From positions 3,286,001 to 3,350,000 of the forward strand of contig NGZR01000003.1 of assembly GCA_002197995.1 (NCBI GenBank): a stretch of DNA of 64,000 nucleotides, written 5' to 3'. Positions 1-64,000 of this stretch are shown one piece after another. The notes below the pieces were generated by a model, which did not search any database, had not been told where the DNA came from, and saw only the letters and a list, made by a program, of their open reading frames with translations. A program made the translations under genes and the position numbers. Within the stretch, counting starts at the first letter, position 1. Every line of letters starts with the position of its first letter. This stretch comes from Gaeumannomyces sp. JS-464 (taxonomy: Eukaryota; Ascomycota; Sordariomycetes; Magnaporthales; Magnaporthaceae).

Positions 1-2135
1 CTCGCCGTACGATATACTAATAGTCGGCTGTTCCTTATCCACGGCTTGGTTCGTGCTGCGGACCCGACATGTCGAAGATTGCGCTGGCAGCCGTGAATGT
101 GAGGTCGCAAATTTGCGGCGACGTCAGGCAAAAGGGGGAATATCGGCCGAGAGTGCAGCCAACACGGCCCGGTTTTCTGCGCCAAAAAGGATGCAAGCCC
201 GCGAGCGTTGGCAAGGATTATGTTTGCACGAAAACCCAAACTCCTAGCGGCGAGTCAGGGACGCTGTCGGTCGATGAAGAGGGTTGGTGACGGGAAGTTC
301 CGATGCTCTGGCATGGTCGATTTCCCTTTCGGGACGGGGGCTGCCAGAATGCAGCCCCATCTACACACCCACCGTCATAACTGCAGTCGGTAGATGGCAG
401 GCGAGAGCGGGCACATCGGAAATGGATGCAGGATGCGACAGAAGCTTTGGTGAGGAACAGAGGAACAGTCGTCTCAGCCCGCGAGAGCCAACGATATGGC
501 ATGCGCCTCCAGGCGATAAGCTGGAGACTCTCATCGCCATGCCTCGTTGGAGCCTCATCCCTCAACCGGAGTCGCTCACACATTTCAACGCGCAGCTGCA
601 CCACGAAAACAAAACTTCACGCCACAAAATCTGCACCGTTGAGATCCCGGGAGCAGCAGATGTTTATAAGCTTTTAGCTAGAGTTGGCGGTTAAGCTGTG
701 GGTTAGCGGTGAGGAATCGAATGAAGGTTAGGTTAGAATTGGGGCTGTCGGGTTGTGATAATAAAACGCAGCAAGTCCACGTGCTATGCCTTCGGCGCCG
801 AAGTGCGGTGTTGATTGCCCGAGAAATTGTGGGCGCGAGGGGCTCCAATCACGGAGGTTGATTTTCATCTTTCATGCATCCCCATTGGCGATGGGGCTAC
901 CAAGCGTCTGCGGTTCCATCCGCGCTGGGGTTAAAAAGAAATCCTACGTAAAGCAAGGAAGAAAAAATGCCGAGATTTGCTTCCCACACCGCGTCCACGC
1001 AGGAAGCATAACGGTAAAAGGGGAGGGGCCAAATATTGATCCCGCCTTCAAGAGACGATGCCCCACGTGAAATGCTTTGTTTTTCTTGGCTTTCGATCCG
1101 GCTTCCAGGTACGGGCAGAAGACGCAATCCCGCTAATCAGGCGAGCACACAAAAAATGGTGCATAGTGCGTGCAAACATGCAACACGATGCTTCACACGT
1201 GTCCGTAGGCACACCGAACCGCACCGAGCACGCCGCAGTTCGTCCCACCGAGCCGGTCAACGTCGCGTGGCGCATCGGCTGCTGAAGACCGGCCTTTCGG
1301 CAGCTTGGCGCCGCGGCGGATACCCCCTTAAACGCAGCATATATCTGAGAAGCCGGCCAGCCGGTATGCCCGACCTTATGTCGTATATGTCGTATCTCAG
1401 GAGGATGTAGCGTGCTGCCCAAAAATGATGTCTCTACTTTCTCCCTACCCACCCGCCAGACAGACCACACATGATAATTGTTCCGCCGCCCCATCTGCCA
1501 GCCTCCGCCTTTGTTTCCTCCCCGTTTCTCCTTCGAGGCGGCGGTCGCCCCCGGCGGCTCCCCTTGCGGCGGCCGGCGAAGCAGAACGTGGCGTGTTAGG
1601 CTGCGCGGCGGGGCCAGTGATGCCAAATGGGATGGCGCATTCCCAACGTGGCCTAGCAGGCCCACCACTGGTTGTTAGAGGGGACCAATTCGCGGTGGAT
1701 GCGGCTTTCCGGCATCAAGATCGATCCCACAATCTTCTCCTGATCGTCTGGAAGCCTTGATTCTTCCCGAAGCATTCCCTTGCACGCCCGAAAGGAGATG
1801 AGTTTCCGCTTGGAACGCGTGAGGCCATTCTGTCCGCTCCATCCAGGTCCGCCGCCGGCGCCCCACCAGGGCAGCTGTCCGGCGCGATAAAAGTTGGCCG
1901 GGTATACCCTCACCGACATGACTTTGGATGCTCTTCTCTCCACCCCTCTCAGCCATCCAACTTGGCGCCATCCAACTTGGCAGTCCCTCCTTTTCTTCGT
2001 ACTGGTTCGTCCCTGGACAGATACTACCTTCTGCGACGTTGCTGCCTCCTTAAGCAACGCTGCCCACCACCACCCCGACCAGGAGCTGCTTGACCCGTCT
2101 TGTCCTCACGGCCCTCCTCACCCTCCTCCTGCACC
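1..2135. other. Intergenic, no gene recognised
   Basis: No reading frame here has a recognisable domain, codon pattern or plausible intron structure. The open frames overlap one another on both strands and look random. The last few hundred bases are pyrimidine-rich and probably hold the promoter and 5' leader of the following oxidase gene. Confidence 0.5.
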
Positions 2136-3840
2136 ATGAAGTCGCAGTCTCTGTCCGCCGCCAGCTTGACGGCTCTGCTTGCCGGCACCGCCTCCGTTGC
2201 GGCCGCTGGCTCGCGTGCCGTTTCGCCTGACCAATGCGTGCGTTCGCTTTTCCTTCCTGGCTCTGCCCTCTTGACCACTCGTTGGTCCCACACGGCCGTG
2301 GCGCTAACACCGTCTCTTCGTCCCATCAGTGCGCTCTTCTGTCGCAGCAGAAGGAGCTGGCCGGACGCGTCTACGCCCCGCAGTCGAGCATGAGTATGCC
2401 CAGCAGGTGACCTACTGGTCGCTGGACAATGCCCTCCGCGCCCCGGAGTGCATTGTGCTTCCGCAGTCCACCGAGGAGGTCTCCGCCCGCTGTCAAGGCC
2501 CTGACCACCGGCGGCAACTCGCGTTGCACGCCGAACTGCCAGTTCGCCATCCGCAGCGCTGGCCACATGGCTAATGCTGGGCTAACAACATCCACACCGG
2601 CGTCACCATTGACCTGGGTAAAGCCCACACCCACCCTGCATTTCCATAGATGCAGCCGCTGACTCTTTTTACACAATACAGGCTACCTGAACTCCACTGT
2701 TTACAAGCCCGAGCAGAACGTCGCCTCGGTCGGCCCTGGCGCCCGCTGGGGCTCCGTGTACTCGCAGCTCTCCAAGAGCGAGGTCATGGTGGCCGGCGGT
2801 CGCGCCTCGACCGTCGGCGTCGGCGGCCTGCTGCTCGGCGGTGGCAACTCCTTCTACGCCGCCCAGCGCGGCTTCGCGTGCGACGGCGTGGCCAACTTCG
2901 AGGTCGTGCTGGCCGACGGCTCCATCGTCAACGCCAACCAGACGTCCCGCCCGGACCTCTACAAGGCGCTCAAGGGCGGCTCCAGCAACTTCGGTGTCGT
3001 CACCCGCTTCGACCTCCACACCTTCGACGCGCCCTCCACCCTCTGGGGCGGCACCATCGGCTGGACCAACGCCGGCACCGCGGCCGTCATCAAGGCCATG
3101 AAGAACTTTGGCGACGTGGCCGGCGACCACACCGACTCGAGCTCCATTGTCTTCTGGACCTTCACCCAGGGCTCCGGCGCCACTGAGCCCATCGTCATAG
3201 CCGCCCTCCACAACACCGCCGGCGTCCCGAGGCCCCGCAGTAAAGGAGTTCCTGTCGATCCCCAACACATCACCTACGCCATGCGCAAGGACTCGCTCGT
3301 CCGCTTCACCGACGAGCTCGAGGTCCCCCGCGGCAGCTACAACTCGTGGCAGGCCCTGGCCTTCAAGAACAACGAGGCCGTCATGACCTTCGCCATCAAC
3401 TCGTACAAGCAGCTCATGAAGGAGTTCGAGCCGAGGCCGGCCCGTCGCTGGGCTTCACCACCCAGGCCATGTTCCAGCCCCTCTCCACCCGCCAGTTCGC
3501 CATGGCCGCCAAGACGGGCGGCAACGTGCTGGGCCTCGAGGACCGCACCCAGCCCCTCATCCTGTTCCTCGGCATGACCGCCTTCAAGGACCCGGCCCAG
3601 AAGGCCTACGTCGACCGCAAGATGGCCGCCTGGGTCGCCTCCATCAAGGAGTTCGCCAAGACCCAGAGCGCCGACGACGAGTACCTCTTCCTCAACTACG
3701 CCGCGGCCTCAACCAGAGCCCCTTCAGGGGCTACGGCGAGGAGAACCTCAAGTTCATGCGCCAGGTCGCCGCCAGTTACGACCCCACCGGGGTCTTCCAG
3801 AACCGCGTCCCCGGCGGCTTCAAGCTGAAGAACGCCTAAG
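2136..3840 (+). pseudogene. FAD-linked oxidoreductase, berberine-bridge type, frame broken
   Basis: Secreted flavoprotein of the FAD_binding_4/BBE family; such enzymes oxidise sugars or secondary metabolites using covalently bound FAD. The start at 2136 opens a signal peptide (MKSQSLSAASLTALLAG...). Introns lie at 2238-2329 (GT..AG) and about 2618-2682. The FAD-domain segment IRSAGHMANAG contains the expected flavin-linked histidine, the stretch VGVGGLLLGGGNSFYA is typical of the FAD pocket, and the C-terminal BBE block reads YDPTGVFQNRVPGG. The protein can only be followed by changing frame about six times, near 2388, 2487, 2580, 3228-3275, 3430 and 3710. Each break needs only one or a few bases. 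It is therefore either a pseudogene or a gene hit by assembly indels; the conserved text on both sides of every break favours a recently intact gene. Confidence 0.75.
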
Positions 3841-4139
3841 CGGAGTGCCACCAGGCTCTGTTTTTTTATAGATATCATGTATGGGCCATTTCATGCCATG
3901 CCTGGTCTCGTGCTTTTTCATGTAGCGAGCGAGAATAGACAATACACACGATTCTGCGAAATACCGTGGCCACGCCCGCCTGCTGGTCTCCATCGCAAAC
4001 ATGAAATGAATAATCCCCGCCTCGATCAAAAAGGTCTCGCGCAATTTCTGGTAGCAAGCCCCTCTTGAACCATAATAGCATTCGGCCCAATATTTGTAAG
4101 TTGAGTCATGAACACACGTCGCGTCCTTCATTCTGAATC

Positions 4140-5234
4140 GGTTCCGAATTTAACCCCATATCATATCCCCGTTTCGTCGGTGGGCGCCCCCGCTCCAGTG
4201 CCTGTGTGCAGGATCGGCTTGCGTAATCAGAGACCAACCCCTTGTTGAGTTGAGGGATTTTGACGATTTCCAGTCACCAGGATTGGAGCGAAGCCCCGTC
4301 CGGAACGAAACCCCGATTCTGTTGGCACTGCCCGCGCGTTGGCGAGCGCTGGGCCTTGACAAGGAGCCCGTGCTGGCCCCGGCCGAAGCCTGGGGTGCCG
4401 TGGGCGACGATCCGGACATGAAAGCGGTGGTACTTGACGTGTTGGAGTCTGTTGGGGAAGTTCTGGCACCTACATAGATCTAAATCCCGAGAGGCACTCG
4501 AAGCCCAGGGAAGATAGAATAAGCACAGGGCTTGGAAAACTCGAAGTAGTTCTGAATGTGCAACACAGGCGATTGAGTTTTGAGTTTCGGAGGAAAGGAG
4601 CGTTGCGATCGGGAAAGAGACTACATGGAAGGTTTTTTTCGCTTTGTTTTTTTTCTTTCCTGATTTGTTATTTGTTGATACCCTTGCCGAGCAACATATC
4701 AAACCAACAATTGCTAGCCAGGTTCGTTGACGCTGAGATAGCTCATGATAATTTCCTGGATAGAACTCCCATAGACGTATGTTGGTACTTACCAGTTTTG
4801 TTTATATGACATCTGGGGCTTGGAGGCGGATGACATCGTGTGATTTGCACGTCATATCGACAATTATTAAATCCACGGCCAGAAACAGCTTAATCACGCC
4901 CCGACCAATTCAATAAGCATAAATACCGCAATTGGCGACTGGGAGCCTAGGTCTTCACTTCCATGCATAAGGAAGGACTTTGTGAGGTCATTTAGGAGGA
5001 GTGAATACACGATATGCTCAGCTTCCACAACGTGCCATGCGCGGTCACAACAGGCCAAAAGCCCAAATCTTGCGATTAGACGCTAAATTCCGGATACGAG
5101 AGCCGCACTTTCCCTATCGACAACCAGACACTATAGGCACAAGACCTCAAGTACCGGAGATTCTCGTGATTCCCTCGGCGCCTACCTACCAAATTACTGT
5201 CGCGGCTTTTCAAAAGTCTGGAGGGGCCACAGGC
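4140..5234. other. Intergenic between convergent genes
   Basis: No supported gene. A stretch at about 4230-4480 is open in several frames on both strands but matches nothing I know. The remainder is AT-richer and probably holds the 3' ends of the flanking genes. Confidence 0.4.
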
Positions 5235-6772
5235 TCACGTGGCGCCCAGCGTCTCCAGCGCGTTGCGCAGTTCTTTAACCGCGGTGGGCACATCCTCGAA
5301 GTTCAAAGCCGAGATGGCCCACTTGGCATGTTTCTGCGCTTTCGCTATAGCGAGATCGTCCGTTATGTAACCAGAGGCTGGCGGCGCTGTGGCTGTTGCA
5401 GCGGCCAGCGCGACAGCTGGCGCAACGACTGGTGCCGAAGGGTTCCGCCGTGTCATCTGTGGCACAATAGGGGAAGCGGCCGCTGCCGAGGGTGGTGGAA
5501 TGACGGGCCTGGTAATGGTGGGGTTCGGCGTCATGTCCATGTAGTTGGACGGGGGAGGGCTAATCGGAGGCGGAGCCACAGCGGGAGTTGCGTCCGAGCT
5601 AGGTGCAAAGGTTGGAGGGCCTGTCGCAGGGGGTGACGGCGGCGAGAAAGGTGCATTGGCAGACGGTGGCGGGCTCGGCGTCCACGCCTGGGGCAAGTCC
5701 GAAGGGGCGGACGGAGCGAGTGGCGGTGACATCGGGGACGGCATGGCAGGCGGCGCGGGCCCTTGCGAATCGAAATATCCGGGCTGCTGCTGACCTGGTT
5801 GTGAGGTGTAGAACTGGGAGGCACTTGAAGGCTCAGGGGGAGCATCGGGGAGCGTCATGTCTTGGCGGGCGAGCGGGGACGGGACCGCCGCTGTGGTGTC
5901 GGGTAGGGGGGCCACGGCCGAGTTTCTCTTCGATTCCGAGTCTGCTACCTCCTCAACCGACACCGGCCGTGGCCCTGAGGACGGGCTTGTATGGAGTTGG
6001 GCATCTGGATCTGCAGGGCCCTCTGTAGCCTCCTCCTCGGGCTCCTCAGGCCTCGGGTTCGACTCGTTCGGATCGGTCCCCTCCTTGATTGCTTTCAAAA
6101 TCCTGACTGCGCTCCATTTTGCATATTTGATTTTCTGTCGCGTTTCGGGGTCTGCCGGACCCCAAATGTTCATCAGGTTGAGGAAGGTTGCGGCAGCGTC
6201 GAACGTGTTGGCCGTGTTTCTGATTCCACGTCAGCGACATGGAGTGAGACGTAGCAGAGGAGCGGCTGTAGGCTTGGGAACTAACCCCGTAACCCTATTT
6301 GCCATAACGACCTTCTGTGCCCTATCCAGCGTCTCTTGCGCGAACTGCTGGATGTATGCCTTGCCGGCGTCGTCGTCTGTGACGGCCTCCTCGTTGGCTT
6401 GCTCTGCTTTAGCCTGCGTGCAACGAGGGCGTCAGCAATCCCCGCGCCCGAGTTTCTCAGGACCCACTCGCTAGGCCTTCGCTATGCCATCTTACCTGCT
6501 CCAGCTTGTCCATCAGTGCCATAGTGTATGTCATGATCTCCAAATCGGCCGTGTGAAGGCCCTGCGCGAGTATCTGATTGACGACCCAGTAGTCGCCTGT
6601 CGCATGGCGTTAGACATGGCGACCGTAAGCGGGCATCGCGCTCGTGAGCAAGGGAGTACCAACACCAGTATGCGACAATGGGCTTGTGAGCGCGGAGCTG
6701 GTTACAACGGTTGGCGGATTTGTAGAGGTTGAGGTCCGCCTGCTTGAGCGCGGGTGGGGGATCCAGCGCCAT
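5235..6772 (-). CDS. VTA1: Vacuolar sorting protein VTA1 (ESCRT regulator)
   Basis: VTA1/LIP5 homologue, the cofactor that stimulates the AAA ATPase Vps4 to disassemble ESCRT-III on endosomes. Four exons: 6664-6772, 6496-6596, 6286-6413 and 5235-6219, adding to 441 codons (440 aa) in one frame. The N-terminal domain (about residues 1-165; begins MALDPPPALKQADLNLYKSA, then YWCDYWVVNQIL) is the tandem MIT-like fold that binds Did2/Vps60. Residues about 170-395 form a Pro/Ser/Ala-rich linker. The C-terminus (DLAIAKAQKHAKWAISALNF) is the short helical domain that dimerises and binds Vps4. The length is near that of filamentous-fungal homologues and longer than yeast Vta1 (330 aa) because of the linker. 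It is divergent from the PDI gene, with about 680 bp of shared upstream DNA. The family is certain; the first donor (GTTGGT) is slightly unusual. Confidence 0.93.
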
Positions 6773-7453
6773 TTTAGCGGCGGAAGATGGACGATGGCGG
6801 CTCTCTGAGACGTTGAATGAAGTACGACGGCGACGCCTATGTGGTGGAGGGACTTTTGTATTTGGGAGAAAGTTAAAGCTCAGATTGCTGGTGGTTTTTG
6901 GTGTTTCTGGTGGTTGTGATGGTGAGGTTGCGGCGCTTTGCAGTTGGTGCTCGTTCGGCGATCGCAAGGCGAAGGCTGATGACGGATGGGCGTGCGTGGT
7001 CTCTGCCTGAGCTCGTGCCACAGGTGGCTGAAGCTGCTGTTGTCGTTTGATCGCGGGCCTGTGCTGCAGCTTTACCCCTCCTCAGCCCAGGGGATGATGA
7101 AATGGCCCCACCCGGGATCATAATGCGAAGCAATCACGATGCGCATGCAGCTGCCGGACCCCTGCTTCGTGTTCCGCGATCTTCCACGCTGGCCTTTTCC
7201 CAAATTGAGCTTCCAGGCGAAGAAGACAACAATGCCGCTCTGAAACCCGCCAATTGCACCATATATGCAGCCTCTGCTCACCTAGTTCTCGAGGAGCGTT
7301 GCCCTCTCTTTTCCATTCTCTGTCGACCGACCGCAGATCTCCCTCTCGATTGTCCTGACACGCCCTACTCCGCCAAAGCTGTCGCATTCTCCTCGCTGAC
7401 GTAGTCGGCAGAGCTCTCCACAGACTCGCGCTGAAACTTTCGCTGCAAGGAAG
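6773..7453. promoter_or_regulatory. Shared upstream region of VTA1 and the PDI gene
   Basis: This 681-bp stretch separates two divergently transcribed genes and must hold both promoters. The PDI side is C/T-rich, as is usual for fungal leaders. I see no clear TATA box and no unfolded-protein-response element that I would defend. Confidence 0.4.
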
Positions 7454-9015
7454 ATGCATCACCCCACCCTCTGCGCCTATGCCGCCGCGTTGCTGGCCGC
7501 CCTCCCCGGAGCGCGGGCTGGCATGTACCCCAAAAACTCCGCTGTCCTCCAAGTTGATGGCAAGACTTACCAGGACTTGATTGCCAAGTCCAACCAAACA
7601 ACTGTGAGTTCCACCCCCAAAAGCAAAGACCAGAGCTGTTTTGGCTGGCCACTTACGTCCGGTTGCCTCCACAGATACTCGAGTTCTACGCGCCATGGTG
7701 CGGGCACTGCCAAAACCTCAAGCCTGCTTACGAGAAGGCCGCCAAGAACCTCGAAGGCCTGGCCAAGGTGGCGGCCATTGACTGCGACGATGATAGCAAC
7801 AAACCGTTCTGCGGCACCATGGGCATCCAGGGCTTTCCGACCTTGAAGATCATCCGCCCTGGCAAGAAGGCAGGCAAGCCGGCGGTCGAGGACTACAATG
7901 GACCCCGCACCGCCGCCGGGATTGTCGATGCTGTTGTCGAGCGCATCAACAACCACGTTAAGAGGGTTACCGACAAGGACCTGGACGACTTCCTCGGCAA
8001 GACTGAGGGCCCCAAGGCCATCCTGTTCACGGACAAGGGCACCACCAGCGCGTTGCTCAAGAGTGTCGCCATCGACTTTCTCGACGCCATTCCCGTGGCC
8101 CAGATTAGGAACAAGGAGACCAAGGCCGTCGAGAAGTTTGGGATTGACAAGTTCCCCACGCTTGTTCTGATCCCGGGAGATGGCAAGGATCCAATCAAGT
8201 ACGACGGCCCAAACAAGAAGCCGGACATGGTCAAGTTCCTGTCCCAGGCAGCTGCTCCGAACCCCGACCCAGCACCATCGAGCGGGAAGAAGGCGGAAAA
8301 GAAGAAGTCGGAGAAGAAGGCCGAGAAAAAGACGGACAAGGAGAAGAATGAGAAGGCCGGCAAGAAGGCGGCTAAGCCCGAGGAGGGGGCCTCGGCTGAG
8401 ACTCCAACGGACTCCGCGGAGGCTGGCTCCGAGACGGTCAAGGCACCCGTCATAATCGAGGCTGCGCCGCCGGTGCCGACTATCCACACTGCGGAGAAGT
8501 TGGCCAAGGAGTGTCTGAACGAGAAGTCACACACGTGCGTGCTCGCCTTCGTGCCCGGCGCGGACGACAAGAGCGACGATGCCAATGCCGCCCTCACGGC
8601 GCTCGCGGATCTGGCTTTCAAGCACGCCCAGGGCAAGCGCAAGCTGTTCCCCTTCTTTGCCGTTTCATCCCCCTCCAACCCGGGCGCGCAGGCAGTCATC
8701 AAAGCGCTGGAGCTCACCAAGCCCGTCGAACTGGTCGCCATCAATGCGCGCAGGGGCTGGTGGAGGCACTACCAAGGCGCCGACTTTGCGCCGCACAGCA
8801 TTGAGGCATGGATTGACTCTATCCGCCTGGGTGAAGGTGCCAAGAATAAGCTGCCCGAGGACCTGGTCGCCGCTACTGTACCCGAGGCCGAGGCCACGCC
8901 GTCTGCTGCTGGGGAGTCAAGCTCATCGTCGGACACCAAGGCGACCGACCCTATCCCCGACTCCGAGACCGCGAAGCCTTCGGAGATGCCCGGTGATGCG
9001 CACGATGAGCTGTAG
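7454..9015 (+). CDS. ER protein disulfide isomerase, single CGHC domain, HDEL tail
   Basis: Catalyses disulfide formation and rearrangement in the ER lumen. Two exons, 7454-7603 and 7675-9015, give 496 aa. A signal peptide covers about residues 1-22. One thioredoxin domain follows with the redox motif FYAPWCGHC (active-site cysteines about 59 and 62) and the cis-proline block [11 protein letters not shown] second, redox-inactive thioredoxin-like region follows, then a Lys/Glu-rich low-complexity stretch (about 250-290), a C-terminal domain and an acidic tail ending in HDEL, the fungal ER-retrieval signal. A single catalytic domain makes it closest to the Mpd1/P5-type PDIs rather than classical two-domain Pdi1. 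The frame is intact, unlike many neighbours. It is convergent with RRP41. I am confident of the class but not of the exact orthologue. Confidence 0.92.
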
Positions 9016-9315
9016 ACAACTCTGCTTGTCGGTGCTGTCGTCTTTGTAATGTTAGTTCGTTCTCGGTTGAGCGCGGTGGGATGAACACTTGAAAATAGGC
9101 TCAAAATTGGAAAGGTTGATGTTGATCAGTCAAGGAGCGTAATTGTCGTACCTTGATGCTGAATCCTGAGGTGTATTAAATGGTCATTATACCAGAGAGA
9201 GACCCCGAGCCCTCGGTGCCACATGGCTATGGGCGGGCGAATTGGATGGCATCCCCAGGCTGGTTATCTCCAGAAATGATGATCCCTGCTTGCACGTTGA
9301 TTTTACCGCCTCGGA

Positions 9316-10293
9316 TCATGAGTCGATCTCCATTCCCAGCGTGTCGGCCCTCTCTATGGCACCCTCGCGGATCATGCGTCTGCCCCTCTCTCTGACGACG
9401 CGGTCCAGAATCTCCCTCATTTGCTTGCAGCCGTCAACGGCGACGGCGAGCATGCCCTCGAGACGGCTGGCCTGGACGCGGCTCTCGCAGTTCAGCACGA
9501 CGACGCGGTCCGAGCTGCCGAGGGTCGCGACCGTCAGGCCGGGCAGCTCCGTCTCCTCCTGGTGGTTGAGGTCCAGGAGCGGATCGGCTGAATCGTCGCC
9601 GGCGGCGTAGGAAGACGTCGATCCGGCGGTGCAGGCGGCCACGTAGTCGACCATGGGGATGCCCGCGTCCACGGCGGCCAGCGAGGCGGCGTTGATGAGC
9701 GCGGCCAGCAGCGAGCCGTCCTGGGAGAGCACGTGCAGCGAGAAGGTGATTGTGCTGTGCGGGAAGAGGTGGGTGTGCAGGGTCGACGAGAGGGCGCGCG
9801 AGAGGGTCGCTTGGAGTTCTTGTATGCGCCTGTGGTTCGCGGTGCTCTGTCAGGAACCCTGTCGTCTTTTGCAAATGAAGAGAGGGCAAATGCAAACGAA
9901 AGGAAGCGGGGGTCCAATACTTGGGGGCGGATAGACTTACTTGTCGCTCCGGGCGCGCCGTTTCCGGTCGACTGAGCTGAATCCCGCGACGAAGATGCTG
10001 ACCACGACCTCGGCGTCCTTGGACTGCCCGCCGCCGCCGCCACCGCCTCCGCCGCCGCCGCCGCCGCCTGCGCCGGACGCGGTCACGTTGCCCGCCATGC
10101 GGCGCTGGCCAGGGGTCGGCTCGCTGGGGCCGGTGACGACGCACATGACCTTTGTGTTGCCCATCTCGAGGTAGCTGGAGCCGTCGGCGGCGGCCTGCGT
10201 GCGTATCTGGGCGTGGCACCGGCGCAGCTCGTTCCACCGCCTGCCGTCGATGCGCAGTAGCGCGAGCGAGTATGCTGATGTGTCAAGCGGCAT
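9316..10293 (-). CDS. RRP41: Exosome complex subunit RRP41 (RNase PH family)
   Basis: Core ring subunit of the RNA exosome (Rrp41/Ski6), which processes and degrades RNA in nucleus and cytoplasm. Exons 9941-10293 and 9316-9829 give 288 aa. The RNase PH fold begins RIDGRRWNELRRCHAQI and continues with SSYLEMGNTKVMCVVTGP. The second half has DGSLLAALINAASLAAVDAG, typical of the family. Yeast Rrp41 is 246 aa. Part of the excess here is a run of 14 glycines at residues 76-89, between the PxxGQRRM strand and the KDAEVVVSIF strand, encoded by a GC-rich tract at 10027-10068. Eukaryotic Rrp41 is structural rather than catalytic, so the insertion may be tolerated as a surface loop. The intron donor is GTAAGT. 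Frame intact. Confidence 0.93.
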
Positions 10294-10690
10294 GGTGTCG
10301 GGTCGGTTTCTCCTGCGCCAGAGGGAGTGATGTGATGCAATCGCAAACTGACGGATCTTGTTTGGTGGTTTGCGGTCTGTTATGGGTGGGGCATTGGTGG
10401 CTGTCGGCCGTCATTTTTTTTGGCGGTCAGCGATAGCAGAATGCTGCCCCTGCGTCGAGCGCGACCGCAGTGGCGCTCCATTTGCTGCGCGTCTTGAACG
10501 CCGCCCGCTCGGGAGGAATGAAACAGGTACGCCGGAGTGAGTTTGCGTGTGACCGTTACGGGCCTCTGGCAGGTGTAATCATTCTCTGCGTAAACACTCG
10601 CACAGCGGTTCGAGGTGAACCCGACCGACCGGGTTTTCGTTTTCCAACAAGACTTTCTATTTTATTAATGAACCTTCAACATCCATTTCT

Positions 10691-10692
<2 letters not shown>

Positions 10693-10781
<89 letters not shown>
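10693..10781. repeat. (TC)n microsatellite, about 44 units
   Basis: An uninterrupted TC dinucleotide run of about 89 bp, between the RRP41 upstream region and the next gene. No coding role is supported. It is a likely site of length polymorphism between strains. Confidence 0.97.
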
Positions 10782-10782
<1 letters not shown>

Positions 10783-11200
10783 GACCCATGGCGACTACTG
10801 CACAACGAACCTTACGCGTATCACGCCGCCAGGTTCAGACTAATGGCTAACTGGGCTCAAATGCCAATAACACGAGATAATCATTCCAATCTAATGAACA
10901 GTTGGCGATTTGCGCTGTCACTGGTTTGCGGGTTTGCCTTGTTTGCTTCACTTGCTTAATATCCACCCGTACCTCGCCTCCTCGAGTGACTCGGTGATTT
11001 CCAGGAGCTTGTGGCGACGTGATGCTTGTGAATAGACTATGAAGAGTGAAACAAAGGCTCGTCACTTCGTGTGACAATTATCTGGTCGCCTTCATAATTC
11101 CATAGCAAGGGTACGGCAAGGCCTCGCCCGTTGCTTCTCCGAGTTGTACTTAAACCAGCCCTTCCTCCTGTCAAGAACACAGTCCAGCTTGCCCCAGTAG

Positions 11201-11853
11201 ATGTTACACGGACGAGCTGTCAAGTTCTCGAAGACGCTTCGCTGCCAGCCACAGGTTGCAAGAACACTTTCCATCCCTCCAGATGTCGTCGCGCCTGTCC
11301 TTCCGGGCCCCGAGGGCCCTCCTCCTCAGGCTATCCGGCTGATCTACGACATGATCCAAAGCTACAACTGTTTTGACCCATGGAATACCGGGCAGCAGGA
11401 TATCCTGAGCTACCGTAGTGCCGACTGCCTGCATGAGTACATCCCTAGTAAGCTCGTGACCCCTGTGTTAATCTCCCCCTACCTTAAGCAATCAGAAACC
11501 TGTCTTCAGTCTGCCTAATCGCCTTATTGCCAGCTGTGAACGGAAACACTGGACTTTCCAACCGCGAGTACGTCGAGCACTACAGGAATCTTCGGCAATT
11601 GCTTGAACAAAATGGCGTGTATCACTTCGAAATGCAACTCGACGAGATTTTCGCGTCTCTGTACCACGACCACATTGCGGTTACGGCACTGTGCACCGCT
11701 CAGTACCCATCAGGGGCCTACGAGATGATTCCTTGCGTATTCGTCCTCCATTTCAACGCAAACTCCACCAGAATCACCCGCATCAACGAGTATGTCGGCG
11801 CGTTTTTGAAGCCTTTCATCGATATTGTCTTGCCTATCCCGTCTAGAGGCTAG
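11201..11853 (+). CDS. SnoaL/NTF2-like fold protein
   Basis: Two exons, 11201-11447 and 11534-11853, join in frame to 188 aa. The intron has donor GTAAGC and acceptor CAG. The predicted protein has an N-terminal helix (LIYDMIQSYNCFDPWNTGQQ) and later strands (YHFEMQLDEIFASLYHDHIAV and FVLHFNANSTRITRINEYV), a pattern that fits the cone-shaped NTF2-like/SnoaL family, where a small polyketide or steroid-like ligand sits in the cup. The ending INEYVGAFL is typical of fungal SnoaL-like proteins. The start is uncertain: the methionine at 11201 is the only upstream in-frame one, but the first 25 residues look weakly coding. Function cannot be named more closely. It reads towards the permease gene. 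Confidence 0.65.
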
Positions 11854-12061
11854 GCATGGGCACCGGGCGCCATGTGGTAGCAACGAGTGGTCTTTTGGGG
11901 GGGGGAACAGATTTGTGGCAGAGGACCGCTCATTACGGCTTACGGGCCAGGGGCTTCTCAGGAGGGGAAGGGCACGAAGGTGATTGCGGGAGCCGGGATT
12001 CGGACAGTACTCTGATATATATTAAACGCGTTTCCGCTCAGCGTAAAAGGTAGCCACTAGC

Positions 12062-14281
12062 TCAGAGACCATTGCTGGCGCATGTGAAGACAGTTCCCAC
12101 GGACCCCGAATGGAACGAGTCGATAATGCTTTGCACTGTCGCGTAGGTGCCCACTGTGAGAAAGAAGACACCAACGAGTATGATGAAAACGTTCAACAGA
12201 AAGATAGCATATCCACTTAACGATTTGTCCTTCACCAGTGTCACCTTGCCGTCCGCTGTCCGCATGCGGAAGTACGCAACGCCCCAGAAGATGAACCCAA
12301 AGAAGCTATCAAACAGTGACGACATGAGGGAAAGGACTGTGGCAGGATTATCGTGGCAAATATTAGTGTTCTGTGGTTTGTGACCTGGTATTCCTTTTGT
12401 GACCGCAGTTAAAGAGTGAAAGGGCAAAGAAGAAGAAGAAGTACTCACGATCCGAGAAGAAAGGGATAACCTCGGCAATGATAAACGCGAGGAACCAAGT
12501 CGCGACTTTGATGATAATCGTCAGTATCGGCATAAGTTTAAAATTTGGTTCGAGAAGGTTCAGTGTGGTAGGCTTACATAGAATGCCTGCCCAAGAGGCC
12601 CAGCCAACAACGGTGTGCTCGTTTTTATGCCTCGAGTTCTCGAAGATGCGGAAGAAGATGAACCTTGCCGAGACAGAAGCGTAAAGAACACCGAGGAACA
12701 CGATGGTGGGTACCATGAACGAGAAAGCGACCTTCTTGTAGATGTCGTTGAGCTGGCCAAAGGCGGGGGCCGTCATGTATTGGTTCCCGGTGTAGGCGTA
12801 GACAACGCTGCCAATAATGCTGAAAACAAAGATCTCGGCAATGGTGCAGGCCCACAGCGCCTTGGGGAAGTCCCTCGGGTCCTTCATCTCCGCAATAAAG
12901 CTGGGCAGAGTGATCTGACCCTATAATGTTTTAGGTGGCGTTAATAATTGCAGGTGCAAGAAAGGTAAAAAATAAAATGGTTAGAAATGGAAAGGTATAA
13001 CCAACAATGAAGGTGTAACTTATATTAAGAAACGCGCTCAGGCCCATGATGAACGTGGTGCTGGCGACAGGGAAGGCCGTGACGACGGGCTCTCCGCCGA
13101 CCTTGGGAACCCGGACGGGGTAGTGTAGGATGGCCGAGGGTCGTAGCCCGCAGGGAGCTTTTGGATACCTGCGAAAATAGCTGCGAGCAGCACAGAGACG
13201 AAAGTAAAGGCGGCGGACGCGGTGCCCAGCTTTGACAGCATACTGAAGGTCCTGGGAAGGGACGACAGCCAGCAGACAATGGCGATGATGATTCCGTAAC
13301 TGACCGTACGGCACTTAACGTTGTCTTCGGTCGCGGTCATGGTGTTCAAATATTTGGCGCCGACCAAGACGTGTAGCCCCTGGATAAACTGTGGTGGGAG
13401 GGAGCAGGGCAGCGTCAGTCGGCGAAGGGGAGATTTAAGATCTGGCCATCACAAGGAAGGGGGGGGGGAGGGTGCATACTGTGTTGTTCAGGAGGAACAT
13501 GACTGCAGTCGCATACCACGCCCACTTCTTTCCCCAGAAGAGCATCTGCCCAATGTCCAACATCACGACCTCGGTGGCGGAGGCAGAATTCCCAGAATCA
13601 ATGATCTTACCAGCAATTAGCATCGTTCTCTGAGGAGGGCGCTCGCGAGCCAAGGCGCCGGCAGACTTACGTGTAGAGGACAACAAGAGCAACAAGCACG
13701 GTGAGTATCAGGCTGCATATAGCGAGGTTAGCTGATGTACAATTGCAAGCCAACTGTGATTGAGATGAGCGTGTTCTGATATTGCTGATGTTTAGACAGC
13801 GGACGGGGTGTGTTGGTAACGTACCCAGGGACGAGACCAAGCACACTATAGGACCATGGAAAGCTCATGATAGCAAGGCAGATGTACTCGGAGAATAGCA
13901 GTGCTGCAGTCTACATTAGGCAGTTTAGTGCATGCCCGAACTCAAAAGTCCCTGAAAACGACTGGCAAATTCCAGTAAAGCGGAAAGATAAGGGCCCCCG
14001 GCGGCGCGTACCTTTTGCCAGCTGCAGGTACGGTACTGGATAGCCGCATTGGCCTCGAGGGCTAGCTGCTTGTCAAGAATGGCGGCGCTACTTTCGCTGT
14101 CGGAATCGGCAACGGAAATGACCACCACAGGGCTAATGCGAGGCCCGATGTTCACCCCAGGGCCCCCGAACCACTGACGAAAGTCTCTCAAGGGGGACTC
14201 GAAGGTGGTGCCGGCAGAGAAGTCCGGGCCTTCGTACACAGCCTTGTCGCTCCCCAACTGTGGACCGTCGTGGCTCGCCAT
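12062..14281 (-). CDS. Amino-acid permease, AAAP family (Neurospora Mtr-like)
   Basis: Plasma-membrane amino-acid/auxin permease family member resembling the Neurospora N-system transporter Mtr for neutral and aromatic amino acids. Eight exons can be placed: 14012-14281, 13825-13910, 13671-13712, 13480-13627, 13006-13388, 12578-12920, 12449-12505 and 12062-12336. Recognisable blocks are EYICLAIMSFPWSYSVLGLV, GIIIAIVCWLSSLPRTFSML, ITLPSFIAEMKDPRDFPKAL and FGFIFWGVAYFRMR, giving about 11 membrane segments. An alternative upstream methionine lies at 14305. One frame break sits in exon 5 near 13135-13140, after the segment KLPAGYDPRP, where one frame must pass into another to reach the conserved VPKVGGEPVVTAFPVASTTF. 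A single missing or added base explains it. The remaining exons are clean, so I read this as a functional gene with a sequence error, or a very recent knock-out. Confidence 0.85.
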
Positions 14282-14305
14282 CGTGAAAGAGACGGTTTTG
14301 CACAC

Positions 14306-15688
14306 GGGTTGATATGAAGGCGCCTGGGGGTGTCAATCTGTCTTCTATTCGGGGCATCCGGGTTTGCCTGGCGCATGTGGCTTCTGGACGTTCGGGAAAG
14401 GGGCTGCGCTGGATGATACAGTGTAGCACGGCCGGGCGCGTGGGGTTGGGAAGAACTAAGCACAGACGCGGAAGCATGTGTGCATGTTATAACGGCTGCG
14501 CGGGAGGCGTCGCTTGCGCCATTTACCTGGAAACCAGGTCAGAAAACGGAGAAGGATCAGAGTTTTGCATATCAAAATGGCACTGGGATGACCTCGAGGC
14601 CAATCAGGGTGCCGTATTCGACCAGCAACCATCTCCTGTTGCTGCGCGAGGCCTGCTCAATCCCACCCTGCACAAAACAGGGTTGATTGCGACATGTCGA
14701 CCCCGAACACCGTCATCACAGCCACCGAATCTTCCTCGCGTGCAACCCATGGGACTGGGACGGTCCTTGCAGGGCTAGAGGGGCTCGAGGTGCTCGGTCT
14801 GCTCCACAGAGGAGCGGGATTGCCTGGGCGCAGATCAAGGAAAATACGCGGGGTGCTCGAGACGCGGATTAGACAATTCTATCCATCTCAGGGGACTGGA
14901 TGGCATCCATCGATGGACACTAGAATTGGATCGACATGTAAAGGGCACGGGAGATAACAATCAAGCTTCGAGCCAAGCAGGACAAGCTTTGCCCAGGCTT
15001 TCGCAACCGAAGCCACCACGGCCGACTGCTGGGCCGCTGGGCAGGCACCAGACGGTCAAAACCCATGCGTGCAGACGGGGGCAATGCCCGATTTTAGCAA
15101 GGGACAACAACGACCAGCCTACGTGTAACAACGTGGCATGCGGTGTCGGCCAGGAACGGCATGCGGCGTGAGCCCGTGTGAGCTGTCTGCTCGAGTCCAC
15201 CGTTGGCCCTTCCCCGTGTGCCAGTCAATCGACGCCAAGGCGACTGCGCTGGCGGATTGGGCGGGCCCGATGACGTGACATCACGTGCCTTCGCGCCTCG
15301 GCCAGTGCCAACAGACACAGCCACATGAACAGCCTCACCAACCCCTTGCATTTCACCCACTCGCGGGACTCGAGAGCGGACCCGAAAGGCAGGCCAAGCA
15401 GGCAGGCCAAGCAGGCAGGCCAAGCAGGCAGCCCGCCAATACCCAGCCTCACCATGGCATTTACGCGCGCGGCCGCTTCCCTGCATTTTGGCGCCCAGGG
15501 CGACGTGGGTCGAATGGGGGTTTCTTGTTCACCGACATAGTCCCCGGGCCGACGAGTTATTTAGACCCCTTTCTTGTGGACAGACGGCTTGCTGCTCCCT
15601 CGCTGCTCCCCTCTTTCCACGAGGAAGAAACCCGTATCTCTGCGCACCGCTGTACCGCCCTCGAGACGTGCGGATCAGGCATGCTGCA
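14306..15688. other. Intergenic, no gene recognised
   Basis: Divergent spacer between the permease and the T5orf172 gene. Apart from a short 13-bp tandem repeat near 15388 nothing stands out. The open frames overlap and match no family. Confidence 0.45.
15388..15430. repeat. Short tandem repeat, 13-bp unit, three copies plus a part
   Basis: The unit GGCAGGCCAAGCA is repeated three times head to tail and then begins a fourth copy that diverges. It lies about 270 bp upstream of the T5orf172 gene start. Confidence 0.85.
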
Positions 15689-17061
15689 ATGCCTTTCATA
15701 GCCAACACCCCCGAGTCTCTGCTTGGCCGGAGCGACTCCAAGAACCCCGCGACAACATGCCGCGGTATCACGTCCGGCGGCCGGCCATGCAGACGACCCT
15801 CACAGAGGATGCCCCGGTGGCAGCGCCCCTTCCACACCGCCCCGACGGAAGCACAAGCTTCGCGTCGACGATCCGGCCGACGAGTCGCTCTACTGCTGGC
15901 AGCACAAAGAGCAGGCGAGCATATCAGCCCACTCCAGCCCTGGCCCACGCCTGTCACACACCCCTATCCTCGAGGAGCGCACCAGCATCGACACGCTTGC
16001 CGACCGCCTCGGCCTGCTCGACGTCTCCAATAAGCCCTCTAGGAAGCATCGCCCCTCGCACAGCTACGGCGGCGGACATTCGGCGGGGAGACCACCCCAT
16101 GAATCAAGACCGCAACCGAAGCAGGAAGGGTTCTCGCTGTGTTTCTGCTTCAAGATCCCAATCGATATCGACGAAGGACCTCCGCCCCCGGCGCGACCCA
16201 AACCGCGTCCGGTCCAATCCACCACCCCCGCCGCCGGCCCGTCAGCGGCGACCCCAACAAAGCCGGGGAAGCATCTCTCCCCGTCCTCGGCGGCGTCCTC
16301 ATCACGGCCGTCCCGCCCGAGCCTGTCTGGGGGTGCTCCCTCTTCGCCTTCCCCCGGCGGCAGCAGCGGCCGCAAGCGCCACTCGTCCTCGGCATCGACG
16401 CAGTCCCAGACCGCAGAGTACATGTCCCTGATCCTGCCGTCCACTAGCCCGCAGACGGCGTCGCAGCTGCTCGCCGAGCTGGCCAAGCCCATGTCGCAGC
16501 AGGACGACGCTGGCTACATCTACATGTTCTGGCTGACTCCTGACGGGGGCGGCGCCGCGGCCCCGCCGCCCGTTGATGCGGCGCGCTCTCTGCTCGCACC
16601 GCCCTCTTCATCGCGCCAGCGGCGGCCTAGCGACGTCATGGCCCCTTTGCGGCTGGCGGCACTCGGTCTTCGCCCGGGAAAGGCGGCAGCTCCAGCGGCA
16701 AAAAAACGATCCTCCTCAAGATCGGGCGGGCAACCAACGTGCAGCGGCGCCTCAACGAGTGGTCGCGGCAGTGCGGGTACAACCTGTCGCTGATCCGCTA
16801 CTACCCGTACATACCGTCGTCGTCGCCCGGCGGCAGCCCCGGCGCGGCGCTGCCCCGCAAGACGCCGCACAGCCACAAGGTCGAGCGGCTGGTCCATATC
16901 GAGCTTCGGGCATGGGTCTGCGGGTCGCGGACCGCGAAAAGTGCCCGGAGTGCGGGCGCGAGCACCGCGAGTGGTTCGAGGTCGAAGCGTCCCGCTCAGG
17001 GGTCGAGGTCGTTGATGAGGTCATCAGGCGGTGGGCAACGTGGGACGAGTCACGAGTTTGA
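15689..17061 (+). CDS. T5orf172 (DUF1766) GIY-YIG-like domain protein, frame broken
   Basis: Fungal protein of the T5orf172/DUF1766 family, a GIY-YIG-related domain also called Mug113 in fission yeast; its role is not established. The N-terminus MPFIANTPESLLGRSDSKNP leads to a zinc-ribbon-like start (CRGITSGGRPCRR) and CWQHKEQA. Then comes a long Pro/Ser-rich linker, the segment LCFCFKIPIDIDE, and a C-terminal domain with YIYMFWLTP, LLKIGRATNVQRRLNEWSRQ and KVERLVHIEL, closing with CPECGREHREWFEV. The chain has to change frame about three times: between 15790 and 15850, between 16620 and 16690, and near 16912. Each is explained by a one- or two-base change. The family call rests on the NVQRRLNEWSRQC and KCPECGREHREWF motifs and is secure; the intactness of the gene is not. 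Confidence 0.78.
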
Positions 17062-17724
17062 GACATCAATGTTGGGTTGGTTTTCCTAGTTCTTCCCTTG
17101 GGCTTCATGGTTGGGTTGGACTTTCGGGGGGAAATATAGGCATAGGTGGTCCCGCCTGGAAGAGGTGGGATTGAGGATTACGACTTCACGACTGAGACTG
17201 GACGCACACATCCTTTTTATTTCTTTATCTCGGATCATCGACTGCAATCTAGGCGTTGGCGGACATATACGTCGTACCGTTTGCTTTCCCCGCATTTCAT
17301 AGCACATGTGCATCTCTGTAATTATACGTCTTAGTGATCACTAGGATACACTGATGAGGAATGACAAGCACTTCTCGTTGCATCACCGAGAAATCAAGAG
17401 CCTTGCATCCTAACAGTAACGAATGGGGTTCAGCTCTCAGGCAGCAGAGCGACTTCTTTCTACCCTGGATATCGTTGTATGACGGTAGCCGCCATATCAA
17501 AGCGGTCAAAGCAAGGGCATGTGCCGTTAGATTACACGTGAATGGCCGCGATACGGGATCGTCTTCTATGCTAGCGATTCCGGATGGAGGTTGAAAAAGA
17601 TAATGCGAGATTTTGGTATGTCTATTCTAATCCACACGAGTTTATGCATTTCCCAGTCATTTTTAACGCCTTCCTGGTATTACCGTATGCAACCACCAGG
17701 CCAAAACCCCCGGTTTATGTGGTA

Positions 17725-19837
17725 TTATGTCCTAGTTCTTGGCTCACTCGCCTCGTAGGCTCCCGGGAGTTCGATCCTAGTCTGGTTCCCCTGGAGCTCA
17801 GCCGCGGCGTGAGTCCCCTGCAGCTCGGCGCCGGGCGCCTGCGCGAGCATCTCGTGGACCACTCGCGAGTCCGCCTCCGTGGCGGCGGTCCAGGGCGACT
17901 CCGCCTTTGCTGGCCAAGACCCCGCCGTCGCCGACGAGAGCGCCATGCTGTGGAGCCCGAGGCTCTGCGCGTACGTCGATGCGAGCTCCGACCGGGCCGC
18001 GGCCGGCGAGGTGTCGAGCTCGGGCTTGTAGAAGAGGGCGGCGGCGGGGCCGTGTTTGCGGGCGGCCTCGTCGTCGCTGGCGGGGGGTGCGGCGGCGGCG
18101 GCGGTGTCGGTGGCGTCGACGGCCTTGTATCGGTTGCGCCGGCGGGCCAGGAGCCAGGCGGCGATGCCCGCGAGGAGAAGGGCGACTGCGCCGCCGACCG
18201 CACCGCCCACGATGGCCGCGGTATTATTGCTTGGCTCCTTCGTGCCGTTTTTGGCTGCGTCGCTGTTGCTGCTGTCTGGGACTATAGCGCCAGGGCCGGC
18301 TGTTAGCGCTTTGGGACTGCTGATTAGAGAATTTCAGCAACGGCTGACTGGAAGATGGCAAACTGACTTTCAAGCATTGCCGCCTTGACGCGGTCGTTGT
18401 TCCAGCTCACGTGGTCCAGGTTTCTGTTGGGCGACATATTAGTGAAAGGTCAAGCTTTAGGTGGCCGGAGCGACTTGGAGAATAAGGAATGTATAAGCCA
18501 CATACCCTTCGCTGTACCAGGTTTTGATGTAGCTCGGCGACTCGTACGGGTCGCCCGTAGGAGAATAATCCTGTGCAAAATCCAACGTGCCCATGTCGAA
18601 GATACGGAGCCCCATATTGTTGCGGGCCGCGACGGTGCCGTTGCGCCCCTGGCCGCCGAGAATGACCATCTGCCGCTTCCCGACGACCTCGCACGCGTGG
18701 CCCGACGACTCGGCCTGGCCGTGCAGAACGCGCCACCAGTTCATGGCCGGGAGCGAGAGCACGTAGAGGTCGCCGGCGGGGGCCAGCGAGGGGCTCGCCA
18801 AATCGCCGCCAAAGACGTAGACCTCGGTCGAGTTGCGGCTGTGCGGCGTGCTCCGGACGCCGACGGCGCAAAAGTACCGGCGCTCCGGGGGCACGTCGCC
18901 CGTGGCCGCCTGCGAGAGCCACTGCCTCTTGACGGGGTCGTAGAAGACGAGCCGGCCGAGGCTGAGCGCGGAGCCGGCGACGTCGCTGAGGTCGCTGCCG
19001 GGCCGGCCCGCGTAGCCGCCCAGGAAGAGGACGAGGCCGCGCTCGCCGAGGTGCGGGATACACACGGCGCTGCCGCCCATCACGCCGGCGTTTTGGAACA
19101 CGTCGTGCGGCACCGTCGTGTTGGACCACTTTTTCGTCACGATCTCGTAGGTCACCAGGCCGCCCCTGAGCTGGCTTCCGGTGGACCACGTCCCTCCGAA
19201 CGGCGGCGGCGTGCTGTTGACCGCCGACGGCTGGGCCCGCGACGCCACCGAGATAAATGCCATACCCGGCACACGAAACGGAATACCCCAGGCCCGGCCC
19301 CCAGTTCCCGGCTTTGGCGGCCTGGGTCAGGGTCGAGTCGCCGGGATCCGCCGCCGGCTTCTCGGGGGACCAGTTGGCGACGCCCCGGCTGTCAGTGGCT
19401 AGGACGAAAAGGTCGCGGGTTAGGGGCGCGTCGCCGGGGTAGTTGTCTGACTTCCCGACGGTCACGTTTGTGGTGCGGAAGCCGCCCCAGCTAAGCAGCG
19501 ATTTGGTGCCGGGCATTTTCCACAGCTGGAACCCCCAGACGCGGTGGCCGAGCATCTGGACCGCCGAGGTCACCCAGTTCATGGGTGCGATAGTCGGGCT
19601 GTTGGCTGGCCATTTGTCCTTAAGGTTGATGACCAAGGTGTCGTAGTATTTGTTATCGTCTTTGTTGGAGGGCTCACCTCCGTGGATGTAGAGGAAGTCA
19701 TCGACGGCGGCAATGGACACGTGCTTTCGCCCCGTGAAGTCTGGTCGCGTGAACTGGGCGAAGCTGGTGTGGAAGAGGCAGCAGTAGGCCACGAGAACCA
19801 GGGTGCGCAAACGCACGTACAGGAGGCGTTTGGGCAT
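17725..19837 (-). CDS. Secreted or membrane kelch-repeat protein with C-terminal TM segment
   Basis: Starts at 19837 with a signal peptide (MPKRLLYVRLRTLVLVAYCC...SFAQ). Kelch-type beta-propeller repeats follow: FLYIHGGEPSNK, KSLLSWGGFRT, LVLFLGGYAG, EVYVFGGDLAS and RQMVILGGQGRNG. The ectodomain ends near TWYSEG. After one or two introns (about 18435-18510 and about 18300-18360) it resumes with a Ser/Asn-rich stalk and one membrane helix (VGGAVGGAVALLLAGIAAWL) followed by basic residues (RRRNRYKAV) and a cytoplasmic tail of about 130 residues rich in Ala and Thr. This is the usual layout of fungal cell-wall or surface kelch proteins of unknown ligand. One frame break lies near 19285-19295, between GNWGPGLG and FRVPGMAFISVA, and a single inserted base accounts for it. 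Exon ends in the 3' half are approximate. Confidence 0.8.
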
Positions 19838-21640
19838 CTCAAAATGCTGTGGCGGCTAGTCTATGTTGTGCACGACGTATTCCATGGTGGTGGGAGGAAC
19901 GCCATTGCGAGAGTTTTGTTTTAAGCTTGACTGCGTTGATGGAGAGGAGGGTGCTGGGGCACCGCTCCTGACTTGTCTGCCTGGCTGGCCCCGTCCGGCC
20001 CCTGGCAGACGCTTATTTTTAGTGGCCGCAGTGCCGGTCGCACAATAGAGAGCGAGTGCATGGTCAGTCCGAAGGATTGATGAATAGGACGAGGGAGGAC
20101 GGCAAGTTGAGCAGCGGGAATGCGAGGAATCAGGGGTTAGTTGGAAGTGCGGCTTGGCTTTGGGCATAGCCCCGCTTGCGGCAGTGAGCGTTGAAACCTG
20201 AGCCAGAAGGATTCTGTGCTCGGGCTGACAGGTCGGGACCGAACAGAAAAGAAAAAGAAAAAGGGGAAATTACCGGAAGCTTGAAGCCCGGGCAGTCACA
20301 TCCATTGCGCCACTGTCAAAATTGCTGTAGGCACGCCCCTCGGATCCGACACTCGCCAACTGCCTTCCGGTATTGTTTCCAACGTCAGTTTACCCAGGCA
20401 TCCGACTTTGGGCCATGAGCCACACCACGCCTTGTAGCCTGTAGCGTGGCCTGGATGTTGCCTTGTCTTGCGGAACTCCAGGAGGCTGGGACCTGGGATG
20501 ATGGATGCAGGAGGGATTTGCGATTCGCTATCCGCCGTTTTCCAAGTGCGCCTCCTCGGACCGCATCGCAGGCCTTCAACCATGGCACCAGAATTGGCCA
20601 ATTCTGGCGTCACAATGCCCTCCTAGGCGCTGGTAGCTGTGCAAAAGCCGCCGGCTGTGACACAAGGCAAACTTCAAGAACAGAAATGCAGCGCCGGTGC
20701 CACGGGTGTTTTGGCTGAAGATCGGCCGCTCCAGCGTCCGTCCACAAGTCCGACCCTCGCTTCATCAACGGCTATAGTTTTGGAAAAGGGCCCGATGCAA
20801 GACCACCCACTCGACCAGTCGCCGATCGTATGGTTGAACTGGAACGTCACGTCCAGCGAATCAAATCACCGCTCTCGCGCTTCTCGCCCGTTGCTGACGA
20901 GCGCGATGGGATCCGTGGGACCGTCTCGCGCCATCCTGGTGTCGTTTCTAGGTCCGGGAACGCCTCGCCGTTGCACCTGCAACGTATCACCGATGATGCG
21001 ATTATAGCCACCCCTACAGGTAGCACCGTCTCTTGAGACCTGGATCCAGTCCATCATGCGGTTCGGATCGATGCGCGGCGGGGCCGCCCGGCCGGGCGCA
21101 GATTATCTAGTTTGCAAATGTAGGTATCCCAAAATGGCGAGCTCTACCGCTCTCTCCGCTCCCCCGACGAGCAGCCTAGGGTGGACTGACATATTTGAGG
21201 GGATGGTATATCGATACGTTACGGTGGAGAAGATAGGCACGTCCTTGGTTGGGTCAGGTCCCGCAGCCGTGTGTCGGCATTCTCTCAGACCGGAGGGCCC
21301 ATGGGCCATGTCATGACTGCTGGATGGCTCTATAAACTCTGTCGCTTAGCTGTCAGGATATGAGCCGAGTCGAGAAATCCCAGTGCCCGGTAAACATTTG
21401 GCCTTGTGGAGGCGCTAACTAGATCCCATTCACGGAGATGATACGGGGGAAGGAGGAAAAATCTGGGGAGCTCTAGGATATCCACTCCACCATTGGGCAA
21501 GTAAACATTTCAAAGTGTGCCTTTTTCGAGTGTCAAGAATCTCACAGCGAATGCAGACTCATCGAGGAGCGGTCTACTTACTGGGAGGCAAATCCTTGCA
21601 ATAGGCGGATAACATGCACAGGCTTGGGTATCCCCGCCGG
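19838..21640. other. Intergenic, no gene recognised
   Basis: About 1.8 kb with no supported gene. Short open frames occur on both strands but none has a family match or plausible splicing. It contains the upstream region of the kelch gene. Confidence 0.45.
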
Positions 21641-23329
21641 TCAGAGGTCAATGTCTTCAATCTTGGTCAAAGATATTTGGAGGTCTTCTAGTGCCGCCTC
21701 ATCCAGAGCCCTCGTATGGACTCCGAATTGGATGCCGATCTCATCATCGTCCAGGAGCAGGACACCTGCATCCCTCTCGACCCACCTGTCGACGTTGAAC
21801 TGTACGTATTGCAGCACATTCTCCCTTGCCCGTCTCAGGCCAACTCCGCCGTCACATCGGGTCGAGACGAAGGGGTCGGGAGTCCCGCGTGTTGACAACA
21901 GCGCCGGAAGGGGCGGGGACGGCCGGTCATACGTCAGGAAGACTCGCCTGCCGGCTAGGTCGTCGTTGTGCTGCTCGTCCGGCTGCGCCTTGCCGTCCCA
22001 GTCGCCCGAGCCCATGGAAAACACCCGCAGCTGTCCGGCGAGGGCGTCGCGCCAGCGGCTCAAGACGGCATGCCAGCGCAGCGGAAGGCCAAGCTCGATC
22101 CTGTCGTTGTTGGGATCGGCGCTGAACGCCTCGGGGATGGGGTAGTTCTCGTCGTCGAGGGGAGGACGGACGATGGCGCGCCAGAGGATAGGGCAGTCGT
22201 CGAGGTACAGCTCTTGGAGGCTGCCGAGACCGGCGATCCAGTCTACTTGCCAGTTGTGTGAAAAGACGTAGTTGCCAAGCGCAAGAACGCGCAAATTCGG
22301 CAAGCCGCCGCTGGGGTTGATGAGGCGCAGGTCCAGCTTTGGACACCAGCCAAAGTAGTGACGGTCGTAAAGGGATAGTACCGTAAGATTTCGAGCTACG
22401 GCGGGCTTTAGCCAGGTGAGAGGGAGGTTTTCATACACCTCGTATAAATCGGGCAGCTCAAGCCTGAGCTCGGGTTCTATTTCCTTTTCCCAGTGTGTGA
22501 TGAGGAGTTTGAGCGATTTGAGCGATGGTGCCGCCAGGGCCTCCTGGAATGCACGCGAACGAGTCAAACGGCGGTTGAGGAAGTCTGACAGGTTGGAAAT
22601 GGCGAGGGAAGCCAGCTCGATAGGCCCTTCCCCGTTCCCGTCTCCGTCGTCTGAGCTGGGGTCAAAATCGTCTTGTTGGAGATGCATGTCGAGCGCAAGG
22701 GGGATCCACATCTTTTTGTTCCAGGTTCCCCTCAGCGCTTGGAAGACGGTGTTGAGCACGTGAAAGCGAAAGTCGGTCGTCTCCGCAACGGCCAGGTTGG
22801 TCGGGAACCGCATGTCGATATTGCGGCGGGCGGTGTATTTGCTGAAGAATATGTTCAGGGTACGCAGGCCCCGCAAGCGCCGCAGGCATGGCAAGGCGGC
22901 GAGAAATGTGCCGGGGATCTTGTAGCCCTTGCCGCCGCGGTAGCGACACCGGTCGCCGACGTAGGTGTCGCAGGTCACCTCGTGGACGAGACGGCGCAGG
23001 TGCTCCGTCTCGGAGATGCGCACAAAGGACTCGGCGCTGGCGGCATGGCGAGCACTAAGCAGCACATGGCGGAATGCAAGCGGGGTGGCCTGGGCCGAAA
23101 GGATCCTGCAGACTAGACGGCAGGCGAGGAGGGCTTCCTTGGGGAGTTCAGAGAGAATGAGGCTCTGGATCTCGGCCGAGACATTGGCCAAGTGCGCGTT
23201 GGGCATGTCGTCGACCATCAGTCCGGTGGTCTCAGCCCACGAAGAAGTGCAATACTTCGACGTCGGCCGCCGCGGCCGCGGGGGTAACTGCAGTCTTGTA
23301 TCGGTGTGCGACTCCAAAAACCGTTGCAA
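21641..23329 (-). CDS. F-box-like protein with leucine-rich C-terminal region
   Basis: Single-exon frame of 562 aa; internal methionines near residues 38 and 42 (MVDDMPNAHL) are likelier starts because the fold begins right after them. The N-terminal stretch LANVSAEIQSLILSELPKEA followed by LLACRLVCRILSAQATPLAF is a fungal F-box-like helix set that would bind Skp1 in an SCF ubiquitin ligase. The remainder has scattered leucine-rich segments (LKSLKLLITHW, RNLTVLSLYDR, LPNLRVLALGNYVF, LGSLQELYLDDCPI) like the degenerate LRRs of fungal F-box proteins that present substrates. No substrate can be proposed. The frame is intact and codon use matches its neighbours. Confidence 0.75.
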   Translation of the reverse strand: MQRFLESHTDTRLQLPPRPRRPTSKYCTSSWAETTGLMVDDMPNAHLANVSAEIQSLILSELPKEALLACRLVCRILSAQATPLAFRHVLLSARHAASAESFVRISETEHLRRLVHEVTCDTYVGDRCRYRGGKGYKIPGTFLAALPCLRRLRGLRTLNIFFSKYTARRNIDMRFPTNLAVAETTDFRFHVLNTVFQALRGTWNKKMWIPLALDMHLQQDDFDPSSDDGDGNGEGPIELASLAISNLSDFLNRRLTRSRAFQEALAAPSLKSLKLLITHWEKEIEPELRLELPDLYEVYENLPLTWLKPAVARNLTVLSLYDRHYFGWCPKLDLRLINPSGGLPNLRVLALGNYVFSHNWQVDWIAGLGSLQELYLDDCPILWRAIVRPPLDDENYPIPEAFSADPNNDRIELGLPLRWHAVLSRWRDALAGQLRVFSMGSGDWDGKAQPDEQHNDDLAGRRVFLTYDRPSPPLPALLSTRGTPDPFVSTRCDGGVGLRRARENVLQYVQFNVDRWVERDAGVLLLDDDEIGIQFGVHTRALDEAALEDLQISLTKIEDIDL

Positions 23330-23850
23330 TTGGTGCAGGCGCCTATCTACCTAAAGAAGTGGAGACCAGGGGGATCGAGTCCGACTGCCACCACAGCATG
23401 TGTTCCAGGCATCATGTCCCGGCCTCTAGGCAGTCATGTTGTCTCGAGATGTTGCGTATTCCCATGCGCTAGTTGTACGTAGGTAGTTATGTAGCAAGCA
23501 AGTAGTCGGCACTTCTCTCTAGTACGAAGGCAAGCCATGACGGGATGCCAATCCATAATCTCGACCTCGCTGGGAGAGTGCATGCGGAGGTGAAGGTTTC
23601 CATGTCGAGGCTGAGGGGCAGCTTGATTCATTTCTGCAAGAGCGCTTACCAAATATCGCTTAGCGCCCTTGTGATCCGCAGACCGCAGCCGTTTTAGCGC
23701 TCAGGATGCGCGACGGGCTCAGCGATCTTTCGATCATCATATTTGATCCACTCATTCCTAGAGTTAACGCCCCGGAAGCTCGCCATCTTGCGAGATGACA
23801 GCAGCCCGTTCATTATTCTTTTCTTGCACCCGGCCCTGTCGTGTCGGGGC

Positions 23851-24603
23851 ATGCAGAACAAATCATGCCGAAAACGCGTTCGTCGGAGCATTGAACAGGT
23901 GCCACCGGAATCCTCTGATGAGCACCGCATGTGAGTCCAACTTTCTGTCTGGTCGCCCAGCAGAGCCAGAACGCCGAGTCCCGCATAACTGACCCGGCCT
24001 CCACCATCGCCGCGTTCATTTAGATACGAGCAAAATAGCCAAACCTCGCCGCTCCTGAGGCTTCCGCCGGAACTCCGCCTTCGAATCTACGAGCTGCTAT
24101 TCTCCGTCGGCCAGATCAGCATCGCCTACCGCCCATGGGATCCCAGGGGGAGAACTAGGACCGGCTTCTACTGCCGCACACTCTCGGCGGGCCAGAATCC
24201 ATGGGAACACAGCACCTCGGACATGGACAAAGGGCGGGAGGCGCACAGCGGTAGCAATATGAGCGAGGTTGCGCTGGTCGGCGTCGGCAGCAGCCGGGGC
24301 GGCGGCGGCGTCACTCTGCTTTCGGGCGTGTGCCGACAGCTGTACCACGAAACTGCCGTGCTACCCTTTAAACTGAACGTCTGGTCGTTCGTCGGCTCTC
24401 GGCTCGTAGAGCGCTACCTGAAGGAGCGGAGGATGTCGCTTCGTCAGCGGCGGGCAGTCCGCACGCTCTTCGCCCGCGAGAAGGCGAGCGCGTCCGTCGA
24501 GAAATCGTTTGGCGGGCTCAAGGTCATTGGCTGGCGTGGGGACAACGGCCGCCTGGTCAAGTGCAGCACCAGCCCAATCATGCACAGTATTAAAGGTAGT
24601 TGA
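23851..24603 (+). CDS. Short 2EXR/F-box-like domain protein
   Basis: Two exons, 23851-23930 and 24024-24603, join to 219 aa across a GTGAGT..TAG intron. The key motif LLRLPPELRLRIYELLF straddles the beginning of exon 2 and is the signature of the fungal 2EXR/DUF7730 F-box-like group. The later segment LLSGVCRQLYHETAVLPFKLN is the second typical block (CRQLYHEt..l.f..N). The function of these proteins is not known; they are numerous in filamentous ascomycetes. The exon 1 start is a guess based on the shortest basic N-terminus (MQNKSCRKRVRR), and an upstream in-frame methionine exists at 23743. Confidence 0.65.
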
Positions 24604-24999
24604 AGCGAGACCCGGCGCCACAATCATCTGCAGTTTGTTGCCTTTGGTCCAGCGTGTCCGGACGCCATCTCGGCCATGATTCCTCAGCCGGGCACTGGGC
24701 GGAGGATTCAAAGTTGCGGTCAGGAAGCTCCAGGGGCCTATGCCCGTTGCTGCAGCAGCGATGACGTCCTGACATGACATTGACCCCTGCACATAATTGC
24801 GGTTTGCACCCAACGCGGTGGAGCTTAATGCATGCTCGCTTGCCTCCCGGATTTCTGGGAGGGAGCCTTCTAAATGCCGCCCGTAGAGCTCGGGTCCCCT
24901 GTCTGGGAACCTTCAACGTTGTCCCGTAGAAACCGCACGTTTTCGCGTTACTACGAAAGAAAGATCGAGCCCGAATAACATAGCATCGCTCAAGTTCCC

Positions 25000-27900
25000 A
25001 TGGCTTCAGACGGCTCTGGAAGCCCCTCGGCGCTGGCGCGTGAGCGAGGCAACAAACTGTACAAAGAAGGGAACCTCCGAGAAGGCAAGTGGGGGTTCCA
25101 GTAATGCGCCGTTCTGCATTGCGCTCACTAAGGCTAACACGTCTCCTCCATCGCCGTCTTCGCCATATCCAGCCGAGAAGGCCTACAAAGAAGCTGCAAA
25201 GCTTGTGCCTGATGACCCGTCACCTCTGTCTAACCTCTCAGCTGTCCTTTTCGAAAAGGGCGATTATGCGGGGTCCCTGGGCTTCGTCAAGAAAGCCATT
25301 GCGCTGTCGGCCTCGGAGCCCGAAGATAGCCCTAAGAAGCGACGCCTCTTGAGCCGTGCGATCAAGTGCCATATCCATGCCCTCAACCTGCAAGAGGCTG
25401 GCCGTGCGCTGGAGGCTCTCGAGGCTTCCGGGTCCGGCGAGGCGGCTGGGCTCCGCGATGATGTCGCCAAAATGCAGGCTCTATGGGCTTCAGTCCCCGA
25501 TATCAAAGTGCAGAGGAAGCTGGTTCTGGACCGCTTGCCACGATATACCCCTGACCTGTGAGCAGAATCGCTCCCCCCGCTCGATTGCATTTCTCCAGGA
25601 GTCTCTGCCCAGGCACCTGGGAGCTGCGCGAATAGTTAGTTGACTTCGCTCTTGCAAAAACAACATAGGTTGGACGAGCCAGAATACTACGTCGCGGGAC
25701 ACGACCACCCAGAGCCCCTGATTGACATGAGCTCCGGAAAGGACGCGCCGAAAGAGACAGACGTGCGCCTCATGTTCTGTGGCTCAGGAGACGCTCGCAA
25801 TGTCTTTACAACCATGATATCATACTGGTTGTTAGGCCAACTCAACAAGTCGACACCTAAGATCCACATCACGATGCTGGACCTTAAGCCTGCGGCTCTG
25901 GCGCGTACAGTCGTCATGCTCGACATGGCGCAGACCTTTGCCATGATGAAAGTCATGAAAACACCAGGCCACGAGCACGCTCTGGTCAACATGTCTTACC
26001 TCTACTCGTGTCCTTTCGTTCCGCCATTTGTCATGGAAAAACTGAAGCTGCAGCTACCGCCCTTGATCAAGGCCCTGGAGGAGGGGGAAGAACTTTTCAA
26101 TTTTGTCTATGTTCCGCCTGAGACACGCAGCCGGATTCTGCCGATCCTACGGCAGTGGAACGCGCCCTTGCCTCTACAATTCCGGAGCAAGTGGACACGT
26201 TTCGGCGTCCGGCGCAGTCTGGAGGGCGCCCTGCCCCATAGGGCCTGGAGCGGCAAGCTCGACGCGGACGGAAAGACCTACAAGGATCTCCTGGCCATCT
26301 TCGCCTCAGAGGAATACATATCGCGCCGTGAGCCTGCGCTGTCCCCGCTCCTAGCGGCATACAGGAAAGGCGAACCGGGAGCCAGGGATAAGCTAGAGGA
26401 GTATCTCGCGGCGACTTGGACCCCTAACCCCACATTCGTCGATGTTGGCTGGGAGGAGGTCCGCGCCGCTACTTTCGATCCCACCCCGGGGTACCCGCGC
26501 GACGGAAGCGAAGAGGAGAAGACGGACTGGCTTGCCAAGCTGTACCCTTCCCCCTGGTACGACCCCAACCCGGTTGATATCGCGTCTGCCCTGGGCAGCG
26601 GTGTCCCGGCGAAAGAGTCCGAGTGGGATGGGGCAATGGATGCCCTCATCACATTCTTCAGCACGCTCTCCCTGTCACTCATTCACCTTACCGGCGGATC
26701 ACCATCGAGATGGTCGCAGGTGAAATGGGTGACGTGATGGAGCGTATGCGGTATGGAGCTCTGGAACATCGGCACTTACCACCAGCCACCGATCAGGAGC
26801 CCGACCCGAGGAAGTTCCCCAGCTCCTTCGACAGAATACACATGAGCAATGTCCCGTCAGTTCTACTGCACCGTTGGAATCCTGTATGGCCAGCGATGGC
26901 ACGGAAGCTAGGAGTTTGACTGATTACTTGAGCACAGAGACTACGTGGGAGGACTCTTCACCGTCGCGCTGCACGGCCGGCCTCTTCTGCGCGAGGACAA
27001 GGCGTCAAACCTGCGGTACAACGTTCTCCTCAACCCGCCCGCCTTTCAGACGCATGAGCGCTTCCAGGCCGAGTACCTCCTCATGCCGGACGAGCAACAG
27101 ATCAAAGCCAATTTCGCGCTCGAGCGCCGCCCGCCTCGCGATCCTGCTAGGGTCAGTGAACTCACCCACCAGGGCTACCCCGTTTTCATGGCAGAGGACT
27201 ATATCGTGTGGGACTGTGTTGCAACGGCTTCCGCCCGCTGGCCGCCGTCTCTCACGCGAGGCGCCCTGGAGCGCTTCATGCACGCGCACCTTCTCAAGGT
27301 TGCACTGCCTTACGAACGGCCCGCCGAGAGTAACATGCCCGTCCGCGCTCCGCTCAACATGACGGCGCGCTGCTGCAGCTGGCCGCGCATATGGGCTCCC
27401 GCAGCGGAGCCGGGCACCCGCCGCACTGGGTGTCGGGTGTCCTCGCGGCATGGTGCTCAGGAACAATCAGCACGACGGCACGGGCGCCGCGGCAGCTGGT
27501 CACCGAGCCCGAAAGCGCGCGCACGGTACATCCGCGCGTCGACCTATGCATCGCGCCGTGGCGGGCCGAGCTGACGACTCTCGTGGGCGTCTGGCGGCGG
27601 TTGCTTCCGTTTGGCGTCATCACCACCGGGGGAGGAACAGCGCCCGAGGACGGTCGTCTGAGCGCGCCCGCGCCGCTGGAGCAGATCCGGCGCTACAGCA
27701 TCAAGCTGGAGGGGTTGCCGTTCCCCCACGGACAGCGCGCATGCCAGTTCACGCTCGTGTTTTGGGACGCCGCGGGCAACGGCGCGGCGACGCCCCCGGC
27801 CGACCTGCGGAGGCTACTGCTCGACGATGAGGAGGGGGGCGACGTATCGCCGGCGGCCCGCAAGATCCGCGAGCGCGGCGTGCACGTCGTCACGGCCCTG

Positions 27901-28083
27901 GATCTTGTCTACAGGACGGCTACGGCCAGCTTCTGGCTGCGCAGCGACGTCGTCGAGGAGATGCGGGCGGGCGACTGGCGCGCCTTTGTGTGGTGCACCT
28001 CCACGTGGGAGAGGGCCTCTGACGGCGCTAGGGTCGCGGATATAGTTGACGAGGGGGGCTGGTTGGACGCCAAGGGTGAGTGA
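25000..28083 (+). CDS. TPR plus DUF4470 domain protein, frame broken
   Basis: Starts MASDGSGSPSALARERGNKL with a TPR helix pair (GNKLYKEGNLREA, then AEKAYKEAAKL and SPLSNLSAVLFEKGDYAGSL). A DUF4470 domain follows, with RLMFCGSGDARNVFTTMISY and IHITMLDLKPAALARTVVM. DUF4470 is related to the N-terminal part of DNAAF3/Mss51-type proteins; its role in fungi is unknown. Exons: 25000-25084, 25173-25557, 25669-26855 and 26938-28083. The first intron has a GC donor (GCAAGT). Two frame breaks are visible: near 26685-26695, where one C is missing in the codons for HPYRRITIEM, and near 27362-27370 before LLQLAAHMGSRSG. The C-terminus reads DIVDEGGWLDAKGE. A plausible intact gene with sequence errors. 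Confidence 0.75.
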
Positions 28084-30858
28084 TGTCTGGCGTGATTGAA
28101 TGTATATAAATAGGAGTCATGGTTTCTCGCCATATTGAGTTTTGATAACATTGCATCCATCGATGTGCCTCGCCTTGAGAGTGCAGTTGGGTGTCATTTG
28201 GAGGAGAAGTGGAGTCTGCCCATCAAACCTTCGGTTTACCTATGCGTTTCAAAACAAGCATCCAATGAAGCCATCGACACCATATTTGCCGTGGATGAAC
28301 TGCTTTCAGGAACAGCCCCGGGCAGGCTACAGGGAACCCAGGTCCAGAACCAATCTTGCCCATTCGGGCTTGATTGGAGGTCTTCTCTATTCAATGTAAC
28401 AGGGCACAGTGCGACGGCCCATCGCAATTCCCTGGCCCCGCCTGTCCGGGCGGACTGTGGGGGAGGGGCCGCGCCCCCCGCACCCGTCAGTCTGTTACTC
28501 GATCAAGGCACACCACGACGATTTTTGGGGCTGTGTCACCCGGCATGTGCAATCGGATTGAGCGGTCGCGGGCTGAATCTTGGGGAATTAATGGAAACGA
28601 TGGCGGGACAAGGTCGGACGAGTGAATCTTGGGACAACCTTACCTGACCATGCCACTGGGAGCTAGGTAGGGCACAGAGTCAAAGGCGAGGGGTTAGGCG
28701 AACCAATCAATTGGGGTCGTTGGCAGTCGCAGCTGTGCCAAACAAAACATTTGATAGCTCGATATCGGGCCGGCCTCCGAGTAGCGAAAAAAAGACACAA
28801 GGACAGCGCATCTGCGTCGTGATTTGGGTGGGCTATGTATGCCCATGCATATTCAACCTAAACGAAAGGTCAATTCAGGCGATACCAGAACCATGGTAAT
28901 AGGGGAGTGTGTCTTTCACAGTTGGACGACGGACCAACGGACACGCATGGTAAACAGCAAATGACAGCACGAGTTACCGTGACCTGTCATGCTACGCTCA
29001 CGATGCAGGCTGGGTTTGTTGGGACGCTCCTAACCTATTAAGGCCGGGTGCTCGCTGGGGACTCTGGAATTATTGCTTCGGCGGGCCCGCGCCGCACCCA
29101 TGTCTCCTCCGCTAGGTGCTACCTAGGTAGGTGGGCCGATAGGGAATTGCGGGTTGGCGGATAAATAAGCCGACAAGAGTTGTTTTGATTGCATTGACAG
29201 GAGCCATGACAGCGTTGGATACAAGAGGCAGGAGTGGCAGGCAACGGACAGCACCCTTGGTGTTTCTCGCATTGATTGTGGTCAGCTATCTCCCGGCCAG
29301 ACAGCCAGCCAATGTCCGTTGGCAGACACCAATATCTAGGATTATTTCCTGGGTGGTTCTGGAATTTCACGCGCGGATGGTGTCCCGGGTAATCAAGCTC
29401 GCCCGCTCCTCCTCCCCTTGTAGGTACCTCACCTCACCTCAGCGCGCTGCTAGTCTATCTGCCAGCTTTGCCAACGTCCTGACGTTCGCCACGTGGTCCG
29501 TCGTTCGGTCGGTTCGTTAGCGCTCCCGAGGGGTCTGCGTGCGTGAAGTCCTTCTTTTTTTTTGCCCCTCTTCGTTCGACACCCACCACCTTGGCTGTGG
29601 CCGCATATGGCGATGCGACACCAGGCACTCGCGACCAAGTACCGTCTCATCTAGATGCAGTATGCTGTTGTCTCTGTTTGTTCTCTAGCATTGCTTATCA
29701 CGATACCGAGGTACCAACAGCGTCACCTTCCTTCCATCACCATCCGCTCAATACGAGGACGCGCAAAAATGACAGCTACTGCTTTATCTTCCTGTTGGTC
29801 GTGCCTCCCAGCACAGAGCAACCCACGCGGAGCTACACTCGATCGGGCTGGCTGGCACACGAGCTGCTCGGCAATATCGATGCGATAAAATCCCAACCAG
29901 CGCCTTCCACCAGGCAAGTATCAGCTTCACTGCCGGTCGCTGCGCCGCGCTTGTCGTTTTTGGCACCCCCAGCTCCATCTGCCACTCTTGGGTCTCCGTC
30001 CAGATCCCAAGGACGCCATCAGAGGGGGCAAAAACACGCCGTGATGGAATGCCGGACTGGAGGGGTCGGCTGGGTCTCGTCACCATGTGGTCGATTTTAG
30101 CTCCGTCGCGATGCGAGGGATTGCCTGCCTGACGGCGGTCGACCCCAGGACGGCGGAACGAGCTGACCACAGGCTGAGATTCTCGACTCCCTGCCTGGCT
30201 TGGGCGCAAACTCACCCATCAAATGGGGGCAAAACATCGAAAGGGGCGCGACCCGCATAACCCCGCGTTTTGTTGGCAAACTTAGCCTGTTCTTGGCCCC
30301 ATTGGCCTTTTTGGCTGCGAAAGCATGTGCCGAAACCCATTCCGGGTGGGTGCCAATGCCCTTGGCAGACACCCATGACTGCGCGCGCGCCGGCCTACCA
30401 TCCATATTGGCGCCGTCCGTCCGTCCCCCATGCAAGATGGATGGGAGAGTCATTGAGGGAAGCGAGCAAGGGCCGGCCTGCTCGGTCTGCTCGGCCTGCT
30501 CGAATCTGTCGCTTCCCACCCCGGCCAGAGATCCAGGGATGCCACCCTCGAAGCTCTCGGCAAGCCTCCACATGCTAGGTACATAGAGGTGGTACTATTG
30601 CGAATGCTACGCAATCAGAGATCGTACTGTGCGCTCCGTAATTTGCGATGGAACCCTCCGCTGTGCTCAACCTTTAAAGGGGAGACGGATGTCCTTCCTC
30701 TGTTCCCTTGGGGGTTTTTTTTCGGCCGTCTGTTCAGGTTCTCGTCCCGAACTCTTCCATTCTCTCGCCCAGTCGCGCTTTGCCGTGCGCGCTTGGCTTC
30801 CGTTTTCTTTGGACAGACAGCAGCGTTTATTCTCCGTTCTTGTTTCCCCGTTGCGACA
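28084..30858. other. Long intergenic region, no gene recognised
   Basis: 2.8 kb upstream of the MFS gene. Short frames are present on both strands but none shows a domain or a plausible gene model. It may hold regulatory DNA for the transporter; the last 200 bp are C/T-rich as in a fungal leader. Confidence 0.45.
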
Positions 30859-32608
30859 ATGATGTCTGACAAGAAAGGTCGGTACCCGTGCCATCCCTCC
30901 CACTTGATACCAAGACTTCGTCGCTAACAAACCCGTCACCATCACGCAACAGACGAGCACATATCCGGCCACATCGAGGCCCCGGGCGACTCGACAAAGT
31001 CCGACTCGGAAAATGGAGCCGAGTTCAACTGGACGGAGGAGGAGGAGACCAGGATCAGGCACAAGATCGACTGGCACTGCGTCCCGATCGTGACTGTCCT
31101 GTATCTCCTCTGCTTCCTCGACCGCATCAACATCGGCAACGCCCGAATCCAGGGCCTTGCCAAGGACCTGGATCTGAACGTGGGCGTGCGCTTCAACTGG
31201 TGCTTGTCCATTTTCTACATCGTCTACCTGCTCGTCGAGGTTCCCAGCAACATCATCCTCAAGCGCGTCGGTCCCCGCTTCTACCTGCCACTCCTCGTCG
31301 TCGGCTTCGGCTTCGTCTCGCTCTGCACCGCCTTCGTCCGGTCCTTTGAGGGCCTCATGGTTGCCCGCGCCGTCCTCGGTATTTTTGAGGGTGGCGCTAT
31401 GCCCGGGATGGCCTTCTTCCTCAGCTGCTTCTACAAGAGGTCTGAGCTCCTCTTCCGCATCGGCATCTACGTCTCGGCTGCTTCCATGGCCGGCGCCTTC
31501 GGCGGTCTCCTCGCCGCGGGCCTGGCCATGATTCCCGAGTGGGGAGTCGCGGCAATGCGCATCCACACATGGCGCAACATCTTCTTCTTCGAGGGTCTGT
31601 TCACCTGCATCCTCGGCCTCCTGGCCCCCATCTGGATGCCGACCAGCCCGGGCGACGCCTACTTCCTCAACGAGCGTGAGCGCCGCATCGCTGCCGAGCG
31701 CCTCTCGCGCGAGATGAAGGGCAAGCCCGAGGAGCATGTCACCTGGGCCGATTTCAAGAAGGCCATCTTGTGCCTGCACAACTACACCTGCGCCTTCGGC
31801 TTCTTCCTCATCAACATCACGGTCCAGGGTCTGTCTGTATTTATGCCCACCATCCTGTCTTCCGGCCTCGGGTACGATCCCACCAAGTCCCAGCTCATGA
31901 GCGTTCCGCCCTACGTCGCCGCCTGCCTCGTCGCCATTGCCATCGCCTACCTCAGCGACAAGACGAAGCAGCGCGGCATATACCTGGCCATCTTCGCCGT
32001 CATTGCCCTCATCGGCTTTGCCATCCTGCGCTTCCACACCCAAGCCAACATAAAGTACATGGCCATCTTCTTCGTCACCGTCGGCGCCTTCCCCGGAGGG
32101 CCCGCATTCCTGGCCTGGGCCATCAACAGTACGTCACGCAGCCCTCATGCAGTAGCAGTCGTTGCGGTGCGGCCTCGGGTCTCAACATCCTTGCTAACCC
32201 ACCTTCTTTCCCCAACCCAGACTCCGCAGGCCCCGCCGTCCGCGCCGTTTCCAGCGCTTACGTCGTCACGCTCGGTACCATCGGTGGTATTGTCTCAACG
32301 TAAGTTCCTCCGTTTAACAGGATGCAAACATCAACGAAAAAGGAAGTCCCGATAGGCTGACGTGAGAATTTGATTTCCTCAGATGGACATATGTCGGATC
32401 GGACGGACCTAACTTCCCGACCGGCCACACCATCAACCTCGTCGGCCAGATCATCGTCTTCTGCCTCTCCGTCTTCGGCATCGTCTACTGCCTCTGGGAG
32501 AACAGGGTTCGCGCCGCGGGCAAGCGGGATCACAGGCTCGAGGGCCTCACCGAGGAGGAGCAGGATAAGCTCGGCTTCAAGCACCCCAGTTTCCGCTACA
32601 TCACTTAG
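30859..32608 (+). CDS. MFS transporter, anion:cation symporter (allantoate permease-like) family
   Basis: Four exons, 30859-30877, 30953-32128, 32221-32299 and 32383-32608, give 499 aa in one intact frame. The protein has the usual fungal ACS/Dal5-type layout. An acidic N-terminus (EFNWTEEEETRIRHKIDWHC) precedes TM1, the loop DRINIGNARIQGL is the family signature, and GGAMPGMAFFLSCFYKRSEL follows TM4. There are 12 predicted helices and a charged tail (EGLTEEEQDKLGFKHPSFRY). Members take up organic anions such as allantoate, nicotinate, pantothenate or tartrate; the substrate cannot be told from sequence. The mini-exon of 19 bases encodes only MMSDKK. Not in an evident cluster. Confidence 0.92.
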
Positions 32609-33758
32609 ACTGCCATCAGGTCTTTCTTCTTGTCGACCATGGCACCCGCTCTTTGGATTCTCATTCCTGTCCATCTCTTTTGGCTACTCCTTCCTGTACT
32701 TGTGTGTGCGGTGAATATCCGAGCCGTTACAGGGCCTTGGCCCATCTAGCAATAAAAAATGACGTGGACTACCTTGGCGGGGCACGTATTCATGCGCTTG
32801 ATGTATTCAGTGTGCATGGATTGCCAAACCATGGGAATGATCTTCCATTCCATGACAAGCCAACCGGTTGGTGACCTTGATGGAATGTTCTAATTATTTA
32901 AATGCAAGTGAATCTGATTGTCGATTTGCAGCAATGCAGGCCATGTTAGAAATGATTCGGTTTCTCCTGAACTTTATGCGTGCAACCCATCCTGAACATT
33001 CCATACTTTTGTAGATCCCGAACCGTCTTTGAATATCCCACGGCACCGAATAACGATGCCATGATTCCGCCCAATGCCATTGAAAGCACCTACAACCCCG
33101 GTATGATTGTGAAGAGTACGGGCCTAAACGCTCCGAAACTGAATGCTCCGTGGCCCGTCTTTCGCTGTACCTGATCGAGGAAAGGTTCATCACGTACCAA
33201 GCCCTAGCTACTACGTAGACCTCAGAACCTGGCTGATGGGGGGAGATTCACCTTTTACAAGCCCGTTTATAAAACACGGCTCCGTCTGCTACTCCGGGGC
33301 TCTGAACATGCCAGCAAACGCACACTCTACTATCTGTTGCCGGTTCAACACCCCAGTGTTTCCAACTCGGAAATTACTGCAAGCTCCTCTGCTACCACGA
33401 CACCTATCGCCTCCTCAGCCTCTATCCACGCCATTGACACGCGCCTAAATTCCCAGAACGATCATATTTACCGCAAACCTCGTGACTTCGGAACAAACCC
33501 AGGCCTCGACGCCCACAATGCCGTCCATGGATGACATACAGAACAACAGTATGGAGAAACTGTCAAAAGCAATGGCGGACGATCTTGCCCGGGTCAGGAA
33601 GAAGAAGGCAGAGGAGGAGGCGAAGAAGAGCGCCGCGGAGAAGGGCAAGGGAGAGGCGACTGGCAAACGGAAGAAGACGACCTGAAAATGATGGCATCGA
33701 GCCGGTGGACAGTTCCTCGGGAGCCTCCCGATGATGGCAACGGATATTCTTGATCACT
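32609..33758. other. Intergenic up to the transposon insertion
   Basis: Contains the 3' end of the MFS gene and a short lysine-rich reading frame listed separately. No other gene is supported. Confidence 0.4.
33482..33685 (+). CDS. Hypothetical small lysine-rich protein
   Basis: A 67-codon frame beginning MTSEQTQASTPTMPSMDDIQ and ending in a basic, strongly helical stretch (DLARVRKKKAEEEAKKSAAE). I do not recognise it. It could be the last exon of a gene whose 5' part lies between 33140 and 33480, or a chance frame. It ends just 75 bp before the transposon insertion. Confidence 0.3.
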   Translation: MTSEQTQASTPTMPSMDDIQNNSMEKLSKAMADDLARVRKKKAEEEAKKSAAEKGKGEATGKRKKTT

Positions 33759-33760
33759 TA

Positions 33761-33788
33761 AGTCAGTGCACCCCCTGTCCGGCCACCT
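33761..33788. repeat. Left terminal inverted repeat of the pogo-class element
   Basis: 28 bp, identical in reverse complement to 35559-35586. Preceded by TA at 33759-33760. Confidence 0.95.
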
Positions 33789-33846
33789 TGCACGGGCCCG
33801 ATCACCACCCAACCCAGTGCATTCAACTGCTATTTTCTACCTCTAT

Positions 33847-35457
33847 CTAACTAACCTCGATACAAGAGTATACTGATTCCTGATCAGAATTTTCCGCTCT
33901 TTCAGATGCTGTATCCGTCACCTCCTCAACGTCACCCCTTGCCTTTGCAACGCGGCGGATATCCACAAAGGTCTGGTTGGGATCAGGGGCTACCTTCCTT
34001 TTTTTGCGAGGCCGCTGTGCCTCCAATTGGGCCTCTAACTGCCTCATTTTTTGATAAGCTGCAGCCAAGTCGTATTCGTGCACGCTGTAGCTTTTTTGAA
34101 GCTTTCGGAAGAAAAGTCGGGCCGTAGGGCTTGTAGGAATCCGGGTCTTGAAAGTGCTGATTTGGGTGGCCAACTCTCTCGACTGCTTGGGGGTCTCCCA
34201 GAGGACCTGGGACAGCCGGGCAGGGACCGTTGAACGTTGTTTGGCCCTGTTATCCTCTGCGGATTGTTGAATTCCGGCTCGTCGGTTGTCTTGGTTGGAG
34301 TTTTCGAGTATAAAGCGGCTTATGAGGGGTTTGGCTATATTCCGTGGCCAAAGGCCGGTTGCCCGCCACCCCGACTTAATTATATAAGGGGTAAAGGCTT
34401 TAGTGCGTGCGTAGGCATAACCTTCCAAAAATAAGCGTTTTCCTACTACTGTTGAGCAGGGAAATAAAGCTTGGGACCCTATTTTTTGGCGGTAGGCGTG
34501 TTTAAGAGGGCTAAAGACCGATAAATCGAGGGGCTGCAGTACGTGCGAGGTATAAGGGGGTAAATACAGCAAAAAAAAGTCGTTTTGCAGGCAAAAAGAC
34601 ATAAACTCTTTGGTTATATGCGATCCGTGGCCATCCAATATTAAAAGCCGGGGTTTAGGGGTAGGAGGCCGGGTGCGAGGGAGGAAGACTTTTTGCAGCC
34701 ATTCGACGGCCGTGCGATCCGTAATCCACCCGTTATCTGTTACAGTAAATTCCCAGCTTTCGAATTGGCCTAGATTTTCCGGAAACCACTGCTCCTGTAC
34801 GCTTTTTCCTTTAAAAATAATAAGGGGAGGAAGCGAGACCCCAGTGGCCGAGATGCATTCGATAAACGAGGTCCGGGTACGAGATCCGGGCTTTTTCCTT
34901 TGTAAAAGCCGGGCCTCCGCGAGGCCTAGAACGAGCCCGTTGCCCGTTTTACCCTCCTGTAGGCCCCCCTCGTCGGCGTTGTACGTATTTTCCGGCTTGG
35001 TCCCGGCCACCTCCGGTATCTGCAGGCGTTCCCACTACTGCTTTATTGTAGCAGTAGTAGCCCCTTTAATACGTGCAGCCTTTATCCGACGGCCTTTTCC
35101 GGTACGGGTCTCCGGATATCGGCCTAAAAAACCACGGATCCAATGCTTCCCGAGGGGCAGGGAGGTACCCCCTTGCCGGAGGATCTCCTGTGCAAAAAAC
35201 CGGACTTCTGCATGCGTTGGCGGGAGCCCTAGAGAGGCCTGCAACAAGATCCAGTCCGCTAGGCGCTTCTTCCTGCTCAGGGGCTATCCGTTGATAGGCT
35301 CTTGTGACTGCCGGATAGGTAGGGCGCCTCGGAGGCGGTCTTGAAGGGTTGACCTTGGTATCCCGTAGGCTCGGGCAGCCTCCCGGATTGGGACCTTCGC
35401 TTGCACCGCGGCGACGGCCTGTTCGACCTCTCGTTCCGTATATTGTTTCTCTGGCAT
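33847..35457 (-). pseudogene. Pogo/Fot1 transposase with two in-frame TAG stops
   Basis: One frame of 537 codons runs from the methionine at 35457 (MPEKQYTEREVEQAVAAVQ) to a stop at 33847, broken only by TAG at 35284-35286 and TAG at 35035-35037. Domains in order are an N-terminal psq-type helix-turn-helix (REAARAYGIPRSTLQDRLRG), a CENPB-type HTH (ILRQGGTSLPLGKHWIRGFL), and a DDE_1 catalytic domain with YNADEGGLQEG, LLILDGHGSHITKEFMSFC and LPPYTSHVLQPLDLSVFSPL, carrying the expected acidic residues. The C-terminus is basic and coiled (QLEAQLEAQRPRKKRKV). Both stops could come from CAG by a C-to-T change in a CpA context, which is what RIP produces. As written the protein is not made in full. 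Confidence 0.93.
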
Positions 35458-35558
35458 TTCAGCAATCGAATGCAGCAAAAAGTAAGGAAAACGGATTAGA
35501 ATTGATGGAATCCCGTAGAATTGAAGTACGTGCGACGATCTGAGGCCGTGGGGCTGCC

Positions 35559-35586
35559 AGGTGGCCGGACAGGGGGTGCACTGACT
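35559..35586. repeat. Right terminal inverted repeat of the pogo-class element
   Basis: 28 bp, identical in reverse complement to 33761-33788. Followed by TA at 35587-35588. Confidence 0.95.
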
Positions 35587-36210
35587 TATTCCAGGCTCAT
35601 CAATATTGACTACGGGAGTCCCTTGTACATGGCTCCGTAGTGTGACATGAACCTTGGAGAGATGCATAGTATTTCCATGACCATTTGATTCCGGTTTCTC
35701 CTGCTCCGTAGCCATTAATGGCCGTTACTCGACCAATATCATAGAGTAAAGTTTGACGATGGCAAAAACCAAGATATAATTAAACGAATGAGGGGTTCCC
35801 AGTGTGCAGCGGTACATTTGTGATTCGTAATTTCCCTGTCCCTACATAGGGAGTAGATAGCAATATATCCGCCTAGGTAGTGAAGAAAAGGAGATGAGTA
35901 CCCCGAGAAAGGAGTTGACGGTATTTGATCAGAACAGAACAGCACCACGTAGAAAACCTTATGACGACCCTATTGCCGTCCTTGGTCGCTTAATGGCGGC
36001 GGCCCAACATTCAAATAATGACTGAGGGGCGATGTGAGATAGTAGGGTGGTGGGGGGAGGGATTGTCCTGGAGGACCCAGGCGGACCGAGGAAGAAACGC
36101 TCGATCCGGGAAACACTTCGAACAAGCGACACTCCGAGCAACAAGCGGAGACACCTCTCTGGGGACCGGGTAACTAGAGCTTGACGAGATGAAAGCCGGG
36201 GAAGCCGGGA

Positions 36211-36609
36211 TCAATTTCTATGTTCGCCGAAGTAGCAGTGCGTTTTGATCTCGTCCTGCAGCATATGTTACCACCTTGGACGTAAAAGGGAAAATTTCTG
36301 GCGCCAGGCCGGTGTAGGTGGACAGGATGCACGTACGTCTGTTAATCGAGACCCGGCGCGGATATTGAACTTGTCGTGCTGCATCTGAACAAGGGGCGCC
36401 GTCAGTCGATCTCTGGATCCCTGCAGGAGAGGCCCATGGTGAGTGAGGAGCGGACGGACCACGACGTGATATTTGCCCTCACCAAAGCGCTTGTCGAGGA
36501 AGTCTAGAAGCTTGGATGGGTCAACGGGGCGGGCCGCGATCTTCTGTAGCTTGGACGAGCTGTCCCTGCCCACGGGAGTGGCAGCGCGTGGTGTTGGACA
36601 TCCATCCAT
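36211..36609 (-). CDS. Small protein family member A, unrecognised
   Basis: Three exons, 36460-36609, 36337-36384 and 36211-36255, join to 80 aa with both introns in phase 0 (75 and 81 nt). The protein begins MDGCPTPRAATPVGRDSSS. Its core is a helix (PSKLLDFLDKRFGEGKYHVV, end of exon 1) followed by MQHDKFNIRAGSRLTD (exon 2, exactly 16 codons). The tail is DEIKTHCYFGEHRN. I know no domain for it. The call is based on comparison with the copies at 43512-43910 and 48106-48435: the core aligns with conserved Gly, Val, Met-Gln-His-Asp, Ile, Ala and Leu, and the first intron falls at the same site. It is head-to-head with the kinase gene. The donor of intron 1 (GTCCGT) is weak, so the exact junction is less sure. 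Confidence 0.55.
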
Positions 36610-38321
36610 GGCCGAGAAGCAGTGTTCAAGGCAGCGGAACAGAACTTGGATCGGGGATTAGGTGGAGCGGGCTAGGGGTCAAACTAGGATCGGTAAACCA
36701 AAATAAAATAAATAAATAAAAACAGCGAAAGATTTAAAGCGAATATATGAGGCGATGTGATGTCATGCGTCAACAGAAGCCAGGGATCGATGCCTTTTGA
36801 TGCACATGCGGCTCTTGGTGGAGACCGATCTGGGGAACAAGTGGAAATGGGGATGGGAGTGGAAGCTCGACGGGCTATATCGCCGCGGGCACCTAGGCCC
36901 AAAAACGGGGTCTCGCGGGCCTCGCAGCCTGCTGGTAACACAGATGGTATGCTTTCGGACACCGGCATGAATGTGGCTGCGGGCTGGTCGGGCACTCACT
37001 GGTAGCGCTGCCGCCTCTGCGTGCGCCATGCGCCAGCACCTGGAATTTGGAGAGGGCCTTTTTTTTTTCTTCCTCGTGTTGGAGTGCACACCATCATCGA
37101 GGCCTCCTCCCTTTTGCCTGAAGACATTATGCAGCTGCGCCATCCATTAGCGTGCGCCAGGTTAGGCCTTTTGGGGTCCACTCATTCGGGCTCCTCCACT
37201 CCAATCTCCAGCTACCCTATCCAAGATCCTTGCCACGTCCTCCTGACGGCCCCTCAGTAGGGCCGTAGCCTCCACTAAGCGTCTGGTGGCTGCTCCACTA
37301 TCACACGCCTCTGGCGCTCGTGGCGTTCTTAGAAGCACTTGTGAGGCCTGTTTCGGCGACCAGGGTACCTCGCCTTTTCTGTGTGGTGGCGGAGCCGTTC
37401 TTTCTGGTCAGGCTCTTGACGAAGGGAGCGTTTTGCTCCGTTTTTCCTGCTCGTCTTGGCACATTTTCTCGCGGGAGGTGTGTAAGAAGTCAGTCAGTAT
37501 GCGCCCGGTTCCCGCCCACTGCAAGATAATTGACCATCCCAAGGCGGTCAACCAGACCTGTCGATGATCATATATGTACCTAGCGAAGGCGGTAGCGGCT
37601 TGGTCGTGTTGAAGGGAACCGGGCGTCTTGCAGCGTCGGCCGCCCAGGGTGCAAGCCCATACCCAATAACCCCCGTCAAAGAATTCCTACGGACCCTGGG
37701 CCTAACTCGGTTGCCCGGCTGCCTCGAATACGTATAAAAACAGTCACTTGCCCGGAATCGCACATGTTTTTAAGGCCAGTAGATCAACCTTACGTCCTAA
37801 ATACCTATCAATTAATTTTCCTTCAATTCCAATTCCCCCCACCACTTTGACTTTTCCCTCGCCTCTTAGGGACTGCCAGGAAAAAACATGCAACAGGTGA
37901 GTCAGCGCACCCTTAAAGGACAGACGAATAATCCCTCCACGATAGCACGCCTTTTCACGATCCTTGTGTAATACCGGCATACAATTCGATGCCTTGCTTT
38001 CTTCATTTTCAAGTCAGCCCGGGATTGCAGTTGTTGCTAGGCTGGCTGTCAAGGATCCTGTGATTCAGAAAGCCAGGCTAGCATGCTGTCATTGGTTACG
38101 TTCCTATCCATGTGCCAATGTCGTGGAGCCCACACTAAGCCAATCGACGTTTAGACAAAACGAAGCTTTCGGAGAGCTCTACCCGATTCCGCGACAGCCT
38201 GCCACCGACTCTCTTCCCTCTCTCGTGTGCACTTGTTCCGATCCTGCCCAGGAACCGCTAGACGAGCAACCACTTAGCGGCGAAAACGCAATCTTGACAC
38301 CACCAAACCGAAGGAAGTGAC
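36610..38321. other. Spacer between small gene A and the kinase gene
   Basis: 1.7 kb between divergent starts. A short frame at 37964-38320 ends just before the first kinase exon and may be part of the kinase N-terminus in a shifted frame. Nothing else is supported. Confidence 0.4.
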
Positions 38322-40903
38322 GTGTGTCACGATTTGGGTGATAGCTATAGCACAGCGGAGGACCCACGGCTACACCTTTCGGCACCGTCCACTCAGAGCA
38401 CCGCCGAGGCCCAGCCGCAACGGCTTTCGGTGCAGTCCATCGATGCCACGCTCGAGGGCCAAAGGCAAGGCTCTCACGCGAGAAGGGAGCACCTTGTTGC
38501 TGGAATTTTCCCCGATCGTCCACCACTGACGGATCCAGACTCGGCTAGAAAGGAGCTTGTGAAAAGGCTCCGGCAGGCCATTGTCCAGACCAGTCTTACG
38601 GGGAAGAGTGATGAAATTGCGGAGTACGTGCCTCGGGGTAAACTATGTGAGCTGGTAACCGAGGCCACCGTGACAGCGGTGCTCCGGGGCGAGGGCATGT
38701 CTCAGACCGAGTCTGAGACTTTGGCACAACACATTTGCGTGCCATCCGTGGTCCACGCTAGATGGGGGCAACAAGGCAAAAACCAGCGGTCGACACGGCG
38801 AAAGCTTTTTGCTACATTGGCCTTGATCTCAAAGGTTAGCGCCATTGGCTGCTTCATCGACCAGCGCATCCTCGACACACCCACACTACCCTTTTGAAAC
38901 AGCGCGACGCCAGCGGGGCCGTGTTTCTCAGCCTCAAAGCGTCTCCCCAACAGCGCCTCATCTTGCTGCAGAGACTGGACGGATAACGACGTGGGCCACT
39001 TTGATGTGAACAGTGGCCTTTCTTGTCGCCGTTTTCGCGAACCCAGAATCAATCGAAGAGACAGGGGAAGGGTTATACCTACCCATTGCACGCGAAGATT
39101 GTGCCCCCCTTGAGGTTCATCAAGGAGGATAGTCCGGAGGCAGAGGCAGAAACGGAGGCCAATGGCGGGTTCAGCACCGTCTACAAGGTGCTGTTTGATC
39201 CGGACCACCACAACTTCGCGCCCGCAAAAGAGGTAAGAAAAGTCCTGTCTCCACTGTTGCACACCGAAAGCAACAATGGTTGGCGGATCCGAATAAGCCG
39301 CGAAGCTTGTAAGCTCCGTATCTGACATCCCTTTGCGGTCTCAGAGAAAGACGTTCTTTTTAGCTCTCAAAAGACTGCACAGTCCGGACAAGATGGCCTT
39401 CAACCGAGAGGTTGAGGCATTGAAGAGATTCAGTCACTCTGGCGATCTGCACTTGATCAAACTCCTCTGGACATACCATTGGAGGGGCAACTACTATCTC
39501 GTGTTTCCTTGGGCCGACGGCAATCTTTGGGGATTCTTTGCAAAATATCCCAATGGCCCGGAGTTGACCCCGGATCGCCCGCGTGAGGTCTGGATGAAAT
39601 GGCTAGCCGAGCAGTGCCATGGCATAACAGCAGCTCTTTCAAGGATTCATGTTGGTGAAACATGCAATCCTAGAGCTAATGACCCCTCCCCCTCCATAAG
39701 CCTGAAGGCTACGGAGCCCTTGGCTCCCACAGACAGCCGCAAATACGGTCGTCATGGTGACATCAAGCCCGAAAATATTCTTTGGTTCTCGCCCAGGAGC
39801 ACTGGGGATCCAAAAGAGATCGGGCAGCTTAAAGTCAGCGACTTTGGGCTCAGCGATTTCCACCACCATAACTCACGATCGAACCAGGACGCAAACAGAG
39901 CCATGTGGTCCGGAACATACCATGCCCCGGAGTGTCTGACCTTAAGGAGGCTTTCTCCGTCATATGATATCTGGACTCTCGGATGTGTCTTTATCGAGTT
40001 TGTCTCCTGGTTTCTGCTGGGCAGCGAGGCAACCAAGGTTGAGTTCTCGGACAGACGGTTAGAAGACGACAAACTGAACGCAATACCCGAGGATACCTTC
40101 TTCAACGTTCAGGACCAGGACCGTACTGTCCACGCTGTGGTCAAGAAGTCTGTGCTGGACTGGGTAGACAAGCTCCGCGATAATGAGGGGTGTTCGCCCT
40201 TTCTCGACGATCTCCTCAACTATATCCTCTCGGACATGTTGGTCGCTTCAGCCGACAAGCGAGCCGCTTGCCCTCAGGTGGCGGAACGACTCAAAGAGAT
40301 GCTGCAAAGCTGCGGGGCGGACTTGGAATACTGCCTCAAACCAAACAAGACACCCGTGCCATCTCGCTCTGCCACTCTCTCGTCCGGTATTATTTACGAG
40401 GAAGACGAGCGGGACGAAGTTCGGCAAAGTCTGGCTAGGAAGGGGCGGGGCCAATCATCGAGACGTGAATCGAGCCCAAGTGGGGGTGGGATGGTTAAAA
40501 GAGCCGCAACACCTGAGTCGTTTCACCCGCCCCCTTTGAAGACAACGCCCTTCATAACCGCCCAATCTGGGCAGCAACTATCCATGACCCGCAACTGCTC
40601 AAAATTCCCGACCCGGAGCCTCGGGGAAAGACTGATGAGGAACAGCCAAACGGGCCTAGCTCCGCTTCGGGCGATACCCAGACTGTGTCGTGCCAACCAG
40701 CTGGCAATGACCCACAGGTTGAGATGGCGAGCAGCACGCCAAAGATCGGGGCAGTTAGTAATCCCGTAGTCTCGGGGCATAATGGCGGGCATGGGGAGTT
40801 TGGTGATCGTAGGGAAGGCAGATGGCTTGAAAGGTTAAAGTCGTGCTGTGGTTATTGCTACTGCTGCTTTAGCTGGAGGGATAGCCGAGGTGGCTGTGAT
40901 TGA
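38322..40903 (+). CDS. Protein kinase domain protein with fungal N-terminal domain, frame broken
   Basis: N-terminal region (about 190 residues) contains ELVKRLRQAIVQTSLTGKSD and RRKLFATLALISKVSAIGCF, a block typical of a fungal-specific group of kinases. Ser/Thr/Tyr kinase motifs follow in order: glycine loop NGGFSTVYKV, lysine in FFLALKRL, helix C NREVEALKRF, catalytic loop HGDIKPENIL (HGD in place of HRD), SDFGLSDF, YHAPEC and SYDIWTLGCVFIEF. The residues needed for catalysis are present. An intron runs from 39234 to about 39345. Frame breaks occur near 38895-38900 and between about 38900 and 39090. At the 3' end one frame stops at 40769, while another continues from about 40570 with PDPEPRGKTDEEQPNGPSSA to a Cys-rich end at 40903. 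The substrate is unknown. It is divergent from small gene A. Confidence 0.72.
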
Positions 40904-41604
40904 ATTAGGGTTAGCGGAAACCAAAAAGACTCGAAACGTCTCCAAACTCATTAGGTCCAATACCGTAATTAAACGCGTTTGGTTTTTTTTTTTCTTATTC
41001 TTTTCCTTTTTGGGTTTTAGATTTCAAGGTTTTAAATGTGGGTTTGTTTCGGTTTTAGGTTTTTAAGTTTGGGTTTATTAAAAATTAAGTCCTATGGGTT
41101 TTAAGTTTTTTTTAGTTTTAAATTTTTTTAAAAATATTGTCGGATAGTTATTCCGGCGCATGCACTCGAGGGATTTGGAGGCCTGGGAGGCCTGGGAGGC
41201 TCCCAAGGCCTACAAGGCCCATAAGGCCCACGTGACCTAAAAGCCCAGACCCTTTCGCAGATAAAAGGGGGCCTGTTGGCCCCTTCTCCTGTAGCTAAAT
41301 CTCCTTCCTCTTCATGCACAATACAGGAACCCTCCAGATTTATAAATCTTTGTGTGTCACCATGGGAGAGCTCCGGGCCTTTGACAGGAGTAACACTCCT
41401 ACCAACAAATATCTTTAATATTTTAAAAATTAAATATATTAATTTTAACAATATAATATTGTATATTATATATAAATTTTATAATAAGATGGATTTAAAA
41501 GGAATCGCCATGTTAAAAGGTTAAAAAAGTGATAAATTTCGCTATTAAAAAGAAAAGTTACAGGTTACAAAGCATAACTTTAATAATTTAAATAGGGCTA
41601 CCAG

Positions 41605-42041
41605 TGTTACAATCAAAAGGTCTGCTCTTAAAGTAAGGCACTTAAGGAAAGGGAAAAAACAGTGTACTGGTTTGAATGACTGGGGTTTAAGGAACTAAGG
41701 TTTGGATTGCTTGTTTTAAGAAATACCTAAAGACTAACTTAAATTAACTAATGCCGAAGCCTTAGTTAAAAACAGGTACTTACAAAGGGAAATCCTTCCC
41801 TTTTATACTTTTATGCCTTTGCTGGTTGCTGGACAGTCGCTTTGCGATTTGAAAGGTTTGTTTAGATCGCTTAAATCACTTCGTTGGCCCCCGTCGTGGC
41901 TGTGGACGGAGCGATCTGGATCGATCCCTTAGGTTGTTCCAATCGTTCTTCCTCCACGTGGCCTGCCCCTTTTTCCTGGTGGTTGGCGGGGCTTTGGGTT
42001 TTCCAAGTGCCCCGCACCTTTCGAAGGGCCTAATCGTAACA
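41605..42041 (-). mobile_element. Probable LTR of a degraded retrotransposon
   Basis: 437 bp with matching ends: it begins TGTTAC and ends GTAACA, so it has TG..CA borders with a 6-bp inverted repeat. On the minus strand it has a TATA-like box (GTATAAAAGGG). One base beyond its 3' edge on that strand is TGGTAGCCCTA, a plausible primer-binding site. The flanking five bases do not match, so this may be one LTR of a truncated element rather than a solo LTR. The second LTR and internal genes were not found. Confidence 0.5.
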
Positions 42042-42523
42042 CTTTTTTAAAATAGTAAAGGTTATTTTCCAGTGGGGATTTCGTAATCGGGTTTGTATTT
42101 AATACAGTTTTTAGCACATAAAATCGCATTAAAAGCAATGTATCCTTACGTTGTCCCCACCCTGTTAGTATTTTAACTTGTGCTTAAATTTATGCTTTCC
42201 TTTTGTAGCCCTTTAACGAGGTTAAGGGGCCCACCGATTAACTTTTACTATTTTCGAAAGGTGTAAGTGTTAAAATCGGTACATTTAAGTCGTACCCGAC
42301 TTTTACCCGTGGCTTTTAGTTAAGTGCACTTAACGCGTATTTAACTTTTATACACTTAACTAGTTGGCTTTACTTAACAACTGTTGCTATTAATTGTAAT
42401 AAATTTACAATTTTATTAATTAGCTTTGTACGCGCCAAACAATTTTAAACGCTTTTAAATACTTAAAAAAACTTAAAACCCACACGTTAATTACCATTTT
42501 TAAGTTCTTATTTAAGTTTTAAG

Positions 42524-42708
42524 TGTGATATATTCGTGCTTATGGCACGAATATTCGTAGGCTTAAAGGTAACCCTTAAGCCAAGTATATAAAAAGGCGG
42601 AACGCCCTTTTCCTCCCTTTGTAGCAAACTTTCCTTTTTTTTTCATCTTCCACAATAATAATACAAGGGCTTTTAACAGTTTTTCAACTTGCAGTTAAGC
42701 TTATAACA
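42524..42708 (+). mobile_element. Solo LTR (copia-like) with TTAAG duplication
   Basis: 185 bp starting TGTGATATATTCG and ending TTATAACA, with TG..CA borders. It is flanked on both sides by TTAAG (42519-42523 and 42709-42713), a 5-bp target duplication. Near the start is a perfect 10-bp inverted repeat (ATATTCGTGC, 5-nt loop, GCACGAATAT) of the kind common in fungal copia LTRs, and a TATA box (TATATAAAAAGG) lies in the middle. No internal region is next to it, hence a solo LTR. Confidence 0.65.
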
Positions 42709-43511
42709 TTAAGTTTTCTTTAAACCCGAAGATTATAAGTTTAAATAATAACGCATTTACGGTTTTCGCTAACTTTAAATTAAAAGTAAAAAGCACTGCG
42801 CACGTTAACAATAATTAGTAACCCTTTTCTTTAAATTAAAAGTGATAGCTAAATACTTAATGCGTAAATAATTATGTTTTTTCGCCGGTGATTAAGTAAT
42901 GTTTATAGTTATTTTAATAAAAAAGCGGTGGGCGCACTCGTGTAAATATGTTTAAAAAGTTTTTAATGCATTAATTAACTAGTATTACTATGCCGACGAA
43001 AAGAATTTCAAATTTTCCGGCTGTTTTAAAAGGAAAGCAAAAATCCCCCCACCCGTTAACTGGAAGTTGAATTAGCATAACAAGAAAAAGAGAGAAATTA
43101 ATAAATTTATAGTAAAGTGAAAAAATTAACTAGGTTTTATTGGCTGAAAGTTTAAATATGCTAAAGCGAAGTTTTCTTTTGCAAAAAAAAAGTATTTTAC
43201 CAAACCTTTTAAAACAACGTAGAATAAGTTTCAAATTTAAAGCCTAAAAAATGAACAGCGCAAATACATGTTTCTTGTCAACCTTGAACAGTTTTATACC
43301 CAAACTGCCGACGACCTTTGCTGTGGGCAAATCTTCCGTTTTCCGTCCGGCCATTTGAAGAAAAATAGTAGCCCGTAGTTTACTGATCCTTGGAACCGTT
43401 CTCCTCGAAATTCGTGGCATAGTGGTGGTAGCTTTGTATGTACAAAACTTCCTCCTGTTCGTTGTTTTCCAGTTGGTTTTATCAATTCGTTAGCATACGT
43501 ACTTGGTATTC

Positions 43512-43910
43512 TCAGCCACTCCTAGCAGCGTGTCTCGTCATTCTGAAAAGGGTGCTGCCCTGGGGAATACAGGGGAAGAATTACGAAGATGGGACATGGG
43601 GTATGGGTGTCTTTCATTCAAGAGGCGCCGCTTAAATGAAACGAGGCCTAACCTCTGTAATTAGCCTCGGGGCTTGTATTTGGTAGTGGCCATTCTGGCA
43701 CTGCAGTTGTTTTATAAGTAAAAAAGATTAGTTAAGGAGTTCACAGCAGGCTCCCTAATGGGGAGCCTTCAAATTAAAGAATAGGATGTAACGAACCTTC
43801 GCGGTGAAGTTCTTGCCGAATTTCTCTTGTAGCCACTGGGTCATGAATTCTTTCTTGATATAGGTGGCGCAAATTTGTTGAGTAACCAGTTTTGACTTGC
43901 TTCCTGCCAT
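43512..43910 (-). CDS. Small protein family member C, unrecognised
   Basis: Exons 43797-43910 (38 codons), 43653-43700 (16 codons) and 43512-43559 (16 codons with stop) join in phase 0 to 69 aa. Exon 1 is MAGSKSKLVTQQICATYIKK and continues to LQEKFGKNFTAK. Exon 2 reads CQNGHYQIQAPRLITE. Exon 3 is short and basic (GSTLFRMTRHAARSG). The core matches copies A and B: a helix ending in (D/E)KxFG, then an intron, then xQ(N/H)(G/D)x(Y/F)xIxA. Exon 2 has the same length as exon 2 of copy A. The start methionine at 43910 could be preceded by more sequence in the same frame (to 44054). No known domain. It is head-to-head with the CorA-like gene. Coding potential rests on the family comparison. Confidence 0.5.
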
Positions 43911-44142
43911 GGCTAATTTTAATTCAGGCGTCGACGATAAGTAGAAATCCCTCTCCCTGTTGGGTATGAATGAGCCGAAGCAGCGCAATGGCTGCTGCCT
44001 CGCAGTGTTTAGGTCCGGCTCTCGTCGCCTTTTGTACACTTCACGCCCCGACAAGCGACGCGCGACCCTGATAAAGCGGTCGACCGATTGTGAGAGGCCA
44101 TCTGGCGAGCAGAGCCGCCTCGAGCACCGTATGCCATTGGCA

Positions 44143-44308
44143 TATGGCTGCTAAATCGGCAAAGCAAAAAAAGAAACTTAGTGGCCTGCTGGTTGCATAC
44201 GAGAGCGCAGTGGATCTGTGGCTGCAGAGTCGCACCCACTATGAATTGCCCGGCTGGAGAGAAAGCAGAGAGGAGAAGAGGAGAATCAAGACGAATCCTG
44301 AGTTCTGA
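44143..44308 (+). other. Possible small frame, uncertain
   Basis: A short frame reading KSAKQKKKLSGLLVAYESA and ending RREKR-like basic residues, between small gene C and the CorA-like gene. No recognised family. It may be a remnant of another gene or chance. Confidence 0.2.
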
Positions 44309-44965
44309 AAGTGGCCAGCTTCTATTCGATCTTCAAGCATGCCTACCATCTAGTGGTGCACATCTTTTTTAGCGCCACAAATTCTAATGTGCTTTGCGAT
44401 GTTGGATTAAAAAGCTTCTAGTTCTGCCGATAGCCTTGCTGCCGGTGCGAGGCGCTGCAGGCCGCATGGAATGGGCCATCCTACCTTTGCCCACCATCTT
44501 CCTCATGCTTGTGGGTGTGGCATCCCGTAGCTGAGCCAGTTAGCACAATCTGCGAGACTGAAAAGGAGGTCAGGTGGCCCATTTTCTGTGCCAACTGGGC
44601 ACACACACATACAACCCTCGGGCATGCACACGTATACTGCATGGTTTTAATGCACCACGAGAACAAACGCCCGGGAAACGGGGCAGAGATTTATTGGACG
44701 GGCTTGGGGCAATCCTGCTGTGCTGAAATCGGGCGTCACGCGGGCTGTGCCACGCGGTATGCCCAGGCAGGACGTCCGATGTGCGGGAAATAGAGATAAT
44801 CAGGAGATGGTGGAGGAAGCTTGGGAAAACAAAAAACCAAATACTGGAGGGGAGCGAGCTCCTTCCTGCTGTGATCTTAGCTATCTCCAAAAGTTGACTC
44901 GAGCAATTCATCACCCACGACACCATACCTGATACTGCCAGAACCCTCAGAGGAAAGCTCACAAA

Positions 44966-46905
44966 ATGGACTGGACTAATACGCGGCCCGAATTCCTCCA
45001 GAGAGACAAGGACATCTTTTCCCACGAGCAACGCCAGTCACTCATTGTCAAAAAGACCATCTCAGATAACGTGAGCACGATCTTTTTTAAGCAGGATTGC
45101 TTGTAATGATGCTGATAATTATGAGCATACCAATAGGGTGTTCTTGATAAATGGGAAGTCACATCAGACGAGGACTGGGAGCAGTGGCTTCAACAGGATC
45201 ATTTCTGTAAAGGCGGACACAACACACCGGGAATAGGGGCCATGTATGGTTAATTCCACCTTCATGCCCAAAGTACAACTCGTTAAAAGCTACAACGCGA
45301 TCTGACAGACTGACGTTCCTTCAGCCTGGCAACAAGGGCCCCAGACACTGCGGGTGATGACGAGGGAGACGGCACGACCTCGAAAGTCGAAGGTCCTGAT
45401 CCGCAGGTACTCAGGGGCCTCCCGTATTCGCGGGAGTATTCGATCGCATTATCACCAAGTTCTTCGTACACGGATCTATCACCAAGGCCATCCAAAGACA
45501 AGGACCAATCTTTTCGCGCACCCATCTGAAGATTGGGAACCCCCCTGAGCCTGCCATCGGTATACACTTGTGCTCCCAAGTATTTTTGCCCGTGTGGCGA
45601 TCTCTCCGCAAGTGGTTCAGCTAATGACCAGAGCGATTTCCAGTTTACGTTTGTCGGACATCAAATGCCTGGGCGGGCGACATGGCGCTTTCTGCCACTC
45701 ACTTCCCCAATTCCGGCTTCACCTACGCAGTCTTTTTCGGTTGTGAATTTGGCGAAAAGACCAAGGACAAATGCAAGCGGGTTCCAGTCACAGCCCTGAA
45801 ATCAGGGGACAGAATCACGGGACTTCTCAGCAATTCAGACGACACGGTCGCCCATCCTATGCTCCTCCCTGGGATTTTGGCTGAGCTCGAGCTAAGGCGA
45901 CACATGTCCATTGTCGGTCGGGCCGTGACGAATCTCCTGAATACGGTGGCTGATGTCAGCGCCGGAAAGGGCGCCGATTACAGAGCGTTCGCTCCCGGAC
46001 GAGGCGAAGAGGATAACCATGCCATCAAACCATGGTTGGATATGCACATCATTAAGATTAAGTTGGAGTCCTGGCGGCGGGAGCTGCAGAAGATGGTTCA
46101 TCATGTTAAGGAGCTATCTCGGACGCAGTACCTTGCCCGTCGGGTCCCTCGCCAAGGAGATATCAACCACCTGACTCTCCAGCCCTATACAGACGAGGAG
46201 ATCAGTGCATGTGAGGCTGAGGCAGTTAGAACAGCTTCACTGAGGGCGACGGGGGATCGGATCAGGGAGCGCCTGGAGGATATCATCGACCAGTACCACG
46301 AAAAGATCAGCGAGTGCACGTTGACCATGGAGGGCCTGACTCTGGCTACACAGGTGGTGCGTTAAAAGGAAGAGGGGATATTCAAATTTTGCGCGAAGTT
46401 GCTAATTCCTTATACCTAACCATGACTTTTAGGCACACACCAGGGCAAACATGGAGGTTGCCTTGGAAACGAAGAAAGATGGAGGACAGATGAAGTCAAT
46501 CGCTGTTCTCAGCATGGTGTTCCTCCCAGGAACGTTCTTTGCTGTGAGTCTGGTGCCAACATCTTTGACTCATCAAGAAGTGGCAAAGAAAGGAGTGACT
46601 CCTGAGCTGCCCACCCCCAATCCCGACTCCCCTGGACACGTCACTAACGGAACTCTACCGCGATCATTGGCCAGACATTCTTCTCAATGAGCTTCTTCAA
46701 GTGGGATTCGCCAGAGGGTGACGTGGTCTCCACGAAAATCTGGGTTTATTTCCTTATCACAGTCATTTTCACCGGCCTCACTCTGCTGATCTACAGCTGG
46801 TGGTCCCGAAGGCAATCCCGGAAAGCCATCAGCGAGAATGACCCTGAGTGGGCTCTCACAGCAGATTATACGGAGCTCTCTTCGATGAATGGGCACTCGA
46901 AGTAA
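44966..46905 (+). CDS. Fungal CorA-like membrane protein, frame broken
   Basis: Membrane protein of the fungal CorA-like group, related to CorA/ZntB divalent-cation channels but usually lacking a proven transport role. Exon 1 (44966-45070) is MDWTNTRPEFLQRDKDIFSH onward. Exon 2 starts at 45137 (GVLDKWEVTSDEDWEQWL). A conserved middle block follows near 45450 (FVHGSITKAIQRQGPIFSR), then GDMALSATHFPNSGFTYAVF and FGCEFGEK from 45680. Long helices run to 46353, then exon 46433-46543 with MKSIAVLSMVFLPGTFFA (first membrane helix), and the last exon 46675-46905 with TFFSMSFFKWDSP and the second helix (VYFLITVIFTGLTLLIYSWW). Frame continuity is lost between about 45200 and 45680, with two or more breaks or unseen introns. 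The canonical GMN motif is absent, as in this fungal group. It is divergent from small gene C. Confidence 0.65.
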
Positions 46906-48105
46906 TGTGCGAAAAGGCTGTGCCTCAATTTCGATCGTCACGTCGATATCTACTCTAGTCGGCAGCATTCGCGAGGTGGCAAAATTGTGATTTGAAGTAT
47001 TTATCTCATATTTTATACATAATATGTCGCTCCCGGCTCAACGTTCAGCTGCCAATAATCTTGCTTTTTTATGCACCTATCTCGGCCGGTACCTGGCATA
47101 CGAACGCCACCCTCTCTGTCCACTCGTAATCCGAGGCGAGCTGATGTGGCCCCGATCTGCTTGAGCTTGTCCACGTGTCATTTGAGACGTTGATGCCCAT
47201 TTTTTAGCTGCACCATTGACACACTATTGCATGCTCGGTCCGAGAAATGAATGCCAGGTGGTCACGTCGAACAGCCCAAGCAGGGCCGCCAAAACGATGT
47301 TCCAATTTTCATAGCGAGGGAAGGTGATTTGACCAGTGAGACCCAAGTTGACGTTCATCAAAGGGGGTCTTCGGGGGCCAATCTCCCGTTGGGACAAAAC
47401 AGAATCCCCAGCACCCCAGCTTTCTTCGCGGCATAACATCTTGTCGGCCAATTCTCGGACAAGACTCATCCGAACGTCGAACCAGGCTTGAGGATTTACA
47501 ACCCAAAAACATCAGCTCACTGGCGCACGTTCACGGTAGGATAGTTGACCTGGCGGCAAATCCGTAACGTGTTCCTCGGTAGGCACCTCCCTAGGCACCA
47601 ACATAGCATTTGACGCCCAGGTTTCATCTTATCAAAGCACGACTCGGCATGCACGCTGGTGGTTCGTGTTCTCAAAGTGACTGATCACTTCTCGCCCAAT
47701 TTTCCAAATCGGGGCAAGAACCGGAGGCAATCAGGAGAGTTTGAGGAACGATCTAGGTATCTCACTAGCACCGGTTTGGCCGAGGGCGGGCCTGCTTAGG
47801 CCCCACTGCCTTGATTTGGGCTAGCCAGCCTATCCAATTGTGCTACGGCCACTTGCACGTCACGTTGAGGCTGGCGGGTCTTCGCATTCGCTACCAAATG
47901 TTGGGAAAACCGTATGGAGGATGGCGATATCTCTTCATGCTCACGTCGTTGGCCTATAAAGGTCTAATGACTCTGCCTTCTGCTCAGCTGTGGCGTTGCA
48001 TGAGCAGAACAAGCCAAATATCAATTATCATCACATGAAGCCGACATAAGCGATCCTCATTCACGACGGGACCACACGACTCCAGGAATAACCTGCGCCA
48101 AGACT
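46906..48105. other. Spacer, no gene recognised
   Basis: A minus-strand frame at 47224-47469 has a hydrophobic stretch (NIVLAALLGLFDV), but nothing supports it as a gene. The spacer lies upstream of small gene B. Confidence 0.4.
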
Positions 48106-48435
48106 ATGGTTCTGACGCTTGTTCACACCCGATGGATCAAGACGCCGGGATTGCTGGTAGAAAGGCTGGAATCCAAGTACGGGCCAGGCCAATTCAAAGT
48201 GTCGGCAAGTATCGCCCTTAGCACATCCCCGCTGTGTTCGAAGAGTTCAAGGAACAAAGGGGAATTAACCTTATTGCCCGTGAGAAAGATGCAGCATGAC
48301 GTCTACCGGATAGAAGCCCCTGGGAAACTGAGCTGGCCGGAAGATATTCTGCCGTTATCGGATCCTAATATGCGACGATCCTGGCAAGAAGCTAGGGATG
48401 CAAAGTCGGCAGCAGCCCATCATCTACGGCAATAA
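48106..48435 (+). CDS. Small protein family member B, unrecognised
   Basis: Exon 1 48106-48204 and exon 2 48289-48435, joined in phase 0 across an 84-nt intron with a GC donor (GCAAGT), give 81 aa. The first exon reads MVLTLVHTRWIKTPGLLVER then LESKYGPGQFKVS. The second starts MQHDVYRIEAPGKLSWPEDI and ends in a charged helix (MRRSWQEARDAKSAAAHHLR). It aligns without gaps to copy A over about 28 core residues, with both breaking their exons at the same point. It lacks the second intron of copies A and C. Because the intron length is a multiple of three and has no stop, the unspliced frame is also open, giving 109 aa. No known domain. Confidence 0.55.
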   Translation: MVLTLVHTRWIKTPGLLVERLESKYGPGQFKVSASIALSTSPLCSKSSRNKGELTLLPVRKMQHDVYRIEAPGKLSWPEDILPLSDPNMRRSWQEARDAKSAAAHHLRQ

Positions 48436-50998
48436 AGGAGAAAGCAGCTAGGGTTCTTGTTTTAATATTCTTGACACAAAAGTTCATTTCTTTTTTGGTT
48501 CTGTAATTTTGGTCCCCATTCTTTCTCGTTTTATATTTGTTTGCTGTCTGTTGGTCGGATGGTTCCTCTTCCTCCATCTAGCCATTCTCTTTGTCTGACA
48601 TAGACAGGTGGGAAGAAGACGAAACGTCACCGAAGAGCTATGGTTAAAATTATACATTAAAAAGCGACCATGCCGCCTACCGCCTCCAATTTAACTAGAC
48701 GTACTTAGTTTTTTGTGTGTAGCATCTCAAAGTTAAAATTTAGTGCAATTATCATTCATTAACTGAAGAAGCTTTCTTAAAATCAACTCCTTTGCTGAAA
48801 CATACAAGCTTGCTTCATCCTGAACCTTGAGGGACCAACAGGCTGGACAGGCGGGCTTAAAAATCATGGCGTGATGCCCACGCCTAGATTTTGTAAAGTT
48901 TTGTAAAAGGAGGAATTGGACAAAGCTCAGTTCTTCCCACAACAATGTCTGGCGGAATTTCTCAACATATGCGTGACGCGAGAATGTCGTTGGGCACAGG
49001 CTGGGAAAAAATTTTCTCCAAAATTCATGCGGCAAGTTTATTTTTGGCAACGCTGCAGAACATATTTAGCAACGACGCTAGGAAAACGTGCAGCAAACCG
49101 GTCCCCAGTTAGTGCATCCGATTCCTGCCTTAGCGCTAGTAACCAACCCGGTCAACCACCCCAAAGAATGGGGAACGGGAAAGAAGAGCTCGTCTTCCCC
49201 GCGCATGAATCCCCAAGCACCGAAGGAGGCAGTTTCATGGAGGCGGCAAGGATGCCGCGAATCGACTGGCGGCCCCAAATCCAGCATCAGCCGCCGCTAA
49301 CTTTCCACGAGCCCCCAAATCATCTAGCAGGTGGCCGGGTTACAACCGCCACCCTGATGCCGAATACGGGCCCTGAACTCCCTCTTCGGCTGTGGCTGTC
49401 GGCTATGCCGAATACAAGGCTGCAAGCGGCGACGCCTAGAAACTGCGGTGCAGCAATGGTGGCGTTGTGAAGCCAAGCCACCGCGGCCCTGAGCGGCAGA
49501 AGCCGACTTTTGCCCTTAGATCATGGGAGGTTTTGCTAAAACAGGAAGGTATGCGAGGCACCTTGGATCGACTGGGTCGAGGCGTTCAAGAGGTATAGTG
49601 CCAGGAGTGCGGCGATGCCGGCGCCATGGGTCGTGGCTGGGGCAGAGGGGCGCCACTATCGCTGCCGGACCGTGCCGCGAGGCTGTCAGCTCCAGTGAGC
49701 GCTAACGGGTATAGTAGACATCCGAGTCAAGTCGCCGTGGACGTACAGTGAAAACAACGCCAGGCACCTGTGCCGAAATGTCGCTATGTAGTGGTCCCCA
49801 CGCGCCTTTTGCGTATGCGGCTTTTGCGTATGCGGCACGAGTCCATGGCTGCGTCGTGCTTCGGCGACGTGTCGTGTCGTACGGTGGGGAAAACCCCGAG
49901 ATGGAGTGCCGTCTCGGGAGTATCGAATTAAGGATTCTGGAATTGGCTTGCATTTGCGGGCAACGGAAATGAGCACGATGGCGACCGGCCATTGGTTCGT
50001 TAATTGTCAACACGATGCGCGCCCCTCCTCGCACCAAGCCCACGGTCTAGCTGCTGCCAGCCTGCGCGGAGAGGCTACTGCTTCTGCTCCCTTCATGCTA
50101 CCCAGATAATGTCAAGTGAGCTCCGTTCCGCTCTTGCCCGAGGGCCGTGATGTCGTTGCGGCGCTCGGCGACGCTCCATGGCCACGCCGGGCGCCGAAGC
50201 TGATCCACGGCTCCAGCAGCAACGCCCTTGCAGCGCCAAACAGCCAAGACATGGCTACGAATCAGAGATTTCTCAGGCCAGCTCCAAAAAAGGAAGGCCG
50301 ATCTTGGCCGGCAGGGGAATCGGAGCCTTGGGTCTTTCTCCTCCAGAGATAAGCAAAAAGAGAACTGCTTACCACCAGGCTGGAGAACACCGCAGGTTTG
50401 GGTCAGACGGTACGCAAACGGCGCACTTGCCGCAGGGCCTCGCTGCGGTGGCCTTCACCTGCCCGCTCCGGACTAGCCAAGGACACGGCGCCAAGGGGGC
50501 CAAGCTGGGCGGCGATGTCGAAGTAGGTGGAAGGCGGGTCGGGCTGCGGGAGAACCTCTGGGCATTTCCCGTCGGCCCAATAAGCGCCGCCGGCGCCGCC
50601 TCCGCCCTGAGCACTTTTACCGTCCTGGCGCTGGCTGACGACCATTGTGAGCGACATCGAGAACCATGTCCGCCAAGCAGATACACACCCAGAGGCTTGC
50701 ACTGCATCTTGATTCCGCCCAGTGACGGGACTTTGCCATGAATACCGCCGAGAAACTAGAGGCGGTACCGCATGCGGGGAGCACTTTGTCCCGCAGAAGC
50801 TCAGGCGCCCGAGGAAGGTGCAATACACCCCATAGATAGACGTTCCCGGCTATAGTAATGGGAATGATATAAAAGCTATAGTTTTTCTCACTCGGGCCTC
50901 TGGTGATGCCGCGTTCTGCGCCGCCGCAGTGTCCCCAAGCCTCCCGGCATATTCCCAAGACTACTAACCAGCTTCCTTCGACAAGCGACGCCGCCAAA
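48436..50998. other. Intergenic, no gene recognised
   Basis: 2.5 kb between small gene B and the LVIVD-type gene. Frames such as 48916-49470 (+) and 50403-50828 (-) are long by chance standards but have no motifs, no matching partner frame and no codon pattern like the neighbours. Confidence 0.4.
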
Positions 50999-52938
50999 AT
51001 GGTTCGCGCCACCACTATCACTGCGCTCTGGTCCGCCCTTGCGGGACTCGGCAGGGCCGCAGGCGCGGGCTCCAAGGAGGGCTACGCTTCGGGCGCAGTG
51101 CATGAACGCATCATGGGAATCAAGATGGCATGTATCCCTGGATGACTTCACTCTCTGTCTACGGATTTTAGGCTCACCCGCTAACAATACTACAACTCTA
51201 GCACAATGGGCGAAGGAGGTCGCCGCCGGTCAGATGGACAGCTCTCGCTACCCGGAGCTCGGCTTTACTCGGTGCATCGACGGTTTTGCTGCCGCGATCC
51301 CTGGAGACGCCAACACCTTCAGGTGCCGGAATGTGAGCCCCCCACCCTCCTTATACCGTGGCACCCGATGCATCCCACCGGCCGCATACACATGCTGACG
51401 GTTACAATGCAGATCGATTTGTACCACTTCCTTTCCCACGCCGACCTTGGCAGTAAGCACGCGGGGCAGGGTTCCTCCTCTTGGGGCTGGACGTCCCAGG
51501 ACGGCAGGGAGTTCGTCGCCATCGGGCAATACGACGGCACGGCCTTTGCCGAGATCAGCAAGGAAGGCAAGCTCGTCTATCTGGGCCGGCTTCCCCAGTA
51601 TGACTCCATAGGGTCCAACTGGCGTGAGATCCGGGTGCTGCGCAACTATGCCGTCATCGGCTCCGAGGCCATCAAGCACGGAGTCCAGATCTTCGACATG
51701 AAGAAGCTACTGGACCTCGACCCGGCCAACCCTACCGCCTTCACCCAGGACGACCTGACGGGCCACTGGGACGAGCTGCCTGTGGGCCGCACCCACAACA
51801 TTGTCGTTAACAAGGAGCTCAATTATGCCATCGCATGTGGTTCAGTCGGCGGCAACGAGACCATCCGCGTCAGGGACGACCTCCCCTGCCGCGGCGGCCT
51901 CATCTTCCTCGACATGTCGGACCCCTCCAAGCCCACCAGCCCGGGATGCGCGGCCGGCGACGGCTACGTACACGATGCCGAATGCTTGGTGTACAGGGGC
52001 CCCGACCTGCGGTACCAGGGCCGCGACATTTGCTACGGCTACAACGAGGACACGCTCACCATCTACGACGTGACCAATAAAGTGGGCAACGTCACAAACA
52101 TCATCTCCATCACGTCCTTCCCAGGCGCAGAATACGTGCACCAGGGCGCCGTCAACGACATCAACAATCAGGAGTACCTCTTCCTTGACGATGAATTTGA
52201 CGAGCGAGATGCCAAGGTTGGTCCCATGAAGCAGGGGCTGCCGACGACGCACATCTTTGACATCCGAGACCTCGAGAACCCGCACTACAGTGGCAAATAC
52301 GTCGGCAAGACGCGCTCCATCGACCACAACCAGTACGTCGTCGGCGGTTACCTGTACCAATCCAACTACGGCAACGGCCTTAACGTGCTCGACATACGCT
52401 CCATCACCTCGGACCCGTCGGGCGCCGGCATCTGCGAGGCCGGCTTCTTCGACGTGTACCCGGAGGACGATGAGAACGAAGGGGGCGGCACGGTCGCGTT
52501 CCTGGGTTCGTGGTCGTCCTACGCCGACTTCAAGTCGGGCTTCATCTTCGTGCACACCATCGAGAGGGGCTCCTTCGTCGTCAAGATGAGCAGCAAGGAG
52601 TGCGAAAAGCCGGCCGTGTGCGAGTCCAACGCCTGCCTGACGTCGCTGCGCGCCAGCAGCACCGAGGGGCGCCTCGAGGAGAGCATCAAGTTCTGCCACA
52701 AGTTCTTCCAGCGCAAGGTCACGGACAAGGCTGCCGTGCCGAGTACGCAAAGGAGCCGTGTGCTGCCGGCGGAAAGGACGTTGTCGCTCAGGTCAGCAGT
52801 GCCTGTGCGTGCGTGCCACTGTCCCCGTCCCGGAGCTCCCTAGGACTACCACCAGGCCGCCTGTCCCGACCGTCCTGCCACCGAAGCAGCGGTGAGCGGG
52901 GAGGACTGGCCGCGGTTTGTAGTCTGAACGCTGCGTAA
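50999..52938 (+). CDS. Secreted LVIVD-repeat (choice-of-anchor B type) protein
   Basis: Signal peptide from 50999 (MVRATTITALWSALAGLGRA). Exons are 50999-51131, 51202-51332 and 51413 onward. The mature part starts with a short region (DSSRYPELGFTRCIDGFAAA) followed by a beta-propeller built of LVIVD-like repeats: FVAIGQYDGTAFAEISKEG, GGLIFLDMSDPSKPTSPGC, DTLTIYDVTNKVGNV and THIFDIRDLENPHYSG. The motifs YVHDAECLVY and YVHQGAVND are characteristic of choice-of-anchor B family proteins in fungi and bacteria. Their role is unproven; they are extracellular and may bind metal or cell-wall material. One frame break near 52740 (before EYAKEPCAAGGKD) must be corrected to follow the conserved Cys-rich end. 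Over most of its length the frame is clean. Confidence 0.82.
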
Positions 52939-53171
52939 TGGCAGCATAATGGCTCCAGGGTAGAGTAGAGCACAAGGCTGCAAGAAAATGGGAGAATCGG
53001 GTGTGGAGCGTAAGAAGTATAATTCAGACGATGAGGGCTAGAAAATAAAAGAACAGAAAATTCGTCGCCGCGAGCTAGGGATTCATACCAGAGCGGGACC
53101 AGAAGTGCAGGATGAAGCAGGCCAAAATTCAAAAGTCGTCATTTTCGTCGGTTCTGACGGCGCTTGCCGTC

Positions 53172-54146
53172 CTACATGTTATTCTGTTGCGAACTGACAG
53201 CAGGTGGCGCAGGAGGCGTAATAGCGTTGAGTTTGGTCGCGCGCCGGAACATGGAGTCCTGCGAGACAGAGTTAGTCCCGGTAGAAACAGGGAAGAAGAC
53301 AAAAGGCAGAGGATTTTGTGCCACTTACGAGCATCCCATGCCACATAAACATGCTAAGAATCCTCGCAGACGTGGCCGACGCGGCCCGGTACAGCACAGG
53401 CGACTGCTTGTCCCTCGTGAGGTCGCGCACGACCTGGCGCGCGTACTCGGCAGGCGTCGTGAACTTGATGCCCCCAGACTCGAGAAAGGTTCGCTTCTCC
53501 ACGACCTCGCGGACGGCCTCGTACCAGGTCCCCGGCGGCAGCGTGTCGGGCCCGGCGGCGCCCTTGTGCTCCATGAGCGTGGTGGCGACGGCGCCCGTGA
53601 CGATGTGGACGACGCGCACGCCCAGCGGCGCCAGCTCGATGCGCAGCGTGTCGGCGGCGGCGGCCAGCGCGGCCTTGGACGCGTTGTAGGGCGTCTGGAA
53701 GGGAGGGTTGAAGACCTGGTTGACGCTGCCGACGGTCGCGACGACGCCGCGCGCCGCCACCAGCAGCGGCAGGAGGGCGTGCGTCACGGCCAGCACGCCC
53801 GTGATGTTTTGGTCGATCACGGCCCGCACGCGCGCCTGTCGGCGTCGGCGAAGGGCATGATGTAGTTGACGCCCGCGTTGTTGACCAGCACGTCGAGCCG
53901 CGCCGCCGCGCCGCTGGCCTCCTGGTGCGCCACGACGGCCCGGACGGCGCCGGCGATGGAGGCGTCCGACGTGACGTCCATCTCGACCGTCTGGATGCCC
54001 GCCTCGGCCAGGTGGGCCATCTTGGCAGGGGTGCGGCCTGTGGCGAACACGAGGTGGCCCTGCGCGTGGAACTCGAGCGCCAGGGCCGACCCAATGCCGC
54101 CGGCGCTGCACCCTGTGATCAAGACAATCCTGCGCTTTGCTGCCAT
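53172..54146 (-). CDS. Short-chain dehydrogenase, AYR1-like, frame broken
   Basis: Classical SDR. Residues 1-30 hold the NAD(P) motif LITGCSAGGIGSALALEFHA. VLVNNAG, the serine segment (VATVGSVNQVF) and YNASKAALAAAADTLRIELA (catalytic Tyr and Lys) follow in order. The closest well-known relative is yeast Ayr1, the NADPH-dependent 1-acyl-dihydroxyacetone-phosphate reductase on lipid droplets and ER; many fungal paralogues act on other carbonyls. The last exon (after an intron near 53265-53335) adds DSMFRRATKLNAITPPAPPA and a stop at 53172-53174. A single frame break near 53830-53836, after PFADAD, disconnects the two halves. A one-base indel in a GC-rich run is enough to explain it. Confidence 0.8.
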
Positions 54147-56483
54147 GGTGCCGACTGGGTGCGGGAGACCTCGGTCAAAACCCAGCTAAGGGAAGTGGGA
54201 GCAAAGACGGAGGGGAGATGGATGGGGTGCCATCGTGGGGCATTTTTATTCGCGCTAGAGCCTATTGCCCATGCCACAATGGAACGCTGCGAAGGCTATC
54301 TGATTACGAGAATACTCATCCTGGTTTGTTTATTTCTCCAGCTTGATGTGTATTGGAACGAAGCAACTGTTTTTGGGGTTTCTTCCAGTAGACCGGCCTA
54401 GCATCTGGTATCTGGGAACGATTCTTTAGTATTCTACTGCATCCTAGGACCGTCTAGCATAGCACCGGCACAGAATTGTCTAATTCAACGACTACATCGA
54501 TGCATAATGACTCCCCAAATCTTCAGAGGACCGCGCGGCCTCCACGGCACCGTCAGCATCTGGCTAGCAGCCATCGTTGCGACGCCGCCCGCGATGGTCA
54601 TGCCGGCGCCGTAGCGGTGGCCCGTCGAGCAGCGCCTGGTCCGGTCGACGCAGAGCAAGGCTTCGAGCTGGCGTCGACAAAGGCGAGGCCGCGCTCGCCC
54701 GTGTCGGCCCAGCCGTTGTTGATTCCCTGCGACGCGACCGGGATCCCCCGAGTCGCCCGCGCGCGGCCACCAACCGCGACGAGAATCGCACCGTAGTTGC
54801 ACATGTAGTTTCCAAAGTAAAACATAAAGATGGGCCGATGCGGGCGGCTGCTGTCGTAGTCGGTCAGGACGCTGCTGTTGAACTGTCTTTCCACCCCACC
54901 TACGACAATGGTCTTCACTCCGGCGCTGGGGGACGGCGCCTGACTCCAGCAGTAGAGAGGTACGGTTGCCCAACGACGAGAGCATGTCCGACCGAGGCCA
55001 GGGCCAAGGCAAGATATGAAAAATGTGAGGCGCCATACTTGGCTACCGCTTCCAGGTACACCAATACGCCGGGAGGCCAGCCAAAAGACAAGGTCGAGAG
55101 CCATCGTGTTTAGAGCAACGATTCCCCACCGGCCATCCCACCGCAAGACCAGGGTGACGTGCTGAAAGTCCCGGCATCAACAACGGCCAGATCGCCGGAC
55201 GCGCAATTATGGGCTGGAGAAGCTGTGGGGAAGTCTGCCCACGAGAGTTGGGGAAGTGGGACTCAACCCCCAGACATGCCTACACAATCGGTGGATACAG
55301 TCACAGGGCTCGCCCGCGCGTTGAGTGCGGGGATTGCGGCAGCCAGCCTATCTCGATACCTCCATCGTACCACCTTATCTCCATGGGTATCACGCAAAGG
55401 CTTTCAAAGACTCTCGTTAGCTTCGATGGGGCACATAGGTCTGTGCTGAGCCAGGGTAGTGACGAGGGATCTGAACCAGGATATTGTGGCGTGTATAATA
55501 TTCGCCTAAACATCCTGAAGTCTAGGAATTCTCGAGTAATGCCAGCTTCCGCTTCGAGAGTGTAGTCGGATCGACTGGTGTGTGCCTACACCGAGAAGTA
55601 GAAGCAGGGACTTCAACCTGTCGCCCCAGAACCTTCCGTAACGATTCACATCTTGAATCGATAGTTGGGCGCCATCAAGAACCGTGACTTTTCGAAGTAG
55701 CTGAGCTATCCTAGTGCTGAGACCGGACTCGTAATGCTATCGTTGTTGTTGAAGATGTCATCGCGGGACTGGCGTCTAGGTCTTTACTGGCCCTATTCTC
55801 TAGGATTTCGGTTGTTTCCTTCCTACACGGAGGTAGTCTTCGACTGAACATGTTCAGTCAGTCAGCCTCGCGTGTAGAGTGAATCGGCAGGATGCCATCA
55901 GGTCCTTACTGGATCACGTGAGAAGATCCAGAGGTGGCGGAGGAAACATGATGACTTTGATGTCTCCGGGATTGTTGACCTTGTGTCTCGTCTAGTCGTG
56001 CCGATCCAAATTTGAGGGTGAGGTGAGCTCACTCGACCAAGACTGGCCGTTGTTGGCGAGCTTGGCATCGATTTTCGATCTTGAGCTGTCGGCATGAGGT
56101 TCGCGGTCGTGTAACCAGGGTGTGGCAGCCAGGGCGTGACCTGACAGGTTAGGGTGTTGGAGAGCAGAAAAACGATAACAGCCGACTTCAAATTGCGCCT
56201 GCCCAAGGCACACGCGACAAGGGGAAAAGGGTGGTATTCTCATTGCAATTTCTGCCCGGCTCCTTTTGTCGGCGCATGTCGACGGGCCAAAGGGGAAGAG
56301 ACGAGGTAAAAAAAAAGAGAGAAATAACAAGAAAACCAAAAACAACGAGGCCCTGAAAAATAATGCTGTGCGACGGCTCCCTTCGTTTTAGTCCTCCAAC
56401 TCCCGCCGTGCGGAAGGGCAGCCGAGCAATCCAGGTCGGCAACAAAGAGTAAGATTCAGCACAGGGCGCAGCCAGGCACCCGT
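54147..56483. other. Intergenic, weak frames only
   Basis: A minus-strand frame at 54598-55146 contains RQFNSSVLTDYDSSRPHR and FYFGNYMCNYGAILVAVGG, which look more coding than chance, but its ends and start are unclear and it matches no family I know. The part 55560-55720 has a tRNA-like arm but no convincing tRNA. Confidence 0.35.
54598..55146 (-). CDS. Hypothetical protein, uncertain
   Basis: The open frame carries KTIVVGGVERQFNSSVLTDY and IFMFYFGNYMCNYGAILVAV, with a possible extension in another frame (MTIAGGVATMAASQML). Codon use is more biased than in random frames. No domain, no signal peptide and no homologue that I recognise. It could be a broken gene for a small secreted or membrane protein. 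Confidence 0.25.
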   Translation of the reverse strand: MRWDGRWGIVALNTMALDLVFWLASRRIGVPGSGSQVWRLTFFISCLGPGLGRTCSRRWATVPLYCWSQAPSPSAGVKTIVVGGVERQFNSSVLTDYDSSRPHRPIFMFYFGNYMCNYGAILVAVGGRARATRGIPVASQGINNGWADTGERGLAFVDASSKPCSASTGPGAARRATATAPA

Positions 56484-57456
56484 CTAGCCCCTCCTCCAGA
56501 CGCCGCCTCCCATGTTGGGTTGCTGCGGGCCACGGTTGTAGGCATCTTGACGCTGCTGACCCCAGCCGCCACGCTGCTGCTGGCCCGGGCCCTGCTGGGA
56601 CCGACCGGGCTTGGCAAAGCTAACACGGAGTTGCACGCCCTCGGGGCCGTAGGCGCGACCATCGAGAGCGTCCTTGGCAGCGCTGGCTTCCTCGGCCGTC
56701 TCGAACTCAACAAAGCTGAACCTGTAGTCCGGGTTCTCGGAGCGGCGCGGTTGCTATCAAGGCGCTTGCTGATGTATGTCCTGTGAGTGTGTTAGCAATC
56801 GTATCTCGGAGTGAGTGTCTACGGAGAGGGGCAATATAGAAAGGGCATTGGACGTACGGGTTGAAACCATTGAAGAGCATCCGGATCTCCTCCTCGTTCT
56901 GAGCCTGGTCCGGGGCAGGGCCCAGGCCGCCGACGTAGAGCTTGCGCATGTCGAGCTGCTGATGCTGCTGCTGCTGCTGCTGCTGCTGGAAGCCACCGCC
57001 CATGCCTTGGTCGAATCCGCCCCAGGGCTGCTGGCCGGGGTTGGGGCTGCCGTAAGCGCTGGGGTTGGGGCTGGCGTAGGCGCTGCGGTTGTTGTAGCCA
57101 CCGTTGTTGTAGCCGCCGCCGTTGTTGTAGTTGTTGTAGCCGCCCTGCTGGCGGTCCTGTTGCTTGGGCTCGCACATCCTGACCTTGATCTCCCTGCCGC
57201 CAATGACGGCCTGGAGCCCGTTGACGGCGCGGTCGGCCTCCTCGTGGGTGGGGAAGTCGACGAAGGCATAACCGCGGTTGCGGCCGCTGGCCTGGTCGAG
57301 GGGGATCTTGACACTCTCAAAGGCGGGGAAGCCAGACTGCGCCAGCATCTCCTCGATGTCGGGGTTCTGCAGGTCGTAGTTGAGGTTGCCGATGTAGATG
57401 CGACGACCCTCGGCCTGGGCCGCGTTGATCTGGGGTTGGGGGCTTGCGAAGGACAT
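56484..57456 (-). CDS. RNA-binding protein with two RRMs and Q/N/G-rich linkers
   Basis: First RRM at residues 18-95: RRIYIGNLNYDLQ (RNP2) and GRNRGYAFVDF (RNP1). A low-complexity linker of Asn/Gly/Tyr repeats and a poly-Gln run (encoded by CTG repeats at about 56960-56990) separates it from the second RRM (RKLYVGGLG as RNP2 and YRFSFVEF as RNP1). The tail is Arg/Gly/Gln-rich and ends MGGGVWRRG. Such fungal proteins bind pre-mRNA or mRNA. An intron lies between about 56775 and 56860. A frame break near 56735-56745, in the start of the RNP1 strand, is explained by loss of one C in a CCC run. An essential-looking gene with one error; I read it as functional. Confidence 0.85.
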
Positions 57457-59832
57457 GATTCAGTTTTGGCGGGCAAGAGCTGCGAAATGCGAATGCGACG
57501 CGCGGCGGGCGTTGGGATGTGCAGCGGCAAACGACGCGCCGTTCAATTGATGATGATGAGGATGGGGGAGGCGGGGACGATGGCGGGTGTAGCTCGTGAT
57601 GGCTCGCACTCGATGGCCGACGACGAGGAAGAAGAAGTCGGGTCGGGTGTGCAGCTCCGTTTGGGAAGGGGATTGGGAGAAGGAAGGGACAGCAATGCGG
57701 GAGGGTTGCTGCTGTTCGTTGGAGAAGGAAAGCCCAGCCCGGTTTTTTTGGGTTTTCTTTTTTTTTTTTTTTTCCTTCCTTTCCTTTCCTTTTTTCTTTC
57801 TGTCTCTCTCCCTCCTGCGCAGCCTCTGCCCACGCCCGGTTGACCAGCAGCCCGCCAATCAATGCGACGTATGGCCCCAAGCGATGACCATGCTAGCTCA
57901 GCTGCAGGCGCGGGGTTCCGGACGGTGGTTCACAGCTGCCAGCGTTGGTTTTGCGCAGCTCCAATGCCCGCCAAAAGTGAGGGGCCAGCAGTGGATTGGA
58001 TGCACGTGCCCCTCGTGTGGCTGCCAGTGCGCAGACCCACAGGGGTCCTCGCGGGCTGACAGCTGGCGTGCAATGAGATTTCGGCAATCACGATATATGT
58101 ACCTCTGGGAGGTATCCAGATGGAACGATGCTAGCACAGCTGGTTAGCAGAACTGGTTGGATTCGGGATGCTCCCACCTTGGAGTCGTCCCATCAAAAAC
58201 ACGAGGAATATGAGAGCAAGCGCGAGTACGACATCACTGAGCGGTTGCATATTCACGGGCTTGTCAGCGCGTCTGGATTTCAATCCGTCCTTGCCTGTCA
58301 GGGTCCATGTATGCCCCAAACGCACGCTGCTGTTTACCGTAAATCAGACGCCGGTGCATGCGGCTAACGGCGCGCACGCCGTACTATGCGACACTCAGGC
58401 CAGTACAAAATGCAGACCAAAGCAACCTCAGACGAATTGCAGTTTTCCTTGCTGGAAGAAGCGCGGAGCACGACAGCGTGCGGCTATCTCGCTCCAGCCA
58501 ATGGCCAAAGGAGGCGAAAATCCAAAATGTGGATCCCAGAAAATCCATTTGGCAAAGCACGCAAGCCAATCGCACGCACGGCTTGGCGAGCCGGGGCGGT
58601 TGGGTGCCATGCGAGCCGTCCATCTGTCGATCTCCCCGGCGATCCTCCACGGCCGAGTCCCCGTCGGCACCGGCCAGGATGTGCGCCGCTTGCTAGTACA
58701 TGTCTCCTCCGCCCCGAGTGGCGGCGATGTTTCCCTCAGTGCTTGCCGGTGAGTACACCTCGGCGCCCGCCGCGCTCCCCTGTCCGCCACATTCAGCCTA
58801 CCGTGTGTGCCTGTGGGCTGTCACCGCTGAACAGCATGCACATTTTCTGGTGACTGCCTGCACAGGCCCCCGCGTCGACCTTGCGCCCATCACCCCGGCC
58901 AAACGGTCTGATTTCCACCAATGATGCTTTTTATCCCAGTACCCACTCTTCCCAGCACCACGGTTTCGAACCATCGTCGTTCAGGGGCAACATCTCCTCT
59001 TTAGCCCCATCACCTTCGCTGGATGGAGGTTATTTGGTCGCGGAAAGTATCAGAGTCCCCATGTCCAGTGGCTATCATCGAAATAACACGACTGGATGTC
59101 TAATATACACGCATTTTAAGCCCAACTTTGATGCTGGCCATCGTCACCGAGGTAAAACACGTAGGTAGCTAGCTCGTATTTTGTTCGAATTATCTATCTC
59201 GCTGGGCACGCGCTGGTGCGTAGAAGCGATGTCGCTTCGAATGTTGGTTTCAAGGGGTCACGGTCATGTCGCTGTCGTCTCATCTCTACAGTACCTGTAG
59301 TCCCCCACCCCCAACCATGCTCAGATCTTCCGTCACCGGCCGATCAACAAGAGCCCAAGTCTGGCTCGTGCGACCCTGCTCGGCTTGCTCCCGAGTCGAT
59401 TCTTTGTGGGCCATCTGTTGTCGCCGGGCCACTGGGCCTGGCAGAGCGGCCTTGCAGCGGAGCCGCAACTATCCCAAAATAGGTTCGTGAGACTCGGTTG
59501 ACCCAAGGCATTCGACCTGTTGTGAAATATGCAGTCTCGTGTGTCTGCTTTTCTCCTTCCTAGCTGTCGGGGGGTGACCCTGGTGGCACCATAATCGTTA
59601 AAGCCCAGAATCACGAGCCCTCCTCAGGTTTGCAGTAGAAAGTCGGGCTACGTTCTCTCCATTCTTCCCTGCTTTTCCCTTCCCTCACACCGCCAGCCAT
59701 CCAACCAAGTTCCATCCATTCTTTTCATTCTCGGTGCAGTGCACTTGTTCATTCTTTTTGCTGTATCATTTTTGCCTTGCCGCCAACCATTCCACAATCT
59801 CCCACTCAACAACTACTCTACGAGTCTTCGAG
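57457..59832. other. Intergenic, no gene recognised
   Basis: 2.4 kb between the divergent RRM gene and the small secreted protein. It begins with a T/C-rich leader of the RRM gene (near 57740-57810). Several overlapping frames exist but none is supported. Confidence 0.4.
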
Positions 59833-60306
59833 ATGCAGTTCACCGCTTCCGTTCTGAGCCTCATTGCCCTGGCCGCCTCGGTCAGCGCCCACGGCAAGCT
59901 CGCCAGTCCCGCGGCCCTGCCTAACACGACCCCGTTCCAAAACATCCGAATTCCCGCCAACGGATGCGGCCAGGGCGTCGACGTTTCCGGTCGCCCCACA
60001 GCCACCTTCAAGTCAGGCGAGACGGCGAGCCTCACTTGGAACATCAACAACGGCGACGGCGGCGGCCCGCTCAGCGTCAAGTTCGACACCACCGGCAAGG
60101 GCAACAACTTCAACACGGTCGCCAAGGTCACCAAGAATCTCGCCGGCCAGAACGGTGGCATCCCCAACAACTTCCCCCGCGGCGACCACAAGATCGAGGT
60201 CCAGATCCCCAACATCAAGTGCGAGCGCTGCGTGCTGCAGGTCAAGCAGGACCTTAACGGCAGGGAGGGCTTCGGCTCCTGTGCCGTTATCTCCATCACA
60301 GCCTAA
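59833..60306 (+). CDS. Small secreted protein with predicted N-terminal histidine (LPMO-like or Egh16-like)
   Basis: 157 aa in one exon starting at 59833. A signal peptide (MQFTASVLSLIALAASVSA) is followed by HGKLASPAAL, so signal peptidase would expose a histidine as residue 1, the arrangement used for copper binding by lytic polysaccharide mono-oxygenases and related histidine-brace proteins. Later segments are NGCGQGVDVSG, GDHKIEVQIPN and CERCVLQVKQDLNG, ending GFGSCAVISITA, with a strand-rich pattern and five cysteines. It is shorter than catalytic LPMOs, about 138 residues when mature. It may instead belong to the Egh16/Gas1-like or X325-like copper-binding secreted groups. Classification by sequence alone is uncertain. 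Confidence 0.8.
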   Translation: MQFTASVLSLIALAASVSAHGKLASPAALPNTTPFQNIRIPANGCGQGVDVSGRPTATFKSGETASLTWNINNGDGGGPLSVKFDTTGKGNNFNTVAKVTKNLAGQNGGIPNNFPRGDHKIEVQIPNIKCERCVLQVKQDLNGREGFGSCAVISITA

Positions 60307-60744
60307 GCCGATATATATCAGCGATTCCACATTTTCAAGCTACTGGTGACAGGTGGCAAAGACAACACAGGCTCCGTGGCCGCGGGTGGAGTGCATCCGA
60401 TGTTGAAAGACGTGATATAGGCTAAGGGATGGACGCATGTCGGCCCAAAATTTTTGTTCCTTGTATATATTACCCAACTAGTTCAGCACTGGTCTGTAAC
60501 AGTACTATTTTTTTTGTTTTTTTGCGAAGATCAAGTATCATGATGCACAGGGTGATCTGTGCGGCAGGATAGAGGTAAAGGAGAGCGGAAAAGGGTATAC
60601 TGAGCTAGCCCTATATGGTGAAAAACGCAAACGCCAACTCTCTAGAAACAGGCAGCCGTTACAAAATGGAGAAGACATAAACTACATGGCAAGAAGCGAA
60701 GCAATGGTCCACCTTATCCCACCCCTAACACATTTCTCTTACCT

Positions 60745-61804
60745 CTAATGGTCATGGTCGTGCTCAGCAGAGATCTCGACCCATTTTGCACTATCATCGA
60801 CCTTTATGACGGAAATGTTGGGATCGTGGAAGCTCAGGTCAGGTTTGAGGCCGCGCTTTCGCCTGCTGGCAGCGGCGCTTTTAAGCACGGCTTTGCTAGG
60901 CTGGATGCGCGCCGAGCAGGTTCCGCCGGGGATTATCGTCTGGCCGGCGTATTTTTGGAGGGTGCGGATCTGGTTCTGGACTTCGGCGAATCTGGGCTGG
61001 ATGGCCTCGAGGCCGCCGGGGACGGTCTTGTCGTACAGCGCGTACACGCCGACCTCGGCGAAGTTGTCGCTCCAGCCGTTGCTGGCGTAGGGCGTGACCG
61101 TCTTGGGGTCCTTGGCCCACTCGCTGCGCCAGATATTGGTCCCGCTGAGCGGCTTCATGGTGCCGCCCGTGTGCTTGGACATGGCCATATGGTCGACGGC
61201 GTGCATCAGCTCGTGGACCATGACCTTGATCTCGGGCTTGTCCACCACGATGATGTCACTGCCCGGGCCGGTCCAGAGCCCGGCGAACTTGATGTCCGGT
61301 CTGCCGGCGAGGCCTATGACGTGGCTGTTCGAGAGAACGATTCGTTAGTATATCGAGGGTAGGTAGGTTACCTACCTAAGTAGGTACCTAGGCAGATGGT
61401 GCAAGATGCTTAACTGTGGACTTACCGAACATACGACCGGCTCCGCACGGGCATTTTGCCGAAGCTGTCGGCGAGGTCCTTGTCGGTCGCCTTGCTCTTC
61501 TTTCGCGGCAAAACACCCACGGCTCGCCACAGTCGCTATACCTGACGTAAAAGACGTCAAAGTCGCTAGGCGAGACACCTCTCTCCTTGGCGATCCTTGC
61601 GCAGTCCGCAGCAATGTAACTGTTGTCTTTCCAAGGTTCGATCGTGTACTGGGTCGTGTTCAGCACAACGTTTAGGCGCTCCGACACCTTGTCGCCGTCC
61701 ATCTTGGGCTCGATGGACGGCTTGGTAGGCTTGTCATCGCCCTGAGCCTGTGCCGTGTAAAAGAAGCTGGCAAGAGCCAGGAGAAGTTTTGCTGATGACA
61801 CCAT
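60745..61804 (-). CDS. Con-13-like secreted protein with HExxH motif, frame broken
   Basis: Starts MVSSAKLLLALASFFYTAQA, a signal peptide. Exons are 61426-61804 and 60745-61324. The N-terminal part (DFDVFYVRYSDCGEPWVFC) resembles the conidiation-specific protein 13 group of fungal secreted proteins. After the intron it has HVIGLAGRPDIKFAGLWTGP and the motif VHELMHAVDHM, a zinc-metallopeptidase-like HExxH with a third possible ligand downstream (GWSDNFAEVGVYALYD). Activity is unproven. The end is basic, then histidine-rich (AEHDHDH). One frame break near 61495, just after WVFCRE, is explained by one extra or missing base. Family assignment is from memory of the CGEPWVFC motif. Confidence 0.72.
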
Positions 61805-63405
61805 CGTGTCGTTGGATGCTGCTGGATTTTTGTTCCTGATAATAGCCGGGATCTTCAATGTCTACATATTTTGTACAGGCTCGCAGAGAGAGCGGACATG
61901 ACGACGTATTTAAAAACATTGTTGATATAAAGTGAATACAAACTTGCGCGCATGAGCGGCGTTTACAGCCACGAGTGAATTTTCAGCTCGGAGTAAGGCC
62001 TAGGAAGCCGCTGTTGGTCTTGATACGCGAAAGTGTGCATGGGGGCCTTCAATCCCTCCTCGTGGCAGCGCTTAGGCTGCACTAGCGATATCAAGAGACA
62101 AAACGAGAGGCATTGGGGTCAGAAAACCTTGGCGACGAGCTTGCGAGAAACAAGACCGTAACTGGGCGGCCGTGTATAATCGGCGGAAGCAAAGGTGAAG
62201 CGTGCAGAGGCGATAGCCGCCAGAGCAGGGGACTGTCGTCCGACGTGAATTGTCCTCGGCCACGGAGCACAACAGTCGCTTACTACGATCGAGGGCGAAT
62301 AAAGACCCAAGAAAGTGTCGACGTTGCCGTTTCAAGGGGGCTGCGCCATGGCCCAGGGCGCGGCCAACCAGTTGGGCGAATAAATCGGTAGGAAAACAAC
62401 GACAAGACATTGACGGCAGCGCAGCTTACTCGTCCGCGCTACCGCAGGCAAGCCACTTGGTCTGCTGGCTGGTGCCAGACCCGCTATGGCGGTTCTTTGC
62501 CGCGCCATGAAATCCTGGGCTGGCCCGTTGTGCCAGAGATTCGGTCAAATATCGTAGGAAGCCATAGCTGGTGGGGGTCGTCATTTGAAAAAGGCGAAGC
62601 GATTCAGTTCAAGACACAAGGGGCCAGGCTCGCCACGACTCTTCATCGGGCATTACCAGCGAGGCGTGCGCCCGCGCGGATCGAACAACACGCTTCAGTC
62701 ATCGCGCGTCGGCCCCTTTCTCGACAATCCAGGTAGTTACCATGCACTGCGAATGGGGGCGCTCCGTGGTGGGTCGGGCAGACCGCAGCACTCGATTAGG
62801 CGTCGATTAACGTTGAGAAGCCATGCGCAGCTCAGTCGCTGGTGAACGTGCCGCCTAGAGGGTCCAACCGGGGAACCAGGACTGGAGCACGTGGCGGTGT
62901 CTGGAAGCTTCAGGGACGGCTCGCATCGCGGGAACCTACCTTAACGACAAGAGACGCAGCCTCCATGCGTCGCTTAAATAACAACACATCACGAGCTATC
63001 TGCCGTTGAATTCGTTTACACGCTTGGCAGCTCAGCAGCCGCCAGGCCTCGGCATCGCAACCCAATCTGCCGTTTGGCTGCCGATGCGTTGGTTCCTGCC
63101 CCGCCCATAGCATCGACAATGTAACTCTCCCCATGGCGCTGTGGAGATTCCCACATACCGAGGCCAGCGCTCCGACCTTCTTGCGGGGAAGGGAGGAAAT
63201 TGGCGCGGCAAATGGGACGAGAATGAGGAAAAGTCGAGTATAAAGCCATGATGCAATGACCCGGTGATGCTCGTTGGCCGGGGTCCATGGATCAAGCATA
63301 AATACATTAAGGGCTCGCGGACTAGCACGGCCCTGCGAGTTTTTCCTCACTGGCCAGCCCTTTTCATCTCGACCAAGAGAAAGGTGCCAAGCCTGTTCGT
63401 CTGCC
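61805..63405. other. Intergenic, no gene recognised
   Basis: 1.6 kb between the con-13-like gene and the feruloyl esterase gene. Overlapping frames only. The last 150 bp are the probable leader of the esterase gene. Confidence 0.45.
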
Positions 63406-64000
63406 ATGAAACCCACCGGTCTCCTCCTCTCGTCTGCGGCCCTTAGCCAGGCCCAGGGCCTGTCCGCGCCTGCCCTTGGCTGTTCGGCCGAGGCTCTCGC
63501 TGGTGTTCTCCCTGCCAATGCCACCATCGAGAGTGTCGCCTCCGTCCCGGCCGGGGGCTCGTACGGCGAGGGCACCCGCAACGTTGCTTTCCCGACGAAC
63601 CCCAAGGGGCTCCCCGAGCTCTGCGCTGTCGTCGTGAAGGTCAAGTCCTCCGACAATTCCTCGTACCGGTTCGGCGCCTTCCTGCCCACTGGCTGGAACG
63701 GCCGCTTCCTCGAGGTCGGCAATGGCGGCTTCGGCGGTGGTATCAACTGGCTGGACATGGGCGCCCGCGTCCGCTCCGGCTTTGCCATGGTGTCGACCGA
63801 CACGGGCCACAACTCGACCGCCGGCGACGTCACCTGGGCCACCAACGAAGAGACGAAGCAGGACTGGGGCCACCGCGCCATCCACGGCTCCGCCGTTATC
63901 GGCAAGCAGCTGGTCAAGGCCTTTTATGGCCAGGACATCCGCTTCTCCTACTATGCCGGCTGCTCGACCGGCGGTCGCCAGGGCCTGAGGGAGGCCCAGC
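63406..64000 (+). CDS. Feruloyl esterase/tannase family, 5' part
   Basis: Secreted esterase that releases ferulic or related acids from plant cell-wall polysaccharides or tannins. The signal peptide starts MKPTGLLLSSAALSQAQGLS. The mature chain has GCSAEALAGVLPANATIESV, LPTGWNGRFLEVGNGGFGGG and the nucleophile block GCSTGGRQGLREA (CS-x-G-G with the catalytic serine), as in the tannase/FaeB family. The gene runs off the window end at about residue 198 of an expected 500-550. The frame is open to the edge. It lies next to other secreted proteins, which suits a saprotroph feeding on plant material. Confidence 0.9.
   Translation, partial: MKPTGLLLSSAALSQAQGLSAPALGCSAEALAGVLPANATIESVASVPAGGSYGEGTRNVAFPTNPKGLPELCAVVVKVKSSDNSSYRFGAFLPTGWNGRFLEVGNGGFGGGINWLDMGARVRSGFAMVSTDTGHNSTAGDVTWATNEETKQDWGHRAIHGSAVIGKQLVKAFYGQDIRFSYYAGCSTGGRQGLREAQ

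Follow-up and report, generated by a model that had tools for sequence, protein, structure and literature searches.

Do three short, diverged genes in a single stretch of fungal DNA belong to one family, and what could the products of such a family do? The stretch analysed here, which we call the window, is 64,000 nucleotides long and carries the genes A, C and B, in which a preliminary description saw copies of one unrecognised small gene with a shared intron position. Small multi-exon genes of this size easily escape annotation. For copy A, an annotated homologue was found in Gaeumannomyces hyphopodioides: RB595_010444, a hypothetical protein of 80 residues (P0001), shares 71% identity with A across 73 residues. 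As the two align without gaps across both splice junctions, P0001 is an apparent orthologue of A. The genes in the window have the following predicted structures.

36460..36609, minus strand: copy A, exon 1, 50 residues, ending in KLLDFLDKRFGEGKYHVV; P0001 aligns without gaps
36385..36459, minus strand: copy A, intron 1, 75 nt, phase 0, GTCCGT..CTGAC..CAG
36337..36384, minus strand: copy A, exon 2, 48 nt, encoding MQHDKFNIRAGSRLTD
36256..36336, minus strand: copy A, intron 2, phase 0, GTACGT..CAG; P0001 stays in register across the junction
36211..36255, minus strand: copy A, exon 3, including the stop codon
43797..43910, minus strand: copy C, exon 1, 38 residues
43701..43796, minus strand: copy C, intron 1, 96 nt, phase 0, GTTCGT..CTGCAG
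43653..43700, minus strand: copy C, exon 2, 48 nt, encoding CQNGHYQIQAPRLITE
43560..43652, minus strand: copy C, candidate intron 2, tentative, proposed from sequence alone
43512..43559, minus strand: copy C, candidate exon 3, including the stop codon, tentative
48106..48204, plus strand: copy B, exon 1, 33 residues
48205..48288, plus strand: copy B, intron, 84 nt, phase 0, of the GC-AG type, GCAAGT..AAG
48289..48435, plus strand: copy B, exon 2, including the stop codon, encoding MQHDVYRIEAPGKLSW..

These exons and frames are the ones given in the preliminary description, and its gapless alignment of A and B over 28 residues was reproduced. The products comprise 80 residues from three exons (A), 81 residues from two exons (B) and, for C, which has two or three exons, 69 residues if the candidate intron at 43560-43652 is spliced. 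A first intron of phase 0 at a common position had been described for A, B and C, and the same introns were chosen by a splice-aware profile built from three genes on other contigs (D, E and F, see below). The further claim, that a 48-nt exon 2 is followed by a second intron in both A and C, is supported for A by the gapless alignment of P0001 across both junctions, and is possible for C. Left unspliced, the frame of C runs on for six codons to a stop, and B, D, E and F each contain a single intron; intron 2 of C is not established.

Six diverged members with a common core

Three more members were found elsewhere in the 53.0-Mb assembly (34 contigs), in which the window spans C23:3286001-3350000: D and F are on contig C1, and E is on contig C33. 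Genes D and E came from a genome pattern search for which exon 2 of A and of B served as the model, and a protein query with D then located F. In each of the three, exon 1 terminates in YEVD and a phase-0 intron stands immediately before the M of exon 2, the donors being GTAAGT, GCAAGT and GTAGGT. The family core can be written as L..L...FG...Y.V.|M.HD.YRI, where the bar marks the phase-0 intron. The position of this intron is the same in all six genes, whereas core residues vary between members (C has CQNGHYQI). P0001 matches the core at the protein level. The motif QSIP..GIDP, with up to three mismatches allowed, matched D, E and F and no other place in the genome.

Besides A, B, D and E, the exon-2 pattern searches returned chance or repeat matches; profile scans of the retrieved genome loci gave no additional member, and protein queries against the genome with A, D, C and B had F as their sole addition. 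A weak place on C30 (E = 1.08) was rejected as a member because a matching exon 2 is absent. Diverged copies of the family gene thus number six or more in this genome, six being a lower bound, since copies less similar to the known ones would escape these searches. Compared with the preliminary description, the family is broader by D, E and F, and a kinase setting has been added.

The resemblance of A, B and C had been called unlikely by chance, a judgement borne out by profiles and random windows, with C as the weakest case. The profile from D, E and F alone scored A at 46.1, B at 34.3 and C at 14.2 bits, and these were the top three distinct places in the 64-kb window; the next distinct place reached 7.4 bits, and an alternative donor of A reached 33.0. 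The reverse profile, made from A, B, C and P0001, gave 42.4 bits for D, 46.2 for E and 37.8 for F, each of which was the sole candidate within its own 10-kb locus. Among 200 random windows matched in third-order composition, the maximum was 17.8 bits; none scored as high as A or B, and one scored above C. Leave-one-out scores were 48.8 (A), 40.1 (B) and 14.9 (C), and exon 1 alone contributed 30.8, 12.3 and 9.2 bits, respectively. As D and E had been picked by their likeness in exon 2, exon 1 is for them the fully independent part. None of 32 decoy loci contained a member according to the final model.

Could unrelated short open reading frames have come to look alike, with no family behind them? 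Copy C taken alone would allow it, as its 14.2 bits were exceeded by one of the 200 random windows, and C is the weakest member because the random-window maximum lies above its score. However, A and B reach 46.1 and 34.3 bits with a model from other contigs when none of the 200 random windows reaches 18, and A has an annotated homologue in G. hyphopodioides. For A, B, D, E and F, the reciprocal profiles and random windows refute a chance likeness, which as an account of the whole we find scarcely conceivable. We firmly conclude that the fungal small-protein family is real and that A, B and, less securely, C belong to it.

Outside this genome, two word-based searches of about 5.8 billion proteins returned P0001 as the single relative; because they passed on just 5 and 10 candidates, this is weak evidence of absence. 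Relatives were found neither in phage sequences searched with A nor in viral contigs searched with P0001. Like the family described here, P0001 is uncharacterised; it resembles A, and none of the D/E/F type was found. Transcriptome-informed annotation of Gaeumannomyces genomes has been reported, but the locus tag RB595 does not occur in the main text of that study (PMC11905480), so P0001 may or may not derive from it. A description of such a family was not found in the literature passages searched, which does not prove its absence in print.

Divergence, selection and protein features

Identity among A, B and C is 29–37% (A–B 37%, A–C 29%) and that between A and D, E or F is 39–44% (A–E 44%); D–F share 64% over 56 residues and D–E 54% over 74 residues. 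In a tree of the core, A and P0001 are set apart from the rest with a support of 95, and support inside the rest is 29–54. These values bear on the proposal that the family had expanded locally. A stretch of 12 kb does contain three of the copies, but the other three known ones reside on C1 (two) and C33 (one), and a recent event is contradicted by the relationships of A, which is no nearer to B or C than to D, E or F and is closest to P0001. With mutual identity no higher inside the trio than between A and D, E or F, and with P0001 as the closest relative of A, the trio did not arise by recent tandem duplication. Judging from the short core, the A, B and C lineages were probably distinct before the lineages of the source fungus and G. 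hyphopodioides parted.

Purifying selection acts on D–E and D–F, with Nei–Gojobori dN/dS values of 0.33/1.66 and 0.34/1.13, respectively. The remaining 13 pairs have dS values from 0.88 to saturated, on 27–68 residues, and the ratios for A–C (0.90/1.31, 49 residues) and B–C (0.63/0.88, 27 residues) are both near 0.7. Given these high dS values and the two ratios near 0.7, constraint is shown for D, E and F, not for each window copy.

The impression that no known family fits these proteins agrees with the library searches. None of seven proteins (A–F and P0001) scored above a curated Pfam cut-off, none of six (A–F) scored above an NCBIfam cut-off, where just D and E matched weakly, and a PDB sequence search gave nothing significant (best E = 0.91). 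Two sub-threshold Pfam matches were seen, of C to DExH18_N (E = 0.12) and of F to SUI1 (E = 0.055). The likeness to SUI1/eIF1 (PF01253) lies in the first helix and strand of F, which match weakly; by contrast, the 14.4 bits of F compare with a cut-off of 25.5, and A–E and P0001 have no match. Membership of the family in SUI1/eIF1 was rejected because the match is below the cut-off and confined to F.

An AlphaFold2 model of P0001, for which the input was P0001 with single-exon rows of A, B and C, has a helix at residues 31–42, strands at 47–52 and 55–60, and a helix at 66–77. Its mean pLDDT is 61, with residues 31–50 at 74–78 and the second helix at about 50. The core is thus predicted, with low confidence, to fold as helix–strand–strand–helix, with the intron where the first strand ends. 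A Foldseek search of this low-confidence model against the PDB gave no significant match (best E = 1.4).

By simple hydropathy, none of the six proteins has a signal-peptide-like or membrane stretch (the top value over ten N-terminal residues was 1.05, in B, and below 0.8 in the other five). All carry a net charge of +3 to +8 and have 0–2 cysteines each. The members are probably intracellular proteins of 69–81 residues, and their features would most naturally be read as those of small basic intracellular proteins.

Small fungal genes beside transposons are often supposed to be effectors. A function as secreted plant-interaction effectors would suit the small size of these proteins and the position of A, from which one end of a pogo-like element is 0.6 kb away. 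However, a hydrophobic N-terminal stretch was seen in none of the six proteins by the hydropathy measure above, cysteines number 0–2 in each, and the selection on D–E and D–F is purifying, not diversifying, making us regard effectors as very unlikely.

A second copy of the pogo-like element, 82% identical to that near A, lies about 6–7 kb from E, which is flanked by pogo-like and DDE_4-type transposases. The two pogo copies would fit small genes that were cargo carried, or coding debris left, by a transposable element that was copied round the genome. Yet six copies were found and every one is diverged, no inverted repeats of at least 25 nt were found enclosing A, B or C, and purifying selection on D–E and D–F also argues against debris. 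Moreover, the flank similarity between D and F consists of kinase and HET genes, and E has no flank in common with D or F and shares only the pogo element with the window (blastn, 1e-5). We consider a transposon origin extremely unlikely.

Kinase and HET genes around the members

The window contains a kinase gene between A and C.

38322..40769, plus strand: Ser/Thr protein kinase gene
38322..38897, plus strand: probable N-terminal region of this kinase
39333..40769, plus strand: open reading frame with the kinase domain (Pkinase, E = 5.5e-17)

The N-terminal piece was joined to this gene on the basis of its position and a weak match to the N-terminal region of another kinase. Among the matches listed, three relatives are 59% identical to the window kinase, from G. 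avenae, G. tritici and Magnaporthiopsis poae. With the nearest annotated relatives of A and of this kinase belonging to Gaeumannomyces and Magnaporthiopsis, the source fungus is placed in or close to the Magnaporthaceae. Among the 120 listed of 682 matches, no kinase was named as G. hyphopodioides, and no fusion of the family domain to a kinase was significant (best E = 0.097). The kinases at D, F and the window belong to one fungal class, and a genome query with the core of the window kinase gave at least 13 matches at nine loci across 53 Mb (E ≤ 1e-5). The catalytic loop of kinases usually reads HRD; in the kinases of this class that were inspected, it reads HGD.

At D, the small gene stands between a divergently oriented kinase gene and a co-oriented one, after which comes a HET-domain gene (E = 5.4e-22), with ankyrin genes on both flanks. 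The F locus has this arrangement inverted, with the same two kinases and the small gene in a common order. Between the two loci, the divergent kinases are 43% identical, and the co-oriented kinases are 70% identical in the core and 52% over a longer match. Within the sequence retrieved, the F locus also resembles, at the DNA level, the upstream part of the HET gene of D; a HET domain at F, if there is one, would lie beyond that sequence. The kinase–small gene–kinase block that contains D and F is duplicated, and its HET gene end is seen at D.

Distances to the nearest kinase match are 2.4 kb for both F and D, 3.1 kb for A, 3.5 kb for C, 8.0 kb for B and 1.1 Mb for E. A kinase is thus found within 3.5 kb at three of the four loci (window, D and F), close to four of the six genes. 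With a limit of 5 kb, the probability that chance alone would produce such linkage is 4e-8 for three of four loci and 1.5e-5 if D and F are counted as one, in a test that was chosen after the neighbours of D and F had been seen and in which a 3-kb limit would drop the window copies.

The association also has clear exceptions. No kinase was found around E in C33:1150201-1168200 (about 9 kb on each side), and no HET match was found near A, B, C or E in the open reading frames tested. Members had been predicted beforehand in two further divergent kinase pairs (C1:4.953-4.961 Mb and C1:5.230-5.236 Mb), and this prediction failed, with no member between the kinases of either pair. A 12.6-bit candidate near a divergent kinase pair (L064) was rejected, being antisense to a kinase gene. 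Four single kinases have no member within 6 kb on their 5′ side, and in the parts examined six of the nine kinase loci are without a member. Together with the lack of a kinase at E, this argues against an obligate partnership between the small gene and the kinase class.

These exceptions are what would be expected of a real lineage-specific family whose role inside the cell is a general one, independent of the kinases, and whose co-location with kinase and HET genes would reflect the gathering of young genes in fast-evolving regions: E lies away from such kinases, among transposons, and six of the nine kinase loci showed no member where they were examined. HET genes and young genes gather in fungal genomes regardless. 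In Neurospora, one study reports clustering with lineage-specific genes for 42 of 69 HET-domain genes (PMC10684091). An unrelated role accounts less readily for the order and orientation kept between D and F although their kinases are 43–70% identical, or for an adjacency with a chance probability of 1.5e-5 (5-kb limit, D and F counted once). We rate an unrelated role as a serious contender, somewhat short of even odds, and at least equally likely as a functional link to the kinases.

A possible role in HET/kinase modules

Our proposal for such a functional link is that the small protein may be an adaptor or regulator of HET/kinase modules, tuning a self/non-self or regulated-cell-death response; we give this reading a probability of roughly 0.35. 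Its starting point is seen in the sequence, where a small protein is encoded and purifying selection acts in D–E and D–F. The core of this protein would, by a low-confidence prediction, form a two-stranded hairpin flanked by two helices. In the D and F cassettes, the small protein could then act with both kinases and the HET protein, possibly as an adaptor or a brake, through binding to the kinases beside it or to the HET protein. More speculatively, specificity might be determined by sequence differences between copies, an idea that would agree with how strongly A, B and C have diverged. Fast divergence of the family would fit a self/non-self role. HET domains have been described as TIR-like and tied to cell death (PMC12881547).

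An extended version of this proposal, which we consider unlikely, would see in D and F a type of self/non-self cassette made up of two divergent kinases, a HET protein and, between the kinases, a dedicated helix–hairpin–helix regulator of about 77 residues. In such a cassette, the small regulator would link kinase signalling to HET-triggered cell death, and the A/B/C cluster, with three regulators to one kinase, would be a relative that has undergone rearrangement. No such type of cassette is described in the literature passages covered. To our knowledge, the wiring from receptor through kinase to HET effector in fungal self/non-self systems is little understood. If the kinase/HET link is true, the small proteins would be regulatory parts of these systems, and the duplicated kinase–small gene–kinase–HET block makes their role testable at a single locus.

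The lineage-specific genes that lie near HET genes in Neurospora (PMC10684091) offer a known system for comparison. The genes described here are likewise short, intron-bearing and devoid of a known domain, and D is located beside a HET gene and F beside a matching 5′ region. They differ from the Neurospora genes in constituting a defined family with a common core and intron, and in that their neighbours are more commonly kinases than HET genes.

Kinase pairs on contig C1

Two blocks on C1, in the 10-kb stretches holding the loci of copies D and F of the small-protein gene family, are duplicates of each other, mutually inverted and 0.46 Mb apart. Each comprises two kinases, a small gene of the family and the 5' region of a HET gene.

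C1:3470201-3480200, block at L061
C1:3012501-3022500, block at L063

The same contig carries two other divergent pairs of kinases of the window-kinase class, and the small gene was not detected between the kinases of either pair.

C1:4953135-4960641, divergent kinase pair, spacing 7.1 kb
C1:5229914-5235984, divergent kinase pair, spacing 5.5 kb

Surroundings of the window copies

Preceding the coordinates of copy A is a pogo-like DNA transposon with a transposase ORF and terminal inverted repeats (34 nt, complementary at 97%). A second copy of this element, with 82% identity, lies close to copy E on contig C33.

33759-35588, pogo-like element
33847-35010, its DDE_1 transposase ORF
from 35284, its helix-turn-helix (Psq) ORF

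Copy C sits inside a block (42001-44000) with a GC content of 0.36, compared with 0.46-0.65 in the remaining 2-kb blocks of the window; this block looks like mutated repeat DNA. The ORF between copies C and B had no match in Pfam and no counterpart in the searched stretches (the fetched D, E, F and kinase loci).

45682-46365, 227-aa ORF

Egh16-like protein

The window also encodes a putative Egh16-like protein, assigned by its match to PF11327, a Pfam entry that describes a virulence factor family.

59734-60306, Egh16-like protein
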